From Methylobacillus sp. MM3 (GTDB lineage Bacteria > Pseudomonadota > Gammaproteobacteria > Burkholderiales > Methylophilaceae), in contig NZ_LXTQ01000001.1 in assembly GCF_001645185.1 (NCBI RefSeq), positions 186,001-250,000 on the forward strand: a stretch of 64,000 bases of DNA, written 5' to 3'. Made by a program: the position numbers and the translations under genes. Every line of letters starts with the position of its first letter. The stretch's first letter is position 1. Positions 1-64,000 of this stretch are shown piece after piece. The notes below the pieces were generated by a model that was given only the letters and a program-made list of their open reading frames with translations, made no database searches and had not been told where the DNA came from.

Positions 1-2
1 GC

Positions 3-2489
3 GAACATTACGGCACGATACTCGAGAGCGGCGAGCTCAGGCTGGTGTTCGACGCCAATCGCGGCGAATTCAGCGTGTTTTATTACGAGCATCGTTTCCC
101 GGTCGATCCGCGCGAATATGCATACATCCTGGGCTACGGCCTCGATAAGCTGGGCGCGCGGCTTGGAACCGATCATCCGCAGGTGCTCCAGTTCCAGAGC
201 CTGGTGACCGCCTTCGGCCATCTGCCGGGGCGGCTGGAAACGGAACCCGAGAAAATCGCCGAGCGCAGCCGCGACAAGGAGATACTCAAACAGCACCTGG
301 CCGCGCTCCATGCTTCCAGCGCCGACATCGTGCAATTCATCGACGATATGCTCGCGGAATTCAACGGCGGAGCGGGCGAGCTGGATCGCTATGAGCTGCT
401 GCACAATCTGCTGAGTGCGCAGGCCTATCGGCTGGCCTACTGGCGTGTCGCGGCGGACGAGATCAATTACCGCCGGTTTTTCGATATCAATGACCTCGCC
501 GCATTGCGCATGGAAAATGCAACGGTGTTCGAGGCCACGCATCGCCTGATCTTTCAGTTGCTGTCCGCGGGTAAAGTCGACGGCCTGCGGCTCGACCATA
601 CCGACGGCCTGTACGATCCTGTGCAATATTTTCATCGACTGCGCCAGATGGCGGCGGTCCTGCAGCCCCCCGGGGCGTCCGAAGAAACGGAAAGAATGCC
701 GCTATACATAGTGGTCGAAAAGATACTCGCCGCACACGAGCATCTTCCCGAGCACTGGCCTATATCCGGCACCACCGGCTACGATTTCATGAACCTGTGC
801 AACGGGCTGTTCATCGATTCCGCCGCCGCAGAAAAAATGGATCGCATCTATGCCGGATTCATCGAGCAAAAACTGAATTTCGATGAGCTGCGTTATGCCA
901 GCAAGCGGCTGTTGATGCGCATCTCGATGACCGGCGAGCTTAACGTGCTGGCGCATCAGCTCGCGCTCATCGCACGGGCAGACCGAAGTACCTGCGATTA
1001 CACGCTGAATAACCTGCGCTCGGCGCTGGCCGAAGTCGTTTCCTGTTTTCCGGTATACCGCACTTATATTTCCGCCGAACAGGTGTCGCCGGAAGATGTG
1101 CGCCACGTCGATTGGGCCATCGGTATCGCCAAAAAACGCAGCCAGGCCGCCGACCTCGGCGTATTCGACTTCATCCGCGACGTGCTGCTGAAAACACGCG
1201 CCGAAGGCAAGAACCAGACATATCAGGAAGCCGTAATCAGCTTTGCGATGAAATTCCAGCAATACACCAGCCCGGTGATGGCGAAAGGCATGGAAGATAC
1301 ATCGTTTTATCTTTATAACCGGCTGATTTCGTTGAATGAGGTTGGCGGGGATCCGAGCCGGTTCGGCGTGCCGGTCAATGCTTTCCACCGCATCATGCAT
1401 GATCGCGCCAAGCGTTTCCCGCATGCGATGCTCGCTACCTCGACGCACGACAGCAAGCGATCCGAAGACGTTCGCGCCCGTATCAACGTGCTGTCGGAAA
1501 TGCCCGACGAGTGGCAGGAGCTTGTGGCTCGCTGGAGCCGCATCAACCAGGGGCTGATCCGTACTGTCGACGACAAGCCCGCGCCCAGCCGAAATGACGA
1601 ATACCTGCTATATCAGACGCTCATTGGCGTGTGGCCGCTTGAAGAACCGAATGTGGCTGGGCGCGCGGCACTATGCGAGCGCGTAGAGGCGTATATGCTT
1701 AAAGCCGTACGAGAGGCCAAGGCCTATAGCTCATGGATCAATCCCCGTACCGAGTATGAGGATGCCGTTACCGGCTTTGTACGCGACCTGATCGGTCGAA
1801 CCGGCAACAAGCGTTTCCTGACGAGCTTTCTTACCTTCCAGAAGCGTATCGCCCGGCAGGGCATGTTGAATAGCCTGTCGCAGGTGTTGCTCAAACTGAC
1901 CGCCCCCGGTGTGCCGGATATCTATCAGGGTACCGAAAGCTGGGATTTCAGTCTGGTCGACCCCGACAACCGGCGCAAAGTGGATTATCAAACCCGGCAG
2001 GCGATGCTGACCGCATTGCAGCAAGAATTTGAAGGGCCGCGTGAGGAAGTGGCCGCAAAGGCGCGCCATCTGCTCGATACTGCAAAAGACGGCCGCATCA
2101 AGCTTTATCTCCTCTGGAAAACGCTGATGCTGCGGAGACAGCACGAACTGCTGTTTCGCGACGGCGATTACCAGCCGCTCAAAGTCTCCGGGCGTCGCGC
2201 CGACCATGTCTGCGCATATCTGCGTCAACATGGCGGCCTGTCGATGATCGTGCTCACCCCGCGCCTGTTCCTGCCCTTGATCCGGCGCGAGTCGGGATTG
2301 CCGATAGGCCAGAATGTCTGGCGCCACACCTGGATCGAAATTCCCGGCACGTTGTCTGCATTTAAATGGCGTAATGTTTTTACCGAAGAGATTTTCGCTT
2401 CAGCCATGGCAGAAGATGGCGTAGTGATAGATCTTGCTTCTGTTTTCATGCGTTTTCCCTATGGGCTGCTGATATGCGGCGAGGAGTGA
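3..2489 (+). CDS. treY: Maltooligosyl trehalose synthase (TreY), 5' truncated by window edge
   Basis: TreY isomerises the reducing-end glucose of malto-oligosaccharides to an alpha,alpha-1,1 linkage, the first step of the TreY-TreZ trehalose route in the cytoplasm. The frame is open from base 3, so the true start lies outside the window; about 828 residues are visible of a family length near 900 or more. GH13 motifs are clear: DGLRLDHTDGL carries the nucleophile Asp, VVEKIL the acid/base Glu, and ATSTHDSKRSEDVRAR is the TreY form of the last conserved region. NYRRFFDINDLAALRME is another family signature. The next gene follows 34 bp later but has an unrelated role. The family assignment is firm; only the N-terminus is missing. 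Confidence 0.95.
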   Translation, partial: EHYGTILESGELRLVFDANRGEFSVFYYEHRFPVDPREYAYILGYGLDKLGARLGTDHPQVLQFQSLVTAFGHLPGRLETEPEKIAERSRDKEILKQHLAALHASSADIVQFIDDMLAEFNGGAGELDRYELLHNLLSAQAYRLAYWRVAADEINYRRFFDINDLAALRMENATVFEATHRLIFQLLSAGKVDGLRLDHTDGLYDPVQYFHRLRQMAAVLQPPGASEETERMPLYIVVEKILAAHEHLPEHWPISGTTGYDFMNLCNGLFIDSAAAEKMDRIYAGFIEQKLNFDELRYASKRLLMRISMTGELNVLAHQLALIARADRSTCDYTLNNLRSALAEVVSCFPVYRTYISAEQVSPEDVRHVDWAIGIAKKRSQAADLGVFDFIRDVLLKTRAEGKNQTYQEAVISFAMKFQQYTSPVMAKGMEDTSFYLYNRLISLNEVGGDPSRFGVPVNAFHRIMHDRAKRFPHAMLATSTHDSKRSEDVRARINVLSEMPDEWQELVARWSRINQGLIRTVDDKPAPSRNDEYLLYQTLIGVWPLEEPNVAGRAALCERVEAYMLKAVREAKAYSSWINPRTEYEDAVTGFVRDLIGRTGNKRFLTSFLTFQKRIARQGMLNSLSQVLLKLTAPGVPDIYQGTESWDFSLVDPDNRRKVDYQTRQAMLTALQQEFEGPREEVAAKARHLLDTAKDGRIKLYLLWKTLMLRRQHELLFRDGDYQPLKVSGRRADHVCAYLRQHGGLSMIVLTPRLFLPLIRRESGLPIGQNVWRHTWIEIPGTLSAFKWRNVFTEEIFASAMAEDGVVIDLASVFMRFPYGLLICGEE

Positions 2490-2523
2490 CGAAACCGGTA
2501 TTTCAAGGGTAGAAGGAGCAAAC

Positions 2524-3942
2524 ATGGCGCACTCAATCAAATACGCGTCTTTTCCAGGATCCGTTGTCATGCTCGGCTTCGGCAGTATCGGCCAGGCCAT
2601 GCTTCCTCTGCTGTTCCGGCATATCGATATCGCGCCGCAACGCGTTACCATCGTATCCCGGAGTGAAGACAAAACCGGCATCGCCAAAAAGTACGGCGTG
2701 GCTTTTATCGCCCAGCCACTGCTGGAAGGCAATTACGAAACCGTATTGGAGCCGCTGGTAAAAAAGGGCGATTTCCTGCTCAACCTGTCGGTCGAGGTTG
2801 CCAGCCTTGCATTGATACGCTTTTGCCGACGGTGTGGCGCCCTCTACCTGGACACTTGCATCGAGCCCTGGCCGGGACGCTATACAGATCCCGCAGCATC
2901 GCCTTCACAACGTTCCAACTATGCCTTGCGCGAGGAAATCCTGGCTTACCGCCTGGACAAGCGCAACGATCCAACCGCCGTGATCACGCACGGTGCCAAT
3001 CCCGGCCTTGCATCAATTTTCGTCAAGCAGGCCTTGCAGAATATTGCGGCAGATAATGGCCTGATTATTGAAAAACCTACCTGTTATGAAGAATGGGCCG
3101 AACTGGCCCGCAACCTCGATATCAAGGTTATTCATATTGCCGAACGCGATACGCAAATAACCGACAAGCGCAAGCAGCGCGATGAATTCGTGAATACATG
3201 GTCGGTGTCGGGCTTTTTGAGCGAGGGACTGCAGCCCGCCGAACTAGGGTGGGGGAGCCATGAAAAGCATTTTCCCGAGGATGGCGGCCGGCATGGGTTT
3301 GGGTCCGATGCAGCCATTTATCTGAATCGCCCGGGTGTGGGCACCCAGGTGCGCAGTTGGACACCGCTGGAAGGAAGTTACCATGGCTTTCTCGTTACGC
3401 ATGGCGAATCGATTTCTATTGCCGATCATCTGACCTTGCGAGAAAACGGAGAGATTGTTTATCGCCCCACTGTGCACTATGCCTACCATCCCTGCGATGA
3501 TGCCGTACTTTCGCTCCATGAGCTCGCGGGGAGAAACTGGCAACCTCAACGCGGCAAACGCATTCTGCGCGAGGAAATCATAGAGGGCGTGGACGAACTG
3601 GGAGTGCTGCTGATGGGCAACAGCAAAGGCGTCTATTGGTATGGCTCGCGCTTGAGTATCAAGCAAGCGCGCAAACTGGTGCCGCATAACACTGCGACCA
3701 GCTTGCAGGTGGTCGCGGGCGTGCTGGGCGGAATGGTGTGGGCGATCAAAAACCCGGATGCCGGAGCAGTCGAGCCCGACGATATCGATTACGAAGCAGT
3801 ACTGGATATCGCAAAGCCTTATCTCGGCGAGATCGTCGGCGTATATGACGACTGGACGCCACTTTGCAACCGCAGCCCCTTATTCAGTGAACCCATGGAT
3901 TCGGAAGACCCGTGGCAATTCGTCAATTTTCGGGTGGGCTAA
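2524..3942 (+). CDS. hss: Homospermidine synthase
   Basis: Predicted NAD-dependent homospermidine synthase, which joins two putrescines (or putrescine and spermidine) into sym-homospermidine. The 472-residue length is that of the bacterial enzyme. A Rossmann motif sits near residues 16-30 (VVMLGFGSIGQAMLPLL), followed by saccharopine-dehydrogenase-like sequence; HGANPGLAS and NTATSLQVVAGVLGGM are typical of the family. A Shine-Dalgarno sequence (AGAAGGAG) precedes the ATG. A PuuB-like oxidoreductase starts 35 bp downstream, so the two may form a small polyamine unit. The pairing is an inference from order; the enzyme family is recognised from sequence. Confidence 0.9.
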   Translation: MAHSIKYASFPGSVVMLGFGSIGQAMLPLLFRHIDIAPQRVTIVSRSEDKTGIAKKYGVAFIAQPLLEGNYETVLEPLVKKGDFLLNLSVEVASLALIRFCRRCGALYLDTCIEPWPGRYTDPAASPSQRSNYALREEILAYRLDKRNDPTAVITHGANPGLASIFVKQALQNIAADNGLIIEKPTCYEEWAELARNLDIKVIHIAERDTQITDKRKQRDEFVNTWSVSGFLSEGLQPAELGWGSHEKHFPEDGGRHGFGSDAAIYLNRPGVGTQVRSWTPLEGSYHGFLVTHGESISIADHLTLRENGEIVYRPTVHYAYHPCDDAVLSLHELAGRNWQPQRGKRILREEIIEGVDELGVLLMGNSKGVYWYGSRLSIKQARKLVPHNTATSLQVVAGVLGGMVWAIKNPDAGAVEPDDIDYEAVLDIAKPYLGEIVGVYDDWTPLCNRSPLFSEPMDSEDPWQFVNFRVG

Positions 3943-3977
3943 AGCTAGATATCACTTTAAATATTTTATTTAACTAA

Positions 3978-5282
3978 ATGTTACTTAAAAAAGAACTCGG
4001 TCTTATCGAGAATTCCTACTACGAGGCAAGCGTAGTTCGCCCGCCGCCTGCACCCGCGCTTTCCGAGCACGTGAATTGCGACGTCTGTGTCGTCGGGGCC
4101 GGCTATGCCGGAATATCGGCAGCATTGGAACTGGCTGAGCGCGGTTATTCGGTCGTGCTGCTCGAAGCCCAGCGGGCAGGTTGGGGCGCCTCGGGAAGAA
4201 ACGGCGGGCAAGCAATCGTAGGCTTCGGCCATGCCGGAGAATGCGCCATCGAAAAACAGTTTTCGCCCGCAGAAGCCAGGCAAGCCTGGGATATCACGGT
4301 TGAAGGCCTGGCACTGCTGCGTCAGCGCATCGATCGTTATGCCATCGATTGCGACTACGCACCGGGCTACCTGAGCCTGTCCGTTCGCGAAAAAAAATCG
4401 CGCATGCTCGAAAAATGGGCGCGGCATGTCATGCAGGTTTATGAGTATCCATTGCAACTTATTGGTCCGGATGAGATTTCCAGCTGGATTGCCAGCGAAC
4501 GGTTTCATTCCGGTGTGTACGATGCCAACTCCGGCCACCTGCATCCATTGAAGTATTGCCTCGGCCTAGCCGCCGCCGCGCGCAAAGCCGGCGTACTGGT
4601 TTTTGAAAACTCGCCTGTATACGTCATCCAGCGCGGGGAGAGGCCGGTCGTCAAAACGGCGCAGGGCGAAGTGACCTGCCGGTTTGTGGTGCTGGCCGGG
4701 AACGTCTACCTCGGCGAATACGGCGATGAAGTGGCGCCCGAGTTGACCGCAAGCATCGTGCCGATCGGTACCTACATGATTGCGACCACTCCCATGGGGA
4801 AAGCTCGTGCCGATGCATTGATGCCGCACCGTGCCGCCGTATCCGACACCAATTTCGTGCTCGATTATTTCCGGCTCAGCGCCGATCATCGATTGCTATT
4901 TGGTGCGGGCGATAGCTATAGCGGCAGCACTCCCCGCAATCTGATCGAACGTATCAGGAATCGCATGGTGGATGTATTCCCGCAACTCAAGGATTTATCC
5001 ATCGAATATGCCTGGGGAGGATTTGTGGATTTAACCATGAACCAGGCTCCGGCTTTTGGCCGTCTGCAGCGAAATATCTATTATCTCCACGGTTTCTCGG
5101 GCCATGGGCTTGCATTGACCGGCATGGCAGGAAAACTGGTAGCGGAAACGATTGCGGGCCAGGCAGAACGCTTCGATCTTTTTACGCGCATCCGGCATTT
5201 GCCATTCCCCGGAGGAAAACTCATGCGCACGCCGGCACTCATGCTCGGTATGTGGTATTACCGCTTGCGAGACATGTTATGA
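3978..5282 (+). CDS. FAD-dependent amine oxidoreductase, gamma-glutamylputrescine oxidase (PuuB)-like
   Basis: A DAO-superfamily flavoprotein of 434 residues. The FAD-binding motif VVGAGYAGISAALELAERGY lies near residues 38-57, followed by the PuuB/OrdL-like GWGASGRNGGQ, and the C-terminal HGFSGHGLALTGMAGK closes the FAD domain. PuuB-type enzymes oxidise gamma-glutamylated amines, but this one could act on another N-substituted amino acid such as an N-methylated one. It lies between a homospermidine synthase and a convergent XRE-cupin regulator of the PuuR type, which favours a polyamine substrate. The upstream gap (3943-3977) is AT-rich and contains ATTTTATTTAA, also found near mgdA and the porin gene. 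The exact substrate is unknown. Confidence 0.75.
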   Translation: MLLKKELGLIENSYYEASVVRPPPAPALSEHVNCDVCVVGAGYAGISAALELAERGYSVVLLEAQRAGWGASGRNGGQAIVGFGHAGECAIEKQFSPAEARQAWDITVEGLALLRQRIDRYAIDCDYAPGYLSLSVREKKSRMLEKWARHVMQVYEYPLQLIGPDEISSWIASERFHSGVYDANSGHLHPLKYCLGLAAAARKAGVLVFENSPVYVIQRGERPVVKTAQGEVTCRFVVLAGNVYLGEYGDEVAPELTASIVPIGTYMIATTPMGKARADALMPHRAAVSDTNFVLDYFRLSADHRLLFGAGDSYSGSTPRNLIERIRNRMVDVFPQLKDLSIEYAWGGFVDLTMNQAPAFGRLQRNIYYLHGFSGHGLALTGMAGKLVAETIAGQAERFDLFTRIRHLPFPGGKLMRTPALMLGMWYYRLRDML

Positions 5283-5312
5283 AACGCAAGCGGCACATGC
5301 CTGCACGATGAA

Positions 5313-5948
5313 TTATTCAGTGTCCACAGAATCCGGATTTCCGTAATGAATGATCGCCAGAAAGCGTATCGGCATCTGGATCAATTTTTCCGGACGGTGC
5401 GGCAGTTCTCCGCGAAAGGTCAGTGAGTCGCCGGGCTCCAGCACGAAGGATTCGCCTCCCACGCTGTATTCAACCACCCCTTCCAGCATGTAGATGAACT
5501 CGGTGCCGGGATGCTCGAAGGGCGGGAACTCCTCGTCCTGTTCCTCCAGCGACACCAGGAAAGGTTCGAAGACTTTCTGCGGCCCCTGGTCGTAGGCCAG
5601 TAACTGATAGGTATGTCCGCAACGGGTACCTCTGCGCACGACCTCCATTCCCTGGCCGTTCTTGACGAACTGCGCGCCGCCCGACGGTGCGTTGTAGTCG
5701 CGGAAGAGGCGTGAGAGGGTCACGCCGAGCGAGTTGGCCAACTGCTCCAGGGTATCGAGGCTGGTGGATGCCAGGCCATTTTCAATCTTGCTTAACATCC
5801 CGCGGCTGATACCTGCACGCTGCGAAATTTCGGCAATCGTCAGGCCGTGCTGTTGCCTGAGCTGGCGGATCGTATGTCCCAGATAGGCATCGAGCGTGTT
5901 GCCGGCAAGGGTGGCATTGGAGGGGACGGTCTGAAGCGAGGTTGTCAT
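5313..5948 (-). CDS. XRE-family regulator with C-terminal cupin (PuuR-like)
   Basis: A 211-residue transcription factor. The N-terminal helix-turn-helix (about residues 25-80) has IRQLRQQHGLTIAEISQRAG and GMLSKIENGLASTSLDTLEQLA. The C-terminal cupin (about 125-205) has FPPFEHPGTEFIYMLEG and LEPGDSLTFRGELPHRPE. This architecture is that of PuuR and related regulators, which sense small amines or amino acids through the cupin. It is transcribed divergently from mgdABCD with 224 bp between the starts and converges on the PuuB-like gene. It therefore probably controls one or both and may autoregulate. Candidate binding sites are the three ATGTTTCA copies in the intergenic region. Regulator type is secure; the effector is not known. 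Confidence 0.85.
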   Translation of the reverse strand: MTTSLQTVPSNATLAGNTLDAYLGHTIRQLRQQHGLTIAEISQRAGISRGMLSKIENGLASTSLDTLEQLANSLGVTLSRLFRDYNAPSGGAQFVKNGQGMEVVRRGTRCGHTYQLLAYDQGPQKVFEPFLVSLEEQDEEFPPFEHPGTEFIYMLEGVVEYSVGGESFVLEPGDSLTFRGELPHRPEKLIQMPIRFLAIIHYGNPDSVDTE

Positions 5949-6009
5949 GGGCTACCTTAAAGTACGTAACGGTCTAATTCTACACAAAAAATTCACTTGC
6001 TCCCATCTT

Positions 6010-6091
6010 ATGTTTCATTTTATTTAAAAATGTTTCACAAATTGTATTGACACCCGATTTTGGTTATGGATAAATAGCGCCTAATGTTTCA
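6010..6091 (+). promoter_or_regulatory. Candidate mgd promoter with three ATGTTTCA operator repeats
   Basis: TTGACA (6047-6052) and ATAAAT (6070-6075) are spaced by 17 bp and make a good sigma-70 promoter pointing at mgdA. ATGTTTCA occurs at 6010-6017, 6030-6037 and 6084-6091; the first two are 20 bp apart, about two helical turns, and flank the promoter together with the third. The divergent XRE-cupin regulator is the obvious candidate to bind them (inference). Confidence 0.55.
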
Positions 6092-6172
6092 TGTCATTAA
6101 ATTAAGTTGATTGGTCGTGCGCTTGGTTTTATGGCAAATTGAAGAAAAAATACCTCAATATAGGAAACGGCA

Positions 6173-7414
6173 ATGCCACTAAGACTGCTTAAATACGCAA
6201 TGAGCCGGGAACACCCGGCGCCGCGTTTTTTCCGGGCCTGTGAAACGCCCAAGAAAAGTTACGATGCTGTGATTATTGGCGGGGGCGGTCATGGGTTAGC
6301 CGCAGCGTATTACCTCGCTCGTGATCACGGCATCACCAATGTCGCAGTGCTGGAGCGCGGTTACATCGGCGGCGGCAACACCGGCCGCAACACCACGATC
6401 GTTCGCTCCAACTACCTCACACCCGAAGGCGTGAATTTCTACAACGCCAGCGTCAAGCTTTTCGAAGATCTCTCGCAGGATCTCGACCTCAATCTCTTCT
6501 ACTCGACCCGCGGTCACTTCACTCTCGCCCATACCGAATCCGCCATGCGCACCATGCGCTGGCGTGCAGAGGTAAACAAGCATGTCGGCGTGGAAAGCTA
6601 TGTCGTCGGTCCGGATGAAATCTCCAAGGCCTGCCCGCAACTGGATATCAGCTGCAGCGGACAGGCGCCCATCCTCGGCGCGCTGTATCACGCACCGGGC
6701 TCGGTAGCGCGTCACGATGCGGTCGCCTGGGGTTACGCGCGCGGTGCTGACCATATGGGCGTGGAAATTTTCCAGAGTACCGAAGTCACCGGTATCGATG
6801 TGCAAGGCGGCAAGGTCAAGGGCGTGCAGACCAATCGCGGTTACATCTCCACTAATAAGGTATTGTCAGCCGTAGCCGGGTTCACTCCCCGCGTGTGCAA
6901 GATGGTGGACGTCCAGACGCCGATCATCATCCAGCCGCTTCAGGCATGCGTCAGCGAGCCAATGAAACCCTGGCTGGATACCATCCTGGTTTCAGGCAGC
7001 CTGCACGTGTATGTCAGCCAGTCCTCCCGCGGTGAACTGGTGATGGGCTCATCGCTCGATCCGTATGAAGTCCACTCGACGCGCTCGTCGCTGGATTTCG
7101 TCGAGGGACTGACGACGCATATCCTGGATATGTTCCCCTTCCTTTCCAACGTCAAGGTAGTGCGGCAGTGGGCCGGCATGGCCGATATCACGCCCGACTT
7201 CGCGCCCATCATGGGCAAGACGCCGGTGGAAGGTTTCTACCTCGATGCCGGCTGGGGAACCTGGGGCTTCAAGGCCACGCCGATCAGCGGCAAGACCATG
7301 GCCGAGACGATCGCCAATGATCGCGCGCCGGATCTGATCAATTCCTTCCGCCTGTCGCGTTTCGAAGAATACGAGCTGACCGGGGAAAAGGGTGCCGCTT
7401 CGGTCGGTCACTAA
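6173..7414 (+). CDS. mgdA: N-methylglutamate dehydrogenase subunit A (sarcosine oxidase beta-like)
   Basis: First gene of the N-methylglutamate (NMG) pathway. It is a 413-residue homologue of the beta subunit of heterotetrameric sarcosine oxidase, the FAD-containing subunit where the N-methyl amino acid is oxidised. The dinucleotide motif AVIIGGGGHGLAAAYYLA is near residues 32-49, followed by LERGYIGGGNTGRNTTIVRSNYL, the flavin-contacting segment of the family, and GWGTWGFKATPISGKTMAE at the C-terminus. The run of beta, delta, alpha and gamma subunits next to gmaS and mgsABC separates NMG dehydrogenase from ordinary sarcosine oxidase. The ATG at 6173 follows AGGAAA at about 9 bp. Function by context and homology is strong. 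Confidence 0.9.
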   Translation: MPLRLLKYAMSREHPAPRFFRACETPKKSYDAVIIGGGGHGLAAAYYLARDHGITNVAVLERGYIGGGNTGRNTTIVRSNYLTPEGVNFYNASVKLFEDLSQDLDLNLFYSTRGHFTLAHTESAMRTMRWRAEVNKHVGVESYVVGPDEISKACPQLDISCSGQAPILGALYHAPGSVARHDAVAWGYARGADHMGVEIFQSTEVTGIDVQGGKVKGVQTNRGYISTNKVLSAVAGFTPRVCKMVDVQTPIIIQPLQACVSEPMKPWLDTILVSGSLHVYVSQSSRGELVMGSSLDPYEVHSTRSSLDFVEGLTTHILDMFPFLSNVKVVRQWAGMADITPDFAPIMGKTPVEGFYLDAGWGTWGFKATPISGKTMAETIANDRAPDLINSFRLSRFEEYELTGEKGAASVGH

Positions 7415-7429
7415 GCAAGGGATACAGCC

Positions 7430-7693
7430 ATGAAATTACTGAAATGTCCGATGAATGGAGTCCGCCCGCTGAGCGAGTTCGTGTTCGGCGGCGAAGTTCG
7501 CGAAATGCCGGATCCGAACACCTGTAGCGACAAGGAGTGGGCAACTTACGTGCACCATCGCAACGGTGCGCCTGGAATGAAAAAAGAGTGGTGGTACCAC
7601 GGCCCCAGCGGCACCTGGTTCATCGCCGAAAGAAACACAATGACCGACGAGGTGGCGCGTACCTACCTTTACGGCCAGGAGGACAAGCAATGA
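7430..7693 (+). CDS. mgdB: N-methylglutamate dehydrogenase subunit B (sarcosine oxidase delta-like)
   Basis: An 87-residue homologue of the small delta subunit of heterotetrameric sarcosine oxidase. The N-terminal KCPMNGVRP and the central SDKEWATYVHHRN match the delta family. In sarcosine oxidase delta a zinc is held by Cys6, Cys9, a His near 59 and Cys63. Here Cys6 and a His at 57 remain, but position 9 is Asn and no Cys follows the His (YHGPSGTWF), so the classical zinc site looks incomplete. The gene overlaps the next start by 4 bp (ATGA), as expected for coupled translation of complex subunits. Confidence 0.88.
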   Translation: MKLLKCPMNGVRPLSEFVFGGEVREMPDPNTCSDKEWATYVHHRNGAPGMKKEWWYHGPSGTWFIAERNTMTDEVARTYLYGQEDKQ

Positions 7694-10596
7694 GCATGCG
7701 GTTACCGAAACAACCCGGCGAGTGGATCAATCGCAGCAAACCGGTCAAGTTCACCTTCGAAGGCAATACCTATGAAGGCTTCGAGGGCGACAGCATCAGC
7801 AGCGCGCTGTGGTCCAACAACGAGCGCGTGCTCGGCCGCAGCTTCAAGTATCACCGCCCGCGCGGCGTGCTGACTCTCGCCAACCATGACATCAACGTCA
7901 TGGTTACCGACGGCGTGGATACCAATATGCGCGGCGACGTGGTGGCCCTGAAGAACAACATGCAGCTGATGGCGGTGAACACCGACGGCGGCGTGAAGCA
8001 CGACAAGAACCGCTACATCGACAAGATGGCCAAGATTCTGCCGGTCGGCTTTTACTACAAGGCATTCCATACCCCGCGCAAGCTCTTTCCCTTCTGGGAG
8101 AACATCATCCGCAAGGCGGCGGGCCTGGGCGTGGTCAATTTCAATTACCCGCGCATCCTCAAGCGCAAGATCAATCGTCATTGCGACCTGCTGGTAATCG
8201 GTGCCGGGCCTGCCGGCCTGACGGCGGCAATTGTCGCCGCACGCTGCGGGCTTGAAGTCGTCATCGTCGATGAAAACGCGCAGCCGGGCGGCAGCCTGAC
8301 ATACGACCGCGCAGGCTCCACGGAAGCTGCGACGCAATTGCAGGAACTGATGCTGCAACTGCAGAAGCAGCCGAACATCACGCTGATCGCCGGCGCTTAC
8401 GCGGCAGGCTACTACAACGATCATCTGATCCCCATTGTCGGCGCCGACGGCATTACCAAAGTGCGCGCCAAGGCTGTGATCGTCGCCAGCGGCGTGTTCG
8501 AGCAACCTCCGGTGTTCCGCAACAATGACTTGCCGGGCGTGATGATGGGCTCGGCCGCGCAGCGCCTGATCCATCGTTATGCGGTGAAGCCTTTCAACAA
8601 CGGCGTTGTCGTTACTGCCAACAGCCACGGCTACCGCGTTGCGCTGGATCTGCTGCAGGCCGGCTGTAAAGTGGCCGCCCTTGTCGATATGCGCGCCAGC
8701 GGCGAGCCGGGCGCACTGGCCACCGAAGTGGCGCGCAAGGGGATTCCGGTACGCAAGGGCAGCTGCGTTTATGAAGTGCAGCCAGCCTCCGGCAACCTGG
8801 GCGTCAAAGGCGTGGTGATTTGCGCCTACAACGAAACCGCCAGCACTGCCGATCCTTCCACGGCGGAAACCATCGAGTGCGATGGCGTTGCGATGAGCGC
8901 CGGATGGGCGCCGGCTGCCGCGCTGCTGTATCAGGCCGGTACAGCCATGCGCTACGACGAAACCTTGCATCAATTCGTCCCGGCACGTCTGCCCAACGGT
9001 GTTTTCGCTGCAGGCAAGGTCAACGGGGTTTACGGACTCGAAGAACGCATGCATGACGGCGCCCGTGCCGTTTCAGACGTGCTGCGCCATCTCGGCAAGG
9101 ATAGCCCGAGTGTCGATGTTGCATCGCACGACGGCCCTGCGCCCAGCCATCCTTATCCGATCGTGCCGCACCCGGATGCCAAGAACTTCGTCGATTTCGA
9201 TGAAGACTTGCAGGTCAAGGACTTTATCAATGCCGCCAAGGAAGGCTTCGACAACATCGAGTTGATGAAGCGCTTTACCACCGTCGGCATGGGCCCCAGC
9301 CAGGGCAAGCATTCCAACATGAATGCCATCCGTATTCTGGCCAGGATCCGCAGCTTGCCGGTCGACAAGATCGGGACCACCACAGCGCGGCCGTTTTTCC
9401 ATCCGACACCGATCGGTCACCTCGGCGGCCGCGGATTCCATCCGCATCGCCTGACCTCCATCCATGGCTGGCACAAGGCAGCGGGTGCGGTGTTCAGTGA
9501 AGGCGGTGTCTGGGTACGTCCGGCTTACTACGCCGTACCCGGCAAGGCAGCGAGCGAGGTCGTGCAGGATGAAGCGATGGCCGTGCGCCTCTCGGCGGGC
9601 ATGATAGACGCCGGTACCCTGGGCAAGATCGAGGTCTGCGGACCGGACGCTTCGCAGTTCCTGGAGCGCTTCTACAGCGGAAGTTTCGCCAGCCAGAAGG
9701 TCGGTGACATGCGCTTCGCACTGCTGCTCGACGAATCCGGCGTGGTGGTCGACGACGGCGTGGCAGCACGGCTGGGCGACGAGAAATTCTATGTCTCCAC
9801 CAACACCGCCAATGCGGCCACGGTGTACCGCGAAATGCAGCGCTGGCTGCAGCGCTGGCAACTGAATGTCGGCCTGATCAACGTAACCGGTGCCTTTGGC
9901 GCGATCAACCTGGCCGGGCCGAATTCTCGCAGCATTCTGGCGAAGCTGACGGCACTCGACATCTCGGACAAGGCTTTCCCGGCCTCTCAGGTTCGCGAGG
10001 CGGAAGTTGCAGGGGTTCCGGCACGCATCCTGCGCGTGAACTTCGTCTCCGATCTGGCATTCGAGATCCACATTCCGGCTGCGCAGGCCCGCCATGTGTG
10101 GGAAGCGCTGGTGGAAGCGGGGAAAGACGAAGGCTTGCGGCCGTTCGGCACAGATGCGCAGCGTCTGTTGCGTCTGGAGATGGGCAATCATCTGGTGAGC
10201 CACGATACCGACGGCCTCACGAATCCTTACGAGATCGGCGCCGAATGGGCACTCAAGATGGGCAAGGCCTTCTTCGTCGGTCAACGCAGTCTCAAGATCA
10301 TCGCCAAGCGGCCGGTCACGAAGCGCCTGGTGCCTTTCGTACTGGATGCGAACTACAGCGGAGAAATGCCGCAGGAATGCAATCTGGTGATCGACGATGA
10401 CGGCGAGATCAGGGGCCGCGCCACCAGCGTCGCCTTCAGCCGCTCGGTCGGTCGCGTCATCGGGTTCGCTTACGTCGATCCGGACAGCACTTCTCCGGGC
10501 TCCGAGTTCCGCATTCGCACCGATGGCGGCGCGATGGTCAAGGCAACGGTCGTGAAAACGCCGTTCATCAAGAGCCACAAAGGAGATCAGGAATGA
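7690..10596 (+). CDS. mgdC: N-methylglutamate dehydrogenase subunit C (sarcosine oxidase alpha-like)
   Basis: A 968-residue large subunit. Residues about 15-90 form a degenerate ferredoxin-like domain without cluster cysteines. A nucleotide-binding motif follows near 160 (LLVIGAGPAGLTAAIVAA, with VVIVDENAQPGGS), and the last third is a GcvT/aminomethyltransferase-like domain that in sarcosine oxidases binds tetrahydrofolate and collects the methyl carbon as methylene-THF. The start at 7690 was chosen because it overlaps the mgdB stop in ATGA and begins MSMRLPKQPGEW, as in the family; the frame stays open upstream but the extension has no family resemblance. It overlaps mgdD in the same way. 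Role: oxidation of N-methylglutamate to glutamate plus a C1 unit. Confidence 0.92.
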   Translation: MSMRLPKQPGEWINRSKPVKFTFEGNTYEGFEGDSISSALWSNNERVLGRSFKYHRPRGVLTLANHDINVMVTDGVDTNMRGDVVALKNNMQLMAVNTDGGVKHDKNRYIDKMAKILPVGFYYKAFHTPRKLFPFWENIIRKAAGLGVVNFNYPRILKRKINRHCDLLVIGAGPAGLTAAIVAARCGLEVVIVDENAQPGGSLTYDRAGSTEAATQLQELMLQLQKQPNITLIAGAYAAGYYNDHLIPIVGADGITKVRAKAVIVASGVFEQPPVFRNNDLPGVMMGSAAQRLIHRYAVKPFNNGVVVTANSHGYRVALDLLQAGCKVAALVDMRASGEPGALATEVARKGIPVRKGSCVYEVQPASGNLGVKGVVICAYNETASTADPSTAETIECDGVAMSAGWAPAAALLYQAGTAMRYDETLHQFVPARLPNGVFAAGKVNGVYGLEERMHDGARAVSDVLRHLGKDSPSVDVASHDGPAPSHPYPIVPHPDAKNFVDFDEDLQVKDFINAAKEGFDNIELMKRFTTVGMGPSQGKHSNMNAIRILARIRSLPVDKIGTTTARPFFHPTPIGHLGGRGFHPHRLTSIHGWHKAAGAVFSEGGVWVRPAYYAVPGKAASEVVQDEAMAVRLSAGMIDAGTLGKIEVCGPDASQFLERFYSGSFASQKVGDMRFALLLDESGVVVDDGVAARLGDEKFYVSTNTANAATVYREMQRWLQRWQLNVGLINVTGAFGAINLAGPNSRSILAKLTALDISDKAFPASQVREAEVAGVPARILRVNFVSDLAFEIHIPAAQARHVWEALVEAGKDEGLRPFGTDAQRLLRLEMGNHLVSHDTDGLTNPYEIGAEWALKMGKAFFVGQRSLKIIAKRPVTKRLVPFVLDANYSGEMPQECNLVIDDDGEIRGRATSVAFSRSVGRVIGFAYVDPDSTSPGSEFRIRTDGGAMVKATVVKTPFIKSHKGDQE

Positions 10597-11264
10597 GTAC
10601 GGTAACCCGCCAAACACCGCTTGCTTATGCGCAGCAAAGGCTGGCGCCCAAGATGACGGTGCTGAACGGCATGGAAGTCGCTATCGAATACACCAGTGCC
10701 GAACTTGAGCACAAGCGCAAGGCCACTCTGGGCATTTGCGATGTGAGCTGCTTCCCGCGTTTTGGCGTGAAGGGGCTGAATGTGGTGCAGTGGCTGAAGG
10801 AAAAGAAAGTGGAGATTCCGCCGCAGGCAAACTCCTGGGTGAAGCAGGGCGACACCCTGGTGCTGCGATTGGGCCTCAACGAATTCCTGCTGGAAGACCA
10901 GCTCGATGGCCAGGCTTGCGCAGCGCTCTGCGACGCGACTCAGCCGAAGGCCTACGGTCTTTACAAGGTGCAGCGCAACGATACCGCGCTGATCCTCAGC
11001 GGCAGCCACGTGCAAGAACTCTTTTCGGAAGTGTGCGCGATCGATCTGCGTGACGCGGCGCTTCTTCCCAACACGGTTGTAATGACGCAGATGGCTGGCA
11101 TTTCGGTCACCCTTCTGCGCCAGGAATTCAATGGCGAGAACGTTTATCGCCTGTGGTGCGACGGCACGTACGGACCTTATATCTGGGACACGCTGCTGGA
11201 AATTGCGGAGGAACTGGGCGGCGGCGCCGTCGGCCTCTCTTGCCACTACAAGGAAATGCTTTGA
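10593..11264 (+). CDS. mgdD: N-methylglutamate dehydrogenase subunit D (sarcosine oxidase gamma-like)
   Basis: A 223-residue protein in the position of the sarcosine oxidase gamma subunit, with weak GcvT-fold resemblance (GICDVSCFPRFGVKGLNVVQWL; LDLRDAALLPNTV-like region near 150-160). Gamma subunits are the most divergent in the complex and are recognised mostly by context. The start overlaps mgdC in ATGA and is preceded by AAAGGAGAT. The gene ends 27 bp before gmaS, and a fresh Shine-Dalgarno sequence (AGGGAG) precedes the latter, so the operon continues. Confidence 0.82.
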   Translation: MSTVTRQTPLAYAQQRLAPKMTVLNGMEVAIEYTSAELEHKRKATLGICDVSCFPRFGVKGLNVVQWLKEKKVEIPPQANSWVKQGDTLVLRLGLNEFLLEDQLDGQACAALCDATQPKAYGLYKVQRNDTALILSGSHVQELFSEVCAIDLRDAALLPNTVVMTQMAGISVTLLRQEFNGENVYRLWCDGTYGPYIWDTLLEIAEELGGGAVGLSCHYKEML

Positions 11265-11291
11265 CACGCTGTATCTAATTTTTAGGGAGAT

Positions 11292-12629
11292 ATGATGAAA
11301 ACGTTGGCGGAAGCAAAGAAGTTCCTGAAAGAAAATAACGTCAAGTACGTGCTGGCCCAGTTTGTCGATATTCATGGCGTAGCCAAGGTCAAGTCGGTGC
11401 CGGCCGAACATTTTGAGGATATTCTCAAGAATGGTGCGGGTTTTGCCGGCGGCGCCATCTGCGGCATGGGCATTACCCCAAACGGCCCGGACTATATGGC
11501 CAAAGGCGATCTGTCGACGCTGAGCCTGATGCCCTGGCAGCCCGGTTATGCCAAGATCATCTGCGACGGTCATGTCCTCGGCAAGCCCTATGACTTCGAC
11601 CCGCGCGTGGTACTGAAGAAGCAAGTGGAGCGCCTCAAGGAAAAGGGCTGGATCATGTACACCGGCCTCGAACCTGAGTTCTCCTTGCTGAAAAAGGACG
11701 AAAACGGTCACATCCACCCGTTCGACGAGTCCGATACCCTGCAAAAACCCTGCTATGACTACAAGGGCATCACCCGCCAGAGCGCTTTCCTGGAAAAGCT
11801 GACGGAATCCCTGATTGCTGTCGGTCTGGATGTATATCAGATCGACCACGAGGACGCCAACGGCCAGTTCGAGATCAACTACACCTACGCCGACTGCCTG
11901 AAGAGCGCCGACGACTACATCATGTTCAAGATGGCAGCGAGCGAGATTGCCAACGAGATGGGCATGATCTGTTCCTACATGCCCAAGCCATTCAGCAATC
12001 GCCCGGGCAACGGCATGCACCTGCATATTTCCATCGGTGACGGCAAACAGAGCCTGTTCCATGACGATAACGATCCGACCGGCCACGGCCTGACCAAGCT
12101 CGCCTACCACTTCATGGCTGGCTTGCTGGCACACGCCCCGGCGATCTGTGCCTTGGCCGCTCCGACCGTGAATTCCTACAAGCGCCTGGTGGTCGGCCGT
12201 TCGCTGACCGGCGCCACCTGGGCTCCGGCGTATATCACCTACGGCAACAACAACCGTTCCACCATGGTGCGGATTCCCTACGGCCGCATCGAAATGCGTC
12301 TGCCGGATGGTGCCTGCAACCCCTATCTAGCCACTGCCGCCATCATCGCCGCAGGACTGGATGGCGTGGAACGCAAACTGGATCCGGGCCAAGGCCATGA
12401 AACCAACCTGTACGACCTCAGCCCGGCCGAACTGGCAGAGAAGGGGATCGAGATCCTGCCGCAGAACCTGCACGAAGCCCTGAAGGCACTGGAAGCAGAC
12501 CAGGTGGTACGCGATGCACTGGGCGAAGGCCTGACGGAAGAGTTCCTGAAGCTGAAGCACATGGAATGGGTGGAATACATGCGTCATGTATCCGATTGGG
12601 AAATTAATCGATATGTCGAATTTTATTGA
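11292..12629 (+). CDS. gmaS: Gamma-glutamylmethylamide synthetase
   Basis: A glutamine-synthetase-family enzyme of 445 residues that ligates methylamine to glutamate with ATP, the entry step of the indirect methylamine pathway. GS signatures are present: LEPEFSLL and [15 protein letters not shown] carry metal-binding Glu residues, [11 protein letters not shown] holds the substrate-loop His, and [28 protein letters not shown] the ATP and phosphate-binding Arg residues. The N-terminus [14 protein letters not shown] is typical of GmaS/GlnT rather than GlnA. It lies between mgdABCD and mgsABC, which settles the substrate as far as sequence can. The start is an ATG after AGGGAGAT. Confidence 0.92.
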
Positions 12630-12664
12630 GATCGCCTGATAACAGGTTTTAGAAGGAGTTAATC

Positions 12665-13561
12665 ATGTGTGGAATTGTTGGTTTACTGGTGAAGAACCAG
12701 AAAATGCGTGCCGATATCGGCAAGCTGATGCTGCCGATGCTGATCGGCATGACCGAACGCGGCCCGGACTCGGCTGGCCTTGCGATCTTCGGCGCCCCGG
12801 TGGCGGACGACGAACGCAAGTTCTGCCTGTACACCCCGGATGTGGTCTTTGACTGGCAGAAACTGGAGCGCGATTTCGCCGCTCATTTCGGCACCAAGGA
12901 CAAGGTCGAGCAGAACGCCAATCACGTCATCCTGAAAACGACGGTGGCATCCGACTCGGTCAAGGCTTGGCTGAAGGAAGCCTACCCGCGCCTGAGCCTG
13001 CTGTGCGTCGGCCAGCTGATGGACATGTACAAGGACACCGGAACGCCGGCGCAAGTGGCCGCACGTTACGGCTTCCAGAACCTGTCCGGCAGCCATCTGG
13101 TGGGCCATACCCGCATGGCGACCGAGTCTGCCGTGACCCCGGCACACGCCCACCCGTTTACCGCAGGTGAAGACTGGTGCCTGGTACACAACGGCTCCCT
13201 GTCCAACCCCAACAGCATCCGCCGCATGCTGGAACATGAAGGCATCGGCTTCGAGACCGACAACGACACCGAAGCGGCCTGCCGTTTCCTGGAATGGCGC
13301 ATGCGCGAAGGCGACGACCTGAAGACCGCACTGAACAAGGGTTTCGACGAACTGGACGGCTTCTTCACACTGTTGATGGGCACCAAGGACCAGCTCGCGC
13401 TGGTACGCGATCCCTTCGCCTGCAAGCCGGCCATCGTGGCCGAGCACGACGACTACGTGGCGATTGCTTCCGAGTACCGCTCGCTGGCGCACCTGCCGGA
13501 TGTGAAGAACGCCAATCTTTACGAACCGATGCCTGAGGAACTTTACATATGGAAAGTCTAG
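12665..13561 (+). CDS. mgsA: N-methylglutamate synthase subunit A (class II amidotransferase domain)
   Basis: A 298-residue Ntn-type glutamine amidotransferase. The start MCGIVGLL places the nucleophile Cys at position 2, exposed after Met removal. GHTRMATES (substrate Arg) and FTAGEDWCLVHNGSLSNPNS are the class II signatures. In N-methylglutamate synthase this subunit hydrolyses gamma-glutamylmethylamide and channels methylamine to the synthase site, as GltB's first domain does with ammonia. The three domains of GltB are here split into three genes. It overlaps mgsB by 13 bp, so translation is coupled; AGAAGGAG precedes the ATG. Confidence 0.9.
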   Translation: MCGIVGLLVKNQKMRADIGKLMLPMLIGMTERGPDSAGLAIFGAPVADDERKFCLYTPDVVFDWQKLERDFAAHFGTKDKVEQNANHVILKTTVASDSVKAWLKEAYPRLSLLCVGQLMDMYKDTGTPAQVAARYGFQNLSGSHLVGHTRMATESAVTPAHAHPFTAGEDWCLVHNGSLSNPNSIRRMLEHEGIGFETDNDTEAACRFLEWRMREGDDLKTALNKGFDELDGFFTLLMGTKDQLALVRDPFACKPAIVAEHDDYVAIASEYRSLAHLPDVKNANLYEPMPEELYIWKV

Positions 13562-14235
13562 ACCTTCACAAGATCTCCGTGCGGGAACTCAACCAGTACC
13601 TGCACAAGGAACTGCCGAACAAGAACGGCGTGAAAAAGCTGGAGATCCTCAATCCGGACGGCATGCACAGCATTGCCGCCGGGATGGATGCCCCGGTCGA
13701 TATCGACATCAAGGGCCATGGCGGCTACTACGTCGGCGGGATGAACAAGCACGCCAATATCACGGTGCACGGCAACGTGGGCTGGGGTGTCGCGGAAAAC
13801 ATGATGTCCGGCACGGTGCGCGTCAAGGGCTTCGCGTCCTCTGCTGCCGGTGCCACCGGTCGCGGCGGCACGCTGATCATCGAGGGTGACACCAGCCTAC
13901 GCTGCGGCATCTCGATGAAGGGCATCGACATCGTCGTCGGCGGCAGCATCGGCAACTTCTCCGGCTTCATGGCGCAAGCCGGCCGCATGGTGATCTGCGG
14001 CGATGCTGGCGATGGCCTGGGCGACTCCATGTACGAGGCAGTGTTCTACGTGCGCGGCAAGATCAAGTCGCTGGGCGCGGATGCGCAGGAAGAGCCGATG
14101 ACGGACGCCGATTACGCGGCGGTCAAGGAGCTGCTGGGCCGCGCCGGTTTCAAGCACGACCCGAAGGAATTCAAGCGGGTGGCTGGCGCCAAGAAACTCT
14201 ATAACTGGAACGCGGACGCGAACCAGGAATACTGA
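13549..14235 (+). CDS. mgsB: N-methylglutamate synthase subunit B (GXGXG beta-helix domain)
   Basis: A 228-residue protein equal to the C-terminal GXGXG domain of the large glutamate synthase subunit. Gly-rich turns repeat along a right-handed beta-helix: IDIKGHGGYYVGGMNKHAN, VHGNVGWGVAEN, GAAGATGRGG-like (SSAAGATGRGGTLIIEG), GGSIGNFSGFMAQAGRMVICG and GDAGDGLGDSMYEA. The domain is structural and probably holds MgsA and MgsC together. It starts inside the end of mgsA and is followed 16 bp later by mgsC. No catalytic residues are expected. Confidence 0.9.
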   Translation: MESLDLHKISVRELNQYLHKELPNKNGVKKLEILNPDGMHSIAAGMDAPVDIDIKGHGGYYVGGMNKHANITVHGNVGWGVAENMMSGTVRVKGFASSAAGATGRGGTLIIEGDTSLRCGISMKGIDIVVGGSIGNFSGFMAQAGRMVICGDAGDGLGDSMYEAVFYVRGKIKSLGADAQEEPMTDADYAAVKELLGRAGFKHDPKEFKRVAGAKKLYNWNADANQEY

Positions 14236-14251
14236 TACAGGGATACGAATC

Positions 14252-15598
14252 ATGACCAAAAAATTAGTACTGGAAGAAAGCGCTGGCTTTGACCAGAAAG
14301 TGATCGAGTACGTGCACCGCGCTTCGGCGACGGGGCTGTACGAGATTCGCGGCATGGGCGCCAAGCGCCACCTGCCGTCCTTCGACGACCTCGTGTTCCT
14401 GGCCGGTTCCGCCTCGCGCTACCCGCTGGAAGGCTACCGCGAAAAGTGCACCACCACCACCGTGCTGGGCACCCGTTTCGCGAAGAAGCCGATCGAACTG
14501 GCGATCCCGATCACCATTGCCGGCATGAGCTTCGGCGCACTGTCTGGCCGCGTCAAGGAAGCCCTGGGCCGCGCTGCGACCGAGATGGGCACCTCGACCA
14601 CCACCGGCGACGGCGGCATGACGCCCGAAGAACGCCAGTCCTCCAAGACACTGGTGTACCAGTGCCTGCCTTCCCGTTACGGTTTCAACCCGGACGACCT
14701 GCGCAAGGCTGACGCGATCGAGCTGGTAATCGGCCAAGGCGCCAAGCCGGGCGGCGGCGGCATGTTGCTGGGCCAGAAGGTGACCAAGCGCGTTGCCGGC
14801 ATGCGCACGCTGCCGATCGGCGTCGACCAGCGCTCCGCCTGTCGTCACCCCGACTGGACCGGCCCGGACGATCTCGCGATCAAGGTGGCAGAGCTGCGTG
14901 AAATCACCGACTGGGAAAAGCCGATCTACATCAAGGTGGGCGCCACCCGCACGTTCAATGACGTGAAGCTGGCCGTGCACGCCGGCGCCGACGTGATCGT
15001 GGTCGACGGCATGCAGGGCGGCACCGCCGCCACGCAGACCGTGTTTATCGAGCACATCGGCATCCCGACCCTGGCCGCATTGCGCCAGGCGGTGGACGCG
15101 CTGGAAGACATGAACATGCGCGGCAAGGTGCAACTGATCGTCTCCGGCGGCATCCGTACCGGTGCTGACGTGGCGAAGGCGCTGGCGATGGGTGCCGACG
15201 CCGTGGCCATCGGCCAGGGCATCCTGCTGTCGCTCGGTTGCAACAGCAGCAGCTATCTGCACGAAGGCGCGCACATCGACGCGACCGCCGACTACAACGC
15301 GCTGGGCACCGCGCCCGGCTATTGCCACCACTGCCAGACCGGCAAGTGCCCGGTGGGCGTGACCACGCAGGACGAGGAGCTTGAGCTGCGCCTGGAGCCG
15401 CTGACCGGTGCCAAGCGCGTCAAGAACTACCTCAAGACGCTCAACATGGAACTCACCACGGTTGCGCGTGCCTGCGGCAAGTCCAACGTGCATCACCTGG
15501 AACGCGAAGACCTGGTGGCACTGACGCTTGAAGCTGCAGCCATGGCCAGAATTCCGCTGGCCGGTACTGACTGGATTCCGGGAGTATCCCGGTTCTGA
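14252..15598 (+). CDS. mgsC: N-methylglutamate synthase subunit C (FMN / Fe-S synthase domain)
   Basis: A 448-residue homologue of the central FMN-binding domain of glutamate synthase, which reduces the imine of 2-oxoglutarate and methylamine to N-methylglutamate. Barrel motifs include PITIAGMSFGALSG, TTTGDGGM, IKVGATRTFNDVKLAVHAGADVIVVDGMQGGTAA and LIVSGGIRTGADVAKALAMGADAVAIGQ, the last being the phosphate-binding end. GYCHHCQTGKCPVG provides the cysteines of the 3Fe-4S cluster. It is the last gene of the NMG operon; a strong terminator lies about 250 bp downstream, beyond a structured RNA. Confidence 0.92.
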   Translation: MTKKLVLEESAGFDQKVIEYVHRASATGLYEIRGMGAKRHLPSFDDLVFLAGSASRYPLEGYREKCTTTTVLGTRFAKKPIELAIPITIAGMSFGALSGRVKEALGRAATEMGTSTTTGDGGMTPEERQSSKTLVYQCLPSRYGFNPDDLRKADAIELVIGQGAKPGGGGMLLGQKVTKRVAGMRTLPIGVDQRSACRHPDWTGPDDLAIKVAELREITDWEKPIYIKVGATRTFNDVKLAVHAGADVIVVDGMQGGTAATQTVFIEHIGIPTLAALRQAVDALEDMNMRGKVQLIVSGGIRTGADVAKALAMGADAVAIGQGILLSLGCNSSSYLHEGAHIDATADYNALGTAPGYCHHCQTGKCPVGVTTQDEELELRLEPLTGAKRVKNYLKTLNMELTTVARACGKSNVHHLEREDLVALTLEAAAMARIPLAGTDWIPGVSRF

Positions 15599-15600
15599 TT

Positions 15601-15785
15601 TGCTACTATCTCCTGTAGCGATCCTCCCCGACGATGAGTCGGACTTTGAAGGGGGCTGTGACATGAACATTAAGCAATGTTTGGGGAAGAGAAGTGATAC
15701 TCGCGGATTCTTCCCGACAGCCGATGGTTTTACCGGACAGCAATTTCGTCTGGATGGAGCAGCCTCCCTCTTTCTTTCCTTTTTG
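15601..15785 (+). ncRNA. Structured leader RNA, copy A (upstream of the transporter operon)
   Basis: A 317-bp gap after mgsC holds a highly structured segment. It starts with GCTAC (15602-15606) / GTAGC (15615-15619) enclosing TATCTCCT, then a hairpin CCGAC-GATGA-GTCGG (15628-15642) followed by ACTTTGAAGGGGG. The strand GAAGGGGGCTG (15648-15658) pairs with CAGCCTCCCTC (15760-15770), 10 of 11 pairs, just before a T-rich run. Inside are hairpins AACATT/AATGTT and GGGAAGA/TCTTCCC and a weaker CCGGAC/GTCTGG. The CTCCCC before the first hairpin could instead pair with the same GGGGG, giving two exclusive folds. The 5' half is shared with copy B at 22.6 kb. No known Rfam family was recognised. Confidence 0.55.
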
Positions 15786-15851
15786 AGAGCGCGGCTGTTG
15801 ACGCGTCTCTCTTGCAGGTTGCAAGTAGTTGTTTTAGAAGTAGCAAACCGG

Positions 15852-15890
15852 CGCCCGCACATGACTTCATGTGCGGGCGTTTTGTTTTTT
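15852..15890 (+). terminator. Strong Rho-independent terminator / attenuator
   Basis: CGCCCGCACATGA (15852-15864) pairs with TCATGTGCGGGCG (15867-15879), followed by TTTTGTTTTTT. It closes the NMG operon. Only about 25 bp separate it from the next ATG, too short for a full promoter, so expression of the downstream transporter genes probably needs read-through. Confidence 0.85.
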
Positions 15891-15915
15891 AAAACATGAC
15901 CAAGAGGAGAGGTAA

Positions 15916-16239
15916 ATGAAACAAGATTTAAAGTCGCGAATACAACGCATGTTCATGCAGGACTGCGTGATGGCCTGGTTCGATGTGCTGTTGTTGTGGG
16001 CGGTTGCTGCGTTCGTGCTGTTCGATACGCTGGAATTCGTCCAGGACGACAATATTCGTACCGTTCTCTATATCGCCTGTGGTGTATTGGTACTTTTCAA
16101 TACCGCATCCGTCGCCGCCATGACTTCGCATTATGCGGAGGACAAGGATTTCATTTACGGCCTCGATATCAAGCATCTTGATGCCAACCGCGAAGAAGCC
16201 GCACGTGTCGCGTTGCAAACCGCACAAGGGAGGGCATGA
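15916..16239 (+). CDS. Small membrane protein, 107 aa, unknown family
   Basis: No family was recognised. The 107-residue protein has two hydrophobic segments, about residues 18-38 (AWFDVLLLWAVAAFVLFDTL) and 49-68 (VLYIACGVLVLFNTASVAAM), and a polar tail rich in Asp, Glu and Ala. AGGAGAGG precedes the ATG at a normal distance. It heads a tight run of three small membrane-protein genes and an APC-type permease, with only 1 bp to the next start. The arrangement suggests accessory subunits or chaperones for the transporter, but this is an inference from order alone. Confidence 0.7.
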   Translation: MKQDLKSRIQRMFMQDCVMAWFDVLLLWAVAAFVLFDTLEFVQDDNIRTVLYIACGVLVLFNTASVAAMTSHYAEDKDFIYGLDIKHLDANREEAARVALQTAQGRA

Positions 16240-16240
16240 C

Positions 16241-16624
16241 ATGGCAAAACGATACACCCCCAAGAAACAGAGCGGCATCGGTCAATTCATCGACAGCATT
16301 TTCATTCTCATACTGGTGTATGTCAGCCTCTACATTCCTTTGCTTCTGAAGTCGGAAGGAACCGAAGAGGCCGCGGCCGGAGAAGCGGCGAAGCCCACCT
16401 GGGCATCGCTCGATGTGACGCCGGTTGTCCAGCAGCAATGGGAAAAGCTGGGCTATGACGCCGAAAAGGCGGCCGGGCTGATCGGCTCCAAGTTCGACTA
16501 CACGATAGACCCGATGATGCTTCTGATCACCATCGCAGTGATCGTTGGCTACTTCGTGTTCATGGTCAAGATTTCCGACAGGCAGTATCGGGAAGTCATC
16601 GCAGAAAAGTTCGGCGAAAAATAA
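16241..16624 (+). CDS. Small membrane protein, 127 aa, unknown family
   Basis: A 127-residue protein with two predicted membrane segments, about residues 14-31 (FIDSIFILILVYVSLYIPLL) and 88-107 (MMLLITIAVIVGYFVFMVKI), separated by a polar loop of about 55 residues; the N-terminus is basic (MAKRYTPKKQ). The start at 16241 lies one base after the previous stop and follows AGGGAGGG; the frame is open further upstream, but that extension overlaps the preceding gene. It belongs with the small genes on either side. Function unknown. Confidence 0.7.
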   Translation: MAKRYTPKKQSGIGQFIDSIFILILVYVSLYIPLLLKSEGTEEAAAGEAAKPTWASLDVTPVVQQQWEKLGYDAEKAAGLIGSKFDYTIDPMMLLITIAVIVGYFVFMVKISDRQYREVIAEKFGEK

Positions 16625-16658
16625 TCTAACGCCGCCAATCAGATTGAGGGGACACAAA

Positions 16659-16814
16659 ATGAATTTCTGGCAACTCTTTAGTTATGCCGCATGGGTAATT
16701 TCTGCCTTGCTGGTGGCGTGGATGCTGGCCGACATGATCAGCATTTCCAAGCAGTACGACGAAGACTTTCTCATGAGCTCGCGTGAAGGCGCGGATGAGC
16801 TTACCGATCAATAA
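16659..16814 (+). CDS. Small single-pass membrane protein, 51 aa
   Basis: The 51-residue product MNFWQLFSYAAWVISALLVA... has one hydrophobic helix (about residues 5-27) and a short acidic tail (SREGADELTDQ). The start was chosen at 16659 because TTGAGGGG precedes it and an upstream extension would overlap the previous gene. It lies 24 bp before the permease start. Such a one-helix protein next to a transporter may be a small regulatory or stabilising subunit; no homologue was recognised. Confidence 0.65.
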   Translation: MNFWQLFSYAAWVISALLVAWMLADMISISKQYDEDFLMSSREGADELTDQ

Positions 16815-16838
16815 AGCTGCGCGACTATGGAGAAGATA

Positions 16839-18233
16839 ATGAGTTCAAGTGCTGCAAGCGCTGCCGGAGAGCAGCGCATATCGATGTTGAAAGTGTTGAA
16901 TCCGTTCCACGTCTGGGCATTGGGCGTGGGTATCGTGCTGGTCGGCGAGTTCATGGGCTGGAATTTTTCCGTCGCAAAGGGCGGGGCCTACGGTGCGTTG
17001 ATTGCCTGCTGGGTCATCGGGTTGCTGTATACCTGTGTTGCGATGATCGATTCCGAAGTGACATCTACCGTCGCCGCTGCCGGAGGTCAGTACACGCAGG
17101 CCAAGCATATCATCGGGCCGTTGATGGCATTCAATGTCGGCTTGTATCTGGTCATGGCTTACACCATGCTGGAAGCGGCGGATGCCTTGATCGTGGGCGA
17201 CCTGATGAAGTCCGGTGCGGAGGCGTTGGGATATGCCGGATTGAACACGCAGCCGTTCGTGGTGCTGACCATCGCCTTCCTGGCGTGGCTGAACTACCGT
17301 GGCGTGTTCATGACGCTGACGCTTAACTTCGTCATCACGCTGGTCGCCTTCGCGGCGATTCTGGTGTTGTTCATCGGCGTCGATCCTCTGAACCCGGGTA
17401 CCGTGCTGAAGCACAAGGAACTGCTGACCGATCTGCCTTACGGCTGGATAGGCGTGGTGGCTTCGCTGCAGTTCGGCATGTGGTATTACCTGGGCATCGA
17501 AGGCACCTGCCAGGCGGCGGAAGAAACACGTTCTGCCGCACGTTCGATCCCGCTCGGCACCATGGGCGGCATGATGACGCTGCTGGTCGCAGCCACGCTG
17601 ACCTGGTACATCTGTACCGGCCTGATGCCGTGGCAATACCTGGGGCAGGCGTATACGCCGCTTTATGACGCGGCATCACTGCTCGGCAACCCGGTATTGC
17701 AGGTGCTGCTGTTCGTGGGCACGCTGTTTGCCGCTGTCGCTTCCGCCAACGGCTGCATCAACGACGCATCGCGCGCATGGTTCTCGCTCGGCCGCGACCG
17801 CTTCATGCCGGGCTGGTTCGGCGCCATCCACCCGCGTTACCGCACGCCATACCGCGCGATCATCTTCCTGATTCCGATTGCCGTTTCGTTTGCGTTTACC
17901 GGGCTGCTGGATCAGGTGATCACGTTCTCCATCCTGTCGGGCCTGCTGGGTTACACCTTCATGTCCATCAACATGGTGAAGTTCCGCAAGAAGTGGCCTC
18001 TCGACAGCATCAAGCGCGGGTACGTCCACCCGTTCCACCCGATTCCGGCGATTGTGCTGTTCGTTCTTTGCTCGGCCGTGTATTTCGCCACTTTCCTCGG
18101 ATATGGCGCATCGCTGCTGGCGATCATGGCGTTCTATATTGCAGCCTCGGTCTGGTTCACGTTCCGCCGCTATCAGTTCGTCAAGCGCGCAGACCAGTTC
18201 ACGATGCCGTGGCCGCGTCCCAAGGGCTACTAA
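16839..18233 (+). CDS. APC-superfamily permease, ethanolamine/ethylamine permease-like
   Basis: A 464-residue integral membrane protein with about 12 hydrophobic segments. LNPFHVWALGVGIVLVGEFMGWNF and the GGQYTQAKHIIGPLMAFNVGL region resemble the ethanolamine permease (EAT) group of the APC superfamily. ASRAWFSLGRDRFMPGWFGAIHPRYRTPYRAI is the conserved cytoplasmic loop of APC carriers. The ATG at 16839 is favoured over the one 12 bp upstream because GGAGA then lies 7 bp in front. Its position after the NMG operon suggests uptake of methylamine or a related small amine, but the substrate cannot be read from sequence. Confidence 0.82.
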   Translation: MSSSAASAAGEQRISMLKVLNPFHVWALGVGIVLVGEFMGWNFSVAKGGAYGALIACWVIGLLYTCVAMIDSEVTSTVAAAGGQYTQAKHIIGPLMAFNVGLYLVMAYTMLEAADALIVGDLMKSGAEALGYAGLNTQPFVVLTIAFLAWLNYRGVFMTLTLNFVITLVAFAAILVLFIGVDPLNPGTVLKHKELLTDLPYGWIGVVASLQFGMWYYLGIEGTCQAAEETRSAARSIPLGTMGGMMTLLVAATLTWYICTGLMPWQYLGQAYTPLYDAASLLGNPVLQVLLFVGTLFAAVASANGCINDASRAWFSLGRDRFMPGWFGAIHPRYRTPYRAIIFLIPIAVSFAFTGLLDQVITFSILSGLLGYTFMSINMVKFRKKWPLDSIKRGYVHPFHPIPAIVLFVLCSAVYFATFLGYGASLLAIMAFYIAASVWFTFRRYQFVKRADQFTMPWPRPKGY

Positions 18234-18254
18234 ATAAAAAAGGGAGAACACACC

Positions 18255-18686
18255 ATGAATAGCAAGCTTCTCTGTGCGACAGATGGATCGCACAGCGCCG
18301 AAAAGGCGACGGACTATGCCATCGAACTGGCCCGCAAGACCGGGGCGTACCTGACTTTCCTGACGGTCAATCACGTGACCAGCGCGGATATCTCCCGGAG
18401 CGTTTTCTGGGATTCCGACATGCTGAACGCGGCGGATGCCCAGTTGCAGGCCGAACTGAAATCCGCCACCGTCAAGGCAAGGGCCGCAGGGCTCAGCAAT
18501 GTCTCCTGCGCCACGGTGGAAGGGCACAACATCGCCGCCGCGATCATCGCTTTCGCCGAAAGCAACGGGTATGACCATGTCATTACCGGTTCGGTCGGAC
18601 GCACCGGTGTCGCGCGGATGCTGCTGGGTTCGATTGCGCAGGATGTAATCGTCAAGGCGCACTGTCCGGTCACGGTCGTGCGCTGA
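18255..18686 (+). CDS. Universal stress protein (UspA family)
   Basis: A 143-residue single-domain UspA-family protein. LLCATDGSHSAEKATDYAIELA is the N-terminal beta-alpha unit, and DHVITGSVGRTGVARMLLGSIAQDVIVKAHCPVTVVR carries the GxxG...GS ATP-binding loop, so it is probably of the ATP-binding class. It sits 21 bp after the permease with its own Shine-Dalgarno sequence (AGGGAG), and probably modulates the transporter or responds to energy state, as do other UspA proteins encoded with carriers. The role is inferred. Confidence 0.88.
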   Translation: MNSKLLCATDGSHSAEKATDYAIELARKTGAYLTFLTVNHVTSADISRSVFWDSDMLNAADAQLQAELKSATVKARAAGLSNVSCATVEGHNIAAAIIAFAESNGYDHVITGSVGRTGVARMLLGSIAQDVIVKAHCPVTVVR

Positions 18687-18750
18687 AGTTGAAATGAAGC
18701 AGGAGAGGCGGGCCGCAAGGCTCGCTTCTCTTCAAACTGGTGATCAAAAA

Positions 18751-19413
18751 ATGCCATTTGCACCTTACGCTCTCGCTGCATTATTCGCCGCCATCCTGTA
18801 CTGGATGTATCGCTCGCATCATCTCAAGACCATGGCTGGACGTTCACGGCTGTTCGACGAATGCCTGCCCTTGCTGCAAAACCCGGCGCTGACGCATAGC
18901 GAAGCGGGGTACGCGCAGCTCGAAGGCACCTATGAAGGCTATCGTATCCGGCTGGCGCTGGAAGAAGACCATCTCACGATGCGCAAGATTCCTTCGCTGT
19001 GGCTGCACCTGATCGTGGAAAGCACCGGCGTTTCGACGGAAGGTACGCTGGGCATGCTGGTCAGGCCGCAAAACACCGAATTTTATAGCCCGCTCTGGAA
19101 CTGGGCTGGCACGGTAGTGCCGCTTGCCGGCTGGCCGGAGTACGCGCTCTACCGTACGCAAGACACGCCGCCGGATCTGCAGCTGATCGATGCCCATGTG
19201 CAGAAGATATTCAGCGATGAAAAAGCGAAAGAACTGCTGCTGATGCCACGCGCAGTGCGCCTCACTTATCAGGCCAAGCAGGCCGATCGCGGCGAATACC
19301 TGCTTCTGCGGGCCACCGATTTCAATCACGAACCCCTGTCCTCCGCGACCGTGCTCGACTTGCTGCAGCGCAGCATCGGCATACGCCGGGATCTGGAAGG
19401 AGCCATCGCATGA
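18751..19413 (+). CDS. Membrane-anchored hypothetical protein
   Basis: No family was recognised. The product has one N-terminal hydrophobic segment (PYALAALFAAILYWMY) followed by about 200 soluble residues without obvious catalytic motifs; GYAQLEGTYEGYRIRLALEEDHL and a WNWAGTVVPLAGWPEYALYR stretch are notable. An in-frame ATG at 18694 would add 19 polar residues, and neither start has a strong Shine-Dalgarno sequence, so the N-terminus is uncertain. The stop overlaps the next start by 4 bp, so it is translationally coupled to the following two genes. Confidence 0.65.
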   Translation: MPFAPYALAALFAAILYWMYRSHHLKTMAGRSRLFDECLPLLQNPALTHSEAGYAQLEGTYEGYRIRLALEEDHLTMRKIPSLWLHLIVESTGVSTEGTLGMLVRPQNTEFYSPLWNWAGTVVPLAGWPEYALYRTQDTPPDLQLIDAHVQKIFSDEKAKELLLMPRAVRLTYQAKQADRGEYLLLRATDFNHEPLSSATVLDLLQRSIGIRRDLEGAIA

Positions 19414-19703
19414 TGACAACGACTATCAACAAACCCCAACGCGCCCCCATGCACCCGCTCGTGGTGCTGCTCATCGCGCTCGTGCTGCCCGGCGTGGGGC
19501 AGGTGATCAACCATGCGCCGACGCGCGGGCTGATGATGCTGTTTTTCATGCTGATGCTGGGCGTCATCACCTACAACATGGCCGGCCCGGAAATTTCCAT
19601 TGTCGGCAAGTTCGCCGGCGGAATTTTCGTCTACGCCGTTTCGGTCATGGACGCTTACTACTGGGCGCGTTATCGCGCTGAACGCTATCGGTTTTCCGCA
19701 TGA
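19410..19703 (+). CDS. Small membrane protein, TM2-like
   Basis: A 97-residue protein with three hydrophobic stretches (about residues 16-32, 40-56 and 66-80). The phrase LPGVGQVINHAPTRGLMMLFF resembles the turn of TM2 or DUF-type small membrane proteins, where a Gly-x-Gly-Gln motif sits between two helices. It overlaps the genes on both sides by ATGA, so the three are coupled. Function unknown. Confidence 0.65.
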   Translation: MMTTTINKPQRAPMHPLVVLLIALVLPGVGQVINHAPTRGLMMLFFMLMLGVITYNMAGPEISIVGKFAGGIFVYAVSVMDAYYWARYRAERYRFSA

Positions 19704-20410
19704 AGGAAGTCGCGATCTTCCAGTTCTCGCCGACGGAAGGGCCGGGGCATCTGGCTGATTTCCTGGATCGCAAGGGCATCGCCCGGCGGCTGATCCGCAT
19801 GGATGACGGTGGTGTCGTGCCGGCCAGCAGTACCGATCTTGCCGGGATCGTCATGATGGGCGGCCCCATGAGCGTCAACGACCCGCTACCGTGGATTCCG
19901 CCCTTGCTCGCGCTGATCCGGCACGCAGTGGATAACGACGTGCCGCTGCTGGGGCACTGTCTCGGCGGCCAGTTTATCGCCAAGGCCCTGGGCGGAGAGG
20001 TCACAAACAACAAGTGCAGGGAAATGGGCTGGCACGCGGTCGACGTGGTGGGTGGCGCGAGTGCCGTGCCGTGGTTCGGCGACGTGCAAGACTTCACGAC
20101 CTTTCAATGGCATTACCAGACCTTCAGCATTCCGCCCGGCGCGGTTCGGGTGCTGCGCAACGAGTATTGCGAGAACCAGGCGTTCGCATTGGGGCCGCAC
20201 ATTGGTTTCCAGTGCCATATCGAAATGACCGCGGAAATGGTGAAAACCTGGTGTGCCAGCAGCGCGGAAGAAATCGCTGCTGCCGGCGGCACGCCTTCGG
20301 TGCAATCCGTTGCGGAGGTCCTGAACGATCTGGACGCGCGCGTGGGCCGCCTGAACCGGCTGGCTGACAACGTCTACACGCACTGGGTCAATGGATTAAA
20401 AAAGGATTAA
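19700..20410 (+). CDS. Class I glutamine amidotransferase-like protein
   Basis: A 236-residue GATase-1 domain protein of the GMP-synthase-like free-standing group. The nucleophile elbow [17 protein letters not shown] is near residues 75-91, and the catalytic His-x-Glu is FQCHIEMT near 173. [13 protein letters not shown] forms the oxyanion strand. Free-standing members cleave gamma-glutamyl amide bonds in varied compounds. Coming soon after a pathway that passes through gamma-glutamylmethylamide, it could act on a gamma-glutamylated amine, but this is a guess. It is coupled to the upstream gene by a 4-bp overlap. Confidence 0.8.
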
Positions 20411-20417
20411 AAAAATA

Positions 20418-22427
20418 ATGCAGTTCCATATCAAAACATTTCGCATGAAAATCCTGCTCGCAGCCGCGGCGATCACCCTCGTCGGCTATGCCAGCCTGGT
20501 GGCCTTCACGACCAGCTCGCGTGCGACCGAGGCGCGGGAGAACGGGACCAGGATCGCGCAGCAGATTGCGAAGGAAGAAGCACAGAAAATCTCCAAGCGG
20601 CTTTCGTTGGCGATGTCGGTAGGCCAGGACACCGGCTATGCCATCCTCGGGCTCAAGCAGGGCGGGCTTGAAAATCGGGCGCAGATCAATCAGATGCTGG
20701 CCGGGACATTGCGCGAACACGGTGAAATACTGGGCCTTTACACGGGTTGGGAGGCCAATGCCTTCGACGGCAAGGACGCGGATTACGCCAACCGCACGGA
20801 TCTCGGCGCGGATGCTTCCGGGCGCTTCACCCCCTATTGGCATTACGACGGCGACAAAGTGGTGATCGAACCGCTGGTCGATTATGACAAGGAGGGGGCG
20901 GGCGACTACTACCTGCTGCCGAAGAAAACCGGCAAGCCGGTATTGATCGACCCCTATGTCTACACCGTGTCCGGGGTGCCGACGCTGATGACGTCATTGG
21001 TCACGCCCATGATCGCAAACGGCAAATTCGTCGGGATCAGCGGCGTCGATATTGGCCTGAAAAATTTTCAGACCGAACTCGCCAAGATACGGCCGTTCGA
21101 TGTCGGGTTTCTCAAGTTGTATTCCAGCTCCGGAACCTACATCGCATTGCCGGACAGCACCAGGATAGGCAAGGCGGCCACGTCTGCCGAACTGCCGGCG
21201 ACGGCGCGCAAGGCGTTGGTGGCTGGTAATTCATTTCAGTATGTCGAGAATGGCATCGGCCATTTTCTTGAGCCGGTTTGGGTCGGCGGTGTGGACGTGC
21301 CGTGGATGCTGGAGGTGACGGTGCCGATTGCGACCTTGCTGCAGGGTTCGGTTATCGCGCGCAACCAGTCCCTGATGATCGGCTTCGTCAGCCTGGCACT
21401 GATGTTCGGCGTGATGTTTTTGCTGTTGAATGTGCTGACCAGGCCGATCCGTCACATGCGCGATGCGATGTGCAATCTGGCCGGCGGCAGCGGCGACCTG
21501 AGCAGCCAGCTCACGGTCGACAGCGCAGACGAGATCGGCGAAACGGCCCGGGCATTCAACGAGTTCATCGGCAAGCTGCGCCGCATGTTCTTGGACGTTC
21601 GCCAGGAAATCGAGCAACTGAGCAACGGAATCAACCAGTTGGCCGGCGTGACCCGCGGCCTGGCGGAGGATACCCGCCGGAATACCGACATTTCCAGCGA
21701 AAATGCGGCCACGCTCGAACAGCTGACGACGAGCATCGCGCATGTGGCGGACAGTGCCAGGAGCGCCGACGGCATGAGCCGTGAAGCCGGCGAACGTTCT
21801 ACCGCCAGCGTGGCCACCGTGCTGCACGCGACCGACATGGTGGCCAAGGTGTCTGTCGACATGGAGGCATTGAGCACCACGATGCGAGGCCTGGCGCACC
21901 GTTCGGTCGAAATTCAGAGCATCGTGGGCGTGATCAAGGAAATTTCCGATCAGACCAATCTACTCGCGCTCAATGCGGCGATCGAAGCGGCGCGGGCGGG
22001 CGAGGTGGGCCGGGGGTTTGCCGTGGTTGCGGATGAAGTGCGCAAGCTGGCGGAACGAACCGCCAAGGCGACGGTACAGATCGGCGAAATGATCGAAGGC
22101 GTGCATCAGGATACCGAGCGCGCGGTGAGCAATATGCAGGCGGCCGGCGATGCCGTGAGCAGCAGCGTACAGCAGTCGGGCGAGGCGGCGGTCGAGATCC
22201 GCAAGATGCAGGAAATGCTGCAGAACGTGGTGGTCATGATGGCCGAGATCGCGAGTGCGACCACCGAACAGTCGGTCGCGGCGTCGCAGATGGCGCAATC
22301 CGTGGAAAGCGTCGATCACATGGCGCAGGCGACCAACCAGTCGATGCACGATGCCTCGCTGACGATCCAGCAGCTGGACCAGCGAGCCGCCCATTTACTG
22401 GCGATCGTGGGGCAGTTCAAGCTGTGA
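20418..22427 (+). CDS. Methyl-accepting chemotaxis protein with dCache sensor
   Basis: A 669-residue transmembrane chemoreceptor. TM1 is about residues 10-32; the periplasmic part (about 35-300) is a dCache domain, with [21 protein letters not shown] and [18 protein letters not shown] matching its membrane-distal module. TM2 follows (about 315-337), then HAMP with [20 protein letters not shown]. The signalling tip [43 protein letters not shown] is near 505-550. Double-Cache receptors bind amino acids and amines; within this cluster it may sense a methylated amine (inference). A terminator follows at 22474. Confidence 0.93.
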
Positions 22428-22473
22428 GCGCGCTGCTGCGCGGATCGGAAGCACGGGCAGCAGAATGAAAATG

Positions 22474-22505
22474 GGCTCCGGCGGCGGCGTGGCCGGAGTC
22501 TTCTA
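22474..22505 (+). terminator. Probable Rho-independent terminator after the chemoreceptor gene
   Basis: GGCTCCGGC (22474-22482) pairs with GCCGGAGTC (22492-22500), followed by TTCT. The T-run is weak. It abuts the regulatory palindrome of the next transcript. Confidence 0.55.
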
Positions 22506-22562
22506 ATCATTTGGGAGTAATCCCTAATTGGAATTGAGCGGCGTTACCCTGCGTTCGATAAT
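22504..22562 (+). promoter_or_regulatory. NarL-type box promoter 1 (leader RNA B / folE2-ribBA)
   Basis: Half-palindrome TAATCAT-TT-GGGAGTA (22504-22519; the right half fits, the left is degenerate), then 14 nt, TTGAGC (-35, 22534-22539), 17 nt and GATAAT (-10, 22557-22562). The layout is identical to the boxes before dmd, tmd and dmmD. Confidence 0.6.
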
Positions 22563-22579
22563 GGCACCAAGTTTGATGA

Positions 22580-22718
22580 TTGCTGCATGTAGTCATCTGG
22601 CTTATCTCCTCTCTCCCCCGAATGGCGGGATTTGGAAGGGGGTCGGGTCGAATTCTAGAAAGCCGGGCGCTATTGAATGTTGACAACTCTCGGCCTGCAC
22701 GACCCCCTTCATTTTTTT
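22580..22718 (+). ncRNA. Structured leader RNA, copy B (upstream of folE2-ribBA)
   Basis: The 356-bp gap before folE2 holds, after promoter 1, a structured segment related to copy A. TATCTCCT (22603-22610) and a CCCCC run precede a short hairpin CCCG-AATGG-CGGG (22617-22629), then ATTTGGAAGGGGG. GAAGGGGGTCG (22635-22645) pairs perfectly with CGACCCCCTTC (22700-22710), followed by TTTTTTT, so the outer helix is an intrinsic terminator; GCCGGG/CTCGGC forms an inner stem. The same GGGGG could pair instead with the upstream CCCCC, a terminator/antiterminator layout. No promoter is apparent in the 65 bp between the T-run and the folE2 start, so this looks like a cis-acting attenuator; a free small RNA is the alternative. 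Confidence 0.6.
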
Positions 22719-22783
22719 GTGTGGAGAGTAGGCGAACGGTATGTCATGGGCAATGACCACAGTTTTACTGAAAGGCGAACTTT

Positions 22784-23593
22784 ATGAATCTTCCCATCGA
22801 TTTCCCCGTGACAGCGGTAGAAGACGTCCAGAACACGCCTGACTTGCGCAGGCTGGCCATCGATCAGGTCGGCATCAAGGGCATCCGCCACCCCATCCGC
22901 ATCCCCGATCAGACGGGCGCCGAACAACACACCATCGCGACCATCAACATGTACGTATATCTGCCCGAGCATTTCAAGGGCACGCACATGTCGCGCTTCA
23001 TCGAGATACTGAACCTGAACGAGCGCGCGCTCTCGATCGGAAACTTCCGGACAATACTGGAAGAAATGGCGGAGCGGCTTGAGACCAACTCCGGCCATAT
23101 CGAGATGCAATTCCCGTTTTTCGTGAACAAGTCGGCGCCGGTGTCTGGCGTGCAGAGCCTGATGGATTACGAAGTCAGCCTCATCGGCGACATCCGTGAC
23201 GGCGAATGCGCCATTACCCTGAAATTGCTCGTGCCGGTGACCAGCCTGTGCCCGTGCTCCAAGAAGATTTCACAGTACGGCGCGCATAACCAGCGCTCGC
23301 ATGTCACGATTACCGCCCGCATCAATGAATCCATCACCCTCGAGGACCTGATCCGCGTGGTGGAGGAAGAGGCCTCGAGCGAGCTCTACGGGCTGCTGAA
23401 GCGCCCGGACGAGAAGTTCGTCACCGAATATGCCTACGACAATCCCAAGTTTGTCGAGGACATGGTGCGCGATGTGGCGGCCAAGCTGAGCGCCGATCCG
23501 CGCATCGACCGCTACTCGGTGGAGTGCGAGAACTTCGAGTCCATCCATAATCATTCCGCCTATGCGGTCATTCATGGCGGAAACCAATCATGA
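22784..23593 (+). CDS. folE2: GTP cyclohydrolase FolE2 (type IB)
   Basis: A 269-residue GTP cyclohydrolase IB, which makes dihydroneopterin triphosphate for tetrahydrofolate (or tetrahydromethanopterin) in the cytoplasm without the strict Zn dependence of FolE. The metal Cys motif [12 protein letters not shown] and the following [10 protein letters not shown] are near residues 148-170; the C-terminal [22 protein letters not shown] is the family ending. AAAGGCGAAC precedes the ATG. The gene overlaps ribBA by 4 bp. Placement behind promoter 1 ties folate supply to methylated-amine use. Confidence 0.93.
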
Positions 23594-24723
23594 ACGACCT
23601 CAATCATGCCTTTCTGGCGCAGGATCAGGAGCACCAGTTCGGGATCAGCCCCATTACCGACATCATCAATGACATCCGCACGGGCCGCATGGTGGTGCTC
23701 GTGGACGAGGAAGACCGCGAGAACGAAGGCGACCTGGTGATCGCCGCCGAATTCGTGACGCACGAGCATATCAACTTCATGGCCATGCACGGGCGCGGCC
23801 TGATCTGCCTGACGCTGACCGAGTCGCGCTGCAAGCAGCTCAATCTCTCGCGCATGGTAGAGCGCAACGGCACGCGCCTTGGCACCAATTTCACCGCTTC
23901 CATCGAGGCCGCGCGGGGGGTCACGACAGGCATTTCCGCCGCCGACCGGGCGGTCACGATACAGGCGGCAGTCAAGGCCGATGCGAAGGCGAGCGACATC
24001 GTGAGTCCGGGACATGTGTTCCCGCTGATCGCACAGAACGACGGCGTGCTTGTTCGTGCCGGGCACACCGAAGCCGGGTGCGACCTGGCGCGCATGGCCG
24101 GGTTGGAGCCTGCCTCCGTCATCTGCGAGATTCTCAATGAAGACGGCAGCATGGCGCGCTTGCCAGACCTGCGCCGGTTCGCGGCCGAGCACGGCCTGAA
24201 GATCGGCACCATCGCCGACTTGATCCGCTATCGCAGCCAGACCGAAACCCTGGTCGAACGTGCTGCCGAGCGCAGCATCCAGACGCCTTACGGCGAATTC
24301 CGCCTGGTGGCCTACCGCGACCGTACCGCCGACGAAACGCATCTGGCTTTGGTCAAGGGCGATCCCGCTATGACGCGCGACACCCTGGTGCGCGTGCACG
24401 AGCCGGTGTCGGTGCTGGATTTGCTGGACTGCGAGAACCGTTCGCACGCGTGGAGCGTGCCGCGCGCGATGGAAGCCATTCAGCAAGCCGAAGCAGGGGT
24501 GATCGTGCTGCTGCGGCGGCCGGAAGACGAAGCCAACCTGATCGAGCGCATCCGCATGCCGGAAGAGCCCTTCCGCAGCCGCCACACCCTGCGCGATTAC
24601 GGCATCGGCGCACAGATACTGCGCGATCTCGGCGTGACCGGAATGCGCCTGTTGGCAGTGCCGAGAAAAATCCCCAGCATGGCGGGATTCGGCCTCGAAA
24701 TACTCGAATTCATCGACTGCTGA
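23590..24723 (+). CDS. ribBA: 3,4-dihydroxy-2-butanone-4-phosphate synthase with degenerate GTP cyclohydrolase II domain
   Basis: A 377-residue RibBA-type protein. The N-terminal RibB domain has [21 protein letters not shown] (acidic active-site loop) and the [14 protein letters not shown] and [13 protein letters not shown] motifs. The C-terminal RibA-like domain (about 205-377) lacks the zinc-binding GDxxxSxRCDCG signature; the matching stretch is [18 protein letters not shown]. So it probably supplies only dihydroxybutanone phosphate for riboflavin, a state common in betaproteobacterial RibBA. It is coupled to folE2 by ATGA. Confidence 0.9.
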
Positions 24724-24758
24724 TACTCAACGCTGCATAACAAGAAGAGTTAACTCAC

Positions 24759-25826
24759 ATGGTTGACTATGCCCTGAATCAGGCGATTGCCCAGCACCAC
24801 GAGCGAAACCAGCGCTGGGGCTTCACGTGGGCCATCTGGACGGCCATTCTCTGGGGCGCCTGGTATGTGCCGGGAACCGCGCTGTGGTACGAGCATCCCT
24901 ATGTCGATATCGCAGCCGACAATCAGTCGCTGCGGCTCGCCGCAACGGCGGTGATGACGTGGGTCCACGCGATCACCGTGCTGCTCTTCCTGCTGCTGTG
25001 GAATGGCGTGCTGGGCAAGGTGCGCGATTACGGGCGCACCATGGTGCGCTTCCGCAAGATTTCCAAGTGGTACGCGCTCGCCTCGCTGTGCGGCGGCCCG
25101 ATGGCGATTTTCGGCTCCTACATGGCGATGGGTTTCGTCGGGCCGGTGTTCGCCGCGATCACCTCGCTGTTCTACCCGGTGGTCGGCGCGGTCATCGCCA
25201 CGCTCTGGTACAAGGAAAAAATCTCGCGCCGTGCCGCTATCGGCATGGCCATCATCATCATGGGCGGGGTCGTCATTTACGGGCCGGGACTGTTCGGCGA
25301 GATGGATATCACCCAAAACAACGCCTGGCTGGGTTATCTCGGCGGCATCCTGTCGGCGATCGGCTGGGGCGCGGAAGGCGCCGTGGCGGCACGGGCGATG
25401 GATGTGACCGACCCGGATGTCGGCATCCAGTGCCGTTTCAGCTTCGAAGTACTGTTCTGGGGCGTGTTGATCCTGCCGGTGCTGGCGCTTTTTACCGACC
25501 TGCCCATCGTGTCGCTGATCGTCAGCACCGTGACCGAAAGCAAGGCGATGCTGTGGATCGTGCTGGCGGCCGCATGTCATGCCTATTGCTACACGGCGTT
25601 CTACAAAAGCTTCAGTCTGATCGGCGTCGGACGCGGCGAAGCCGTCGGTAATCTGTATGCGGTGTTCGCGCTGATCTTCATCGCCGCCTTTACGCTGCAA
25701 CTGCCGCAATGGTATTTCCTGGTAGGGCTGGTGCTCACGGTGCTGGGCAGCCTCGTGATGTTTGCCGAACCTGCGGAGTCGGTGGCCCAGTTGCGTAATA
25801 TCGGTCCTGTGGAGGAGGGGGCATGA
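24759..25826 (+). CDS. DMT/EamA-superfamily transporter
   Basis: A 355-residue carrier with about ten membrane segments arranged as two EamA repeats: GPVFAAITSLFYPVVGAVIATLWYKEKISRRAAIGMAIIIMGG in the first half and GEAVGNLYAVFALIFIAAF in the second. The N-terminal soluble tail (NQAIAQHHERNQRWG) is longer than usual. Substrate unknown; placed after folE2-ribBA, it might move a metabolite tied to flavin or C1 metabolism, but amine or drug export is equally possible. It overlaps the next gene by ATGA. Confidence 0.82.
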   Translation: MVDYALNQAIAQHHERNQRWGFTWAIWTAILWGAWYVPGTALWYEHPYVDIAADNQSLRLAATAVMTWVHAITVLLFLLLWNGVLGKVRDYGRTMVRFRKISKWYALASLCGGPMAIFGSYMAMGFVGPVFAAITSLFYPVVGAVIATLWYKEKISRRAAIGMAIIIMGGVVIYGPGLFGEMDITQNNAWLGYLGGILSAIGWGAEGAVAARAMDVTDPDVGIQCRFSFEVLFWGVLILPVLALFTDLPIVSLIVSTVTESKAMLWIVLAAACHAYCYTAFYKSFSLIGVGRGEAVGNLYAVFALIFIAAFTLQLPQWYFLVGLVLTVLGSLVMFAEPAESVAQLRNIGPVEEGA

Positions 25827-26116
25827 AACTGCATCAGAAGGGTTTTCTGCTGGTGGAAATCAGCAAGGTGAGAAGCATCTGGGACAGCGAACTGATCGCC
25901 AAGGCGCTGAAAGAATATGGGCTGACCGGCAGCTACTGGGTCAACAGCCTGTGCGTGGCGCTGGACGAGCTGGCCGCGGCCGGCCTTATCGTGCGCGTCG
26001 GCAGCAAGCTGGACGACGGCAAGCAACTCGCCCCCGGCCGTTTGCTGTTCAACTGGCGCCTGTCGGAGTTCGGCCGCTCGCGCATGCGCGACACCGGGTT
26101 GCTAAACTACCCATGA
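25823..26116 (+). CDS. Small protein, possible winged-helix, unknown function
   Basis: A 97-residue soluble protein coupled to the transporter gene by a 4-bp overlap. Alternating helices ending in LAAAGLIVRVGSKLDDGKQLAPGRLLFNWRLSEFGRSRMRD look like a winged-helix module (helix, then a beta wing), which would make it a small regulator. The resemblance is by eye and weak. Confidence 0.55.
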   Translation: MKLHQKGFLLVEISKVRSIWDSELIAKALKEYGLTGSYWVNSLCVALDELAAAGLIVRVGSKLDDGKQLAPGRLLFNWRLSEFGRSRMRDTGLLNYP

Positions 26117-26129
26117 AAGGAACAAACGC

Positions 26130-26240
26130 ATGAGTGAATTCTGGGGGTATCCTTATGCCGACATGCTGGCGGTAGTGGTGATCGGCGGATTCAGCGCGGC
26201 TTGCCTGTTTTGCGCAAGAGCGTTCGTCAAGAACTCCTGA
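26130..26240 (+). CDS. 36-residue single-pass membrane protein
   Basis: A very short frame, MSEFWGYPYADMLAVVVIGG..., with one hydrophobic helix (about residues 11-27) and a basic C-terminus (CARAFVKNS). A good Shine-Dalgarno sequence (AAAGGAAC) lies 8 bp upstream and the gene starts 14 bp after the previous stop in the same direction. A terminator follows at 26290. It may be a micro-subunit of the upstream transporter; coding status rests on position and signals only. Confidence 0.5.
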   Translation: MSEFWGYPYADMLAVVVIGGFSAACLFCARAFVKNS

Positions 26241-26289
26241 TGCCGGGCGAGGCCGGATGAACTAGAATCCCGCTTCCATCGCCAAATTT

Positions 26290-26326
26290 TGCTCCGCTCC
26301 CGCCGCTTGCGAGGGAGCATTTTTTT
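26290..26326 (+). terminator. Rho-independent terminator
   Basis: TGCTCC (26290-26295) pairs with GGAGCA (26314-26319), with an alternative GCTCCC/GGGAGC register, followed by TTTTTTT. It ends the folE2 transcript just before gdx. Confidence 0.75.
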
Positions 26327-26346
26327 GTAACTGCCACAGGGACATC

Positions 26347-26664
26347 ATGGACTGGATCATTCTCTTCATCGCCGGACTTTTCGAAACTGTCTGGGCCATC
26401 GGCCTCAAATATACCGACGGCTTCACCCGCCTGTGGCCCAGCGTGGGAACGCTGGTCGCCATGATCATCAGCGTGGTGCTGCTGGCCTATGCAATGAAGT
26501 CGCTGCCAGTCGGCACCGCCTACGCCGTGTGGACCGGCATCGGCGCGGTGGGCACGGTGATCCTCGGCATCGTCCTGTTCAGCGAGCCGGTGAATTTCGG
26601 GCGGGTGCTGTCGATTGCGCTGATTATTGCGGGAATTGTGGGGCTCAAGTTTGTGAGCCACTAA
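26347..26664 (+). CDS. gdx: Small multidrug resistance family, guanidinium exporter (Gdx/SugE) type
   Basis: A 105-residue four-helix SMR protein. The essential membrane Glu is in [16 protein letters not shown] (residue 13), and this wording (W..GLKYTxGF) is the Gdx/SugE subtype, which exchanges guanidinium for protons, rather than EmrE/Qac. No ykkC-type guanidine riboswitch was seen in the 106 bp upstream. It sits at the border between the C1 cluster and the minus-strand accessory island. Confidence 0.88.
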
Positions 26665-26698
26665 TGTGGGCAAAGGCAAATGAGCCTGTTCGCTCCAG

Positions 26699-27103
26699 TT
26701 ATTCCACCAGTCCAACGCCGGCACGCATAGCCGCTGATCGCAAGGCTTCGTCGTTGGCTGCAATTGGGAGCTTCATTCGAATGGCGAGTTCCAGGTACGC
26801 CGCGTCATAACTGCTCAATCCGAATCTGGTTGCAAGCTGCAAATTAGCGGCAGCATTGGCCGGTGCATAGTCTACTACCAGCGGTAATCCTTCAACCAAT
26901 TCGATGATTTCTACGGTGCGTGCCTTGTCTATTTTCCCGGCCAGGGTAGCCTTGCGCAGAATGTTGGAGAACTCCAATACCCAGAGGCCAGGGACATGCG
27001 CTGTATCGTTGGCGAGCATGTCGAGTACGCGGTCGCTGTAGTCTGTGGCTTGGTTTTCAAAATACCAGCCCACTACGACTGAGTTATCTACCACAAAGGC
27101 CAT
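26699..27103 (-). CDS. vapC: PIN-domain ribonuclease toxin (VapC family)
   Basis: A 134-residue PIN-domain protein. The acidic metal-binding residues are visible in FVVDNSVVVGWYF (Asp6), LEFSNILRKA (Glu) and LSSYDAAYLELAIRMKLPIAANDEAL (two Asp). VapC toxins cut tRNA or rRNA; the cognate antitoxin is the adjacent upstream gene, overlapping by one base. It begins the accessory island. Confidence 0.9.
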   Translation of the reverse strand: MAFVVDNSVVVGWYFENQATDYSDRVLDMLANDTAHVPGLWVLEFSNILRKATLAGKIDKARTVEIIELVEGLPLVVDYAPANAAANLQLATRFGLSSYDAAYLELAIRMKLPIAANDEALRSAAMRAGVGLVE

Positions 27104-27342
27104 TAATCCCTGCCTTCTTCGATCAATTCGCGCAGATTCAAACCTTCCAGGGTGGATTTATGCCTGGTGGATTTGATGCGGGCAATCAGCCCGGAAATGT
27201 CCGGCTTTACCTGAGGATGGTCGGGTACGATGCGAGCAATCGGCACGCCGCGCCGGGTGATGGTAATTTCCTCCCCGGCTTCTACCTGATCGAGCAGGGC
27301 GGAGAGGTTGGCTTTAACTTCATAGACTGCCAAGGTTTTCAT
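27103..27342 (-). CDS. vapB: Antitoxin of the Phd/YefM (VapB-like) type
   Basis: A 79-residue antitoxin. The N-terminal KTLAVYEVKANLSALLDQVEAGEEITITRRG is the Phd/YefM DNA-binding fold, with a C-terminal toxin-neutralising tail (STLEGLNLRELIEEGRD). The ATG at 27342 was chosen because the family starts here; the frame is open further upstream but that part is unrelated. It is coupled to vapC and presumably represses its own promoter. Confidence 0.88.
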   Translation of the reverse strand: MKTLAVYEVKANLSALLDQVEAGEEITITRRGVPIARIVPDHPQVKPDISGLIARIKSTRHKSTLEGLNLRELIEEGRD

Positions 27343-27448
27343 GAGATTCCCCAGTTGGTTAACCAACTCAAAATCGAATGATACACCCCAGGGCCGGCGG
27401 CTGTCGAAAGTTACAAAAGGCTTCATCAAACAGGTTTAATTTCAAGGC

Positions 27449-28000
27449 CTAGACCTTGAGCAGGCCGCGAAACCCTCTGGCAGCGTAGTAGGATTCAGCG
27501 CCGTTGTGATAGACGAATACCTGGCCATAGCGACGGTCGCAGAAGAGGGCGCCCCCCAGCTTTCGTATGCTGGAAGGCGTTTGCACCCAGCTTGAAGTCT
27601 TCCTGTCGAATTCACCCAGCTTTTGCAATGTTCGATATTGTTCTTCAGTCAGCAGCTCAATCCCCATCGAAGCAGCCATTTCGACGGCACTACCGCCCGG
27701 TTTGTTTTCTTTTCGTGACGCCAGGGCATCCCCGTCATAACAAAGGCTGCGTCGGCCAATTGGACTTTCAGGCGAACAATCACAAAAAGTGAACTCGCCG
27801 GTCTGTTGATCATAACCAATGACATCCGGCTCGCCACCTGTACGTTCCATTTCATGGAGTGTCTGGAGCTTTTTTGCATCAGCTTCCAGTTTCGCTTGAA
27901 CGGCGCTCCACTCAAGTCCTTTATGACGGCCCATGTTCTTCTCGAACCGGTTCTTGAGTGCTCTGATCATATCGGCATGTAACGTAGGGTTAGGTTTCAT
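27449..28000 (-). CDS. DUF4256 family protein
   Basis: A 183-residue protein matching the DUF4256 group: MERTGGEPDVIGYDQQTGEFTFCDCSPESP, RRSLCYDGDALASRKENKP, and the C-terminal YHNGAESYYAARGFRGLLKV are its hallmarks. Function is unknown; members are scattered through bacteria as accessory genes. It overlaps the neighbouring GNAT gene by 11 bp, so the two form a pair. Confidence 0.85.
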   Translation of the reverse strand: MKPNPTLHADMIRALKNRFEKNMGRHKGLEWSAVQAKLEADAKKLQTLHEMERTGGEPDVIGYDQQTGEFTFCDCSPESPIGRRSLCYDGDALASRKENKPGGSAVEMAASMGIELLTEEQYRTLQKLGEFDRKTSSWVQTPSSIRKLGGALFCDRRYGQVFVYHNGAESYYAARGFRGLLKV

Positions 28001-28421
28001 TTACATATCCTCTCTCCATGGCAACAGCTTGATTCTCGAAAATTGCCATTGCGGTACTCATGCGCTTGAATCCCATCTTCTTGTAGAACGCTTCTTTGCC
28101 GGGCACCGAGTAGAGAATGATCTTCTTGTGCCCGCTGGAGAGCTCCACAAGTTTGGCAACGATCTGCTTGCCGAGGCCAAGACCTTGATGGCTGGGAAGT
28201 AGCGCTACGTCGCAGATATATGAGCAGTCGACTCCATCAGCAAGTGCCCTCCCAACACCAACAAGCTTTCCGTCTTCGTAGACGAAACATTTGAACATGC
28301 TGTTCGTGAATGCGGTTTTCAGACTTCCCGGATTTTTATTTCCGAGAGGCGCGGCATCATAAAGGGCAGAGAGCTCATTCCAGTCGAGAGCGTCGATTGA
28401 ATGCGACCAAACTAGCGGCAC
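27990..28421 (-). CDS. GNAT-family N-acetyltransferase
   Basis: A 143-residue GNAT enzyme. The acetyl-CoA loop is in VALLPSHQGLGLGKQIVAKLVEL (Q-x-x-G-x-G), followed by KIILYSVPGKEAFYKKMGFKRM, the usual C-terminal half. It transfers an acetyl group to an amine of unknown identity. It sits in the minus-strand island and overlaps the DUF4256 gene. Confidence 0.85.
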   Translation of the reverse strand: MPLVWSHSIDALDWNELSALYDAAPLGNKNPGSLKTAFTNSMFKCFVYEDGKLVGVGRALADGVDCSYICDVALLPSHQGLGLGKQIVAKLVELSSGHKKIILYSVPGKEAFYKKMGFKRMSTAMAIFENQAVAMERGYVNET

Positions 28422-28437
28422 GGAGTACTCCTACGGA

Positions 28438-28504
28438 ATAAATGGGTCGGGGCAATTTTCGATAGGTTTTTACAGCAGATTTTAAATGACTCTGACCCCC
28501 ATTT
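28438..28504 (-). repeat. Direct repeat copy 1 (about 67 bp) with inverted ends
   Basis: Nearly identical to copy 2 at 28890-28957, including GATAGGTTT(T/C)TACAGCAG and the run TTTTAAATGACTCTGA. The ends ATGGGTC... and ...GACCCCCAT are inverted. It overlaps the last codons of the hypothetical gene ending at 28482. Confidence 0.8.
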
Positions 28505-28820
28505 GTTCCAGACGATGGGGCGCTTCTTTGTAATGTTCAAGACGAAAGAGCGACAAAGTTGCGACAGTGAAGTACCAAATGATGGTGGTCTTCAGTTGGC
28601 TAAGATCCCAAACTCCGACAATGAAAAGTACATAGATTATGAGTGCGACATATATGCTCATCAGGGTTGTCACTGAAAGGATATGTCGAGAAAGAAACGC
28701 CTTAATAAGCGATTTCAATGAACCCTTTATGGGCCTCCGCTTTGGAAGGGCTGTGAAGTAGCCAATGGCCAGAAGCAGCCAAATCAGGATGGCCCACTCG
28801 CGGCTATTTAGGATGTCCAT
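28482..28820 (-). CDS. Hypothetical membrane protein
   Basis: A 112-residue protein with three hydrophobic segments (about residues 8-22, 46-70 and 76-92) and a basic region between the first two. No family recognised. Its 3' end runs into repeat copy 1, and codon use is poorer in G and C than the C1 genes, as expected of an acquired gene. Confidence 0.55.
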   Translation of the reverse strand: MDILNSREWAILIWLLLAIGYFTALPKRRPIKGSLKSLIKAFLSRHILSVTTLMSIYVALIIYVLFIVGVWDLSQLKTTIIWYFTVATLSLFRLEHYKEAPHRLEQMGVRVI

Positions 28821-28889
28821 GTTTGCTCAGGAAGGCTCTAACAGTGATTAACCAGAGAGTTAAATGGGGTCAAAGCCAATTTACAAAAA

Positions 28890-28957
28890 ATAAATGGGGT
28901 CGGAGCCAATTTTTCGATAGGTTTCTACAGCAGATTTTAAATGACTCTGATCCCATT
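28890..28957 (-). repeat. Direct repeat copy 2 (about 68 bp), with a partial third copy at 28860-28882
   Basis: Copy 2 ends at the stop of the hypothetical gene at 28961. The outer motif AAATGGGGTCGGAGCC is inverted at the other end (CTCTGATCCCATT). A partial copy, AAATGGGGTCAAAGCCAATT, lies just before it. Such palindromic ends resemble REP-type elements or integron attC-like folds; neither is proved. Confidence 0.8.
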
Positions 28958-28960
28958 GTT

Positions 28961-29590
28961 TTACAAGAACGCCTGAATGTCTGGGGCATTTGCTAACGCC
29001 TGTCCAGCTGATAATAGTTCAAAGTAGATGGCAGGTTTTCCCAAAAGCGCAATTGTGCTGGCCTTATCCAGTAACTCATACATGGCACCTTCATCATTGC
29101 TTTCCCTGCGAGGATCAAAGTGAGCTCCCCCTAGCTTGTTTGCGACGTACTTGATAACAATGCGTCGTGGAATTGGTATGCCTTGGACTATAACCACCGG
29201 AGTGTTGGCGAATTCGCGCAAGCCCATAAGCTTTGTGGGTACACCGGTTTGTGCTCGGCGCTGCAACTCTTCTGGCGGAACGGCATAGTTCCTGATCAGG
29301 GCTCCCGCTAGATATTCTTTGCCAAAATGAGCGCCGCCAGCGGCGGCAAACAAAATCTTATTTAACGGAATCTCAGCAATAATGCCTTCAAGGGTTGGGG
29401 ATTGTATTTGCGGCTCGCGAGGCTGACCGGCATCTTTCCAAGCGCGCTGGAGATCGTTATCAACAACGAGTCGGCGAAATATGGGGCTGGCACGTCGAAG
29501 TGAATCGTCATCAACGGTCTGGTCCCAGTGCTGTCGCAGATAGATGATATCTGCTTTTACGGTTCTTACGAGCTCAGAATGACTTGTCAT
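28961..29590 (-). CDS. Hypothetical protein, 209 aa
   Basis: No family recognised with certainty. The 209-residue protein is soluble, with an N-terminal helix-rich half and a central LNKILFAAAGGAHFGKEYLAGALI followed by IVIKYVANKLGGAHFDPRRES. The two GGAHF phrases are curious and may be internal repeats or binding loops. It is followed by repeat copy 2, making a gene-plus-repeat unit like its neighbour. Confidence 0.6.
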   Translation of the reverse strand: MTSHSELVRTVKADIIYLRQHWDQTVDDDSLRRASPIFRRLVVDNDLQRAWKDAGQPREPQIQSPTLEGIIAEIPLNKILFAAAGGAHFGKEYLAGALIRNYAVPPEELQRRAQTGVPTKLMGLREFANTPVVIVQGIPIPRRIVIKYVANKLGGAHFDPRRESNDEGAMYELLDKASTIALLGKPAIYFELLSAGQALANAPDIQAFL

Positions 29591-29717
29591 GATAAAGCGC
29601 CGATCCAGGCCAAGGCCTTTGGTGTTAGGGTCTCACCGATGCCTATCTTTCTGCGGAACGTCTTTGATTTCACGAAGGTATTGGCATTTCGCTGAAATAA
29701 GAGATTAGGTGGTATCG

Positions 29718-30395
29718 CTATTTTTTTGGCTTGTATTTGCCTTGGTCAAAATTGCTAACGTCGAATTCAAATGCCGGAGTGCCTTCCTGGTAAATATTTG
29801 CGGCAATACGTACTCTCTTTGCCTTGAGCATTTTCTCCACAAATCCGCTGTAGTTTCGAATAAAAATCGTTTCGGTACTATTGTCTGCTGCACCTATCGC
29901 AGAGTAGTTTGTAGGTTTTTCGTCGTCGAACCTTACAAGTACACTGCAATCCTCGTAGGAATGGCAAAGAATCTGCCCTTTTTCAATACTGAATAATATG
30001 TCTTTACCATGGCGCGGATGGATTCTCAACGTGAGCGTTGCGCGCTGTGCCCCTGAGTACGGAAAATCGAAATTTACGGTATTTGAGCTTGAGACTTCAG
30101 CTTGATGTATAGCGCCTTTACCCATCGCATCGTCACTTAGGTTATAGAGCCACTGTGAGCCCAGAGATTTAGGTGTGGGATCGATCGCTTGGGTAGTCGA
30201 AGCAGTTGACTGTGACGCGGTATCACCTCCTGTGATACTCGAAAAGGCTGAGATAATTATCGCCCCGAGAAAAACGACCCCGATTAGCGTACCGCACCCC
30301 ATTGGTTTGGCTGCAACCCGTGCGCCGCATTTAGGACATGTTTCCGCCTTAGAACTAACTTCAGTTCCGCATTCTTTGCACTTGATGAGTGCCAT
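29718..30395 (-). CDS. Zinc-ribbon membrane-anchored hypothetical protein
   Basis: The N-terminus ALIKCKECGTEVSSKAETCPKCG is a CxxC...CxxC zinc ribbon, followed by one membrane helix (about residues 35-53, LIGVVFLGAIIISAF) and a beta-rich extracytoplasmic domain of about 160 residues. The ATG at 30395 directly precedes the zinc ribbon and was chosen over an upstream one. Function unknown; part of the island. Confidence 0.65.
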   Translation of the reverse strand: MALIKCKECGTEVSSKAETCPKCGARVAAKPMGCGTLIGVVFLGAIIISAFSSITGGDTASQSTASTTQAIDPTPKSLGSQWLYNLSDDAMGKGAIHQAEVSSSNTVNFDFPYSGAQRATLTLRIHPRHGKDILFSIEKGQILCHSYEDCSVLVRFDDEKPTNYSAIGAADNSTETIFIRNYSGFVEKMLKAKRVRIAANIYQEGTPAFEFDVSNFDQGKYKPKK

Positions 30396-30486
30396 TATTT
30401 TTTCCCTTCTTGATGCTCGCGATTGACTGTCTATGTTTGACATAGGTGGGCGCTTTTAGAACGCCCCACTTGGTAGTCTGGGGTAA

Positions 30487-30780
30487 TTATCTGCATGAGT
30501 TTGTTGATTGAGTAATAACCATTTTTCTGTCTGGCTTGCTACAAGTAACAATAACGCTACCATCAACAGTGCATAATTTTGTCATGGTCATGATGTTGGT
30601 ATTAACCACAGGAATTATATTTTTTGGGTTTACACCAAGTTGGCTGATTACAGTCTCTTTTCTAGCCAGACATTCCTCGAAAGACAATGAAATTGTTTGG
30701 CTAGAGGCAGCAGCAAATGTTGTAGCTGGAAATGCAACTGATGAGATTAAAAGTAAAGCTACAGATTTATTTTGCAGCAT
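30487..30780 (-). CDS. Secreted small hypothetical protein
   Basis: A 97-residue protein with a clear signal peptide (KSVALLLISSVAFPATTFAA, cleavage after Ala-Ala probable). The mature part has four cysteines (EECLARK, KLCTVDG, VTCSKPD, NSCR) that could form disulfides in the periplasm. The DNA is AT-rich compared with the C1 genes. No family recognised. Confidence 0.6.
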   Translation of the reverse strand: MLQNKSVALLLISSVAFPATTFAAASSQTISLSFEECLARKETVISQLGVNPKNIIPVVNTNIMTMTKLCTVDGSVIVTCSKPDRKMVITQSTNSCR

Positions 30781-30897
30781 ATTGTTTTCCCTAACAGTTA
30801 GTATGCGGACTAGCATGTCCACATACTAATGTCGGGGATGGCGTAAACGCAAACACACCGTCTATCAAAATGATCTAGGTCATTATCAAATAAAGGC

Positions 30898-30930
30898 AAA
30901 AAATGGGGACGGCATCACTGCCATCCCCGT
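30898..30930 (-). terminator. Terminator belonging to the dmd-like relic
   Basis: Read on the minus strand, a GGGGA..GGCA / TGCC..TCCCC hairpin is followed by ATTTTTT. It is the counterpart of the dmd terminator at 32493. Confidence 0.7.
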
Positions 30931-30963
30931 TGTTTTTCAGGCCTTCAAGGTTTGCTTGTCAGC

Positions 30964-30990
30964 CTACACACGCCATTCCAGATCCGGATT
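30964..30990 (-). pseudogene. Relic of a second dimethylamine dehydrogenase 3' end
   Basis: Bases 30956-30997 match 32547-32589 at nearly every position. On the minus strand they encode the last eight residues NPDLEWRV plus stop of DMADH, with one synonymous change (GTG for GTA). Upstream the match ends abruptly at a junction before the HigA gene. The following terminator is also related. So the extreme 3' end of a diverged dmd copy survives here. Confidence 0.75.
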
Positions 30991-31011
30991 TCACCCGTAG
31001 TGCAAAGCTGC

Positions 31012-31311
31012 TTATGCAGCTGCAATCGGCCTTGCAACAGGCTTTACCATGATCTTGCTTGCTTTCTCGGCATGCCACAGATCATATTGCACCTGGGCGC
31101 GGAGCCAGGTTTCCGGATTGCCGCCTAGCCATTGAGCAAGGCGGATTGCCATATCTGCGCTAATAGCGGCCTGGCCGTTGATCATGCGCGACAGCGTGAC
31201 GCGCGACACCCCAAGCTGGTCAGCTGCATCCGTGACCGACAAGCCTAACTCAGGCAGTACATCCTCTTTCAGGATCTCGCCGGGATGAGGCGTATTGTGC
31301 ATGCGAAGCAT
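31012..31311 (-). CDS. higA: HigA-type antitoxin, orphan
   Basis: A 99-residue XRE-fold antitoxin: [75 protein letters not shown] is the HigA signature throughout. The start at 31311 follows AAGGAG at 8 bp. HigA normally follows the toxin gene higB; here only the last residues of HigB remain upstream, so it is an orphan. It could still repress its own promoter. Confidence 0.88.
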
Positions 31312-31323
31312 TTCAAACACTCC

Positions 31324-31359
31324 TTAGTGATAGTTCTGGTAATCCACAATTTCAACGTC
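31324..31359 (-). pseudogene. Remnant of the HigB toxin C-terminus
   Basis: Just upstream of higA the minus strand reads DVEIVDYQNYH then stop, matching the conserved VEIVDYH end of RelE-fold HigB toxins. The preceding in-frame codon is a stop (TAG), and no further HigB sequence was found. The retained piece also carries the higA Shine-Dalgarno sequence, which may explain its survival. Confidence 0.7.
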
Positions 31360-31556
31360 CTAACGCTTTGTCAGGCAACAAAAAAACAAGGATTGTTCAT
31401 GTGTAAAAACGTTCATGTAACGTGAACCCAAAAATTATGAACCGCATAGGTTTCTTTGGGTGGACGGCTTTGCCAGAGACAGCCAAAAATTCGAAGTACG
31501 GTTAGTTTCTGGAGAGCTGGTAATTCCAAACGGGGAGGGCTATGCAGCCGTCCTGG

Positions 31557-32297
31557 CTAATTTTTTGCCTGCAAGATGGCCTGGTCGCGCATCAACTGGG
31601 TAATCAGGGGTTGCTGGTCGTCGCGACAGCCCCATTGATCAAAGTACACTAAATCCTCGATTGGCAGGCGTGGCAGCCAGCCCGCAGTTTCTAGCTCCGG
31701 CTTGGCATGGAAGTGGCTGACATAGCCGACGCAAAGGTAGGCAATGGGCGTGATGCCCTTGGGGATGCCCAAGGATTCCTGTAGCGCGGGTTGGTGAAAG
31801 ATGCTTACCCAGCCTACGCCAAGGCCTTCGGCACGTGCGGCGAGCCAGAGGTTCTGCACGGCGCAGACGCTGCTGTAGAGATCCATAGTCTTCATATGGG
31901 TCCGTCCCACGACCACCGGGCCCGCGCGATTGCGGTCGCATGTGATGCAGATGCCCACTGGGGATTCCACGATGCCTTCGAGTTTGAGTGTCTGGTAGGT
32001 GGCGCGCTGGTCGCCTTCGAACATTTCCGCGGCTTCGGCATGCGCTTGGGTAAACGCGGCATGCACCACGCGCTTGACCGCGTCCGACCGCACGACGAGA
32101 AAGTTCCACGGCTGCATAAAGCCAACGGAAGGCGCGTAGTGGGCCGCGGTGATGATGCGGCTCAATACCTCGTCGGGCACGGCCTTGGGTAAAAACTGAC
32201 CACGCACGTCACGGCGCGAAAAGATGGTTTGGTAAATCGCCTCGCGCGCGGCGGCGGTAAAGGCGTGGATGTCCTGGCTGGCTGGGTCCATGTTCAT
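31557..32297 (-). CDS. bluB: 5,6-dimethylbenzimidazole synthase (BluB)
   Basis: A 246-residue nitroreductase-fold enzyme. BluB takes apart reduced FMN with O2 to make dimethylbenzimidazole, the lower ligand of cobalamin. SRRDVRGQFLPKAVPDEVL, HYAPSVGFMQPWNF, TCDRNRAGPVVVGRTHMKTMDLYSSVCAVQNLWLAARAEGLGVGWVSI are BluB features rather than general nitroreductase ones. No cobalamin riboswitch was seen upstream. The gene lies downstream of dmd on the same strand but behind dmd's terminator, so it is probably transcribed separately. Confidence 0.9.
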   Translation of the reverse strand: MNMDPASQDIHAFTAAAREAIYQTIFSRRDVRGQFLPKAVPDEVLSRIITAAHYAPSVGFMQPWNFLVVRSDAVKRVVHAAFTQAHAEAAEMFEGDQRATYQTLKLEGIVESPVGICITCDRNRAGPVVVGRTHMKTMDLYSSVCAVQNLWLAARAEGLGVGWVSIFHQPALQESLGIPKGITPIAYLCVGYVSHFHAKPELETAGWLPRLPIEDLVYFDQWGCRDDQQPLITQLMRDQAILQAKN

Positions 32298-32492
32298 TGC
32301 ATTTCTCTTGCGTTAGTAGCGGGTTATTCTGCCTGGCCTTGCCGCATGCAGTTTTTGCAGGCAGATTTTCTGAATAGAGCCGGTCATGGCCGGCACCTTC
32401 CCATTATTTATCGATGGTTTCTTATTAATCGAGTCTCCAGATCATGTTCCATGATAATACGAAAAGCGGACATTCTAATCCTGAATTTAATG

Positions 32493-32525
32493 AAAAACGG
32501 GGGCAGCATCGCTGCCGCCCCCGCT
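32493..32525 (-). terminator. Rho-independent terminator of dmd
   Basis: On the minus strand, CGGGGGCGGCAGC-GAT-GCTGCCCCCG is followed by TTTTT. The stem has a three-base bulge. Confidence 0.75.
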
Positions 32526-32553
32526 TTCAATGCTTCAGATTTAGCTTGTCAGC

Positions 32554-34809
<2,256 letters not shown>

Positions 34810-34828
34810 TTAACTTATCCTGTTTTAG

Positions 34829-34887
34829 AATGTTAGCGGCTCGGGGAGGGCTGTCCATTATTCCTAATGGTTACTACTTACGGGGTA
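34829..34887 (-). promoter_or_regulatory. NarL-type box promoter 2 (dmd)
   Basis: On the minus strand: TACCCCG-TA-AGTAGTA (34887-34872), 14 nt, TGGACA (-35, 34857-34852), 17 nt, AACATT (-10, 34834-34829). The -10 lies about 65 bp before the dmd start. Confidence 0.7.
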
Positions 34888-34927
34888 GCTGCCGGTTATG
34901 AGTGCTATTCCGGGATTGCGATACGCT

Positions 34928-35926
34928 TTACACAGGCAGCGCGGACTGTGTTGGCCCTGCGTGGAATTTGCGGCGGTATTCACTCGGCGATAAGCCGATG
35001 ATCTGGGTGAAAACCTTGCGGAAGGCGCCTGGATCGCTGTAGCCCACATCCCAGGCGATCCGCTCGATGGAAAGTGTGCTGAACTGCAACAGCTCGCGGG
35101 CTTTCCCGACGCGCAAGCGCTGGCAGTATTCCGTTGTCGTCATGCCCGTGGCCTTCTGGAAGCGCCTCAAGAAAGTGCGTTCCTCCAATTGCGCCTGGGC
35201 TGCCAGCGTGGATAACGCAATATCCCTGGCGCCGCTCGCCTGAAGCCAGTGCTGTACCTTGAGCACGGCCGAATCGCCATGTGTCAGCAACGGTGAAAAA
35301 ACGCTGTAATGGCGTTGCTCTCGTCCTGGGGGGTCGATCAACAGCATTTGTGCCGTTTTTATCATCATCGTGGGGCCGAGAAAGCGATCAACCAGCCGCA
35401 ACCCCAGATCTGTCCAGGCCATCATTCCCCCCACGGTGATGATGTCGCCATCGTCAATGATGAGCCGGTCGCTATCCAGCCGAACCTGCGGGAAGCGATT
35501 TCGAAACTGTTCGACGTAAGTCCAGTGTGTGGTGGCGGGCCGCTGCGCCAGCAGGCCGGTTTCCCCCAACAGAAAGGCGCCGGCGCATACCGACCCAATG
35601 ATGACACCATGGGCATGATGCGCTTTAAGCCAGCCGGTAAACGGTTGAGCGCCCTGGGCAGTGATAGGCTTGCTCAGTGTCGGCGGCACGATGAGTGCAG
35701 CCAGGGTTCCCGATACGTTCGGCGCGCTCTCAAAGACGGGTACAGGCAACGCGCCAGGAACTTCGCAGCGCCAGTGGCTGACCAGCAAAGGGCTCTCGGT
35801 CTGTCCCAGGTGCGATGCTGCGATTTTTCCGGCCACCGCGAACAAATCGGTCAAGCCAAGCACGGCTGCCTGCTGTACGTCTGGGTAGAGCACCAAGCCA
35901 ATCTGTATGAGCGGCTTTTGATTCAT
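34928..35926 (-). CDS. GlxA-type transcriptional regulator (DJ-1/PfpI + AraC HTH)
   Basis: A 332-residue regulator. The N-terminal half is a DJ-1/PfpI-like sensor domain, with [29 protein letters not shown] around the nucleophile-elbow position. The C-terminal half is an AraC helix-turn-helix pair ([73 protein letters not shown]). GlxA/GbdR-type proteins often control catabolism of quaternary amines and glycine betaine. It is divergent from the cysteine hydrolase at 36036, its likely target. Confidence 0.88.
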
Positions 35927-36035
35927 TTGTCGATATTACCCTTGTTTATGTCGATACCGACACTGGTTGTTTAAACTTATAAATTGAACAATGCAGGCTC
36001 AAATCAACCCATTAGAAATACGAAAGGGAAATACC

Positions 36036-36584
36036 ATGAGCAAACGTGCCATCATCGTTGTTGATCTCCAGAACGAATACCTGCCTACCGGCAAGCTGGC
36101 CCTGGTGGGCATCGAGCAGGCTGTGGCCAACGCCGCGCGTGTCGTCGCCGACGCGCGTGCCAAGGGCGACCTGGTCGTCAATGTCCGCCATGAATTCGCC
36201 AGCCCCGATGCTCCTTTCTTCGTGCCAGGATCAGATGGTGTCCAGATCATTCCCACGGTGGCTCCCAAGGAAGGTGAGGCGGTAATCCTGAAGAACTACC
36301 CCAATTCATTTCTCAAGACAGGATTGAAAGAACTGCTTGATGAGAACGGCATCGAAGAGACCGTCATCATTGGGGCGATGAGCCATATGTGTATCGACGC
36401 AACTACCCGCGCTGCCTCGGATTTCGGCTACAAGGCGGCCGTTGTCCACGATGCCTGCGCCACGCGCGATCTTGAGTTCCGTGGACAAACCGTGCCAGCA
36501 GCGCAAGTCCACGCCGCCCTGATGTCGGCTCTTTCGTTTGCCTATGCCAGGATCGTGACGACGGACGAGTACTTGGCGAACTAG
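36036..36584 (+). CDS. Isochorismatase-family cysteine hydrolase
   Basis: A 182-residue cysteine hydrolase. The Asp-Lys-Cys triad is in IIVVDLQNEYLP (Asp10), AVILKNYPNSF (Lys) and IIGAMSHMCIDATTRAASDFGY (Cys). Members hydrolyse amides such as nicotinamide, N-carbamoylsarcosine or related C-N bonds; a role on an N-methylated compound would suit the setting but is not shown. The ATG at 36036 begins MSKRAIIVVDLQ; GAAAGGGAA precedes it. It is divergent from a GlxA-type regulator. Confidence 0.82.
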   Translation: MSKRAIIVVDLQNEYLPTGKLALVGIEQAVANAARVVADARAKGDLVVNVRHEFASPDAPFFVPGSDGVQIIPTVAPKEGEAVILKNYPNSFLKTGLKELLDENGIEETVIIGAMSHMCIDATTRAASDFGYKAAVVHDACATRDLEFRGQTVPAAQVHAALMSALSFAYARIVTTDEYLAN

Positions 36585-36733
36585 GAGGCACAGTTCTTCA
36601 GCCAGGCTCGGTGCTTGCGAGCGGAGGCTTAGCCAAAATCGAGCAGTCTGGTCGGGCGTCTTGCACAACGGCCGATCAGCGCCTGCCGCGGTCGGCCATT
36701 TTCACAGACTCGCGATTGGGCGTGTGAGCGCGA

Positions 36734-36792
36734 TACCACCATGGTAGTACTCCTTCAAAACAGTTATTTATTGTTGGGATTGGAGGTAACTT
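36734..36792 (+). promoter_or_regulatory. NarL-type box promoter 3 (FNR reductase)
   Basis: TACCACC-AT-GGTAGTA (36734-36749), 14 nt, TTATTT (-35, 36764-36769), 17 nt, TAACTT (-10, 36787-36792). The -10 covers the TTG codon at 36791, which argues that translation starts at the ATG at 36842. Confidence 0.65.
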
Positions 36793-36841
36793 GTTCTCGA
36801 CGCAGCGCGCTTTGCTTATCCGCTTAACAGGGCCTATAAAA

Positions 36842-37591
36842 ATGGAAGTTTCCCAATCGCGGCATGACCGCTTCGAGGCGATCGTCCATCGCATCGAAAA
36901 TCTGAATTCCGACACCGTGGCCGTGAGGCTGGGCTGCGCCGATATCACGCATTATCAGGCGGGGCAGTACTTGCAGATATTCATCGATGCCCAGACCACG
37001 CGCTACTATTCGCTGGCAAGCGCACCGGGGATAGACGCCGACCTGCAATTGCACGTGCGGCGCGGTTCCGCGGGGTCTGTCAGCCGCTGGTTTCATGAAG
37101 TTCTGGCGGTAGGCGATACCGTGCACATCGGCGCGCCGCGAGGCAAGTGCGGCTATCAGCCGGGGCAGCCGGATCAGCCGCTGCTGTTGGTATGTACCGG
37201 CTCGGGCCTGGCGCCGTATTACGGAATTGCGCGCGCGGCACTGCAGCACGGCCATCGCGCGCCCATCCATCTCTACCATGGCGTGCGCTACAGTCAGAAT
37301 CTCTATCTCGTCGAGCAACTGCGGGCGCTGGCGCGGCTGCACCCCAACTTTCATTATGTTCCTTGTGTGTCCGGCGAAGAGCGGATCGAAGGCTGCCACG
37401 CGGGCCGCGCACTCGATGCTGCGTTACGAGCTACGCCGCTGTCATCTGCGTGGCGTGTGTATTTCAGCGGCCATCCCGACATGGTGGAAGACGGCTGGAA
37501 GGGTGCGCTACAGGCTGGCGTTCCATCGCAGTCGATTTTCTCCGACCAGGCTCCCAGCTCCGCCATTCTGCTCTCCGCGCTCGCGGCTTGA
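36842..37591 (+). CDS. FNR-type flavin/NAD(P)H reductase without ferredoxin domain
   Basis: A 249-residue ferredoxin-NADP-reductase-fold protein. RYYSLASAPG binds FAD (RxYS), SVSRWFHEVLAVGDTVHIGAP is the second flavin segment, and LLVCTGSGLAPYYGIARAAL is the NAD(P)H loop. There is no 2Fe-2S domain, so it resembles the reductase module of flavohaemoglobin or phenol hydroxylase. A TTG at 36791 has a good Shine-Dalgarno sequence but lies at the promoter -10, so the ATG was preferred; it has no clear Shine-Dalgarno. Its partner is unknown; the stand-alone globin at 44017 is one candidate. Confidence 0.78.
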   Translation: MEVSQSRHDRFEAIVHRIENLNSDTVAVRLGCADITHYQAGQYLQIFIDAQTTRYYSLASAPGIDADLQLHVRRGSAGSVSRWFHEVLAVGDTVHIGAPRGKCGYQPGQPDQPLLLVCTGSGLAPYYGIARAALQHGHRAPIHLYHGVRYSQNLYLVEQLRALARLHPNFHYVPCVSGEERIEGCHAGRALDAALRATPLSSAWRVYFSGHPDMVEDGWKGALQAGVPSQSIFSDQAPSSAILLSALAA

Positions 37592-37645
37592 CCGTCCTCC
37601 CGATCCTGCCGCTTCGGTGCCACATTGCGGAGTCCGGTATCCGGA

Positions 37646-37704
37646 TACCCCCTTCGTAGTAATCCGTAATAGGAATTGTGGGATCGACCTGCTGTAAACA
37701 AAAT
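37646..37704 (+). promoter_or_regulatory. NarL-type box promoter 4 (first APC permease)
   Basis: TACCCCC-TT-CGTAGTA (37646-37661), 14 nt, TTGTGG (-35, 37676-37681), 17 nt, CAAAAT (-10, 37699-37704). A leader of about 150 nt follows before the TTG start. Confidence 0.7.
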
Positions 37705-37860
37705 TGACCACAATGCGGTATTGGACCCTGAGCAAGATTTATGTCATACGCATAAGGGCGATTTCAGCAGCGGAAGTTGAGTGGGCCCGACAAACCAGGC
37801 GGATGCATGCTACTTTCTGGCTGACGGGCCGAGCGTTGTTCTCATTAAAGGGGATGCAAA

Positions 37861-39555
37861 TTGAAAAACACATCGGCAGGTGTAGATGCAATCACCGCAG
37901 ATTTGTATGAAGATGTGGTGTCGCAAAACGCAAGCCTCCATCGGAAAATCGATTGGAGAGGGGCTTTCTGGGTAGCAAGTGGCGTTCCGGCATTGGTGTT
38001 GTTTTCGATGGGGGCGATTTCTGCCACCGTCGGCAAACCGGCCTGGATCGTGTGGATGGTTTCGATTGCCTTTGGTTTTATTCAGGCATTCACTTACGCG
38101 GAAATCGCAGGTCTCTTTCCGCATAAATCCGGCGGCGCTTCGGTTTACGGCGCTGTGGCATGGGTGCGGTACAGCAAGTTCATCGCTCCCGTTTCCGTAT
38201 GGTGTAACTGGTTTGCCTGGTCTCCGGTGCTCGCCATCGGGTCGGGGCTCGCGGCAGGTTACATGTTGAGTGCGTTGTTTGCGCCTGACGCGGTAATCAA
38301 TACCTGGCAAATCACATTGCTCGATCTCGGCAACCTCAAGGACGGTCTGGTGTTGCGCATCAATGCCACCTTCATTCTGGGCGCTGCGGTATTGCTGGGC
38401 GTGTTCGCGATCCAGCACGGAGGTATTCTGCGCTCGGCCAAGACGACAACCATCCTGGGGGTGACTGCGCTGATTCCGCTGATGCTGATCGGTCTCGTGC
38501 CCATCGTCACCGGCGACGTTCCGAGTGCAAACTTCCTGCCGTTGGCACCGCTGAGCTACGACGCAGCGGGGAATGTGATCGACGGCGCGTGGGATCTCAA
38601 TGGCTGGACGCTGATGGCGGGTGGCTTGTTCATCGCAGCCTGGTCGACCTACGGTTTTGAGACAGCGGTTTGCTACACCCGCGAGTTCAAGAACCCCAAG
38701 ACCGACACCTTCAAGGCGATTTTCTACTCCGGTCTGCTCTGTATAGCCGTGTTCACGCTGGTGCCGATTGCCTTCCAGGGCCATCTCGGTCTCGGTCAGC
38801 TGGTGACGGATGCTGCGGGCACAGTGACTTCGCCTGCTGTTTACAACGGCATGCTGGCGCCTGAAATCTACAGCGGCATGGGTGTTGCGGGTGCGTTATC
38901 CGGCATGCTGGGCGGCGGCGCGTTCATCGCCAATGTCCTGGTGATCATGCTGGTGCTGGCATTGCTGCTGTCGATCATGACCTCGATGGCGGGTTCGTCG
39001 CGCACGCTGTACCAGGCTTCGGTCGATGGCTGGCTGCCCAAGTACCTGTCGCACGTCAACGAGCACGGCGCGCCGACCAAGGCGATGTGGACGGATCTCT
39101 GCTTCAACCTGATCCTGCTGATGATGTCCGATTACGTGTTCATCCTGGCGGCTTCCAATGTCGGTTACATCATCTTCAACTTCCTCAACCTCAACTCCGG
39201 CTGGATCCACCGCATGGACCGTCCGAAGTGGGAACGCCCATACAAGGCTCCGACGATTCTGTTGTTACTGGGCGGCATGCTGGGATACGTGAACCTGGCA
39301 CTGATGGGCATGGGCGCGAACATCTGGGGTTCCGGTACGCTGATGACGGGCCTGATCTTCGCTGCCTTGATCATCCCGGTGTTCATGTACCGCCATTTCG
39401 TTCAGGACAAGGGCGTGTTCCCCAAGAGCATGCTTGAGGACATGCATCTGGCGGGCAACGAACAAGGCGTGGCAAATCGCGCCGGCATACTGCCTTACGT
39501 AGCCTTGGTGGCGGGGGTCTGCGTGGTGTACTTCACACATAGCCTGGTTTCCTGA
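37861..39555 (+). CDS. APC-superfamily permease, first of a tandem pair
   Basis: A 564-residue carrier with 12 or more membrane segments. TFTYAEIAGLFPHKSGGASVYGAVAW-like sequence near 78-102 is the APC consensus, and GSSRTLYQASVDGWLPKYLSHVNEHGAPTKAMW is the conserved cytoplasmic loop. A large hydrophilic insert with LGLGQLVTDAAGTVTSPAVYNG lies in the second half. It starts with TTG after AAAGGGG. Very similar to the next gene, so the two arose by tandem duplication. Control by a box promoter and position beside tmd suggest di- or trimethylamine uptake (inference). Confidence 0.82.
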   Translation: MKNTSAGVDAITADLYEDVVSQNASLHRKIDWRGAFWVASGVPALVLFSMGAISATVGKPAWIVWMVSIAFGFIQAFTYAEIAGLFPHKSGGASVYGAVAWVRYSKFIAPVSVWCNWFAWSPVLAIGSGLAAGYMLSALFAPDAVINTWQITLLDLGNLKDGLVLRINATFILGAAVLLGVFAIQHGGILRSAKTTTILGVTALIPLMLIGLVPIVTGDVPSANFLPLAPLSYDAAGNVIDGAWDLNGWTLMAGGLFIAAWSTYGFETAVCYTREFKNPKTDTFKAIFYSGLLCIAVFTLVPIAFQGHLGLGQLVTDAAGTVTSPAVYNGMLAPEIYSGMGVAGALSGMLGGGAFIANVLVIMLVLALLLSIMTSMAGSSRTLYQASVDGWLPKYLSHVNEHGAPTKAMWTDLCFNLILLMMSDYVFILAASNVGYIIFNFLNLNSGWIHRMDRPKWERPYKAPTILLLLGGMLGYVNLALMGMGANIWGSGTLMTGLIFAALIIPVFMYRHFVQDKGVFPKSMLEDMHLAGNEQGVANRAGILPYVALVAGVCVVYFTHSLVS

Positions 39556-39601
39556 GCTCCTCCTGTTCTGAAAGCTGCTCTCATGTAGCGATCAGGATGT
39601 A

Positions 39602-39630
39602 AAAGGGCGACATTAGTCGCCCTTTTTTTT
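39602..39630 (+). terminator. Rho-independent terminator after the first permease
   Basis: AAAGGGCGAC (39602-39611) pairs with GTCGCCCTTT (39616-39625) and is followed by further T residues. Confidence 0.85.
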
Positions 39631-39648
39631 GTGCGTCGCCAGGCCATT

Positions 39649-39707
39649 TACTACCAAGGAGGTAAGACGTTTTGGGAATTGCGGGCAGGCCTCGATGCAA
39701 ACATGAT
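39649..39707 (+). promoter_or_regulatory. NarL-type box promoter 5 (second APC permease)
   Basis: TACTACC-AA-GGAGGTA (39649-39664), 14 nt, TTGCGG (-35, 39679-39684), 17 nt, CATGAT (-10, 39702-39707). So the second permease has its own promoter behind the first one's terminator. Confidence 0.72.
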
Positions 39708-39844
39708 GATGCCCAATGCGGCTGCCGCTGAACAAGCGGACTGGTCGTATGACGAGGAGATGTCTTTTGTACTCTTCAGGCAGCCGAAACAATGGCACAC
39801 AGGCAAATCGGGCCTGGAGATAATCATCACGAAGGGGAATTGAA

Positions 39845-41551
39845 GTGAAGAAAAATGCAGCAAAAATGGGCGCCATCACTGCAGATGCGTCCAGCGGTGC
39901 GGTATCGAGCGATGCCTCACTGCAACGCACGATCAACTGGACCGGTGCTTTCTGGGTAGCCAGCGGTGTTCCTGCGCTGGTGCTGTTTTCGATGGGGGCC
40001 ATTGCGGCCACCGTCGGCAAGCCGGCCTGGCTGGTGTGGATGATTTCCATTGGTTTCGGTTTCGTTCAGGCGTTCACCTACGCGGAAATCGCGGGTCTTT
40101 TCCCCAACAAGACAGGTGGTGCTTCCGTTTACGGTGCCGTGGCCTGGGTCAAATACAGCAAGCTGGTCGCACCGCTGTCGATCTGGTGTAACTGGGTGGC
40201 CTGGTCGCCGGTGCTTTCCATCGGCGCCGGCCTGGCGGCGGGGTATATCCTGACCGCGATGTTCGCGCCGGATGCCGCCATCAATACCTGGCAACTGACG
40301 CTGCTCGATCTGGGCGCGCTCAAGGAAGGCCTGACGCTGCGCATCAACGCGACCTTCATCATCGGCGCCGCATTGCTGATGCTCGTGTATGGGATCCAGA
40401 ACGGCGGTATCCTGCGCTCGGCCAAGACCACGATGATCCTCGGCCTTTCCGGCCTGGTGCCGCTGATGCTGATCGGCCTGGTGCCGCTGGTGACGGGCGA
40501 CATGCCGGTCGATAACTTCTTCCCGCTGACGCCGCTGGCGTATGACGCGGTCGGCAATGTGGTGGACGGCCAATGGACTGTCGACGGCTGGGTGTTGATG
40601 GCGGGCGGGCTCTTTATTGCCGCGTGGTCGACTTACGGCTTTGAAACCGCCGTGTGCTACACGCGCGAATTCAAGGACCCGAAGAAAGACACCTTCAAGG
40701 CAATCTTCTACTCCGGTTTGCTGTGCGTGGCGGTGTTCACCCTGGTGCCGTTGGCATTCCAGGGCCATCTCGGCCTCGGCCAGATGGTGAGCCCGGCTGT
40801 GACGGATGCCTCCGGCGCGGTCACGACGGCCGCCACCTACGACGGCATGCTGGCCCCTGACATCTACAGCGGCATGGGAGTGGCCAGCGCGCTTGCCGGG
40901 ATCCTCGGCGGCGGCGCATTTATCGCCAACCTGTTGATGACCATGCTGGTGATGGCGCTGCTGCTGGCGATCATGACCACGATGTCCGGTGCCTCGCGCA
41001 CGCTGTACCAGGGAGCGGAAGACGGCCTGTTGCCCAAGTTCCTGTCCCGCGTCAACGAGCACGGCGCGCCGACGAGCGCGATGTGGACCAACATGGGGGT
41101 CAACATCGTGCTGCTGATGATGTCCGACTACATCTTCCTGCTGGCCGCGGCGAACGTCAGCTACATCATCTTCAACTTCCTCAACCTCAACTCCGGCTGG
41201 ATCCATCGCATGGACCGCCCGGACTGGGAGCGCCCGTACAAGGCACCGACCATTTTGATCGTGCTGGGTACGCTGCTGGCCTTCGTCAACATCACGATGA
41301 TGGGGCTGGGCGCCAACATCTGGGGCGCGGGTACGCTGATGAGCGGCCTGGTCATGGCGGCAGCCGTGATTCCGATTTTCATGTGGCGGCATTACGTCAC
41401 GGACAAGGGGCAGTTCCCCAAGGCCATGATGGAAGACATGCACCTGACCGCCGACGAGAAGGGCGTCTCGACACGCGCCGGCGTACTTCCGTACCTCACG
41501 CTGGCTGCGGGCGCACTGATCGTGTACGTCACCAGTTCCATGGTTTCCTGA
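39845..41551 (+). CDS. APC-superfamily permease, second of a tandem pair
   Basis: A 568-residue paralogue of the preceding carrier; the two agree over nearly all their length (for example FWVASGVPALVLFSMGAI and STYGFETAVCYTREFK). The main difference is a few extra residues in the loop around LGQMVSPAVTDASGAVTTAATYDG. It starts with GTG after AAGGGG. With its own box promoter and terminator, it is an independent unit just upstream of tmd. Different substrates (for example DMA against TMA) would explain keeping both; this is untested. Confidence 0.82.
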   Translation: MKKNAAKMGAITADASSGAVSSDASLQRTINWTGAFWVASGVPALVLFSMGAIAATVGKPAWLVWMISIGFGFVQAFTYAEIAGLFPNKTGGASVYGAVAWVKYSKLVAPLSIWCNWVAWSPVLSIGAGLAAGYILTAMFAPDAAINTWQLTLLDLGALKEGLTLRINATFIIGAALLMLVYGIQNGGILRSAKTTMILGLSGLVPLMLIGLVPLVTGDMPVDNFFPLTPLAYDAVGNVVDGQWTVDGWVLMAGGLFIAAWSTYGFETAVCYTREFKDPKKDTFKAIFYSGLLCVAVFTLVPLAFQGHLGLGQMVSPAVTDASGAVTTAATYDGMLAPDIYSGMGVASALAGILGGGAFIANLLMTMLVMALLLAIMTTMSGASRTLYQGAEDGLLPKFLSRVNEHGAPTSAMWTNMGVNIVLLMMSDYIFLLAAANVSYIIFNFLNLNSGWIHRMDRPDWERPYKAPTILIVLGTLLAFVNITMMGLGANIWGAGTLMSGLVMAAAVIPIFMWRHYVTDKGQFPKAMMEDMHLTADEKGVSTRAGVLPYLTLAAGALIVYVTSSMVS

Positions 41552-41602
41552 CCCGGCTGGTTGCAGTAATCGCCTGCCGCGCTCGCGGCGGGCACCGAAA
41601 AT

Positions 41603-41626
41603 GGGCGGCTTCGCGCTGCCCGTTTT
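41603..41626 (+). terminator. Rho-independent terminator after the second permease
   Basis: GGGCGG (41603-41608) pairs with the matching CTGCCC (41616-41621) across a TTCG-containing loop, followed by GTTTTT. Confidence 0.75.
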
Positions 41627-41661
41627 TCATTGGTTTATTCCCCCTGCAGGCATATGTGTAC

Positions 41662-41720
41662 TACCACCTTGGAGGTAAGTCGTAAGGAGAATTGTGGGCA
41701 AGGGGAGGGGTGCCGACAAT
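41662..41720 (+). promoter_or_regulatory. NarL-type box promoter 6 (tmd)
   Basis: TACCACC-TT-GGAGGTA (41662-41677), 14 nt, TTGTGG (-35, 41692-41697), 17 nt, GACAAT (-10, 41715-41720). Predicted transcription start about 35 nt before the tmd ATG. Confidence 0.75.
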
Positions 41721-41722
41721 GA

Positions 41723-43954
<2,232 letters not shown>

Positions 43955-43970
43955 GCAGTAAGTCATGAAT

Positions 43971-43994
43971 CCCGCCGCGCATGGGCGCGGCGGG
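43971..43994 (+). other. Intercistronic hairpin between tmd and globin gene
   Basis: A perfect 10-bp stem CCCGCCGCGC / GCGCGGCGGG with a four-base loop and no T-run. It more likely stabilises the tmd message or tunes read-through than terminates it. Confidence 0.6.
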
Positions 43995-44016
43995 TTCAAG
44001 CAAGAGGAATTGAATA

Positions 44017-44445
44017 ATGACACCCCAACAGATTTCAGTCGTAAAGAAAACCTGGGCACTGGCCGAACCGCTGGGCGATACCGTTACCGTGCTGTTTTAC
44101 GGCCGCCTGTTCGAGCTGGACCCGTCGCTACGCAGCCTGTTCAGGAAAGACATGCAGGAGCAGGGGCGCAGCCTGCGCACCATGATAGGCATGGTCGTGG
44201 GTGGGCTTGACGACCCCGACAAGCTGGCCGGCGCGCTGGCGGCTTCCGGTCGCAGGCACGTGACATATCGCGTCGAAAACCGGCACTACGACACCGTGCG
44301 CGAAGCGCTGTTGTGGACGCTGAACCAGGCGCTGCGCGAGATTTACACCGCCGAGGTACGCGATGCATGGATCGCCACCTACAACATGATGGCGGACACC
44401 ATGAAAGCGGCTGCGGCCGAAGTGGCAACCCCTGAGGTTGCCTGA
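44017..44445 (+). CDS. Single-domain globin (flavohaemoglobin-type)
   Basis: A 142-residue globin. The B-helix Tyr is in LFYGRLFELDPSLRSLF and the proximal His in SGRRHVTYRV near residue 86. Sequence is closest to the haem domain of Hmp or Vitreoscilla-type haemoglobin, but no reductase domain follows. It lies 62 bp after tmd, past an intercistronic hairpin, and probably shares the tmd promoter. It could deliver O2, remove NO or guard the flavoproteins; the FNR-type protein at 36842 may reduce it. Confidence 0.85.
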   Translation: MTPQQISVVKKTWALAEPLGDTVTVLFYGRLFELDPSLRSLFRKDMQEQGRSLRTMIGMVVGGLDDPDKLAGALAASGRRHVTYRVENRHYDTVREALLWTLNQALREIYTAEVRDAWIATYNMMADTMKAAAAEVATPEVA

Positions 44446-44488
44446 AACGGGACTGACGCCATCCGGCGCAGATTGCCCCGAGAAAGAG

Positions 44489-44759
44489 TAGGGCGTGTTT
44501 ACATTAATTTCACGCCTGCGTTGCCTCAAGAAAGCGATGGATGCAAGGCGCGGAGCGCAGCGAATGGTTGTTCCATTCGCAAGGTTCGCAACGCCGCAGA
44601 CGCGCTTTCTTGAGGCAACCCTTCGGGACGGGGGCGATTTGGGCGCCCTCCTTTGTCACAAGCCGCTTGTTGTGAGCGGCATAACGGCGCGTCTTGTTTC
44701 GCGGATGGCATCCCAAATTGCCCCCGTCGCAGACGCGAAATTAATGTAAACATGCCCTA
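44489..44759. mobile_element. MITE (271 bp) with 23-bp terminal inverted repeats
   Basis: TAGGGCGTGTTTACATTAAT... (44489-44511) is inverted at 44737-44759 with one mismatch. The interior holds nested palindromic stretches (for example ...AATGG-TTGTT-CCATT...) and no transposase. GAG flanks both outer ends and TA sits inside both, so the target duplication is GAG or TA. Two short frames on opposite strands both start in the inverted repeats and are not considered genes. The element fills the 325-bp gap before the Fe-S gene and ends 11 bp before its start codon. Confidence 0.85.
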
Positions 44760-44770
44760 GAGGTGCAGCA

Positions 44771-46900
44771 ATGAGCGATCCAAGAGAAATTACCCGAATC
44801 CTGTTCGAAAACTTCCAGCCTCAGGCTATTTATCTGTTCTACGCCTTTGGCTATGCGGCGATCGCCGTGTTTCTCTATGGCGTCTATACCCAGATCCGCA
44901 AATACCGGCGCGGTCAGCCGGATCCGTCTTGGGGCGGCTTATGGTCGCGTTTCGTCGATATGGCGAAGACCATGCTCACTCACCGTACGCTGAAGCGCCG
45001 CGACCGTGCGGCAGGCAGCGCCCACGGCATGATCTTCTTCGGCTTCGTGCTGCTGTTCATCGGCACCTCGACCATCACGCTGGAATACGACATTCTCAAG
45101 CCGCTGACCGGGGTGACGTTCTGGTACGGCAATTTCTACCTGTGGTTCTCGCTGGTGCTGGACCTGGCCGGCCTGGGCGTCGTCGCCGGCCTCATCTACA
45201 TGATGTATCGCCGCAAGTGGCTGAAGCTGCCCAAGCTGGACTACACCCGGCCCGACCGCCAGCCCGGCGACCCGGATTTTGATCGCAGCGGCTATCGGCG
45301 CGAGGACTGGGCATTCCTGTGGTCCTTCATCCTGATCGGCATTACCGGCTTCATCCTGGAAGCCGCGCGCCTGGTCTGGCTGAGCGATCGCCCGACCGTC
45401 TGGGATTACCGCATGTGGTCGCCGGTCGGCGCCACGCTGGCCCATGCAATGCAGGGCCTCGGCCTGACTCCGGAAGGCGCAAGCGCGATGCGCGGTGCCC
45501 TGTGGTGGTTCCACGGCCTGCTGGCGCTGACGTTCATCGCATGCATCCCTTACACCAAGATCAAGCACATTTTCACGGCGTCGGCTTCGCTGATGTTCCG
45601 CGACCCGCTGGCCGGCCGTCGCTTGCCCAAGGTGCCGGAAGAGCAGGAAAGCGCTGGCTTCAAGCAGATCACCGATCTCACCTGGAAACAGTTGCTGCAT
45701 CTCGATGCCTGCACCAAGTGCGGCCGCTGCCACGAGGCTTGCCCGGCCAACGCTGTCGGTGCGCCGCTGTCGCCGCGCGACGTGATCCTGTCGTTGCGCG
45801 AGTTCGCCAACAAGGCACTGAACGCCAAGGAGCTGCCCGAAGCGGCCGAACTGGACATCCACGGCAAGGGCGTCGGCCAGGTGTTCATGGAAACACTGTG
45901 GTCCTGCCGCACCTGCCTGGCCTGCGTGGAAATCTGCCCGGTCGCGGTCGAGCATGTGCCCATCATCGTCCAGATGCGCCGCAAGCTCGTTGAAGACGGC
46001 GACATGGAACCCATCCTGCAGAAGACGTTGCAGAACATCCACAAAAGCGGCAATTCGTTCGGCGAATCCAAGCGCAAACGCGCCGCCTGGACCAAGGAGC
46101 TGCCGTTCGAGATCAAGGATGCACGCAAGGAGCCGGTCGACATGGTGTGGTTCGTGGGCGATTACGCGTCCTTCGATCCGCGCAACCAGAAGGTCAGTCA
46201 GGCGTTCGCCCGCATGCTGCACAACGCAGGCATGGATTTCGGCCTGCTGTTCGAAGGCGAGATGAATGCCGGCAACGATGTGCGCCGCGTCGGTGAAGAA
46301 GGCCTGTACGAACTGCTGGCTTCCTCCAATATCGGCACGCTGCAGTCTTGCGACTTCAAGACCATCGTGACGACCGACCCGCACTCGTACAACACGATCC
46401 GCAACGAGTATCCGGATTTCGGCGGCCAGTTCGAGATCCAGCACTACACCAGCGTGGTCAAGCAGATGATCGAGGACGGCCGGCTCAAGCTCAAGAAGAA
46501 GCTCGACTACCGCGTCACCTTCCACGACCCGTGCCATCTGGGCCGCTACAACAAGGGTTTCGATGCGCCGCGCGAAGTGCTGAAGATGCTGGGCTGTGAA
46601 CTGGTCGAAATGGGCCGCAACCGCGACAACTCCTTCTGCTGCGGTGCCGGTGGCGGCCGCATCTGGATTCCCGATCCGGTGGGCGTCGAAAAGCCGTCGC
46701 AGAACCGTATGAAGGAAGCAGGCGCCATTGAGGGTCTTCAGGTCTTCGTCGTGTCGTGTCCCAAGGACCTGACGATGTTCGAGGACGCGCTCAAGACCTC
46801 CGGTTTCGAAGGCAAGTTTGTCGTGCGCGAGCTGATCGAGCTGATCGATGAGTGCATCGAATATGAAGTCTGGGAAGAGGCCGGTTCTGAAGCTGCCTGA
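44771..46900 (+). CDS. Membrane Fe-S oxidoreductase (HdrD/DgcB/GlpC-like), probable ETF-quinone link
   Basis: A 709-residue protein. The N-terminal half has about six membrane helices of the nitrate-reductase-gamma type. Two 4Fe-4S motifs follow: CTKCGRCHEACPANAV near 315 and CRTCLACVEICPVAVEH near 378. Two CCG-type domains end the protein, with DPCHLGRYNKGF and NSFCCGAGGGR. Proteins of this build accept electrons from ETF or flavin dehydrogenases and pass them to quinone, as with DgcB in dimethylglycine use. Encoded with etfBA, it is the likely membrane outlet for TMADH and DMADH. A MITE lies immediately upstream. Confidence 0.85.
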   Translation: MSDPREITRILFENFQPQAIYLFYAFGYAAIAVFLYGVYTQIRKYRRGQPDPSWGGLWSRFVDMAKTMLTHRTLKRRDRAAGSAHGMIFFGFVLLFIGTSTITLEYDILKPLTGVTFWYGNFYLWFSLVLDLAGLGVVAGLIYMMYRRKWLKLPKLDYTRPDRQPGDPDFDRSGYRREDWAFLWSFILIGITGFILEAARLVWLSDRPTVWDYRMWSPVGATLAHAMQGLGLTPEGASAMRGALWWFHGLLALTFIACIPYTKIKHIFTASASLMFRDPLAGRRLPKVPEEQESAGFKQITDLTWKQLLHLDACTKCGRCHEACPANAVGAPLSPRDVILSLREFANKALNAKELPEAAELDIHGKGVGQVFMETLWSCRTCLACVEICPVAVEHVPIIVQMRRKLVEDGDMEPILQKTLQNIHKSGNSFGESKRKRAAWTKELPFEIKDARKEPVDMVWFVGDYASFDPRNQKVSQAFARMLHNAGMDFGLLFEGEMNAGNDVRRVGEEGLYELLASSNIGTLQSCDFKTIVTTDPHSYNTIRNEYPDFGGQFEIQHYTSVVKQMIEDGRLKLKKKLDYRVTFHDPCHLGRYNKGFDAPREVLKMLGCELVEMGRNRDNSFCCGAGGGRIWIPDPVGVEKPSQNRMKEAGAIEGLQVFVVSCPKDLTMFEDALKTSGFEGKFVVRELIELIDECIEYEVWEEAGSEAA

Positions 46901-48266
46901 TATCACGGCGCAATCCCTGGTGACGGTCGCCCTCGTATCCGGCGACCTGCATCAGGCAGCCGCGGTCTATGGCATCGCCGAGCCGGGTGCGCGGCATGAA
47001 CTGGAGTCCATCCTGTTCGGCGAGCGTCGCAACGCGTTGACGCTGGCGCGGTGGGAGCATACCCCGGCAGCCGTGCTGCAGGCGCTGGCAAGGCTGAGCG
47101 ATAACGCTATCCGGCACCGGCTGGAAAAAAACGCCGGAACCTCGGGGCGCACGCTGTCGCAGCTGTATCAGAGCGAGAGCAACAGCGGGCTGGTCGGTTT
47201 GATCGCGCAGCATCGGCACACGCCGGCCACGGTGCTTGAAAGTATCGCCGCTGGGTCGCAGGACGAGGCCGTGCTCAAGGTGCTGGCTACCAATCCTTCC
47301 GCCAGTGCCAAAGCCCTGCGGACACTGGCGAGCCGGCGCCCGGGCGAGTTCGACGGCGCGCTGGCATCGCACCCGTCGGCGCCAGCCGACCTGCTGGAGT
47401 CGCTGTATGCGTCGGGAAGCGATTATGTGCGGGCGGCGGTCGTTGCACACCTTAATTGCCGCAAGCGGGTGTTGGCGCAGGCGGCGATAGGCGGCGACCC
47501 TCTGGTGCTGCGCCATCTTGCAAGCAATCCGCGCGCGCCGGCGGAGATATTGGCCAGGCTGGCAAGAAACCCTGACGCATCGGTCAGGCGAGCGGTTGCG
47601 GCCAACCCGACTCTGGACAAGGGCAGGCTGGCAGCACTGGCCGATGATGAATCGGAAATGGTTCGCCGAGCCGTGGCAGGGCGGGATGACCTGCCTCCCG
47701 CCATATTGGCCAGGCTGGCCAAGGACGCGGATCACTGGGTAAGGCAGCGCATCGCGCGGCAGCCGGGGACGCCGCTGGAGTTGTTGAATGCGCTGGCGAA
47801 TGAAGATAACGCGGAAGTCCGCCGCGCCGTGGCGCGCAACCCGAAATGCCCGGCATCGCTGCTTGAAAAGCTGGCATGCGACACCCATGCGTGGGTGCGG
47901 GCGGCGGTGGCCTATCAGCCGAAGGCATCGCCCGGATTGATGAAGATTCTGTCGGTGGATAAATCCGTCGACGTGCTGAGCGGCGTGGCTGCGAATCCGC
48001 ATAGTCCGCAAATGCTGATACGGCGGCTCACGCAATCTGCGGAGGCGGATGTGCGGCGCGGGGTCATTTTGAACCCAAGCGCTTCGCGCCAGACCTTGCG
48101 CCTGCTGCTACAGGATCCGTACTACCTGCACAGGGTGCTGCTGGCCGGCCACCCGGCGTTGCAGGATGAGGATAAATGGCCGTTGCACGATGACCCCGAC
48201 CCTACGGTCAGGTTCGCAACGATGCGATGGTTTGCCGGAAAAGTCCCTGCAAAACGCAGGGCTTGA
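46863..48266 (+). CDS. Leucine-rich repeat variant (LRV) protein
   Basis: A 467-residue all-helical repeat protein. Units of about 24 residues recur at least 14 times, in the style of VRRAVAANPTLDKGRLAALADDES, VRQRIARQPGTPLELLNALANEDN and VRRAVARNPKCPASLLEKLACDTH, which is the LRV consensus. No enzyme motif is visible, so it should act as a binding or assembly scaffold. It starts within the last codons of the Fe-S protein gene (about 38-bp overlap) and precedes etfB by 29 bp. An ATG at 46848 is the other possible start. A role in assembling the ETF-linked electron chain is plausible from position only. Confidence 0.82.
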   Translation: MKSGKRPVLKLPDITAQSLVTVALVSGDLHQAAAVYGIAEPGARHELESILFGERRNALTLARWEHTPAAVLQALARLSDNAIRHRLEKNAGTSGRTLSQLYQSESNSGLVGLIAQHRHTPATVLESIAAGSQDEAVLKVLATNPSASAKALRTLASRRPGEFDGALASHPSAPADLLESLYASGSDYVRAAVVAHLNCRKRVLAQAAIGGDPLVLRHLASNPRAPAEILARLARNPDASVRRAVAANPTLDKGRLAALADDESEMVRRAVAGRDDLPPAILARLAKDADHWVRQRIARQPGTPLELLNALANEDNAEVRRAVARNPKCPASLLEKLACDTHAWVRAAVAYQPKASPGLMKILSVDKSVDVLSGVAANPHSPQMLIRRLTQSAEADVRRGVILNPSASRQTLRLLLQDPYYLHRVLLAGHPALQDEDKWPLHDDPDPTVRFATMRWFAGKVPAKRRA

Positions 48267-48295
48267 TTATCGATAGAAGTTAGGAGAAGAGCATC

Positions 48296-49090
48296 ATGAA
48301 AATACTGGTAGCAGTAAAGCAGGTAGCAGCGCTCGACGAGGATTTCGAGTTCCGCGACGACGAACTCGACGTGGACGAGGATTTCCTGTTGTACGACCTC
48401 AACGAGTGGGATGACTTTTCGCTCGAAGAGGCGATGCGCATCAAGGAAGCATCGGAGGGCGAAGTCGAAGTGGTCGTGGTATCGGTTGGCCCGGACCGCG
48501 TAGACGAAAGCCTGCGCAAGTGCCTGGCCAAGGGTGCTGACCGCGCAATCCGCGTGTGGGACGATGCCATGGAAGGTTCCGACTCGATCACGGTGGGACG
48601 CATTCTGGCTGCCGTGGCCAAGAAGGAAGCCCCGGACATGATTTTTGCCGGCGTGCAGTCGTCCGATCAGGCGAATGCCTCCACCGGCATCTCGACCGCT
48701 GCGCATCTCGATTGGCCGCACGCCGCCGTGGTGGCTGGCCTGGAATACAGCCCGGGCGCCAGCAAGGCCGTGGTCCGCCGCGAACTCGAAGGCGGCACCT
48801 TGCAGGAAGTGGAAGTCGCAACGCCGTCCGTGCTCACCATCCAGCTCGGCATCAACAAGCCGCGCTATGCATCCTTGCGCGGCATCAAGCAGGCCGCCGC
48901 CAAGCCGATCGAGGAAATGTCGCTGGGCGACATCGGCCTCACGCCCGCCGACGTGGGCGCGGACGTCGCACTCTCGCGCGTGCGCCGCATGTACGTGCCG
49001 CCCAAGGGCCGCGCGGCGATGATCGAGGGTACGGTCGCCGAGCAGGCCGCCAAGATCATTGCAATCATCAAGGAATACAAAGGGGAATGA
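48296..49090 (+). CDS. etfB: Electron transfer flavoprotein beta subunit
   Basis: A 264-residue EtfB. MKILVAVKQVAALDEDF and DLNEWDDFSLEEAMRIKE are typical of the methylotroph ETF that serves trimethylamine dehydrogenase. VSVGPDRVDESLRKCLAKGADRAIRV and GVQSSDQANASTGISTAAHL bind AMP and form the subunit interface; LGINKPRYASLRGIKQA is the recognition loop that docks onto the dehydrogenase. The stop overlaps the first possible start of etfA. Confidence 0.95.
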   Translation: MKILVAVKQVAALDEDFEFRDDELDVDEDFLLYDLNEWDDFSLEEAMRIKEASEGEVEVVVVSVGPDRVDESLRKCLAKGADRAIRVWDDAMEGSDSITVGRILAAVAKKEAPDMIFAGVQSSDQANASTGISTAAHLDWPHAAVVAGLEYSPGASKAVVRRELEGGTLQEVEVATPSVLTIQLGINKPRYASLRGIKQAAAKPIEEMSLGDIGLTPADVGADVALSRVRRMYVPPKGRAAMIEGTVAEQAAKIIAIIKEYKGE

Positions 49091-49092
49091 AC

Positions 49093-50055
49093 ATGAAAAC
49101 GATATTGGTTATCGCGGAACATCGCCGCAACGAACTCCGCCCGGTCTCTCTTGAAGTGATCGCCGCCGCGCAAAGCCTGCGCCAGTCCGCCGACGACAAG
49201 GTTCTCGTCGCCGTCATCGGCAGCGATGTGCAGGGCTTTGTGCCGGCATTGTCGGTCAAGGGTGTGGATGAAGTCGTCACGGTCAAGACGGCCAGCGCCG
49301 AATTCGATCCGGACATTTTCGAAGCTGCCGTCGCTTCGCTGATCGCTGCGAGAAATCCGGCCGTGGTACTGATGCCGCACTCGGTCGACTCGCTGGGCTT
49401 TGCCGCAACACTGGCGCGCAAGGGCAATTTCGGTTTCGCCACCGACGTGTTCAAGCTGGAATACGATGGCGCGGACCTCGTTGCCACGCGCGGCGGCTAC
49501 AACCAGAAGGTCAACGTGGAAGTGGATTTCCCGGGTAAGGACTGCATCGTACTGGCCGTGCGCGGCAGCGTGTTCAAGGCGGTGGAAGAAACCGGCGCGC
49601 CCGCGGTTTCCGCCGTGGACATGACAGCCCAGGCTTCGCGCAGCAAGAACCTGCAGTTCGTCGAACAGGGCGGTGCGGACGACGTGGACATCACCGGCGT
49701 GGAATTCATCGTCTCCATCGGCCGCGGTATCGGCGAGGAAACCAACGTCGAGCAGTTCCGCGAACTGGCCGACATGACCGGCGCGACGCTGTGCTGCTCG
49801 CGCCCGATCGCGGACGCAGGCTGGCTGCCCAAATCACGCCAGGTCGGCCAATCCGGCAAGGTCGTCGGCGCCTGCAAGCTGTATCTCGCGATGGGTATTT
49901 CCGGCTCGATCCAGCACATGGCCGGCATGAAGCACGTGCCGACCATCGTGGCGGTCAATACCGATCCGGGCGCATCCATCTTCACCATCGCCAAGTACGG
50001 CGTCGTCGGCGATATCTTCGAGATCGAAGAAGAGCTGCGTAGCCAGATGGCCTGA
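49093..50055 (+). CDS. etfA: Electron transfer flavoprotein alpha subunit
   Basis: A 320-residue EtfA. The N-terminal [24 protein letters not shown] and the C-terminal FAD domain, with [47 protein letters not shown] and [17 protein letters not shown], are complete. The start at 49093 has AGGGG 7 bp upstream; an ATG two codons earlier overlaps etfB. EtfAB takes single electrons from TMADH and DMADH and hands them to the membrane Fe-S protein upstream. Confidence 0.94.
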
Positions 50056-50159
50056 CGGCCAGCGGTGTCACCAGGGAGGTGACCCGGTGCGCAGCAGGGC
50101 GAGGGATGTCCTGCTGCGCTGCCTGGGCGCCGAAATGGAATGTTATTCCCAGGAATGCT

Positions 50160-50618
50160 ATGACTCATATCATCAAGCCGAATCTCGAGGGCCGCGCGCT
50201 GCGGATCGGGATAGTGCAATCGCGTTTCAATCCGGAAGTCTGCGCAGGTTTGCTCAGCGCCTGCCTGGCGGAGCTGGATCGGCGAGGCGTATCGGAAAAC
50301 GATATCACGCTGGCGACCGTTCCCGGAGCGCTTGAGATTCCCGTGGTGCTGGGCGCCATGGCTACGAGCCGGAAATACGACGGGCTGATTGCGCTGGGCG
50401 CGATCATACGCGGCGAGACTTATCACTTTGAAGTGGTATCCAACGAGTCCGCACGCGGCATCGGCCAGATATCGGTGCTGTATGACCTGCCGGTTGCCAA
50501 TGCTGTCCTGACCACGGAAAACGATGCGCAGGCGGTGGCCAGAATGTATGTGAAAGGCGCAGAAGCCGCGCAAGTGGTCATTGAAATGATCCATTTGCTG
50601 AACGACCCCAATTTATAA
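50160..50618 (+). CDS. ribH: 6,7-dimethyl-8-ribityllumazine synthase
   Basis: A 152-residue lumazine synthase, the penultimate riboflavin enzyme. [36 protein letters not shown] and [23 protein letters not shown] (catalytic His) are diagnostic. The ATG at 50160 follows AGGAATG-type sequence. It lies about 100 bp after etfA in the same direction, away from any other riboflavin gene here except ribBA, which suggests it serves flavin demand of the amine dehydrogenases. Confidence 0.93.
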
Positions 50619-50633
50619 AAAACAAGGGTAAAA

Positions 50634-51635
50634 ATGATGGCCTGGAAACTGGTAAGCATGTCCCATGTGAAGTCGCTCGCGGGTGCAGTCGAGTCTCTCA
50701 AGAATGGCCAATCCCATACTGCACTGCAGCATCTGCCCAAGTGGATGGCGGATGCCTTGAGTACGCCATTGCAGGCCGTGGAAACCGCCATGCGCGAATT
50801 GCGCGACCGCCACCGGGAAGATCAGGCGGCAATCGAATCGCAACTGCACGTGCTCAGGCAAAAAAATGAAGAGCTGATCCTCACTACGGACAAGATGCAG
50901 GAATCTCTGGGCGATTCGGAGGAATTGCTGAGTGCGGCCAGGACCGAGTCGGAAATGCTGCGTTCGCAGCTCGAAGTCGTTCAGGCCGAGCTGGAGGATT
51001 ACACCCTGGCCAAATCGGTGCTGACCGAAGGTTTCTGGGTGTTGCACATGGTGGGCGGCGATCCGGACCACCCGCAAAGCACCATCTGCTGGTCGCAGCA
51101 ATTCCGCGAACTCTTGGGCTACCAGCGCGAGGAAGGCTTCCCCGACGGCTGGCAAAGCTGGACCAATGCGATACACCCGGAAGACATGGCGGCTACCTTG
51201 AAGGCGTTTTCCCGGCATATCGAAGACCGCACCGGAGGCACTCCTTACGTTGCCGAATACCGATTGAAAAACGCGCGCGGCGAATACGTCTGGTATCGCG
51301 AGCGCGCTGCGACAACGCGCAACGAGAACGGCACGCCCATCAAGTCTGCCGGAGCGATACGCGACATCAGCGACGAGCGGGCGGCGCGCGATTTGCACTC
51401 CATCGAAATGCAGCGCGCCGAAGCAAGCATGCGCGAGATCCTCTCCGTGGCGGATGTCATTTCCGAGATCACGCAGCAAACCAACCTGCTCGCATTGAAT
51501 GCCGCGATCGAAGCGGCGAGGGCGGGCGAGGCCGGGCGCGGTTTTGCCGTGGTGGCCGACGAGGTGCGCAAGCTCGTAGACCGTACCGCGCTGGCCAACG
51601 ATCAGATCCGCGACATGGCAAAACGCAGTTCCTGA
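50634..51635 (+). CDS. Soluble PAS-domain chemoreceptor-like protein
   Basis: A 333-residue protein without membrane helices. An N-terminal coiled coil (about 25-125) is followed by a PAS domain (about 130-250; [19 protein letters not shown] and [20 protein letters not shown]) and a short methyl-accepting-type signalling tip with [40 protein letters not shown]. The signalling domain is cut short compared with full MCPs. PAS binds FAD or haem in Aer-like sensors, so it may report redox state. It lies 16 bp after ribH. Confidence 0.85.
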
Positions 51636-51641
51636 CGCATG

Positions 51642-51668
51642 CCCCGGCACAGGCCGTGCCGGGGCTTT
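51642..51668 (+). terminator. Rho-independent terminator
   Basis: CCCCGGCAC pairs with GTGCCGGGG around a 5-base loop, then CTTTC. It separates the etf/ribH transcript from dmmDABC. Confidence 0.7.
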
Positions 51669-51674
51669 CGACGC

Positions 51675-51733
51675 TACCTCTTAAGTAGTACCCCTTGAAG
51701 AGAATTTCAGGCGGTTCCCGGTTTGGCTATTGT
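51675..51733 (+). promoter_or_regulatory. NarL-type box promoter 7 (dmmDABC)
   Basis: TACCTCT-TA-AGTAGTA (51675-51690), 14 nt, TTTCAG (-35, 51705-51710), 17 nt, TATTGT (-10, 51728-51733). This places the start codon of dmmD at 51767, not at the in-frame codon at 51695. Confidence 0.72.
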
Positions 51734-51766
51734 TGCTCCAACAACAGCCACAATGGAGCAACAGAA

Positions 51767-52885
51767 ATGCCGAGAAATTCCATTCTAAACGACCGTCATG
51801 TCGAGCTCGGTTCCAAGCTTGACGGCGACACCTGGAATGACATGCCTATTCCCTGGAGCTATCGCACCTGTCCGCATGACGAGGTCGTGGCTGTTCGAAG
51901 CCGGGCGGGGCTTTACGATGTAACTGCGCTGAACATTATCAACGTCAGCGGACCGGATGCGGAGAGCGTGCTCGACCGCCTGGTGGCGATCGATGTCACC
52001 GGCATCAAGCCAGGCACCTCGCGGCTCGCGGCTGAGCTGGATGAAAATGGCGCAATCTGCGACGACATCATGATCATCCGCGACAGCAAGACCGAGTTCC
52101 GCGTATCGCACGGCAGCGGCAAGACGCCGCAGCAGCTGGCAATGCTGGCCAAGGGCAAGGATGTCAAGATCGAGTCCGACCAGGATGTGCATATCCTTTC
52201 CCTGCAAGGCCCTAAATCGCTCGATATCCTGGCTCCGCACCTCGGCTTCAAACTGGCCGACCTTCCATACTTCAAGCATGAAAAAACCACCTTGTTCGGC
52301 TGCGACGTGTACGTGGCTCGCGGCGGCTATTCCGGCGAGCGCGGCTACGAAGTCTATTGCGCCGCCAAGGATGCCGTGCATCTGTGGGACAGCATCCTCG
52401 AAGCCGGCAAACCGTTCGGCGTCATTCCCGCTTCATGGAATTCGCTGGAGCTAACCCGCATGGAAGCCGGATTGCTGTTCTTCCCGTTTGAAATGCCGGA
52501 AGGCGATACCACCCCGTGGGAAGTCAACATGGGCTGGGGCGTCGATCTCGACAAGAAGGGCGATTACATCGGCAAGGACGCCGTACTGAAACTGCGCGGC
52601 CGCGAGCGTGTGAAACACACCGGCCTCGTTTGCGACAGCGCCGAAGCGCCCGCTTCCGGGGCCAAGATACTCAAGGACGGCAAGGAAATCGGCATCGTCA
52701 CCAGCGGCAGCTTCAGCCGCAATCTGATGCTGTCGATCGGGATGGTGCATGTGAAGCCCGAGTTCTCGCAGGCGGGTACGCAAGTGGATGTGGTGAGCAA
52801 CGGCAAGACCGTCAAGGGCCGCATCGCGCGTACGCCATTTTACGACCCGATGCGCCTGCGGACGCATCCGGAAGGCGCCAAGTAG
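51767..52885 (+). CDS. dmmD: GcvT-family aminomethyltransferase of dimethylamine monooxygenase (DmmD)
   Basis: A 372-residue T-protein homologue. GLYDVTALNIINVSGPDAESVLDRLVAIDV, GGYSGERGYEVYC and WNSLELTRMEAGLLFFPFEMPEGDTTPWEVNMGWGVDLDKKGDYIGKDA are the folate-binding folds of the family. In dmm clusters this protein joins formaldehyde released from dimethylamine to tetrahydrofolate. The start at 51767 has GGAG upstream and lies 34 bp after the promoter -10. Gene order dmmD-A-B-C is as in marine roseobacters. Confidence 0.85.
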   Translation: MPRNSILNDRHVELGSKLDGDTWNDMPIPWSYRTCPHDEVVAVRSRAGLYDVTALNIINVSGPDAESVLDRLVAIDVTGIKPGTSRLAAELDENGAICDDIMIIRDSKTEFRVSHGSGKTPQQLAMLAKGKDVKIESDQDVHILSLQGPKSLDILAPHLGFKLADLPYFKHEKTTLFGCDVYVARGGYSGERGYEVYCAAKDAVHLWDSILEAGKPFGVIPASWNSLELTRMEAGLLFFPFEMPEGDTTPWEVNMGWGVDLDKKGDYIGKDAVLKLRGRERVKHTGLVCDSAEAPASGAKILKDGKEIGIVTSGSFSRNLMLSIGMVHVKPEFSQAGTQVDVVSNGKTVKGRIARTPFYDPMRLRTHPEGAK

Positions 52886-52928
52886 GCTGCCACGATTCAA
52901 GTAACAGGGCGACAGGATCAGAAAGATT

Positions 52929-53531
52929 ATGGAACGTGGTTACAGGATAAGAAGCAAGCCTAATTACGAAACGCTGATGTGGCGGGAAAAGGCATCGGCG
53001 CAGGTGGTGGTGGCGAAAGGAGCCGGTGGCTTGGCGGTGTTGCAGCTGTTTCAGCAAATGTACCCCACACAGCCGGTCACTGTGTTTTATGTACGAGGCA
53101 ACGGGTCCGATACGGATCATTCGGCGACCCTGGCCAGGGTCGTCGGCGACGCGATCAAGCTGTTCGACAGCGAGACGGATGCACTCTATGCGTTTTACCG
53201 CAGCCTTCCGGACTTCCGCATGGGCACACGTTTCTACGTGTCGGGCACGGAAAGCTTCATGTGGTCTTTATGCAAGCTGGCAAAGCTGTTCGACATTCAG
53301 GAAAGCGAAATCATGATGGAGCTTTCCAACAGTCTGGCCAGGCCGGTGTACTGCGTGCATTGCAAGGGAACCACGCCGGATGTGACGACCAACATCGCGA
53401 CCTGCAGCAAGTGTTCCAGAAAACTCTTCGTCCGGGATCATTTTTCCAGGCACCTGGGGGCCTACATGGGCCTGATGGTCGATGCCGAGAACCCGGGTGA
53501 AGTCCCCGAAATCGAGGAGATTTACCCATGA
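52929..53531 (+). CDS. dmmA: Dimethylamine monooxygenase subunit DmmA
   Basis: A 200-residue protein of the DmmA family. RFYVSGTESFMWSLCKLAKLF and the C-terminal zinc ribbon VYCVHCKGTT...ATCSKCSRKLFVRDHFSRHLGAYMGLMVDAENPGE are its marks (two CxxC pairs). It is one of three proteins required for NADPH- and O2-dependent demethylation of dimethylamine; its exact task is unclear. It overlaps dmmB by 4 bp. Confidence 0.83.
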   Translation: MERGYRIRSKPNYETLMWREKASAQVVVAKGAGGLAVLQLFQQMYPTQPVTVFYVRGNGSDTDHSATLARVVGDAIKLFDSETDALYAFYRSLPDFRMGTRFYVSGTESFMWSLCKLAKLFDIQESEIMMELSNSLARPVYCVHCKGTTPDVTTNIATCSKCSRKLFVRDHFSRHLGAYMGLMVDAENPGEVPEIEEIYP

Positions 53532-54481
53532 GCACGCTCAATGTCCGGGTGGCCGCCATCGAGCAGGTGACCCCCCTAGTCAAGCATTTCACGCTGATGC
53601 GGGAAGACGGCCAGCATTTTCCGACCTTTTCCGGTGGCAGCCACGTCGTGGTGGCGATGGACATCAACGGCCGCACGCACCGCAATGCCTACTCGCTGAT
53701 GGGCTCGCCTGACGATACCGAGGCTTATCATATTTCGGTGCGGCGGCAGGAGCATTCGCGCGGCGGTTCCGTGTTCATGCACGACAACGTCGTCGAAGGT
53801 TCGCAGCTGCAGATCACGATGCCGGTCAACCTGTTCTCGCTGTCCAAAATGGGCCGCAAACATATCCTGATCGCTGGCGGCATCGGCATTACGCCCTTCA
53901 TGTCGCAATTGCACGATATACAGCGCAACGGCTACAACTACGAACTGCACTACGCGTTCCGCTCGCTCGAGCATGGCGCGTTCAGCGATCAACTCAAGGC
54001 GCGCTGCGGCAACCATGCACATATCTACGTCGACCGGCTGGGGCAGAAACTGGATCTTCGCGAATTGCTGGGTTCGCAGCCGCTGGGAACGCACGTGTAT
54101 GTCTGCGGGCCGTCCTCGATGGTGACGGCGGTGCTGGAAACCGCACGCGAGCTGGGCTGGCCGGAAAACCACATCCACAGCGAACAGTTCACCGCGCCGC
54201 CGATGGGTGATGCCTTCACGGTACAGCTGGCCAAATCCAAGACCGAGATCACAGTACCGAACGACATCACGCTGCTCGAGGCGCTGGAAACGGCCGGGGT
54301 CAATCCCGACTCGCTGTGCCGTGGCGGCGCCTGCGGCCGCTGCGAGCTCGACGTGCTGGAGCTGGATGGCGAAATCTTCCACCACGACCATTACCTGAGC
54401 GATGCCGAAAAAGCCTCGAACAGGAAAATCATGCCCTGCGTCTCCCGCGCGCGCTGCACGCATATGTTATTGGATATCTAA
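53528..54481 (+). CDS. dmmB: Dimethylamine monooxygenase reductase subunit (DmmB; PDR/VanB family)
   Basis: A 317-residue phthalate-dioxygenase-reductase-type protein: FMN domain (RNAYSLMGSPDD), NAD(P)H domain (HILIAGGIGITPFMSQL, YVCGPSSMVTAVL) and a C-terminal plant-type 2Fe-2S domain (SLCRGGACGRCELDVLE with a distal PCVSRA). It carries electrons from NAD(P)H to the haem subunit DmmC. It is coupled to dmmA by a 4-bp overlap and 10 bp ahead of dmmC. Confidence 0.9.
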   Translation: MSTLNVRVAAIEQVTPLVKHFTLMREDGQHFPTFSGGSHVVVAMDINGRTHRNAYSLMGSPDDTEAYHISVRRQEHSRGGSVFMHDNVVEGSQLQITMPVNLFSLSKMGRKHILIAGGIGITPFMSQLHDIQRNGYNYELHYAFRSLEHGAFSDQLKARCGNHAHIYVDRLGQKLDLRELLGSQPLGTHVYVCGPSSMVTAVLETARELGWPENHIHSEQFTAPPMGDAFTVQLAKSKTEITVPNDITLLEALETAGVNPDSLCRGGACGRCELDVLELDGEIFHHDHYLSDAEKASNRKIMPCVSRARCTHMLLDI

Positions 54482-54491
54482 AGGAACCATC

Positions 54492-55535
54492 ATGGGCTGC
54501 CTAGCATTCAAGAAAGAAACCTTCCGCGACGACTACACCTATCGCAATTCGCCGGAAGCGATCCACCGTTTCCCTTTTCCATTCCCGGAAGACAAGTACA
54601 TGTACTCGGTCAACATCGAGCCGCATGTCAGCATCAAGCCCGGTTCGGTGTTCGAGTTTCCGTTCGACATCGACGAGCACTATGTCGCCGAGTGCCAGGA
54701 CAAGGCGATCACGCTGGCCAAGGATCCGGGCCGCTATGCTGTGCTGCCGCACATGATGGACGCGCAGTGGGACGTGCTGGAGCTGATCATGGAATCCCTG
54801 TCGCGGGATTACCCCGACCAGTTCAAGCTGACTAAGGACGGCAACCGCTGGACCTGGCACAACCTGCCGCTGGGCATCCAGGATACCTTCACCTTCGGCG
54901 ACCGCTCCACGATGGCGATGGACCCATTCGAATATATCGGCCGCCAGACCCAGGGCGACTTCGTGTTGCTGGACCAGCGCGAAGGCACGCTGTTCGCGGA
55001 CGCCGGCTGCATCACCAGCCAGGCGGACTGGTCGCTGGCGTTCGATGTTGGCATGTCCTGGCACCAATGGCACGCACCGGTACCGCGCGCGACGGAAATC
55101 GGCGTGATGGATCGCGCGCTCAAGTTCATGATGAACCTGCAGTTGGGTAGCCCGGTCCGTCGCCTGAACTGGACCATGACCATCAACCCGCGACTGGACA
55201 CCTCGCCGGAAAATTATCCGCAATGGGGGACCGACCGCAATACCGTCACCCCGGAAAACGCCGGCGACAAGATACATCTGCGGGTCGAGTTACAGACGCT
55301 GTTCCGGCTGCCGCGCAGCAACGGCATCGTCTTCAGCATCCGTTGCTACCTGATCAGCCTGAACGAATTGGCCACCTATCCGCGCTGGGCAAAGCGCTTT
55401 CACCGGATATTGCGCGAGCTGCATCCCGACCTGATCGAATACAAGGGACTGACAAAATTCCATCAAATCGCGGTCGACTGGCTGGCACGCTTTGACGACG
55501 GTGCGGCGCTGGAGATCGGGACGCAACCGGAATAG
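54492..55535 (+). CDS. dmmC: Haem-dependent oxidative N-demethylase subunit (DmmC; DUF3445)
   Basis: A 347-residue protein of the haem-dependent oxidative N-demethylase (DUF3445) family. GRYAVLPHMMDAQWDVLELIMESLSRDYP, LDQREGTLFADAGCITSQADWSLAFDVGMSWHQWHAPVPRA, and LRVELQTLFRLPRSNGIVFSIRCYLISL are its conserved blocks. It is the likely catalytic subunit that hydroxylates the methyl group of dimethylamine. The ATG at 54492 follows AAGGAAC; the frame is open further upstream inside dmmB. Confidence 0.86.
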   Translation: MGCLAFKKETFRDDYTYRNSPEAIHRFPFPFPEDKYMYSVNIEPHVSIKPGSVFEFPFDIDEHYVAECQDKAITLAKDPGRYAVLPHMMDAQWDVLELIMESLSRDYPDQFKLTKDGNRWTWHNLPLGIQDTFTFGDRSTMAMDPFEYIGRQTQGDFVLLDQREGTLFADAGCITSQADWSLAFDVGMSWHQWHAPVPRATEIGVMDRALKFMMNLQLGSPVRRLNWTMTINPRLDTSPENYPQWGTDRNTVTPENAGDKIHLRVELQTLFRLPRSNGIVFSIRCYLISLNELATYPRWAKRFHRILRELHPDLIEYKGLTKFHQIAVDWLARFDDGAALEIGTQPE

Positions 55536-55576
55536 CCGCGGCTGCGCCGCTCAGGCAGTGGAAAGGAGTGCATGAA

Positions 55577-55993
55577 ATGATACAGAGCAAACCGGTAGGT
55601 GCCCGTACGGTCCGCCAGTCGCTGTATAGCCAGATCGGTGGTGAAGCCGGTGTGAAACAGCTGGTGGAAACTTTTTATGATCTGATCGAGCAGCATCCGG
55701 AAGGGCATGCCGTCAACCTTCTACATCTTCGCGGGCATGGCGTGGCGCACTCGCGGGTCGAACAATTCAATTTCCTGTCCGGCTTCCTGGGCGGCCCTAA
55801 CCTATATGCCGAGAAATACGGGCATTCGAACGTGCGCTTCATGCACGAGCACGTTGAAATCAATGCGGCGGCCAAGGACGCCTGGCTGACCTGCATGGAT
55901 ATGGCGATCGATGAAGTCGGTTACGCCCCGGAATTGAAAGAAGAATTGATGCGCAACTTTACCGTGGTAGCCGATTTGCTTGTGAACCGATGA
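55577..55993 (+). CDS. Truncated haemoglobin-like protein
   Basis: A 138-residue truncated (2/2) globin, probably group II. LYSQIGGEAGVKQLVETFYDLIEQHPEG is the start of the fold (B-helix Phe-Tyr), and SGFLGGPNLYAEKYGHSNVRFMHEHVEINAAAKDAWLTCM contains the proximal-His region typical of group II. The start at 55577 has AGGAG 8 bp upstream. It lies downstream of dmmC, so it may share the operon and manage O2 for the monooxygenase; this is inferred. Confidence 0.85.
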   Translation: MIQSKPVGARTVRQSLYSQIGGEAGVKQLVETFYDLIEQHPEGHAVNLLHLRGHGVAHSRVEQFNFLSGFLGGPNLYAEKYGHSNVRFMHEHVEINAAAKDAWLTCMDMAIDEVGYAPELKEELMRNFTVVADLLVNR

Positions 55994-56014
55994 TCGGAAG
56001 TGCGGATTGTTGTT

Positions 56015-56088
56015 TTAATGCAACATTATTTCATTTTATTTAATTTTTTGTTACCCATTATTAATAATATGAAATTAAATTGCATTAA
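56015..56088. promoter_or_regulatory. Nested inverted repeats upstream of the porin gene
   Basis: TTAATGCAA (56015-56023) / TTGCATTAA (56080-56088) and, inside, ATTTCAT (56028-56034) / ATGAAAT (56069-56075) are perfect inverted pairs in an AT-rich stretch. The left part also contains TTTCATTTTATTTAA, which recurs exactly at 6013 upstream of mgdA. Confidence 0.5.
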
Positions 56089-56135
56089 GATATACATGTT
56101 TTAAAAGCGGTTTCATTCACTTTAGGGAGATCACA

Positions 56136-56966
56136 ATGAAGCAAGCAAGAAAATCGTTTGTACTCGCCAGCCTCATCGGTTGCACCATCGCTGTTGCCCA
56201 GCCGGTATACGCCGAAGAGGCGCCGGCTGCCGCGGCAGCTCCTGCTGCAGCGCCGGCGGAACCGGCATCGCCGCATACCCTGAGCGCCAACGTTGGCCTT
56301 TTCAGCCAGTACGTGTTCCGCGGTATTACCTATACCAACGAGCGCCCGGCATTGCAGGGCGGTTTCGACTACGCGCATGCCAGCGGCGCCTATCTCGGCA
56401 TCTGGGGAACCAACGTGGATGACGCCGGCCTGTATGGCAATACGCTGGAAATCGACCTGTATGGCGGCTTCGCCAATACCATCGGCGATACCGGCATCGG
56501 CTACAACCTGGGTTTCCTCCAGTTCTATTACCCGGATAACGACAAGATTGCCGGCCAATCCCCGAATACGACCGAACTGAATGCCGCGCTGTCGTACAAG
56601 TGGTTCACGCTGAAGTACTCTCGCGCCGTGACCGATTTCTTCGGTTTGAACAGCGTCTCGCTGGGCGACGGCAAGGGCGATACCAAGGGCAGCGATTACT
56701 GGGAATTGAATTTCAATTACGTGCTCCCAAAGGACATCAACCTTGCGCTGCACGTCGGTCACCAGACCGTCGAGGATCGCTCGGACTTCGATTACACCGA
56801 CTTCCTGATCGGCGTAAACAAGAACTTCTCCGTCGGATCCAGTACTGGCTGGAACGTTGGCGTCAACTACACCACGACGGACGCGGACGATGATATCTGG
56901 GTCGATGCCAAGGGCCATGAAACTGGCGACGATCACGTGATCCTGTTCCTGAAGCGCACGTTCTAA
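56136..56966 (+). CDS. TorF-family outer-membrane porin-like protein
   Basis: A 276-residue protein with a signal peptide (KSFVLASLIGCTIAVAQPVYA, cut before EEAP) and an Ala/Pro-rich linker, then amphipathic beta strands to the C-terminal Phe of VILFLKRTF. SANVGLFSQYVFRGITYTNERPALQGGFDY is the hallmark of the TorF/Gcw_chp group. It presumably lets small solutes across the outer membrane. AGGGAGAT precedes the ATG. It ends at a strong bidirectional terminator. Confidence 0.87.
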   Translation: MKQARKSFVLASLIGCTIAVAQPVYAEEAPAAAAAPAAAPAEPASPHTLSANVGLFSQYVFRGITYTNERPALQGGFDYAHASGAYLGIWGTNVDDAGLYGNTLEIDLYGGFANTIGDTGIGYNLGFLQFYYPDNDKIAGQSPNTTELNAALSYKWFTLKYSRAVTDFFGLNSVSLGDGKGDTKGSDYWELNFNYVLPKDINLALHVGHQTVEDRSDFDYTDFLIGVNKNFSVGSSTGWNVGVNYTTTDADDDIWVDAKGHETGDDHVILFLKRTF

Positions 56967-56990
56967 GGCAAGCAAGCAACAAGACAGAAG

Positions 56991-57015
56991 AAAAGGGCGC
57001 CTTGGCGCCCTTTTT
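56991..57015. terminator. Bidirectional Rho-independent terminator
   Basis: AAAAGGGCGCC-TT-GGCGCCCTTTTT serves the porin gene and the convergent PAS-protein gene. Confidence 0.85.
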
Positions 57016-58414
57016 AACGTTGGTTGAGACTGTTTTCGCTGAACAGGGCCTGAAATGCCATCATGCTGTCGACGTCGCCCTCATTGGCAAGGTCAGTAAT
57101 GAACCCTTCCAGCGCGAGCAACTCGCCGGCACTGGAATAGACGCCCTTGCCTTGCTCCCAGACCCATTTGACCTGACCCGAGCGGGTGATAAGGCGGTAA
57201 ACAAGCTGGAATTTCTTTTGGGAGGAAACGCATTGCTGCACACTCTCCCAGGCAAGTTGACGATCATCGGGATGAATGATCTGGACAAACGAAAAATTGG
57301 GTGCATTCACCATTTCATAGGGCTCGTAACCAGTCACTTCGAGGCATCCGTCGCTGGCGAATTCGAAACTCCAGTTCCTGTCGTTCTTGCATCGGTAGAC
57401 CATGCCCGGAATGTTGCTCAGCAAGGTACTGAGAGAACGCCTGTTGGCGCGAAGGCTGGCCTCGGTGGTTTTCATGCGGTTGATGTCGGTCATGGTGCCG
57501 ATGACACTGGTGCGTTCCCCCTTGTGGGAGGAGGTTGCCTTCGCACGCAGCTCGACCCAGAACGAATTGCCGTTTTTGGCGATCAGGCGGGTCTGGAGAT
57601 GGCAGCTTGCCCGTTTGCCCAGTGTCAGCGAGCTGATGCGCGCCTCCACCATGGGTCTGTCTTCGGGATGAACGAATGAAATCAGCGGCTTGTTGAGGCT
57701 GTCCTTGATGGCGTGGTCGAGCAGATACTCCCAGGAGGGATTCAGGAAAATGAAATCCCCATTGGCGTTGACATGAAAAACGATCTGCTCGATGCGATCA
57801 ATCAATAAATGATAATCGGATTGGTCGCCCAGATGGGTAGTCTGGGAAAGGGAGCTGGATGCTGATGAAAACTGCAGCAGGCTGTAGTTTGAGCTGCCAT
57901 CCTCCCGCAAGGGCGAGAGCGCCATCTGAACAGGAAGAGTTGTGCCATCGTAGCAAAGAATACGCAGCGTAATGGTTTCGCTCTGCTGCTGGTGATGGGT
58001 ATTGCCTGCAATGAATTTGGCAAGGTTGAGGTGATCCCCGGGATGCACGATATTTGTCAGCGGCATGCCGATAATCTGATCGCTCATGCCGGACATGCCC
58101 AATTCGTTAAGGAAGGCCTTGTTGGCAAATACGAGATTGTAGCCATCCAGTACTGCGGCCGGAGTGGCAAGGTTGGCGGAGACATCCCGCCCCCAGGTGA
58201 TGTTGTCCAGTTCCTTTTTTTTCTGTCCGTTCGTAATGCGTGTGGTCAGGATCGGATAAACGGCTATCATAAGCATTGCCGACAGAAGAACAGCTAGGAT
58301 GGCAAAGAGTGAGGCCACATGGATTTTGAAAGGGGCGCTGCCGTCCCACCATGTACCGAATACCAGCATGAATACGAGACTTAGCACGGCCATGCTGAAA
58401 ATGTATAAACTCAT
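57014..58414 (-). CDS. Membrane PAS-domain sensor protein without output domain
   Basis: A 466-residue protein with two N-terminal membrane helices (about 4-22 and 32-52) and three PAS domains in a row, the second and third with PAC ends (SFWVELRAKATSSHKGERTSVIGTMTDINRMK and GQVKWVWEQGKGVYSSAGELLALEGFITDLA). No kinase, GGDEF, EAL or DNA-binding domain follows. The start at 58414 was chosen (MSLYIFSMAVL); an upstream extension would run into the divergent kinase gene. It probably senses a ligand or redox state and talks to that kinase. Confidence 0.75.
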   Translation of the reverse strand: MSLYIFSMAVLSLVFMLVFGTWWDGSAPFKIHVASLFAILAVLLSAMLMIAVYPILTTRITNGQKKKELDNITWGRDVSANLATPAAVLDGYNLVFANKAFLNELGMSGMSDQIIGMPLTNIVHPGDHLNLAKFIAGNTHHQQQSETITLRILCYDGTTLPVQMALSPLREDGSSNYSLLQFSSASSSLSQTTHLGDQSDYHLLIDRIEQIVFHVNANGDFIFLNPSWEYLLDHAIKDSLNKPLISFVHPEDRPMVEARISSLTLGKRASCHLQTRLIAKNGNSFWVELRAKATSSHKGERTSVIGTMTDINRMKTTEASLRANRRSLSTLLSNIPGMVYRCKNDRNWSFEFASDGCLEVTGYEPYEMVNAPNFSFVQIIHPDDRQLAWESVQQCVSSQKKFQLVYRLITRSGQVKWVWEQGKGVYSSAGELLALEGFITDLANEGDVDSMMAFQALFSENSLNQR

Positions 58415-58498
58415 CTTGAACAACCTTAAGCAATTAACTGAATTTAAACCATTAAGGAGCAGGCTCTGAGCCTCTGGACAAAACCGATCGAGTACTGG

Positions 58499-60313
58499 AT
58501 GCACGAGGTCCATCAACTCAGAAAACATACGCTTTACCTGCGTTTGCTCATCTTGCTGCTGTGCGTCGCCATGGGCGTAGTGCTGATCATGGCGGGGTCG
58601 CTGTTTCTTGTCGATTATATTCCTGTGAGTCAGTCCGCGCTGAAAAAGATCAATCATCAGCAATTATTGTGGACAACAGGCATTGAAGCCGCAGAACGTG
58701 AAAATGCATCGAAAATGCAAGGAATCATCCAGAACCTCGATGCGTCCATGCTGGATGCTTCGGATGAGGATCTCACCTGGCTGTTCCATCAGGATAATCC
58801 TGATTTGATCGAGGCTTCACGACAGTTCCAGAAGGCCCAGAACGCGTTTGTTGCCTCGCGTGTCGCTCAAAATCCCCCCGCGATGAGGCTTGAGCTGGCT
58901 CGTCAAGTAAACAAGACATACGATGTCATGGCGCAAGCGATCGCGCAGGATCTGGAGATCAAGCAATCGGTCATTTCGCTATTGCAACTGGTGGCCTTGC
59001 TCCTGATCATGTGCTGCATTGCCGCCATTGCCCTGGGCGGGCGCAGGGTGATGGTGGATAGAATTGATCGGCTGCTTTCCTTCATTCCCGATAGCCTGAT
59101 CGAAATTACTCCAACCGCCAGGGAGGACGAGCTTTCGCTGCTTGAGCAAAAGCTTTTCGGCATCATGACGCGTCTGGAGGGGCTCGTTGCAGGCAGAACA
59201 TGGGCGGATCAGACCAGTGAACGGCTGAGACGCATGATGCGTGCCCAGGAATTCCTGCTCAGATTCGTCGAAACCGTGACGCATGAGGTGCTGAGCGAGA
59301 TGAGCTTGCGCAAGCTTCTGCATGCGCTGGAAAAGGCGCTTAACGTCAACAATGCGGCTGTCATTTTTGCCGAGGGCAACACCCAGATTTCGTCGCATCA
59401 GGTGGTGTTTTCCCATCACAGGCCCATGCCTCTGAGCAAGGAAGTCCTGTATGAGCTATCCCAGTCCGGCCTGATGAATTTCGTGGAATTGAGCACCGAC
59501 AGAGCTGAAGTGAGATACCTGGCCCTGGCATTTTCGAGTGCTACCGATGCCATGGACGTTCTCCTGATCGAGACCGAGCGAGACCGTTTCCTGGAGGAGG
59601 GCGAGATCCAGCTGCTGGAGTTGACGACCCAGCTTCTCTCCATGGTGATCGGCTATCAGGGACGAGACCAGGAGGGCCGCCGCATCGCCTTGCTGGAAGA
59701 ACGGGCAGCCATCGCCAGGGAGTTGCATGACTCGCTCGCGCAATCGCTTTCATTCATGAAAATCCAGATTGCCCGTCTGCAATCGAGCTCCGGGCAACCC
59801 GACGCGGCAAATCAAAGCTCCGCGGTCATCGCCGAGCTTCGCGAAGGGCTGGACAACGCCTATCGCGAGTTGCGCGAATTGCTGGCGACGTTCAGGGTAC
59901 ATATGGATGTACGCGGCCTTGGCTTCGCCATTCAGTCGGCGATCGACGAGTTTTCCCAGCGGTCCAGCCTGTCCATCGCCCTCGATAACCGCTTGATCAA
60001 TTGCCGCCTGACCGTCAACGAAGAATTCCATATCCTGCACGTCGTGCGCGAGGCACTCTCGAATATTGTCCGGCACTCGGGCGCGAGCAATGTTTCGATT
60101 GCGCTGGTCTATCAGTCGAATGGTACGGTCATGGTGACTATCGACGACGATGGAGTAGGATATAAACCAACGAATGATGGCCAGGATCATTATGGCCAGG
60201 CCATCATGAAGGAGCGGGCTTACAGCCTGGGGGGCGACATCGAGGTGATGCCCAGACGCAACGGGGGCACCCGCGTAAGGCTGGTCTTCACTCCCAAGCT
60301 GCCGCAAGGATAA
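58499..60313 (+). CDS. NarX/NarQ-like sensor histidine kinase (HisKA_3)
   Basis: A 604-residue kinase. TM1 (about 13-38) and TM2 (about 160-181) enclose a periplasmic helical sensor of about 120 residues, as in NarX-type proteins. A HAMP-like linker and a GAF-like domain (about 245-390) precede the phosphoacceptor ALLEERAAIARELHDSLAQSL and the ATPase domain (HVVREALSNIVRHSGASNV, IDDDGVGYKP). No Shine-Dalgarno sequence lies near the ATG at 58499; AAGGAG at 58454 would suit a CTG at 58466, adding 11 residues. It is 8 bp from the response-regulator gene. Confidence 0.9.
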   Translation: MHEVHQLRKHTLYLRLLILLLCVAMGVVLIMAGSLFLVDYIPVSQSALKKINHQQLLWTTGIEAAERENASKMQGIIQNLDASMLDASDEDLTWLFHQDNPDLIEASRQFQKAQNAFVASRVAQNPPAMRLELARQVNKTYDVMAQAIAQDLEIKQSVISLLQLVALLLIMCCIAAIALGGRRVMVDRIDRLLSFIPDSLIEITPTAREDELSLLEQKLFGIMTRLEGLVAGRTWADQTSERLRRMMRAQEFLLRFVETVTHEVLSEMSLRKLLHALEKALNVNNAAVIFAEGNTQISSHQVVFSHHRPMPLSKEVLYELSQSGLMNFVELSTDRAEVRYLALAFSSATDAMDVLLIETERDRFLEEGEIQLLELTTQLLSMVIGYQGRDQEGRRIALLEERAAIARELHDSLAQSLSFMKIQIARLQSSSGQPDAANQSSAVIAELREGLDNAYRELRELLATFRVHMDVRGLGFAIQSAIDEFSQRSSLSIALDNRLINCRLTVNEEFHILHVVREALSNIVRHSGASNVSIALVYQSNGTVMVTIDDDGVGYKPTNDGQDHYGQAIMKERAYSLGGDIEVMPRRNGGTRVRLVFTPKLPQG

Positions 60314-60321
60314 AAAAGGAT

Positions 60322-60975
60322 ATGACCATGAGCGACATCATAAAAGTAATGCTGATAGACGATCACGCCCTGTTCCGCAAGGGCGTGGGGCAAATGATTT
60401 CTGCTGACCCGCATTTCGAGGTAGTAGGGGAGGCGGCCTCCGGCCAGGAAGGCTTGGACCTGGCGCAGAAATTATTGCCCGACATGGTCCTCATCGATCT
60501 CAACATGAAGGGTATGAACGGCCTCGAAACCCTGCGCCGGTTCAAGGCCACCACGCTCAATGCGCGCTACATCGTGCTGACGGTATCGGACGCCGAGGAC
60601 GATCTGCTGGAAGCGCTGCGTGCCGGCGCCGATGGCTATCTCTTGAAGGACATGGAGCCGGAAGACCTGTGCGCCAACCTGCTCAAGGCGACCACCGGGG
60701 TCACTGTGCTGCAGGATAGCCTGACAGAAGTGCTGAAACATGCGCTGCTGGAACCCACCGTACGAAAAACCACCAGCGATGCGGCGCTCACCGAGCGCGA
60801 GCACGAAATCCTGGAGTGCCTGGCCGATGGCATGAACAACAAGACCATCGCCCGTAAACTGGGCATCAGCGATACCACCGTCAAGGTGCATATCAAGAAC
60901 CTGCTGCGCAAACTGAATCTGACCAGCCGGCTGGAAGCGGCGGTATGGAAGCATCAGAACACGCCCAAGGGATAA
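60322..60975 (+). CDS. NarL-family response regulator
   Basis: A 217-residue response regulator. The receiver domain has MLIDDHALFRKGV (acidic pocket), the phosphorylatable Asp in DMVLIDLNMKGMNG and the Lys in YLLKDMEPEDL. The LuxR-type DNA-binding domain is LTEREHEILECLADGMNNKTIARKLGISDTTVKVHIKNLLRKL. NarL-type proteins bind paired 7-bp sites, commonly 7-2-7, which is the shape of the seven boxes in this window; it is therefore the leading candidate to control the methylated-amine genes (inference). Confidence 0.92.
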   Translation: MTMSDIIKVMLIDDHALFRKGVGQMISADPHFEVVGEAASGQEGLDLAQKLLPDMVLIDLNMKGMNGLETLRRFKATTLNARYIVLTVSDAEDDLLEALRAGADGYLLKDMEPEDLCANLLKATTGVTVLQDSLTEVLKHALLEPTVRKTTSDAALTEREHEILECLADGMNNKTIARKLGISDTTVKVHIKNLLRKLNLTSRLEAAVWKHQNTPKG

Positions 60976-61002
60976 ATTACACCTCCGCTTGATGCCAAAA
61001 TA

Positions 61003-61030
61003 AAAAAGCCACGTAGCTACGTGGCTTTTA
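61003..61030. terminator. Bidirectional Rho-independent terminator
   Basis: AAAAGCCACGTAGCTACGTGGCTTTT is a perfect palindrome between convergent genes. Confidence 0.88.
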
Positions 61031-61049
61031 GGCGCACTGCAGGGCGTAC

Positions 61050-61433
61050 TCAGTCTCCGAAAAGCTTGGTCGCATCCTGGGGAACCTTGATCGCGAAAAT
61101 CTTGCGGACGGTTTCTAGCGTTTTCCAGGTGACCTTGGAACCGGCTGGAACGAAGAAGCTGTCGCCGCCGACATAGGTTCTGGATTCGCCGCCCGCATCG
61201 GTCAGCGTGGCCTTGCCCTCGAACATGTGCACCATTTCATCAACGTTGTAAGTGACCTGGTAAGTACCTGGCGTGGCTTCCCAGAAACCATTGAGATACT
61301 TGCCGTCAGCCGTTGCATGTTCAATCCAGGTTTTCATGGTAGGAGAGCCTTCGACGGGCTTCCAGCCTTCCAGGTCTGCCGTGATCGGGGTTGAATTGCC
61401 TGCGCCTGCTTTGCCAAACGATACTATTGTCAT
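61050..61433 (-). CDS. Cupin-domain protein (DUF861-like)
   Basis: A 127-residue single-cupin protein: NVDEMVHMFEGKATLTDAGGE and GGDSFFVPAGSKVTWKTLETVRKIFAIK give the cupin core of the DUF861 type, also seen in ureidoglycine- and ethanolamine-related proteins. The ATG at 61433 begins MTIVSFGK after a GGAGGCAGGAA run. The two canonical metal-binding His pairs are incomplete (one His in MVHMFEG), so enzymic activity is uncertain. It shares direction with the next cupin gene. Confidence 0.8.
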   Translation of the reverse strand: MTIVSFGKAGAGNSTPITADLEGWKPVEGSPTMKTWIEHATADGKYLNGFWEATPGTYQVTYNVDEMVHMFEGKATLTDAGGESRTYVGGDSFFVPAGSKVTWKTLETVRKIFAIKVPQDATKLFGD

Positions 61434-61542
61434 TTCCTGCCTCCTGATTTCATTAGTGTAGAAACGGATAGGGCGCGCCCAACCCTGAAGAAAAAGCATT
61501 CAATGGGTGACGCGCCCCGATACAGTCAGGTATTACGGGTTA

Positions 61543-61899
61543 TTACAGGGGTGCGCGCTGGCCGCAGAAGAAGCCGACGGCGCGGTTAGGCGTTTCGAAA
61601 ATGATGCGATCGCCATCGCTGAAATAAAGTACGTCGCCGACCTTGGCATTGTATTTCTTGCCGGTGTTGGCTTCGGTAATGTTGAATTCGCCTTCCACGA
61701 CGATTTTCATTTCTTCGTAGTCGTAGGTATAGTCCAGCGGCTTGCCTGCTTCCAGATGGAAAAAGCCGGCACACAGCGGCTTGTCCTTGTTGTTGGCGCT
61801 GGCAAGCGAGGACACGAATGTGTCGCCCAGCCAGGCGGCAACGCCTTCGACGTTCATGGAAGGCTGCTGGTCCTTGAAGGCCTGTTGTTTATATTTCAT
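61543..61899 (-). CDS. EutQ-like cupin protein
   Basis: A 118-residue cupin with DYTYDYEEMKIVVEGEFNITEANTGKKYNAKVGDVLYFSDGDRIIFETPNRAVGFF, close to the cupin of EutQ (ethanolamine utilisation). Glu and Asp replace several His of the metal site. AGAAGAG precedes the ATG. It is divergent from the Fae-family gene, with a 224-bp region between the starts. Confidence 0.8.
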   Translation of the reverse strand: MKYKQQAFKDQQPSMNVEGVAAWLGDTFVSSLASANNKDKPLCAGFFHLEAGKPLDYTYDYEEMKIVVEGEFNITEANTGKKYNAKVGDVLYFSDGDRIIFETPNRAVGFFCGQRAPL

Positions 61900-61975
61900 G
61901 TCTCTTCTCCTGAAAAGTTATTGAGCTGATTAATAAAGCGAGCCTCAATTTAATCGGAGCGTGGACCGCAAACAA

Positions 61976-61991
61976 TTACACCTAAGTGGTA
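61976..61991. promoter_or_regulatory. Weak NarL-type palindrome between cupin and fae-like genes
   Basis: TTACACC-TA-AGTGGTA fits the 7-2-7 form, but no -35/-10 at the standard distances was seen on either strand. Confidence 0.3.
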
Positions 61992-62123
61992 CTCAATAAG
62001 AAGCAGCCAGCAAAAAATCAGGGGAAAGTTGGGAACAAGTCGATATTGTTGTATGTATAATAACAGTAATATTATTTAACCTATATTCACGTTACGTTTA
62101 TTTTTTACCATGGAGGCTAGGAC

Positions 62124-62672
62124 ATGAGCGACAAGATTTACATGCGCGTAGGCGAGGCACTGGTGGCAGGCGGACCGGCAGGGACAGCAGCAGAGCCGGA
62201 GGTGGCAATCGGCGAAATGGATGGGCCGATGGGCGTGGCCTTCGGCACGCTATTGGGCGATCAGGTCAAGGGTCATACGCGGGTTCTGGCAATCCTGAAT
62301 ACCGATGTCATGGTGCGTCCGGCCACCATCATGGTCAGCAAGGTCACGGTTAGCGATAGCCGCTACACCAATATCCTGATGGGGACTGTCCAGGCCGCCG
62401 TTGCCAACGGCGTGCTGGATGCGGTCAGGAACGGCGACATTCCCAAGGATAAGGTCAACGATATCGGCATCATTGTCTCGGTATGGCTGAACCCCGCCGT
62501 CGTGGAGCAGAAGGATCTCGATCACAAGATTCTGTTCAATATCCACCGCGAAGCCACGGCCAAGGCGATACACAAGGCGATGGCCAACAAGCCGGACATC
62601 GACTGGCTGCTTGAGAATCAGGACAAAATCACGCACAAGTACTACCAGATGGGTCTCGACGGCAAGCTCTAA
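62124..62672 (+). CDS. Formaldehyde-activating enzyme family protein (Fae homologue)
   Basis: A 182-residue Fae-fold protein. True Fae condenses formaldehyde with tetrahydromethanopterin. The N-terminal VGEALVAGG, the central IMVSKVTVSDSRYTNILMGTVQAAVANGVLDAV and the C-terminal HREATAKAIHKAM match the family. By hand alignment, the catalytic His of Fae (His22 in Methylorubrum, in EVAHIDLIIG) is replaced here by Glu in AEPEVAIGE, so this looks like a paralogue of the Fae2/Fae3 kind with unproved activity. GGAGG precedes the ATG. It lies 18 bp before the deformylase gene. Confidence 0.8.
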   Translation: MSDKIYMRVGEALVAGGPAGTAAEPEVAIGEMDGPMGVAFGTLLGDQVKGHTRVLAILNTDVMVRPATIMVSKVTVSDSRYTNILMGTVQAAVANGVLDAVRNGDIPKDKVNDIGIIVSVWLNPAVVEQKDLDHKILFNIHREATAKAIHKAMANKPDIDWLLENQDKITHKYYQMGLDGKL

Positions 62673-62690
62673 CGTGAGGGATTGCCGCGC

Positions 62691-63506
62691 ATGAATGCCG
62701 ATATGCCCGTATTCCGGCTGCAACGGGGAAACAGCCCGCTGCTGGTTTCGATACCGCATGTCGGCACGCATTTGCCGTCCTGGCTGCTGCCGCGGCTGAC
62801 ACCGGCGGCATTAAGCCTCCGCGATACGGATTGGCATCTAGACCAACTGTATGGTTTTTTAAGCGATCTGGATGTAACCGTGCTGATGGCCACGCACTCG
62901 CGTTATGTCATCGACCTGAACCGGCCGTCTGACAACGTCAGCCTTTATCCCGGACAGAACACCACGGGATTGTGTCCGCTGGATAATTTCGACGAACAAG
63001 CACTTTACAATCCGGGAGAAGAGCCGGATTCCCGGGAAATTCATGATCGCGTAGCTACGTACTGGCAACCCTATCACGCCGCGCTGGCTTCCGAGTTGTC
63101 CAGGCTCAAGGCCATGCACGGCCGAATAATATTGTGGGACGCACATTCGATACATTCCCGCGTCCCGCGGTTTTTCGAAGGGGAGTTGCCCCATCTGAAT
63201 CTCGGCACGGCCGACCAGCTTTCCTGCGATGCCGCGCTGGCCGAGCGCCTGCTCGACATCATGCAAAGCAAAGGCAACTTTACATCCGTGATGAATGGCC
63301 GTTTCAAGGGCGGATACATCACGCGTCATTACGGCCAGCCCGCAAGCGGAGTGCATGCCTTGCAGATGGAGATGGCAATACGCACCTACATGGCCGAAAC
63401 AGATTTTCCGGAATTCGATGCGGCACGCGCAGAACCTGCCCAGACACTCTTGCGCGCCATGATGGCCTTCCTGCTGCAATGGTGCTCAGAAAATCAACAT
63501 GAATAA
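62691..63506 (+). CDS. N-formylglutamate deformylase (HutG-like)
   Basis: A 271-residue N-formylglutamate amidohydrolase. LLVSIPHVGTHLP (first metal/substrate site), RYVIDLNRPSDN, LWDAHSIHSRVPRFFEGELPHLNLG and NGRFKGGYITRHYGQPASGVHALQMEM are the family blocks. It frees formate and glutamate from N-formylglutamate, best known in histidine breakdown; no other hut gene is here. In a cell running N-methylglutamate chemistry with formaldehyde, it may salvage N-formylglutamate formed by side reactions (inference). The ATG at 62691 was preferred to a TTG three codons upstream. Confidence 0.88.
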   Translation: MNADMPVFRLQRGNSPLLVSIPHVGTHLPSWLLPRLTPAALSLRDTDWHLDQLYGFLSDLDVTVLMATHSRYVIDLNRPSDNVSLYPGQNTTGLCPLDNFDEQALYNPGEEPDSREIHDRVATYWQPYHAALASELSRLKAMHGRIILWDAHSIHSRVPRFFEGELPHLNLGTADQLSCDAALAERLLDIMQSKGNFTSVMNGRFKGGYITRHYGQPASGVHALQMEMAIRTYMAETDFPEFDAARAEPAQTLLRAMMAFLLQWCSENQHE

Positions 63507-63523
63507 CCAAAGAGGAGAATGAG

Positions 63524-64000
63524 ATGGACCCCAAGCCAGCTGCTTTTTCAACCCAATGCATACATGCCGGTGAAATCGACGATGCGCTGGGGTCGCCTCA
63601 CTTACCTCTATACGACACCACGACATTCAAATTCGAAACGACGGCTGATCTGCTCGATGTCATCGAAGGCCGCAAGGATGGCTATCTTTACACCCGCTAT
63701 GGAATGAATCCGAGCATCCGCAGTGTCGAAACGAAACTGGCCGCGCTGGACGGCGCCGAGTCCGCGATGGTTTTTTCCTCAGGCATGGCGGCATTGTCAT
63801 CGCTTTTCCTGGCGCATGGCCGCCGAGGGATTGTGTGTATCGGTGACGCATATGGCGGAACGCTTGAGTTATTGGGCAGCCAGTTACCCGAACTAGGGAT
63901 TCAGACCCACCAACTCCTGCTGAGCGAGCAGGGCCGTCTGGAAGAGCTGCTCGACAGGGGCGTCGGGCTGGTTTTTTTCGAAACCCCGACCAACCCCCGG
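63524..64000 (+). CDS. Cys/Met metabolism PLP-dependent enzyme, 3' truncated by window edge
   Basis: The first 159 residues of a trans-sulfuration enzyme (cystathionine gamma-synthase, O-acyl-homoserine sulfhydrylase or methionine gamma-lyase type). STQCIHAGEIDDALGSPHLPLYDTTTF, YTRYGMNPSIRSVETKLAALDGAESAMVFSSGMAA and VFFETPTNP are family motifs; the PLP Lys lies beyond the edge. AGAGGAG precedes the ATG, 17 bp after the deformylase stop. The exact reaction cannot be settled from this part. Confidence 0.88.
   Translation, partial: MDPKPAAFSTQCIHAGEIDDALGSPHLPLYDTTTFKFETTADLLDVIEGRKDGYLYTRYGMNPSIRSVETKLAALDGAESAMVFSSGMAALSSLFLAHGRRGIVCIGDAYGGTLELLGSQLPELGIQTHQLLLSEQGRLEELLDRGVGLVFFETPTNPR

Follow-up and report, generated by a model that had tools for sequence, protein, structure and literature searches.

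We identified a family of short proteobacterial repeats with a favoured length of about 268 bp, a fixed geometry, covarying arms and a preference for YT^AR target sites, one copy of which separates a globin gene from an Fe-S oxidoreductase gene in Methylobacillus sp. MM3 (Table 1). Inverted ends of about 30 bp enclose two inverted arms of about 100 nt around a CCCnnnGGG spacer, an arrangement that would let either strand fold as a three-way junction. We regard it as probable that this is a widespread non-autonomous element, that a transposase acting in trans recognises mainly its ends and moves it into YTAR sites, and that its arms are kept by selection on the fold, since the folded single-stranded form may aid mobility or make an intergenic insertion tolerable.

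Anatomy and fold of the element

The first-pass annotation of the window (the whole 64,000-nucleotide stretch of DNA analysed) described a 271-bp element with 23-bp inverted ends and a single mismatch, and this description was confirmed. The ends (44489–44511 and 44737–44759) begin AGGGCGTGTT, and 0 of 100 shuffles of the window gave such ends; the inverted repeat can be followed over 32 bp with 91% complementarity (44489–44520 and 44728–44759), with more inverted repeats inside. The interior had been called palindromic. Inverted repeats are indeed present there, but they build two hairpin arms of about 100 nt flanking a 7-nt mini-hairpin. The predicted fold of the element as single-stranded DNA has an energy of −92 kcal/mol, whereas shuffles average −49.9 (z = −12.2; 0 of 200 shuffles equal to it), and the predicted energy of the RNA fold is −164.5 kcal/mol. 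R1, a covariance model of one arm built from 32 arms, matches arm 1 at 44520–44618 (E = 1.3e-17) and arm 2 at 44628–44728 on the minus strand (E = 3.6e-15), matches that arise by construction because both arms are among the model-building arms.

ORFs of 84 and 75 aa fall within the element and were taken as mechanical; the element presumably has no coding capacity. Together with the terminal inverted repeats and a length below 500 bp, this supports the insert as a MITE by anatomy. It lies between two co-directional genes and does not touch the putative GAGGTG ribosome-binding site of the Fe-S gene; the neighbouring reading frames also appear to be left intact. The distance of 11 bp between the end of the element (44759) and the Fe-S start codon (44771) agrees with the earlier description.

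Table 1 Features of the element and its neighbourhood (positions in the window).
Feature	Coordinates	Strand	Evidence and remarks
tmd-like FMN oxidoreductase gene	41750..43954	+	PF00724; counterpart directly before Fe-S gene in most relatives compared
Globin gene, upstream of element	44017..44445	+	PF00042, 1.7e-13
Whole element	44489..44759	.	Terminal inverted repeats, copies; target GTAG at this site; TA at either extremity reads as TA target duplication
Left terminal inverted repeat / terminal stem	44489..44520	+	91% complementary over 32 bp; folded stem from 44490
Hairpin arm 1, forward polarity	44520..44619	+	Fold; model R1; internal-loop motifs CAAGGCGC ... GCAACGCCGC
Spacer mini-hairpin (7 nt) between arms	44620..44626	.	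Fold
Hairpin arm 2, class of arm 1 inverted, sequence diverged	44627..44728	-	Fold; model R1
Right terminal inverted repeat / terminal stem	44728..44759	-	Inverted-repeat match
Putative ribosome-binding site GAGGTG of Fe-S gene, just outside element	44760..44765	+	By eye
Fe-S oxidoreductase gene, downstream of element	44771..46900	+	CCG and Fer4 domains

Copies and an empty site

The genome of Methylobacillus sp. MM3 contains 21 matches to the window element. Five are full copies covering at least 258 of the 271 bases (the window copy and four at 85–89% identity), 11 are partial and centred on the first arm, and in the remaining five an end matches the opposite end of a copy. Among 60 genomes (own included), 10 gave a match; both G018 and G049 have full copies, and G001, a member of the same genus, has a shorter copy. 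One own-genome copy (L004) lies between murA and hisG, assigned by the EPSP_synthase-family and HisG domains of Pfam; the murA reading frame now runs three codons into this copy and ends at a stop codon that the copy provides. The corresponding site is empty in G001 and in G006, where the flanks meet without an element and are two bases shorter than those of the filled site when joined. These full copies, the copies in the other three genomes and the empty murA–hisG site bear out the MITE reading of the first-pass annotation, which had named a lack of further copies and of an empty site as the evidence against it; the empty site belongs to another copy than the one in the window. The suggested count of copies was thereby obtained, but the parent IS that was to be found with it did not appear among the end pairs seen.

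Two further observations were made in the same genome. Between gyrA and an aminotransferase class-V gene stands a single 21-bp end repeat that overlaps the gyrA stop codon (L094:2610–2630). Three loci (L323, L324 and L325) carry a second element family with ends GAGCCTGTTTCAG or a close variant, and its arms are of the same class as those of the window element.

Family geometry and length

An exact scan of GTDB genomes for the end sequence AGGGCSTGTTMACACTAWTTT, which represents one end type only, returned at least 117 stretches. Among the matches listed, these belong mainly to Beta-, Gamma- and Zetaproteobacteria and Desulfovibrio; Hydrogenophaga aromaticivorans and Ramlibacter lithotrophicus are examples of the cultured isolates represented. 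End pairs no more than 418 bp apart number 67 among the matches listed; 43 of them span 265–271 bp, 19 exactly 268 bp. The set pooled over all loci comprises 97 elements, of which two lie within others; their terminal stem is present by construction because they were selected by T1-like ends.

Two long branches are formed in the folds of 71 of the 79 elements of 225–345 bp, typically with a terminal stem of 30–31 bp, arms of 99–102 nt and a 7-nt mini-hairpin. The strict geometry, defined as a terminal stem of about 30 bp, an arm of about 100 nt, a CCCnnnGGG spacer and a second inverted arm, was found in 60 of the 65 elements of 255–285 bp that were taken from the 97, against 3 of 325 controls in which the interior was dinucleotide-shuffled and the ends were kept. 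Related sequences make the family counts non-independent. The geometry is demonstrated for Beta-, Gamma- and Zetaproteobacteria only, because the single Desulfovibrio pair (L154, 228 bp) lacks such a fold. Seven of the 97 elements consist of the two ends only (43–61 bp), three of them with T..A junctions, and solo ends adjoin genes in several genomes; the arms are therefore not part of every copy.

The gene context of 72 copies was co-directional in 34, convergent in 23 and divergent in 9, with no ORF on one side in 6. This count carries little weight, as it used naive ORFs and placed the window copy wrongly as convergent though it lies between two plus-strand genes.

Covariation and strand polarity of the arms

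Arm 2, in reverse complement, aligns with arm 1. A set of 124 arms of 96–103 nt was thinned to 33, and removal of an outlier from L165 left 32 diverse arms. In their majority sequence a tip hairpin is preceded by GCAAGGCGC (5' side) and followed by GCAACGCCGC (3' side), with two variants of the motif, and the sequence of the outer stem is free. Pairing holds in 85.0% of cells, compared with 52.5% in shuffles (0 of 500 reach 85.0%) and 38–43% in slid structures; the excess over the slid versions is partly by construction, as this alignment also served to derive the structure. The covariation score was 0.794 against 0.217 in shuffles, a value again reached by 0 of 500. Changes on both sides occur in 28 of 29 pairs, a count that 21 of 500 shuffles also reach.

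In the outer stems of 50 non-redundant arms, kept from 125 and scored with no energy model, G-T mismatches outnumber A-C mismatches 53 to 19 in the outside-in polarity. Taken per arm, 26 have more G-T and 7 more A-C (sign test p = 0.0013), and on the consensus arm structure the ratio is 74 to 32. A strand bias of transcription or replication should cancel between the two arms of an element, as these are on opposite strands; selection on the folded single-stranded form would be the simplest inference from this excess.

Tolerance of G-T would fit RNA pairing as well, and the elements are intergenic, often a few bases from the end of an ORF (naive ORFs). It is nevertheless highly improbable that their main role is post-transcriptional, as a transcribed insulating or RNA-processing hairpin between genes that spreads by rare mobility. 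Stable as the predicted RNA fold of the window copy is, Rfam gave no match for window positions 43900–44900 (E ≤ 1) or for seven loci with other copies (gathering score), a crude scan of the locus gave no Rho-independent terminator-like site, and each strand has one arm of each polarity and therefore no obvious RNA strand is indicated.

Target sites

The consensus flanks over the 97 elements read YT/AGGG...CCCT/AR (slashes mark the junctions). T occupies −1 in 82 and A occupies +1 in 79, with a pyrimidine at −2 in 91 and a purine at +2 in 92; T..A flanks together with intact A and T ends were found in 63 of 97. These statistics cover T1-like ends, and the junctions of other end types were judged by eye only. 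Insertion would thus occur mainly at YT^AR, where the TA reads as a 2-bp duplication; cutting without duplication inside YT^AR leaves an identical sequence and is hence indistinguishable from it.

The junctions fit a 2-nt TA and not the 4-nt YTAR duplication of IS5-family MITEs. The parent IS is commonly absent from a genome that bears its MITE, which would accommodate an ordinary MITE of an IS5-family IS lost from the genome, with the arms as a passive remnant. There is also a precedent in MITEPsy1 of Pseudomonas syringae, a 100-nt MITE linked to ISPsy2 of the IS5 family that targets CTAG or YTAA with a 4-nt duplication (PMC3189936, in the part consulted). The window element is like MITEPsy1, as that part of the source describes it, in having a comparable target, inverted ends and no coding capacity, and the T6 ends described below loosely resemble the MITEPsy1 ends by eye (PMC3189936). 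Unlike MITEPsy1, the present family has a 2-nt TA (YTA/GGG..CCC/TAR), a length of about 268 bp and two arms (PMC3189936, same part). The arm geometry and covariation would not be expected of a passive remnant, and no PF01609 protein was found in the own genome, though a lost IS5 parent would leave no gene there. We consider an IS5-family origin of this kind quite unlikely.

Distribution, end types and replicons

At E ≤ 1e-3, R1 recognised 35 arms in the own genome, while G011 yielded 65 and G237, a single-contig genome, 57; all 12 genomes tried, mostly chosen for having elements, gave matches. At E ≤ 1e-8, 40 of 150 Pseudomonadota genomes (own included), representing 27 of 88 genera, had a match and 110 had none. 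Copy numbers in the 150-genome scan are lower bounds, because its filters were stricter and no more than 27 candidates were scored in any genome.

End types were read in 35 of 40 stretches, and in 11 of these 35 they are uncertain, the stem finder having given a short or low-scoring stem (<10 bp or score <12). At least six types of end repeat (T1–T6) surround one arm class, with further types elsewhere. T1, T2, T4 and T5 start with AGRG(C/T)(C/G)TGTT, a start from which T3 (AGGGCTCGTT) and T6 (AAGGAACCTC) depart. Type T6 occurs in both full and ends-only sizes within one genome.

By blastn, the window element matched neither plasmids nor phage records nor E. coli, and an origin of this copy from a plasmid or phage was rejected; the L206 element likewise had no plasmid match. 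The L397 element, of another end type, matches four plasmid records (two Azotobacter, one Pseudomonas and one Halomonas), and the family is therefore not confined to chromosomes. Both arms were recognised in all three of these records that were examined. There is no annotated feature under the matches, in gene tables that are incomplete (the Halomonas record has a single feature). A scan of viral contigs gave one exact match to a T1 end, at 170–190 of the stretch L275 (IMGVR_UViG_3300039239_000039).

Search for a mobilising enzyme

Three transposase domain families, PF01609, PF13358 and PF01797, were each searched in part of the genome set. PF01609, a DDE domain, is absent from the own genome; of 10 genomes that carry elements or ends, 4 have it. 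PF13358 (DDE_3) is also absent from the own genome and was found in 2 of 15 genomes with elements, arms or ends, once over the cut-off. PF01797 (Y1) occurs in 7 of 12 arm-bearing genomes, including two matches in the own genome, and no arms were found at E ≤ 0.1 in 22 loci of 3–4 kb around Y1 matches. Enzymes of the IS4/IS5, IS630 and Y1 types thus showed no link to the elements in the genomes searched.

None of the end pairs examined, long pairs included, encloses a transposase. Five longer pairs (1018–3982 bp) either combine an end with the distal end of a different element or depend on a weak match (16 of 21). The ORFs between elements or distant ends were rejected as candidates, being ApbE (L237), an acyltransferase (L136), a molybdopterin oxidoreductase (L165) and a MutY-type glycosylase (L388); the ORFs between the ends at L230 are presumably CoA-transferase- and LysR-like, and one ORF beside the single arms at L389 encodes an ABC transporter. 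At L388, in G237, two complete elements stand on either side of the short region with the glycosylase gene, and recombination between them could delete or move it.

Two points speak against a transposase that reads mainly the ends: none was found, and the end types seem to differ more than one enzyme should tolerate. Mobility might instead be driven by structure, with the hairpin arms and not the end sequence recognised, for example in single-stranded DNA during replication, and the ends free to vary if they stay paired. This would suit the wrapping of one arm class by at least six end-repeat types, the excess of G-T over A-C in one polarity, the internal-loop motifs common to distant genomes, and an own genome without PF01609 and PF13358. 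Y1 transposases are the known single-strand enzymes, but Y1 is missing from 5 of the 12 arm-bearing genomes and no arms lie near its matches. Moreover, four of the six end types have a similar start, and ends-only elements of 43–61 bp exist, 3 of 7 with T..A junctions, which argues that the arms are dispensable for a copy. On balance we find structure-driven mobility unlikely, though worth keeping in mind. Similarly tentative is the broader proposal of a pan-proteobacterial class of transposase-less elements recognised by their folded shape, in which a three-way junction core with several end types would be served by a structure-specific enzyme acting at YT^AR. Recognition of the ends in trans, with selection on the fold, is the reading we prefer.

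The tmd/Fe-S junction

Twelve relatives had a match to the Fe-S protein, and the 10 close ones were compared, two distant ones (36–38% identity) being excluded. In 9 of the 10, the Fe-S gene has the same orientation as tmd and starts 85–215 bp past the motif ATCGAGTACAA(A/G)G, which lies near the tmd end; the gap is too short for the globin gene, and neither globin nor element is present there. In the tenth, the same-genus G001 (L052), a 137-aa Rnk/GreA-type ORF on the opposite strand stands between the two genes, and the Fe-S gene starts about 947 bp past a tmd motif. No arms were found at the junction in the stretches examined for all 10. The proposed comparison with an uninterrupted relative therefore gave a partial answer: nine relatives lack the element at the junction, but they also lack globin and G001 has another gene, hence no clean empty site for the window copy exists among them. 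More than one rearrangement has affected the junction, and the insertions of globin and of the element are not separable from the relatives compared.

The first-pass annotation took it as necessary that the promoter originally present had been displaced or replaced by the element. This does not follow, because the Fe-S gene of the relatives sits right behind tmd, and promoter replacement was rejected as unsupported. A crude consensus scan of 43850–44850, restricted to the sigma-70 type for promoters, gave no sigma-70-like site on either strand and no Rho-independent terminator-like site. Since the Fe-S gene follows tmd closely in 9 of 10 relatives, these comparisons make it look ancestral for the gene to be served either by tmd read-through or by a promoter near its start. 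If tmd read-through crosses the element, a very stable RNA hairpin structure would form just before the Fe-S ribosome-binding site. The LRV-repeat ORF, as listed, overlaps the last 53 bp of the Fe-S gene (46848–46900), and its true start may be further in.

Relation to known elements

Bacterial MITEs are described as shorter than 500 bp, with inverted ends of about 4–30 bp, mostly intergenic positions and stable stem-loops, in the consulted part of a review (PMC10969869). The window element is like them in its size, inverted ends, location between genes and stable fold (PMC10969869). Its three-way geometry and length of about 268 bp, and the occurrence of several end types on one arm class across several proteobacterial classes, lie outside the description in that part of PMC10969869. 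Chunjie, a 235-bp MITE of Geobacter, is known here through the same part of the review only (PMC10969869). REP and REPIN elements, associated with RAYT (Y1) transposases, are imperfect palindromes in many intergenic copies that are often paired, and the present elements share these traits as far as the relevant part of PMC3733652 describes them. Unlike REP/REPIN, they have arms of about 100 nt rather than 20–40, flanked by long inverted ends (PMC3733652, same part).

The Y1 results given above also set the family apart from the REPIN/RAYT system. MITEs of the IS630/Tc1-mariner type duplicate TA at CTAG-like targets, and the TA duplication in a CTAG-like target seen here is compatible with that type without being diagnostic of it; unlike what that type would lead one to expect, PF13358 exceeds the cut-off in 1 of 15 genomes and is missing from the own genome.

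We found no description of the element in the literature searched (subscription papers and ISfinder were outside its scope), and no paper containing the end sequences as text. The three-way geometry is absent from the descriptions of MITEs, REPs and IS5-linked MITEs in the consulted parts of PMC10969869, PMC2718517, PMC3189936 and PMC3733652. The element is best described as a MITE by anatomy that appears new in geometry against the descriptions found, with its IS family unassigned because the 4-nt duplication of the IS5 type is not seen.

For the window, these results correct the promoter-replacement account, and the covariance model can be used for annotating such repeats. If the geometry is functional, the family would be a common intergenic element of proteobacteria (40 of 150 genomes) maintained through its folded shape and not its sequence, and would offer a concrete starting point in the search for its mobilising enzyme and in tests of whether bacterial MITEs can be selected for structure.
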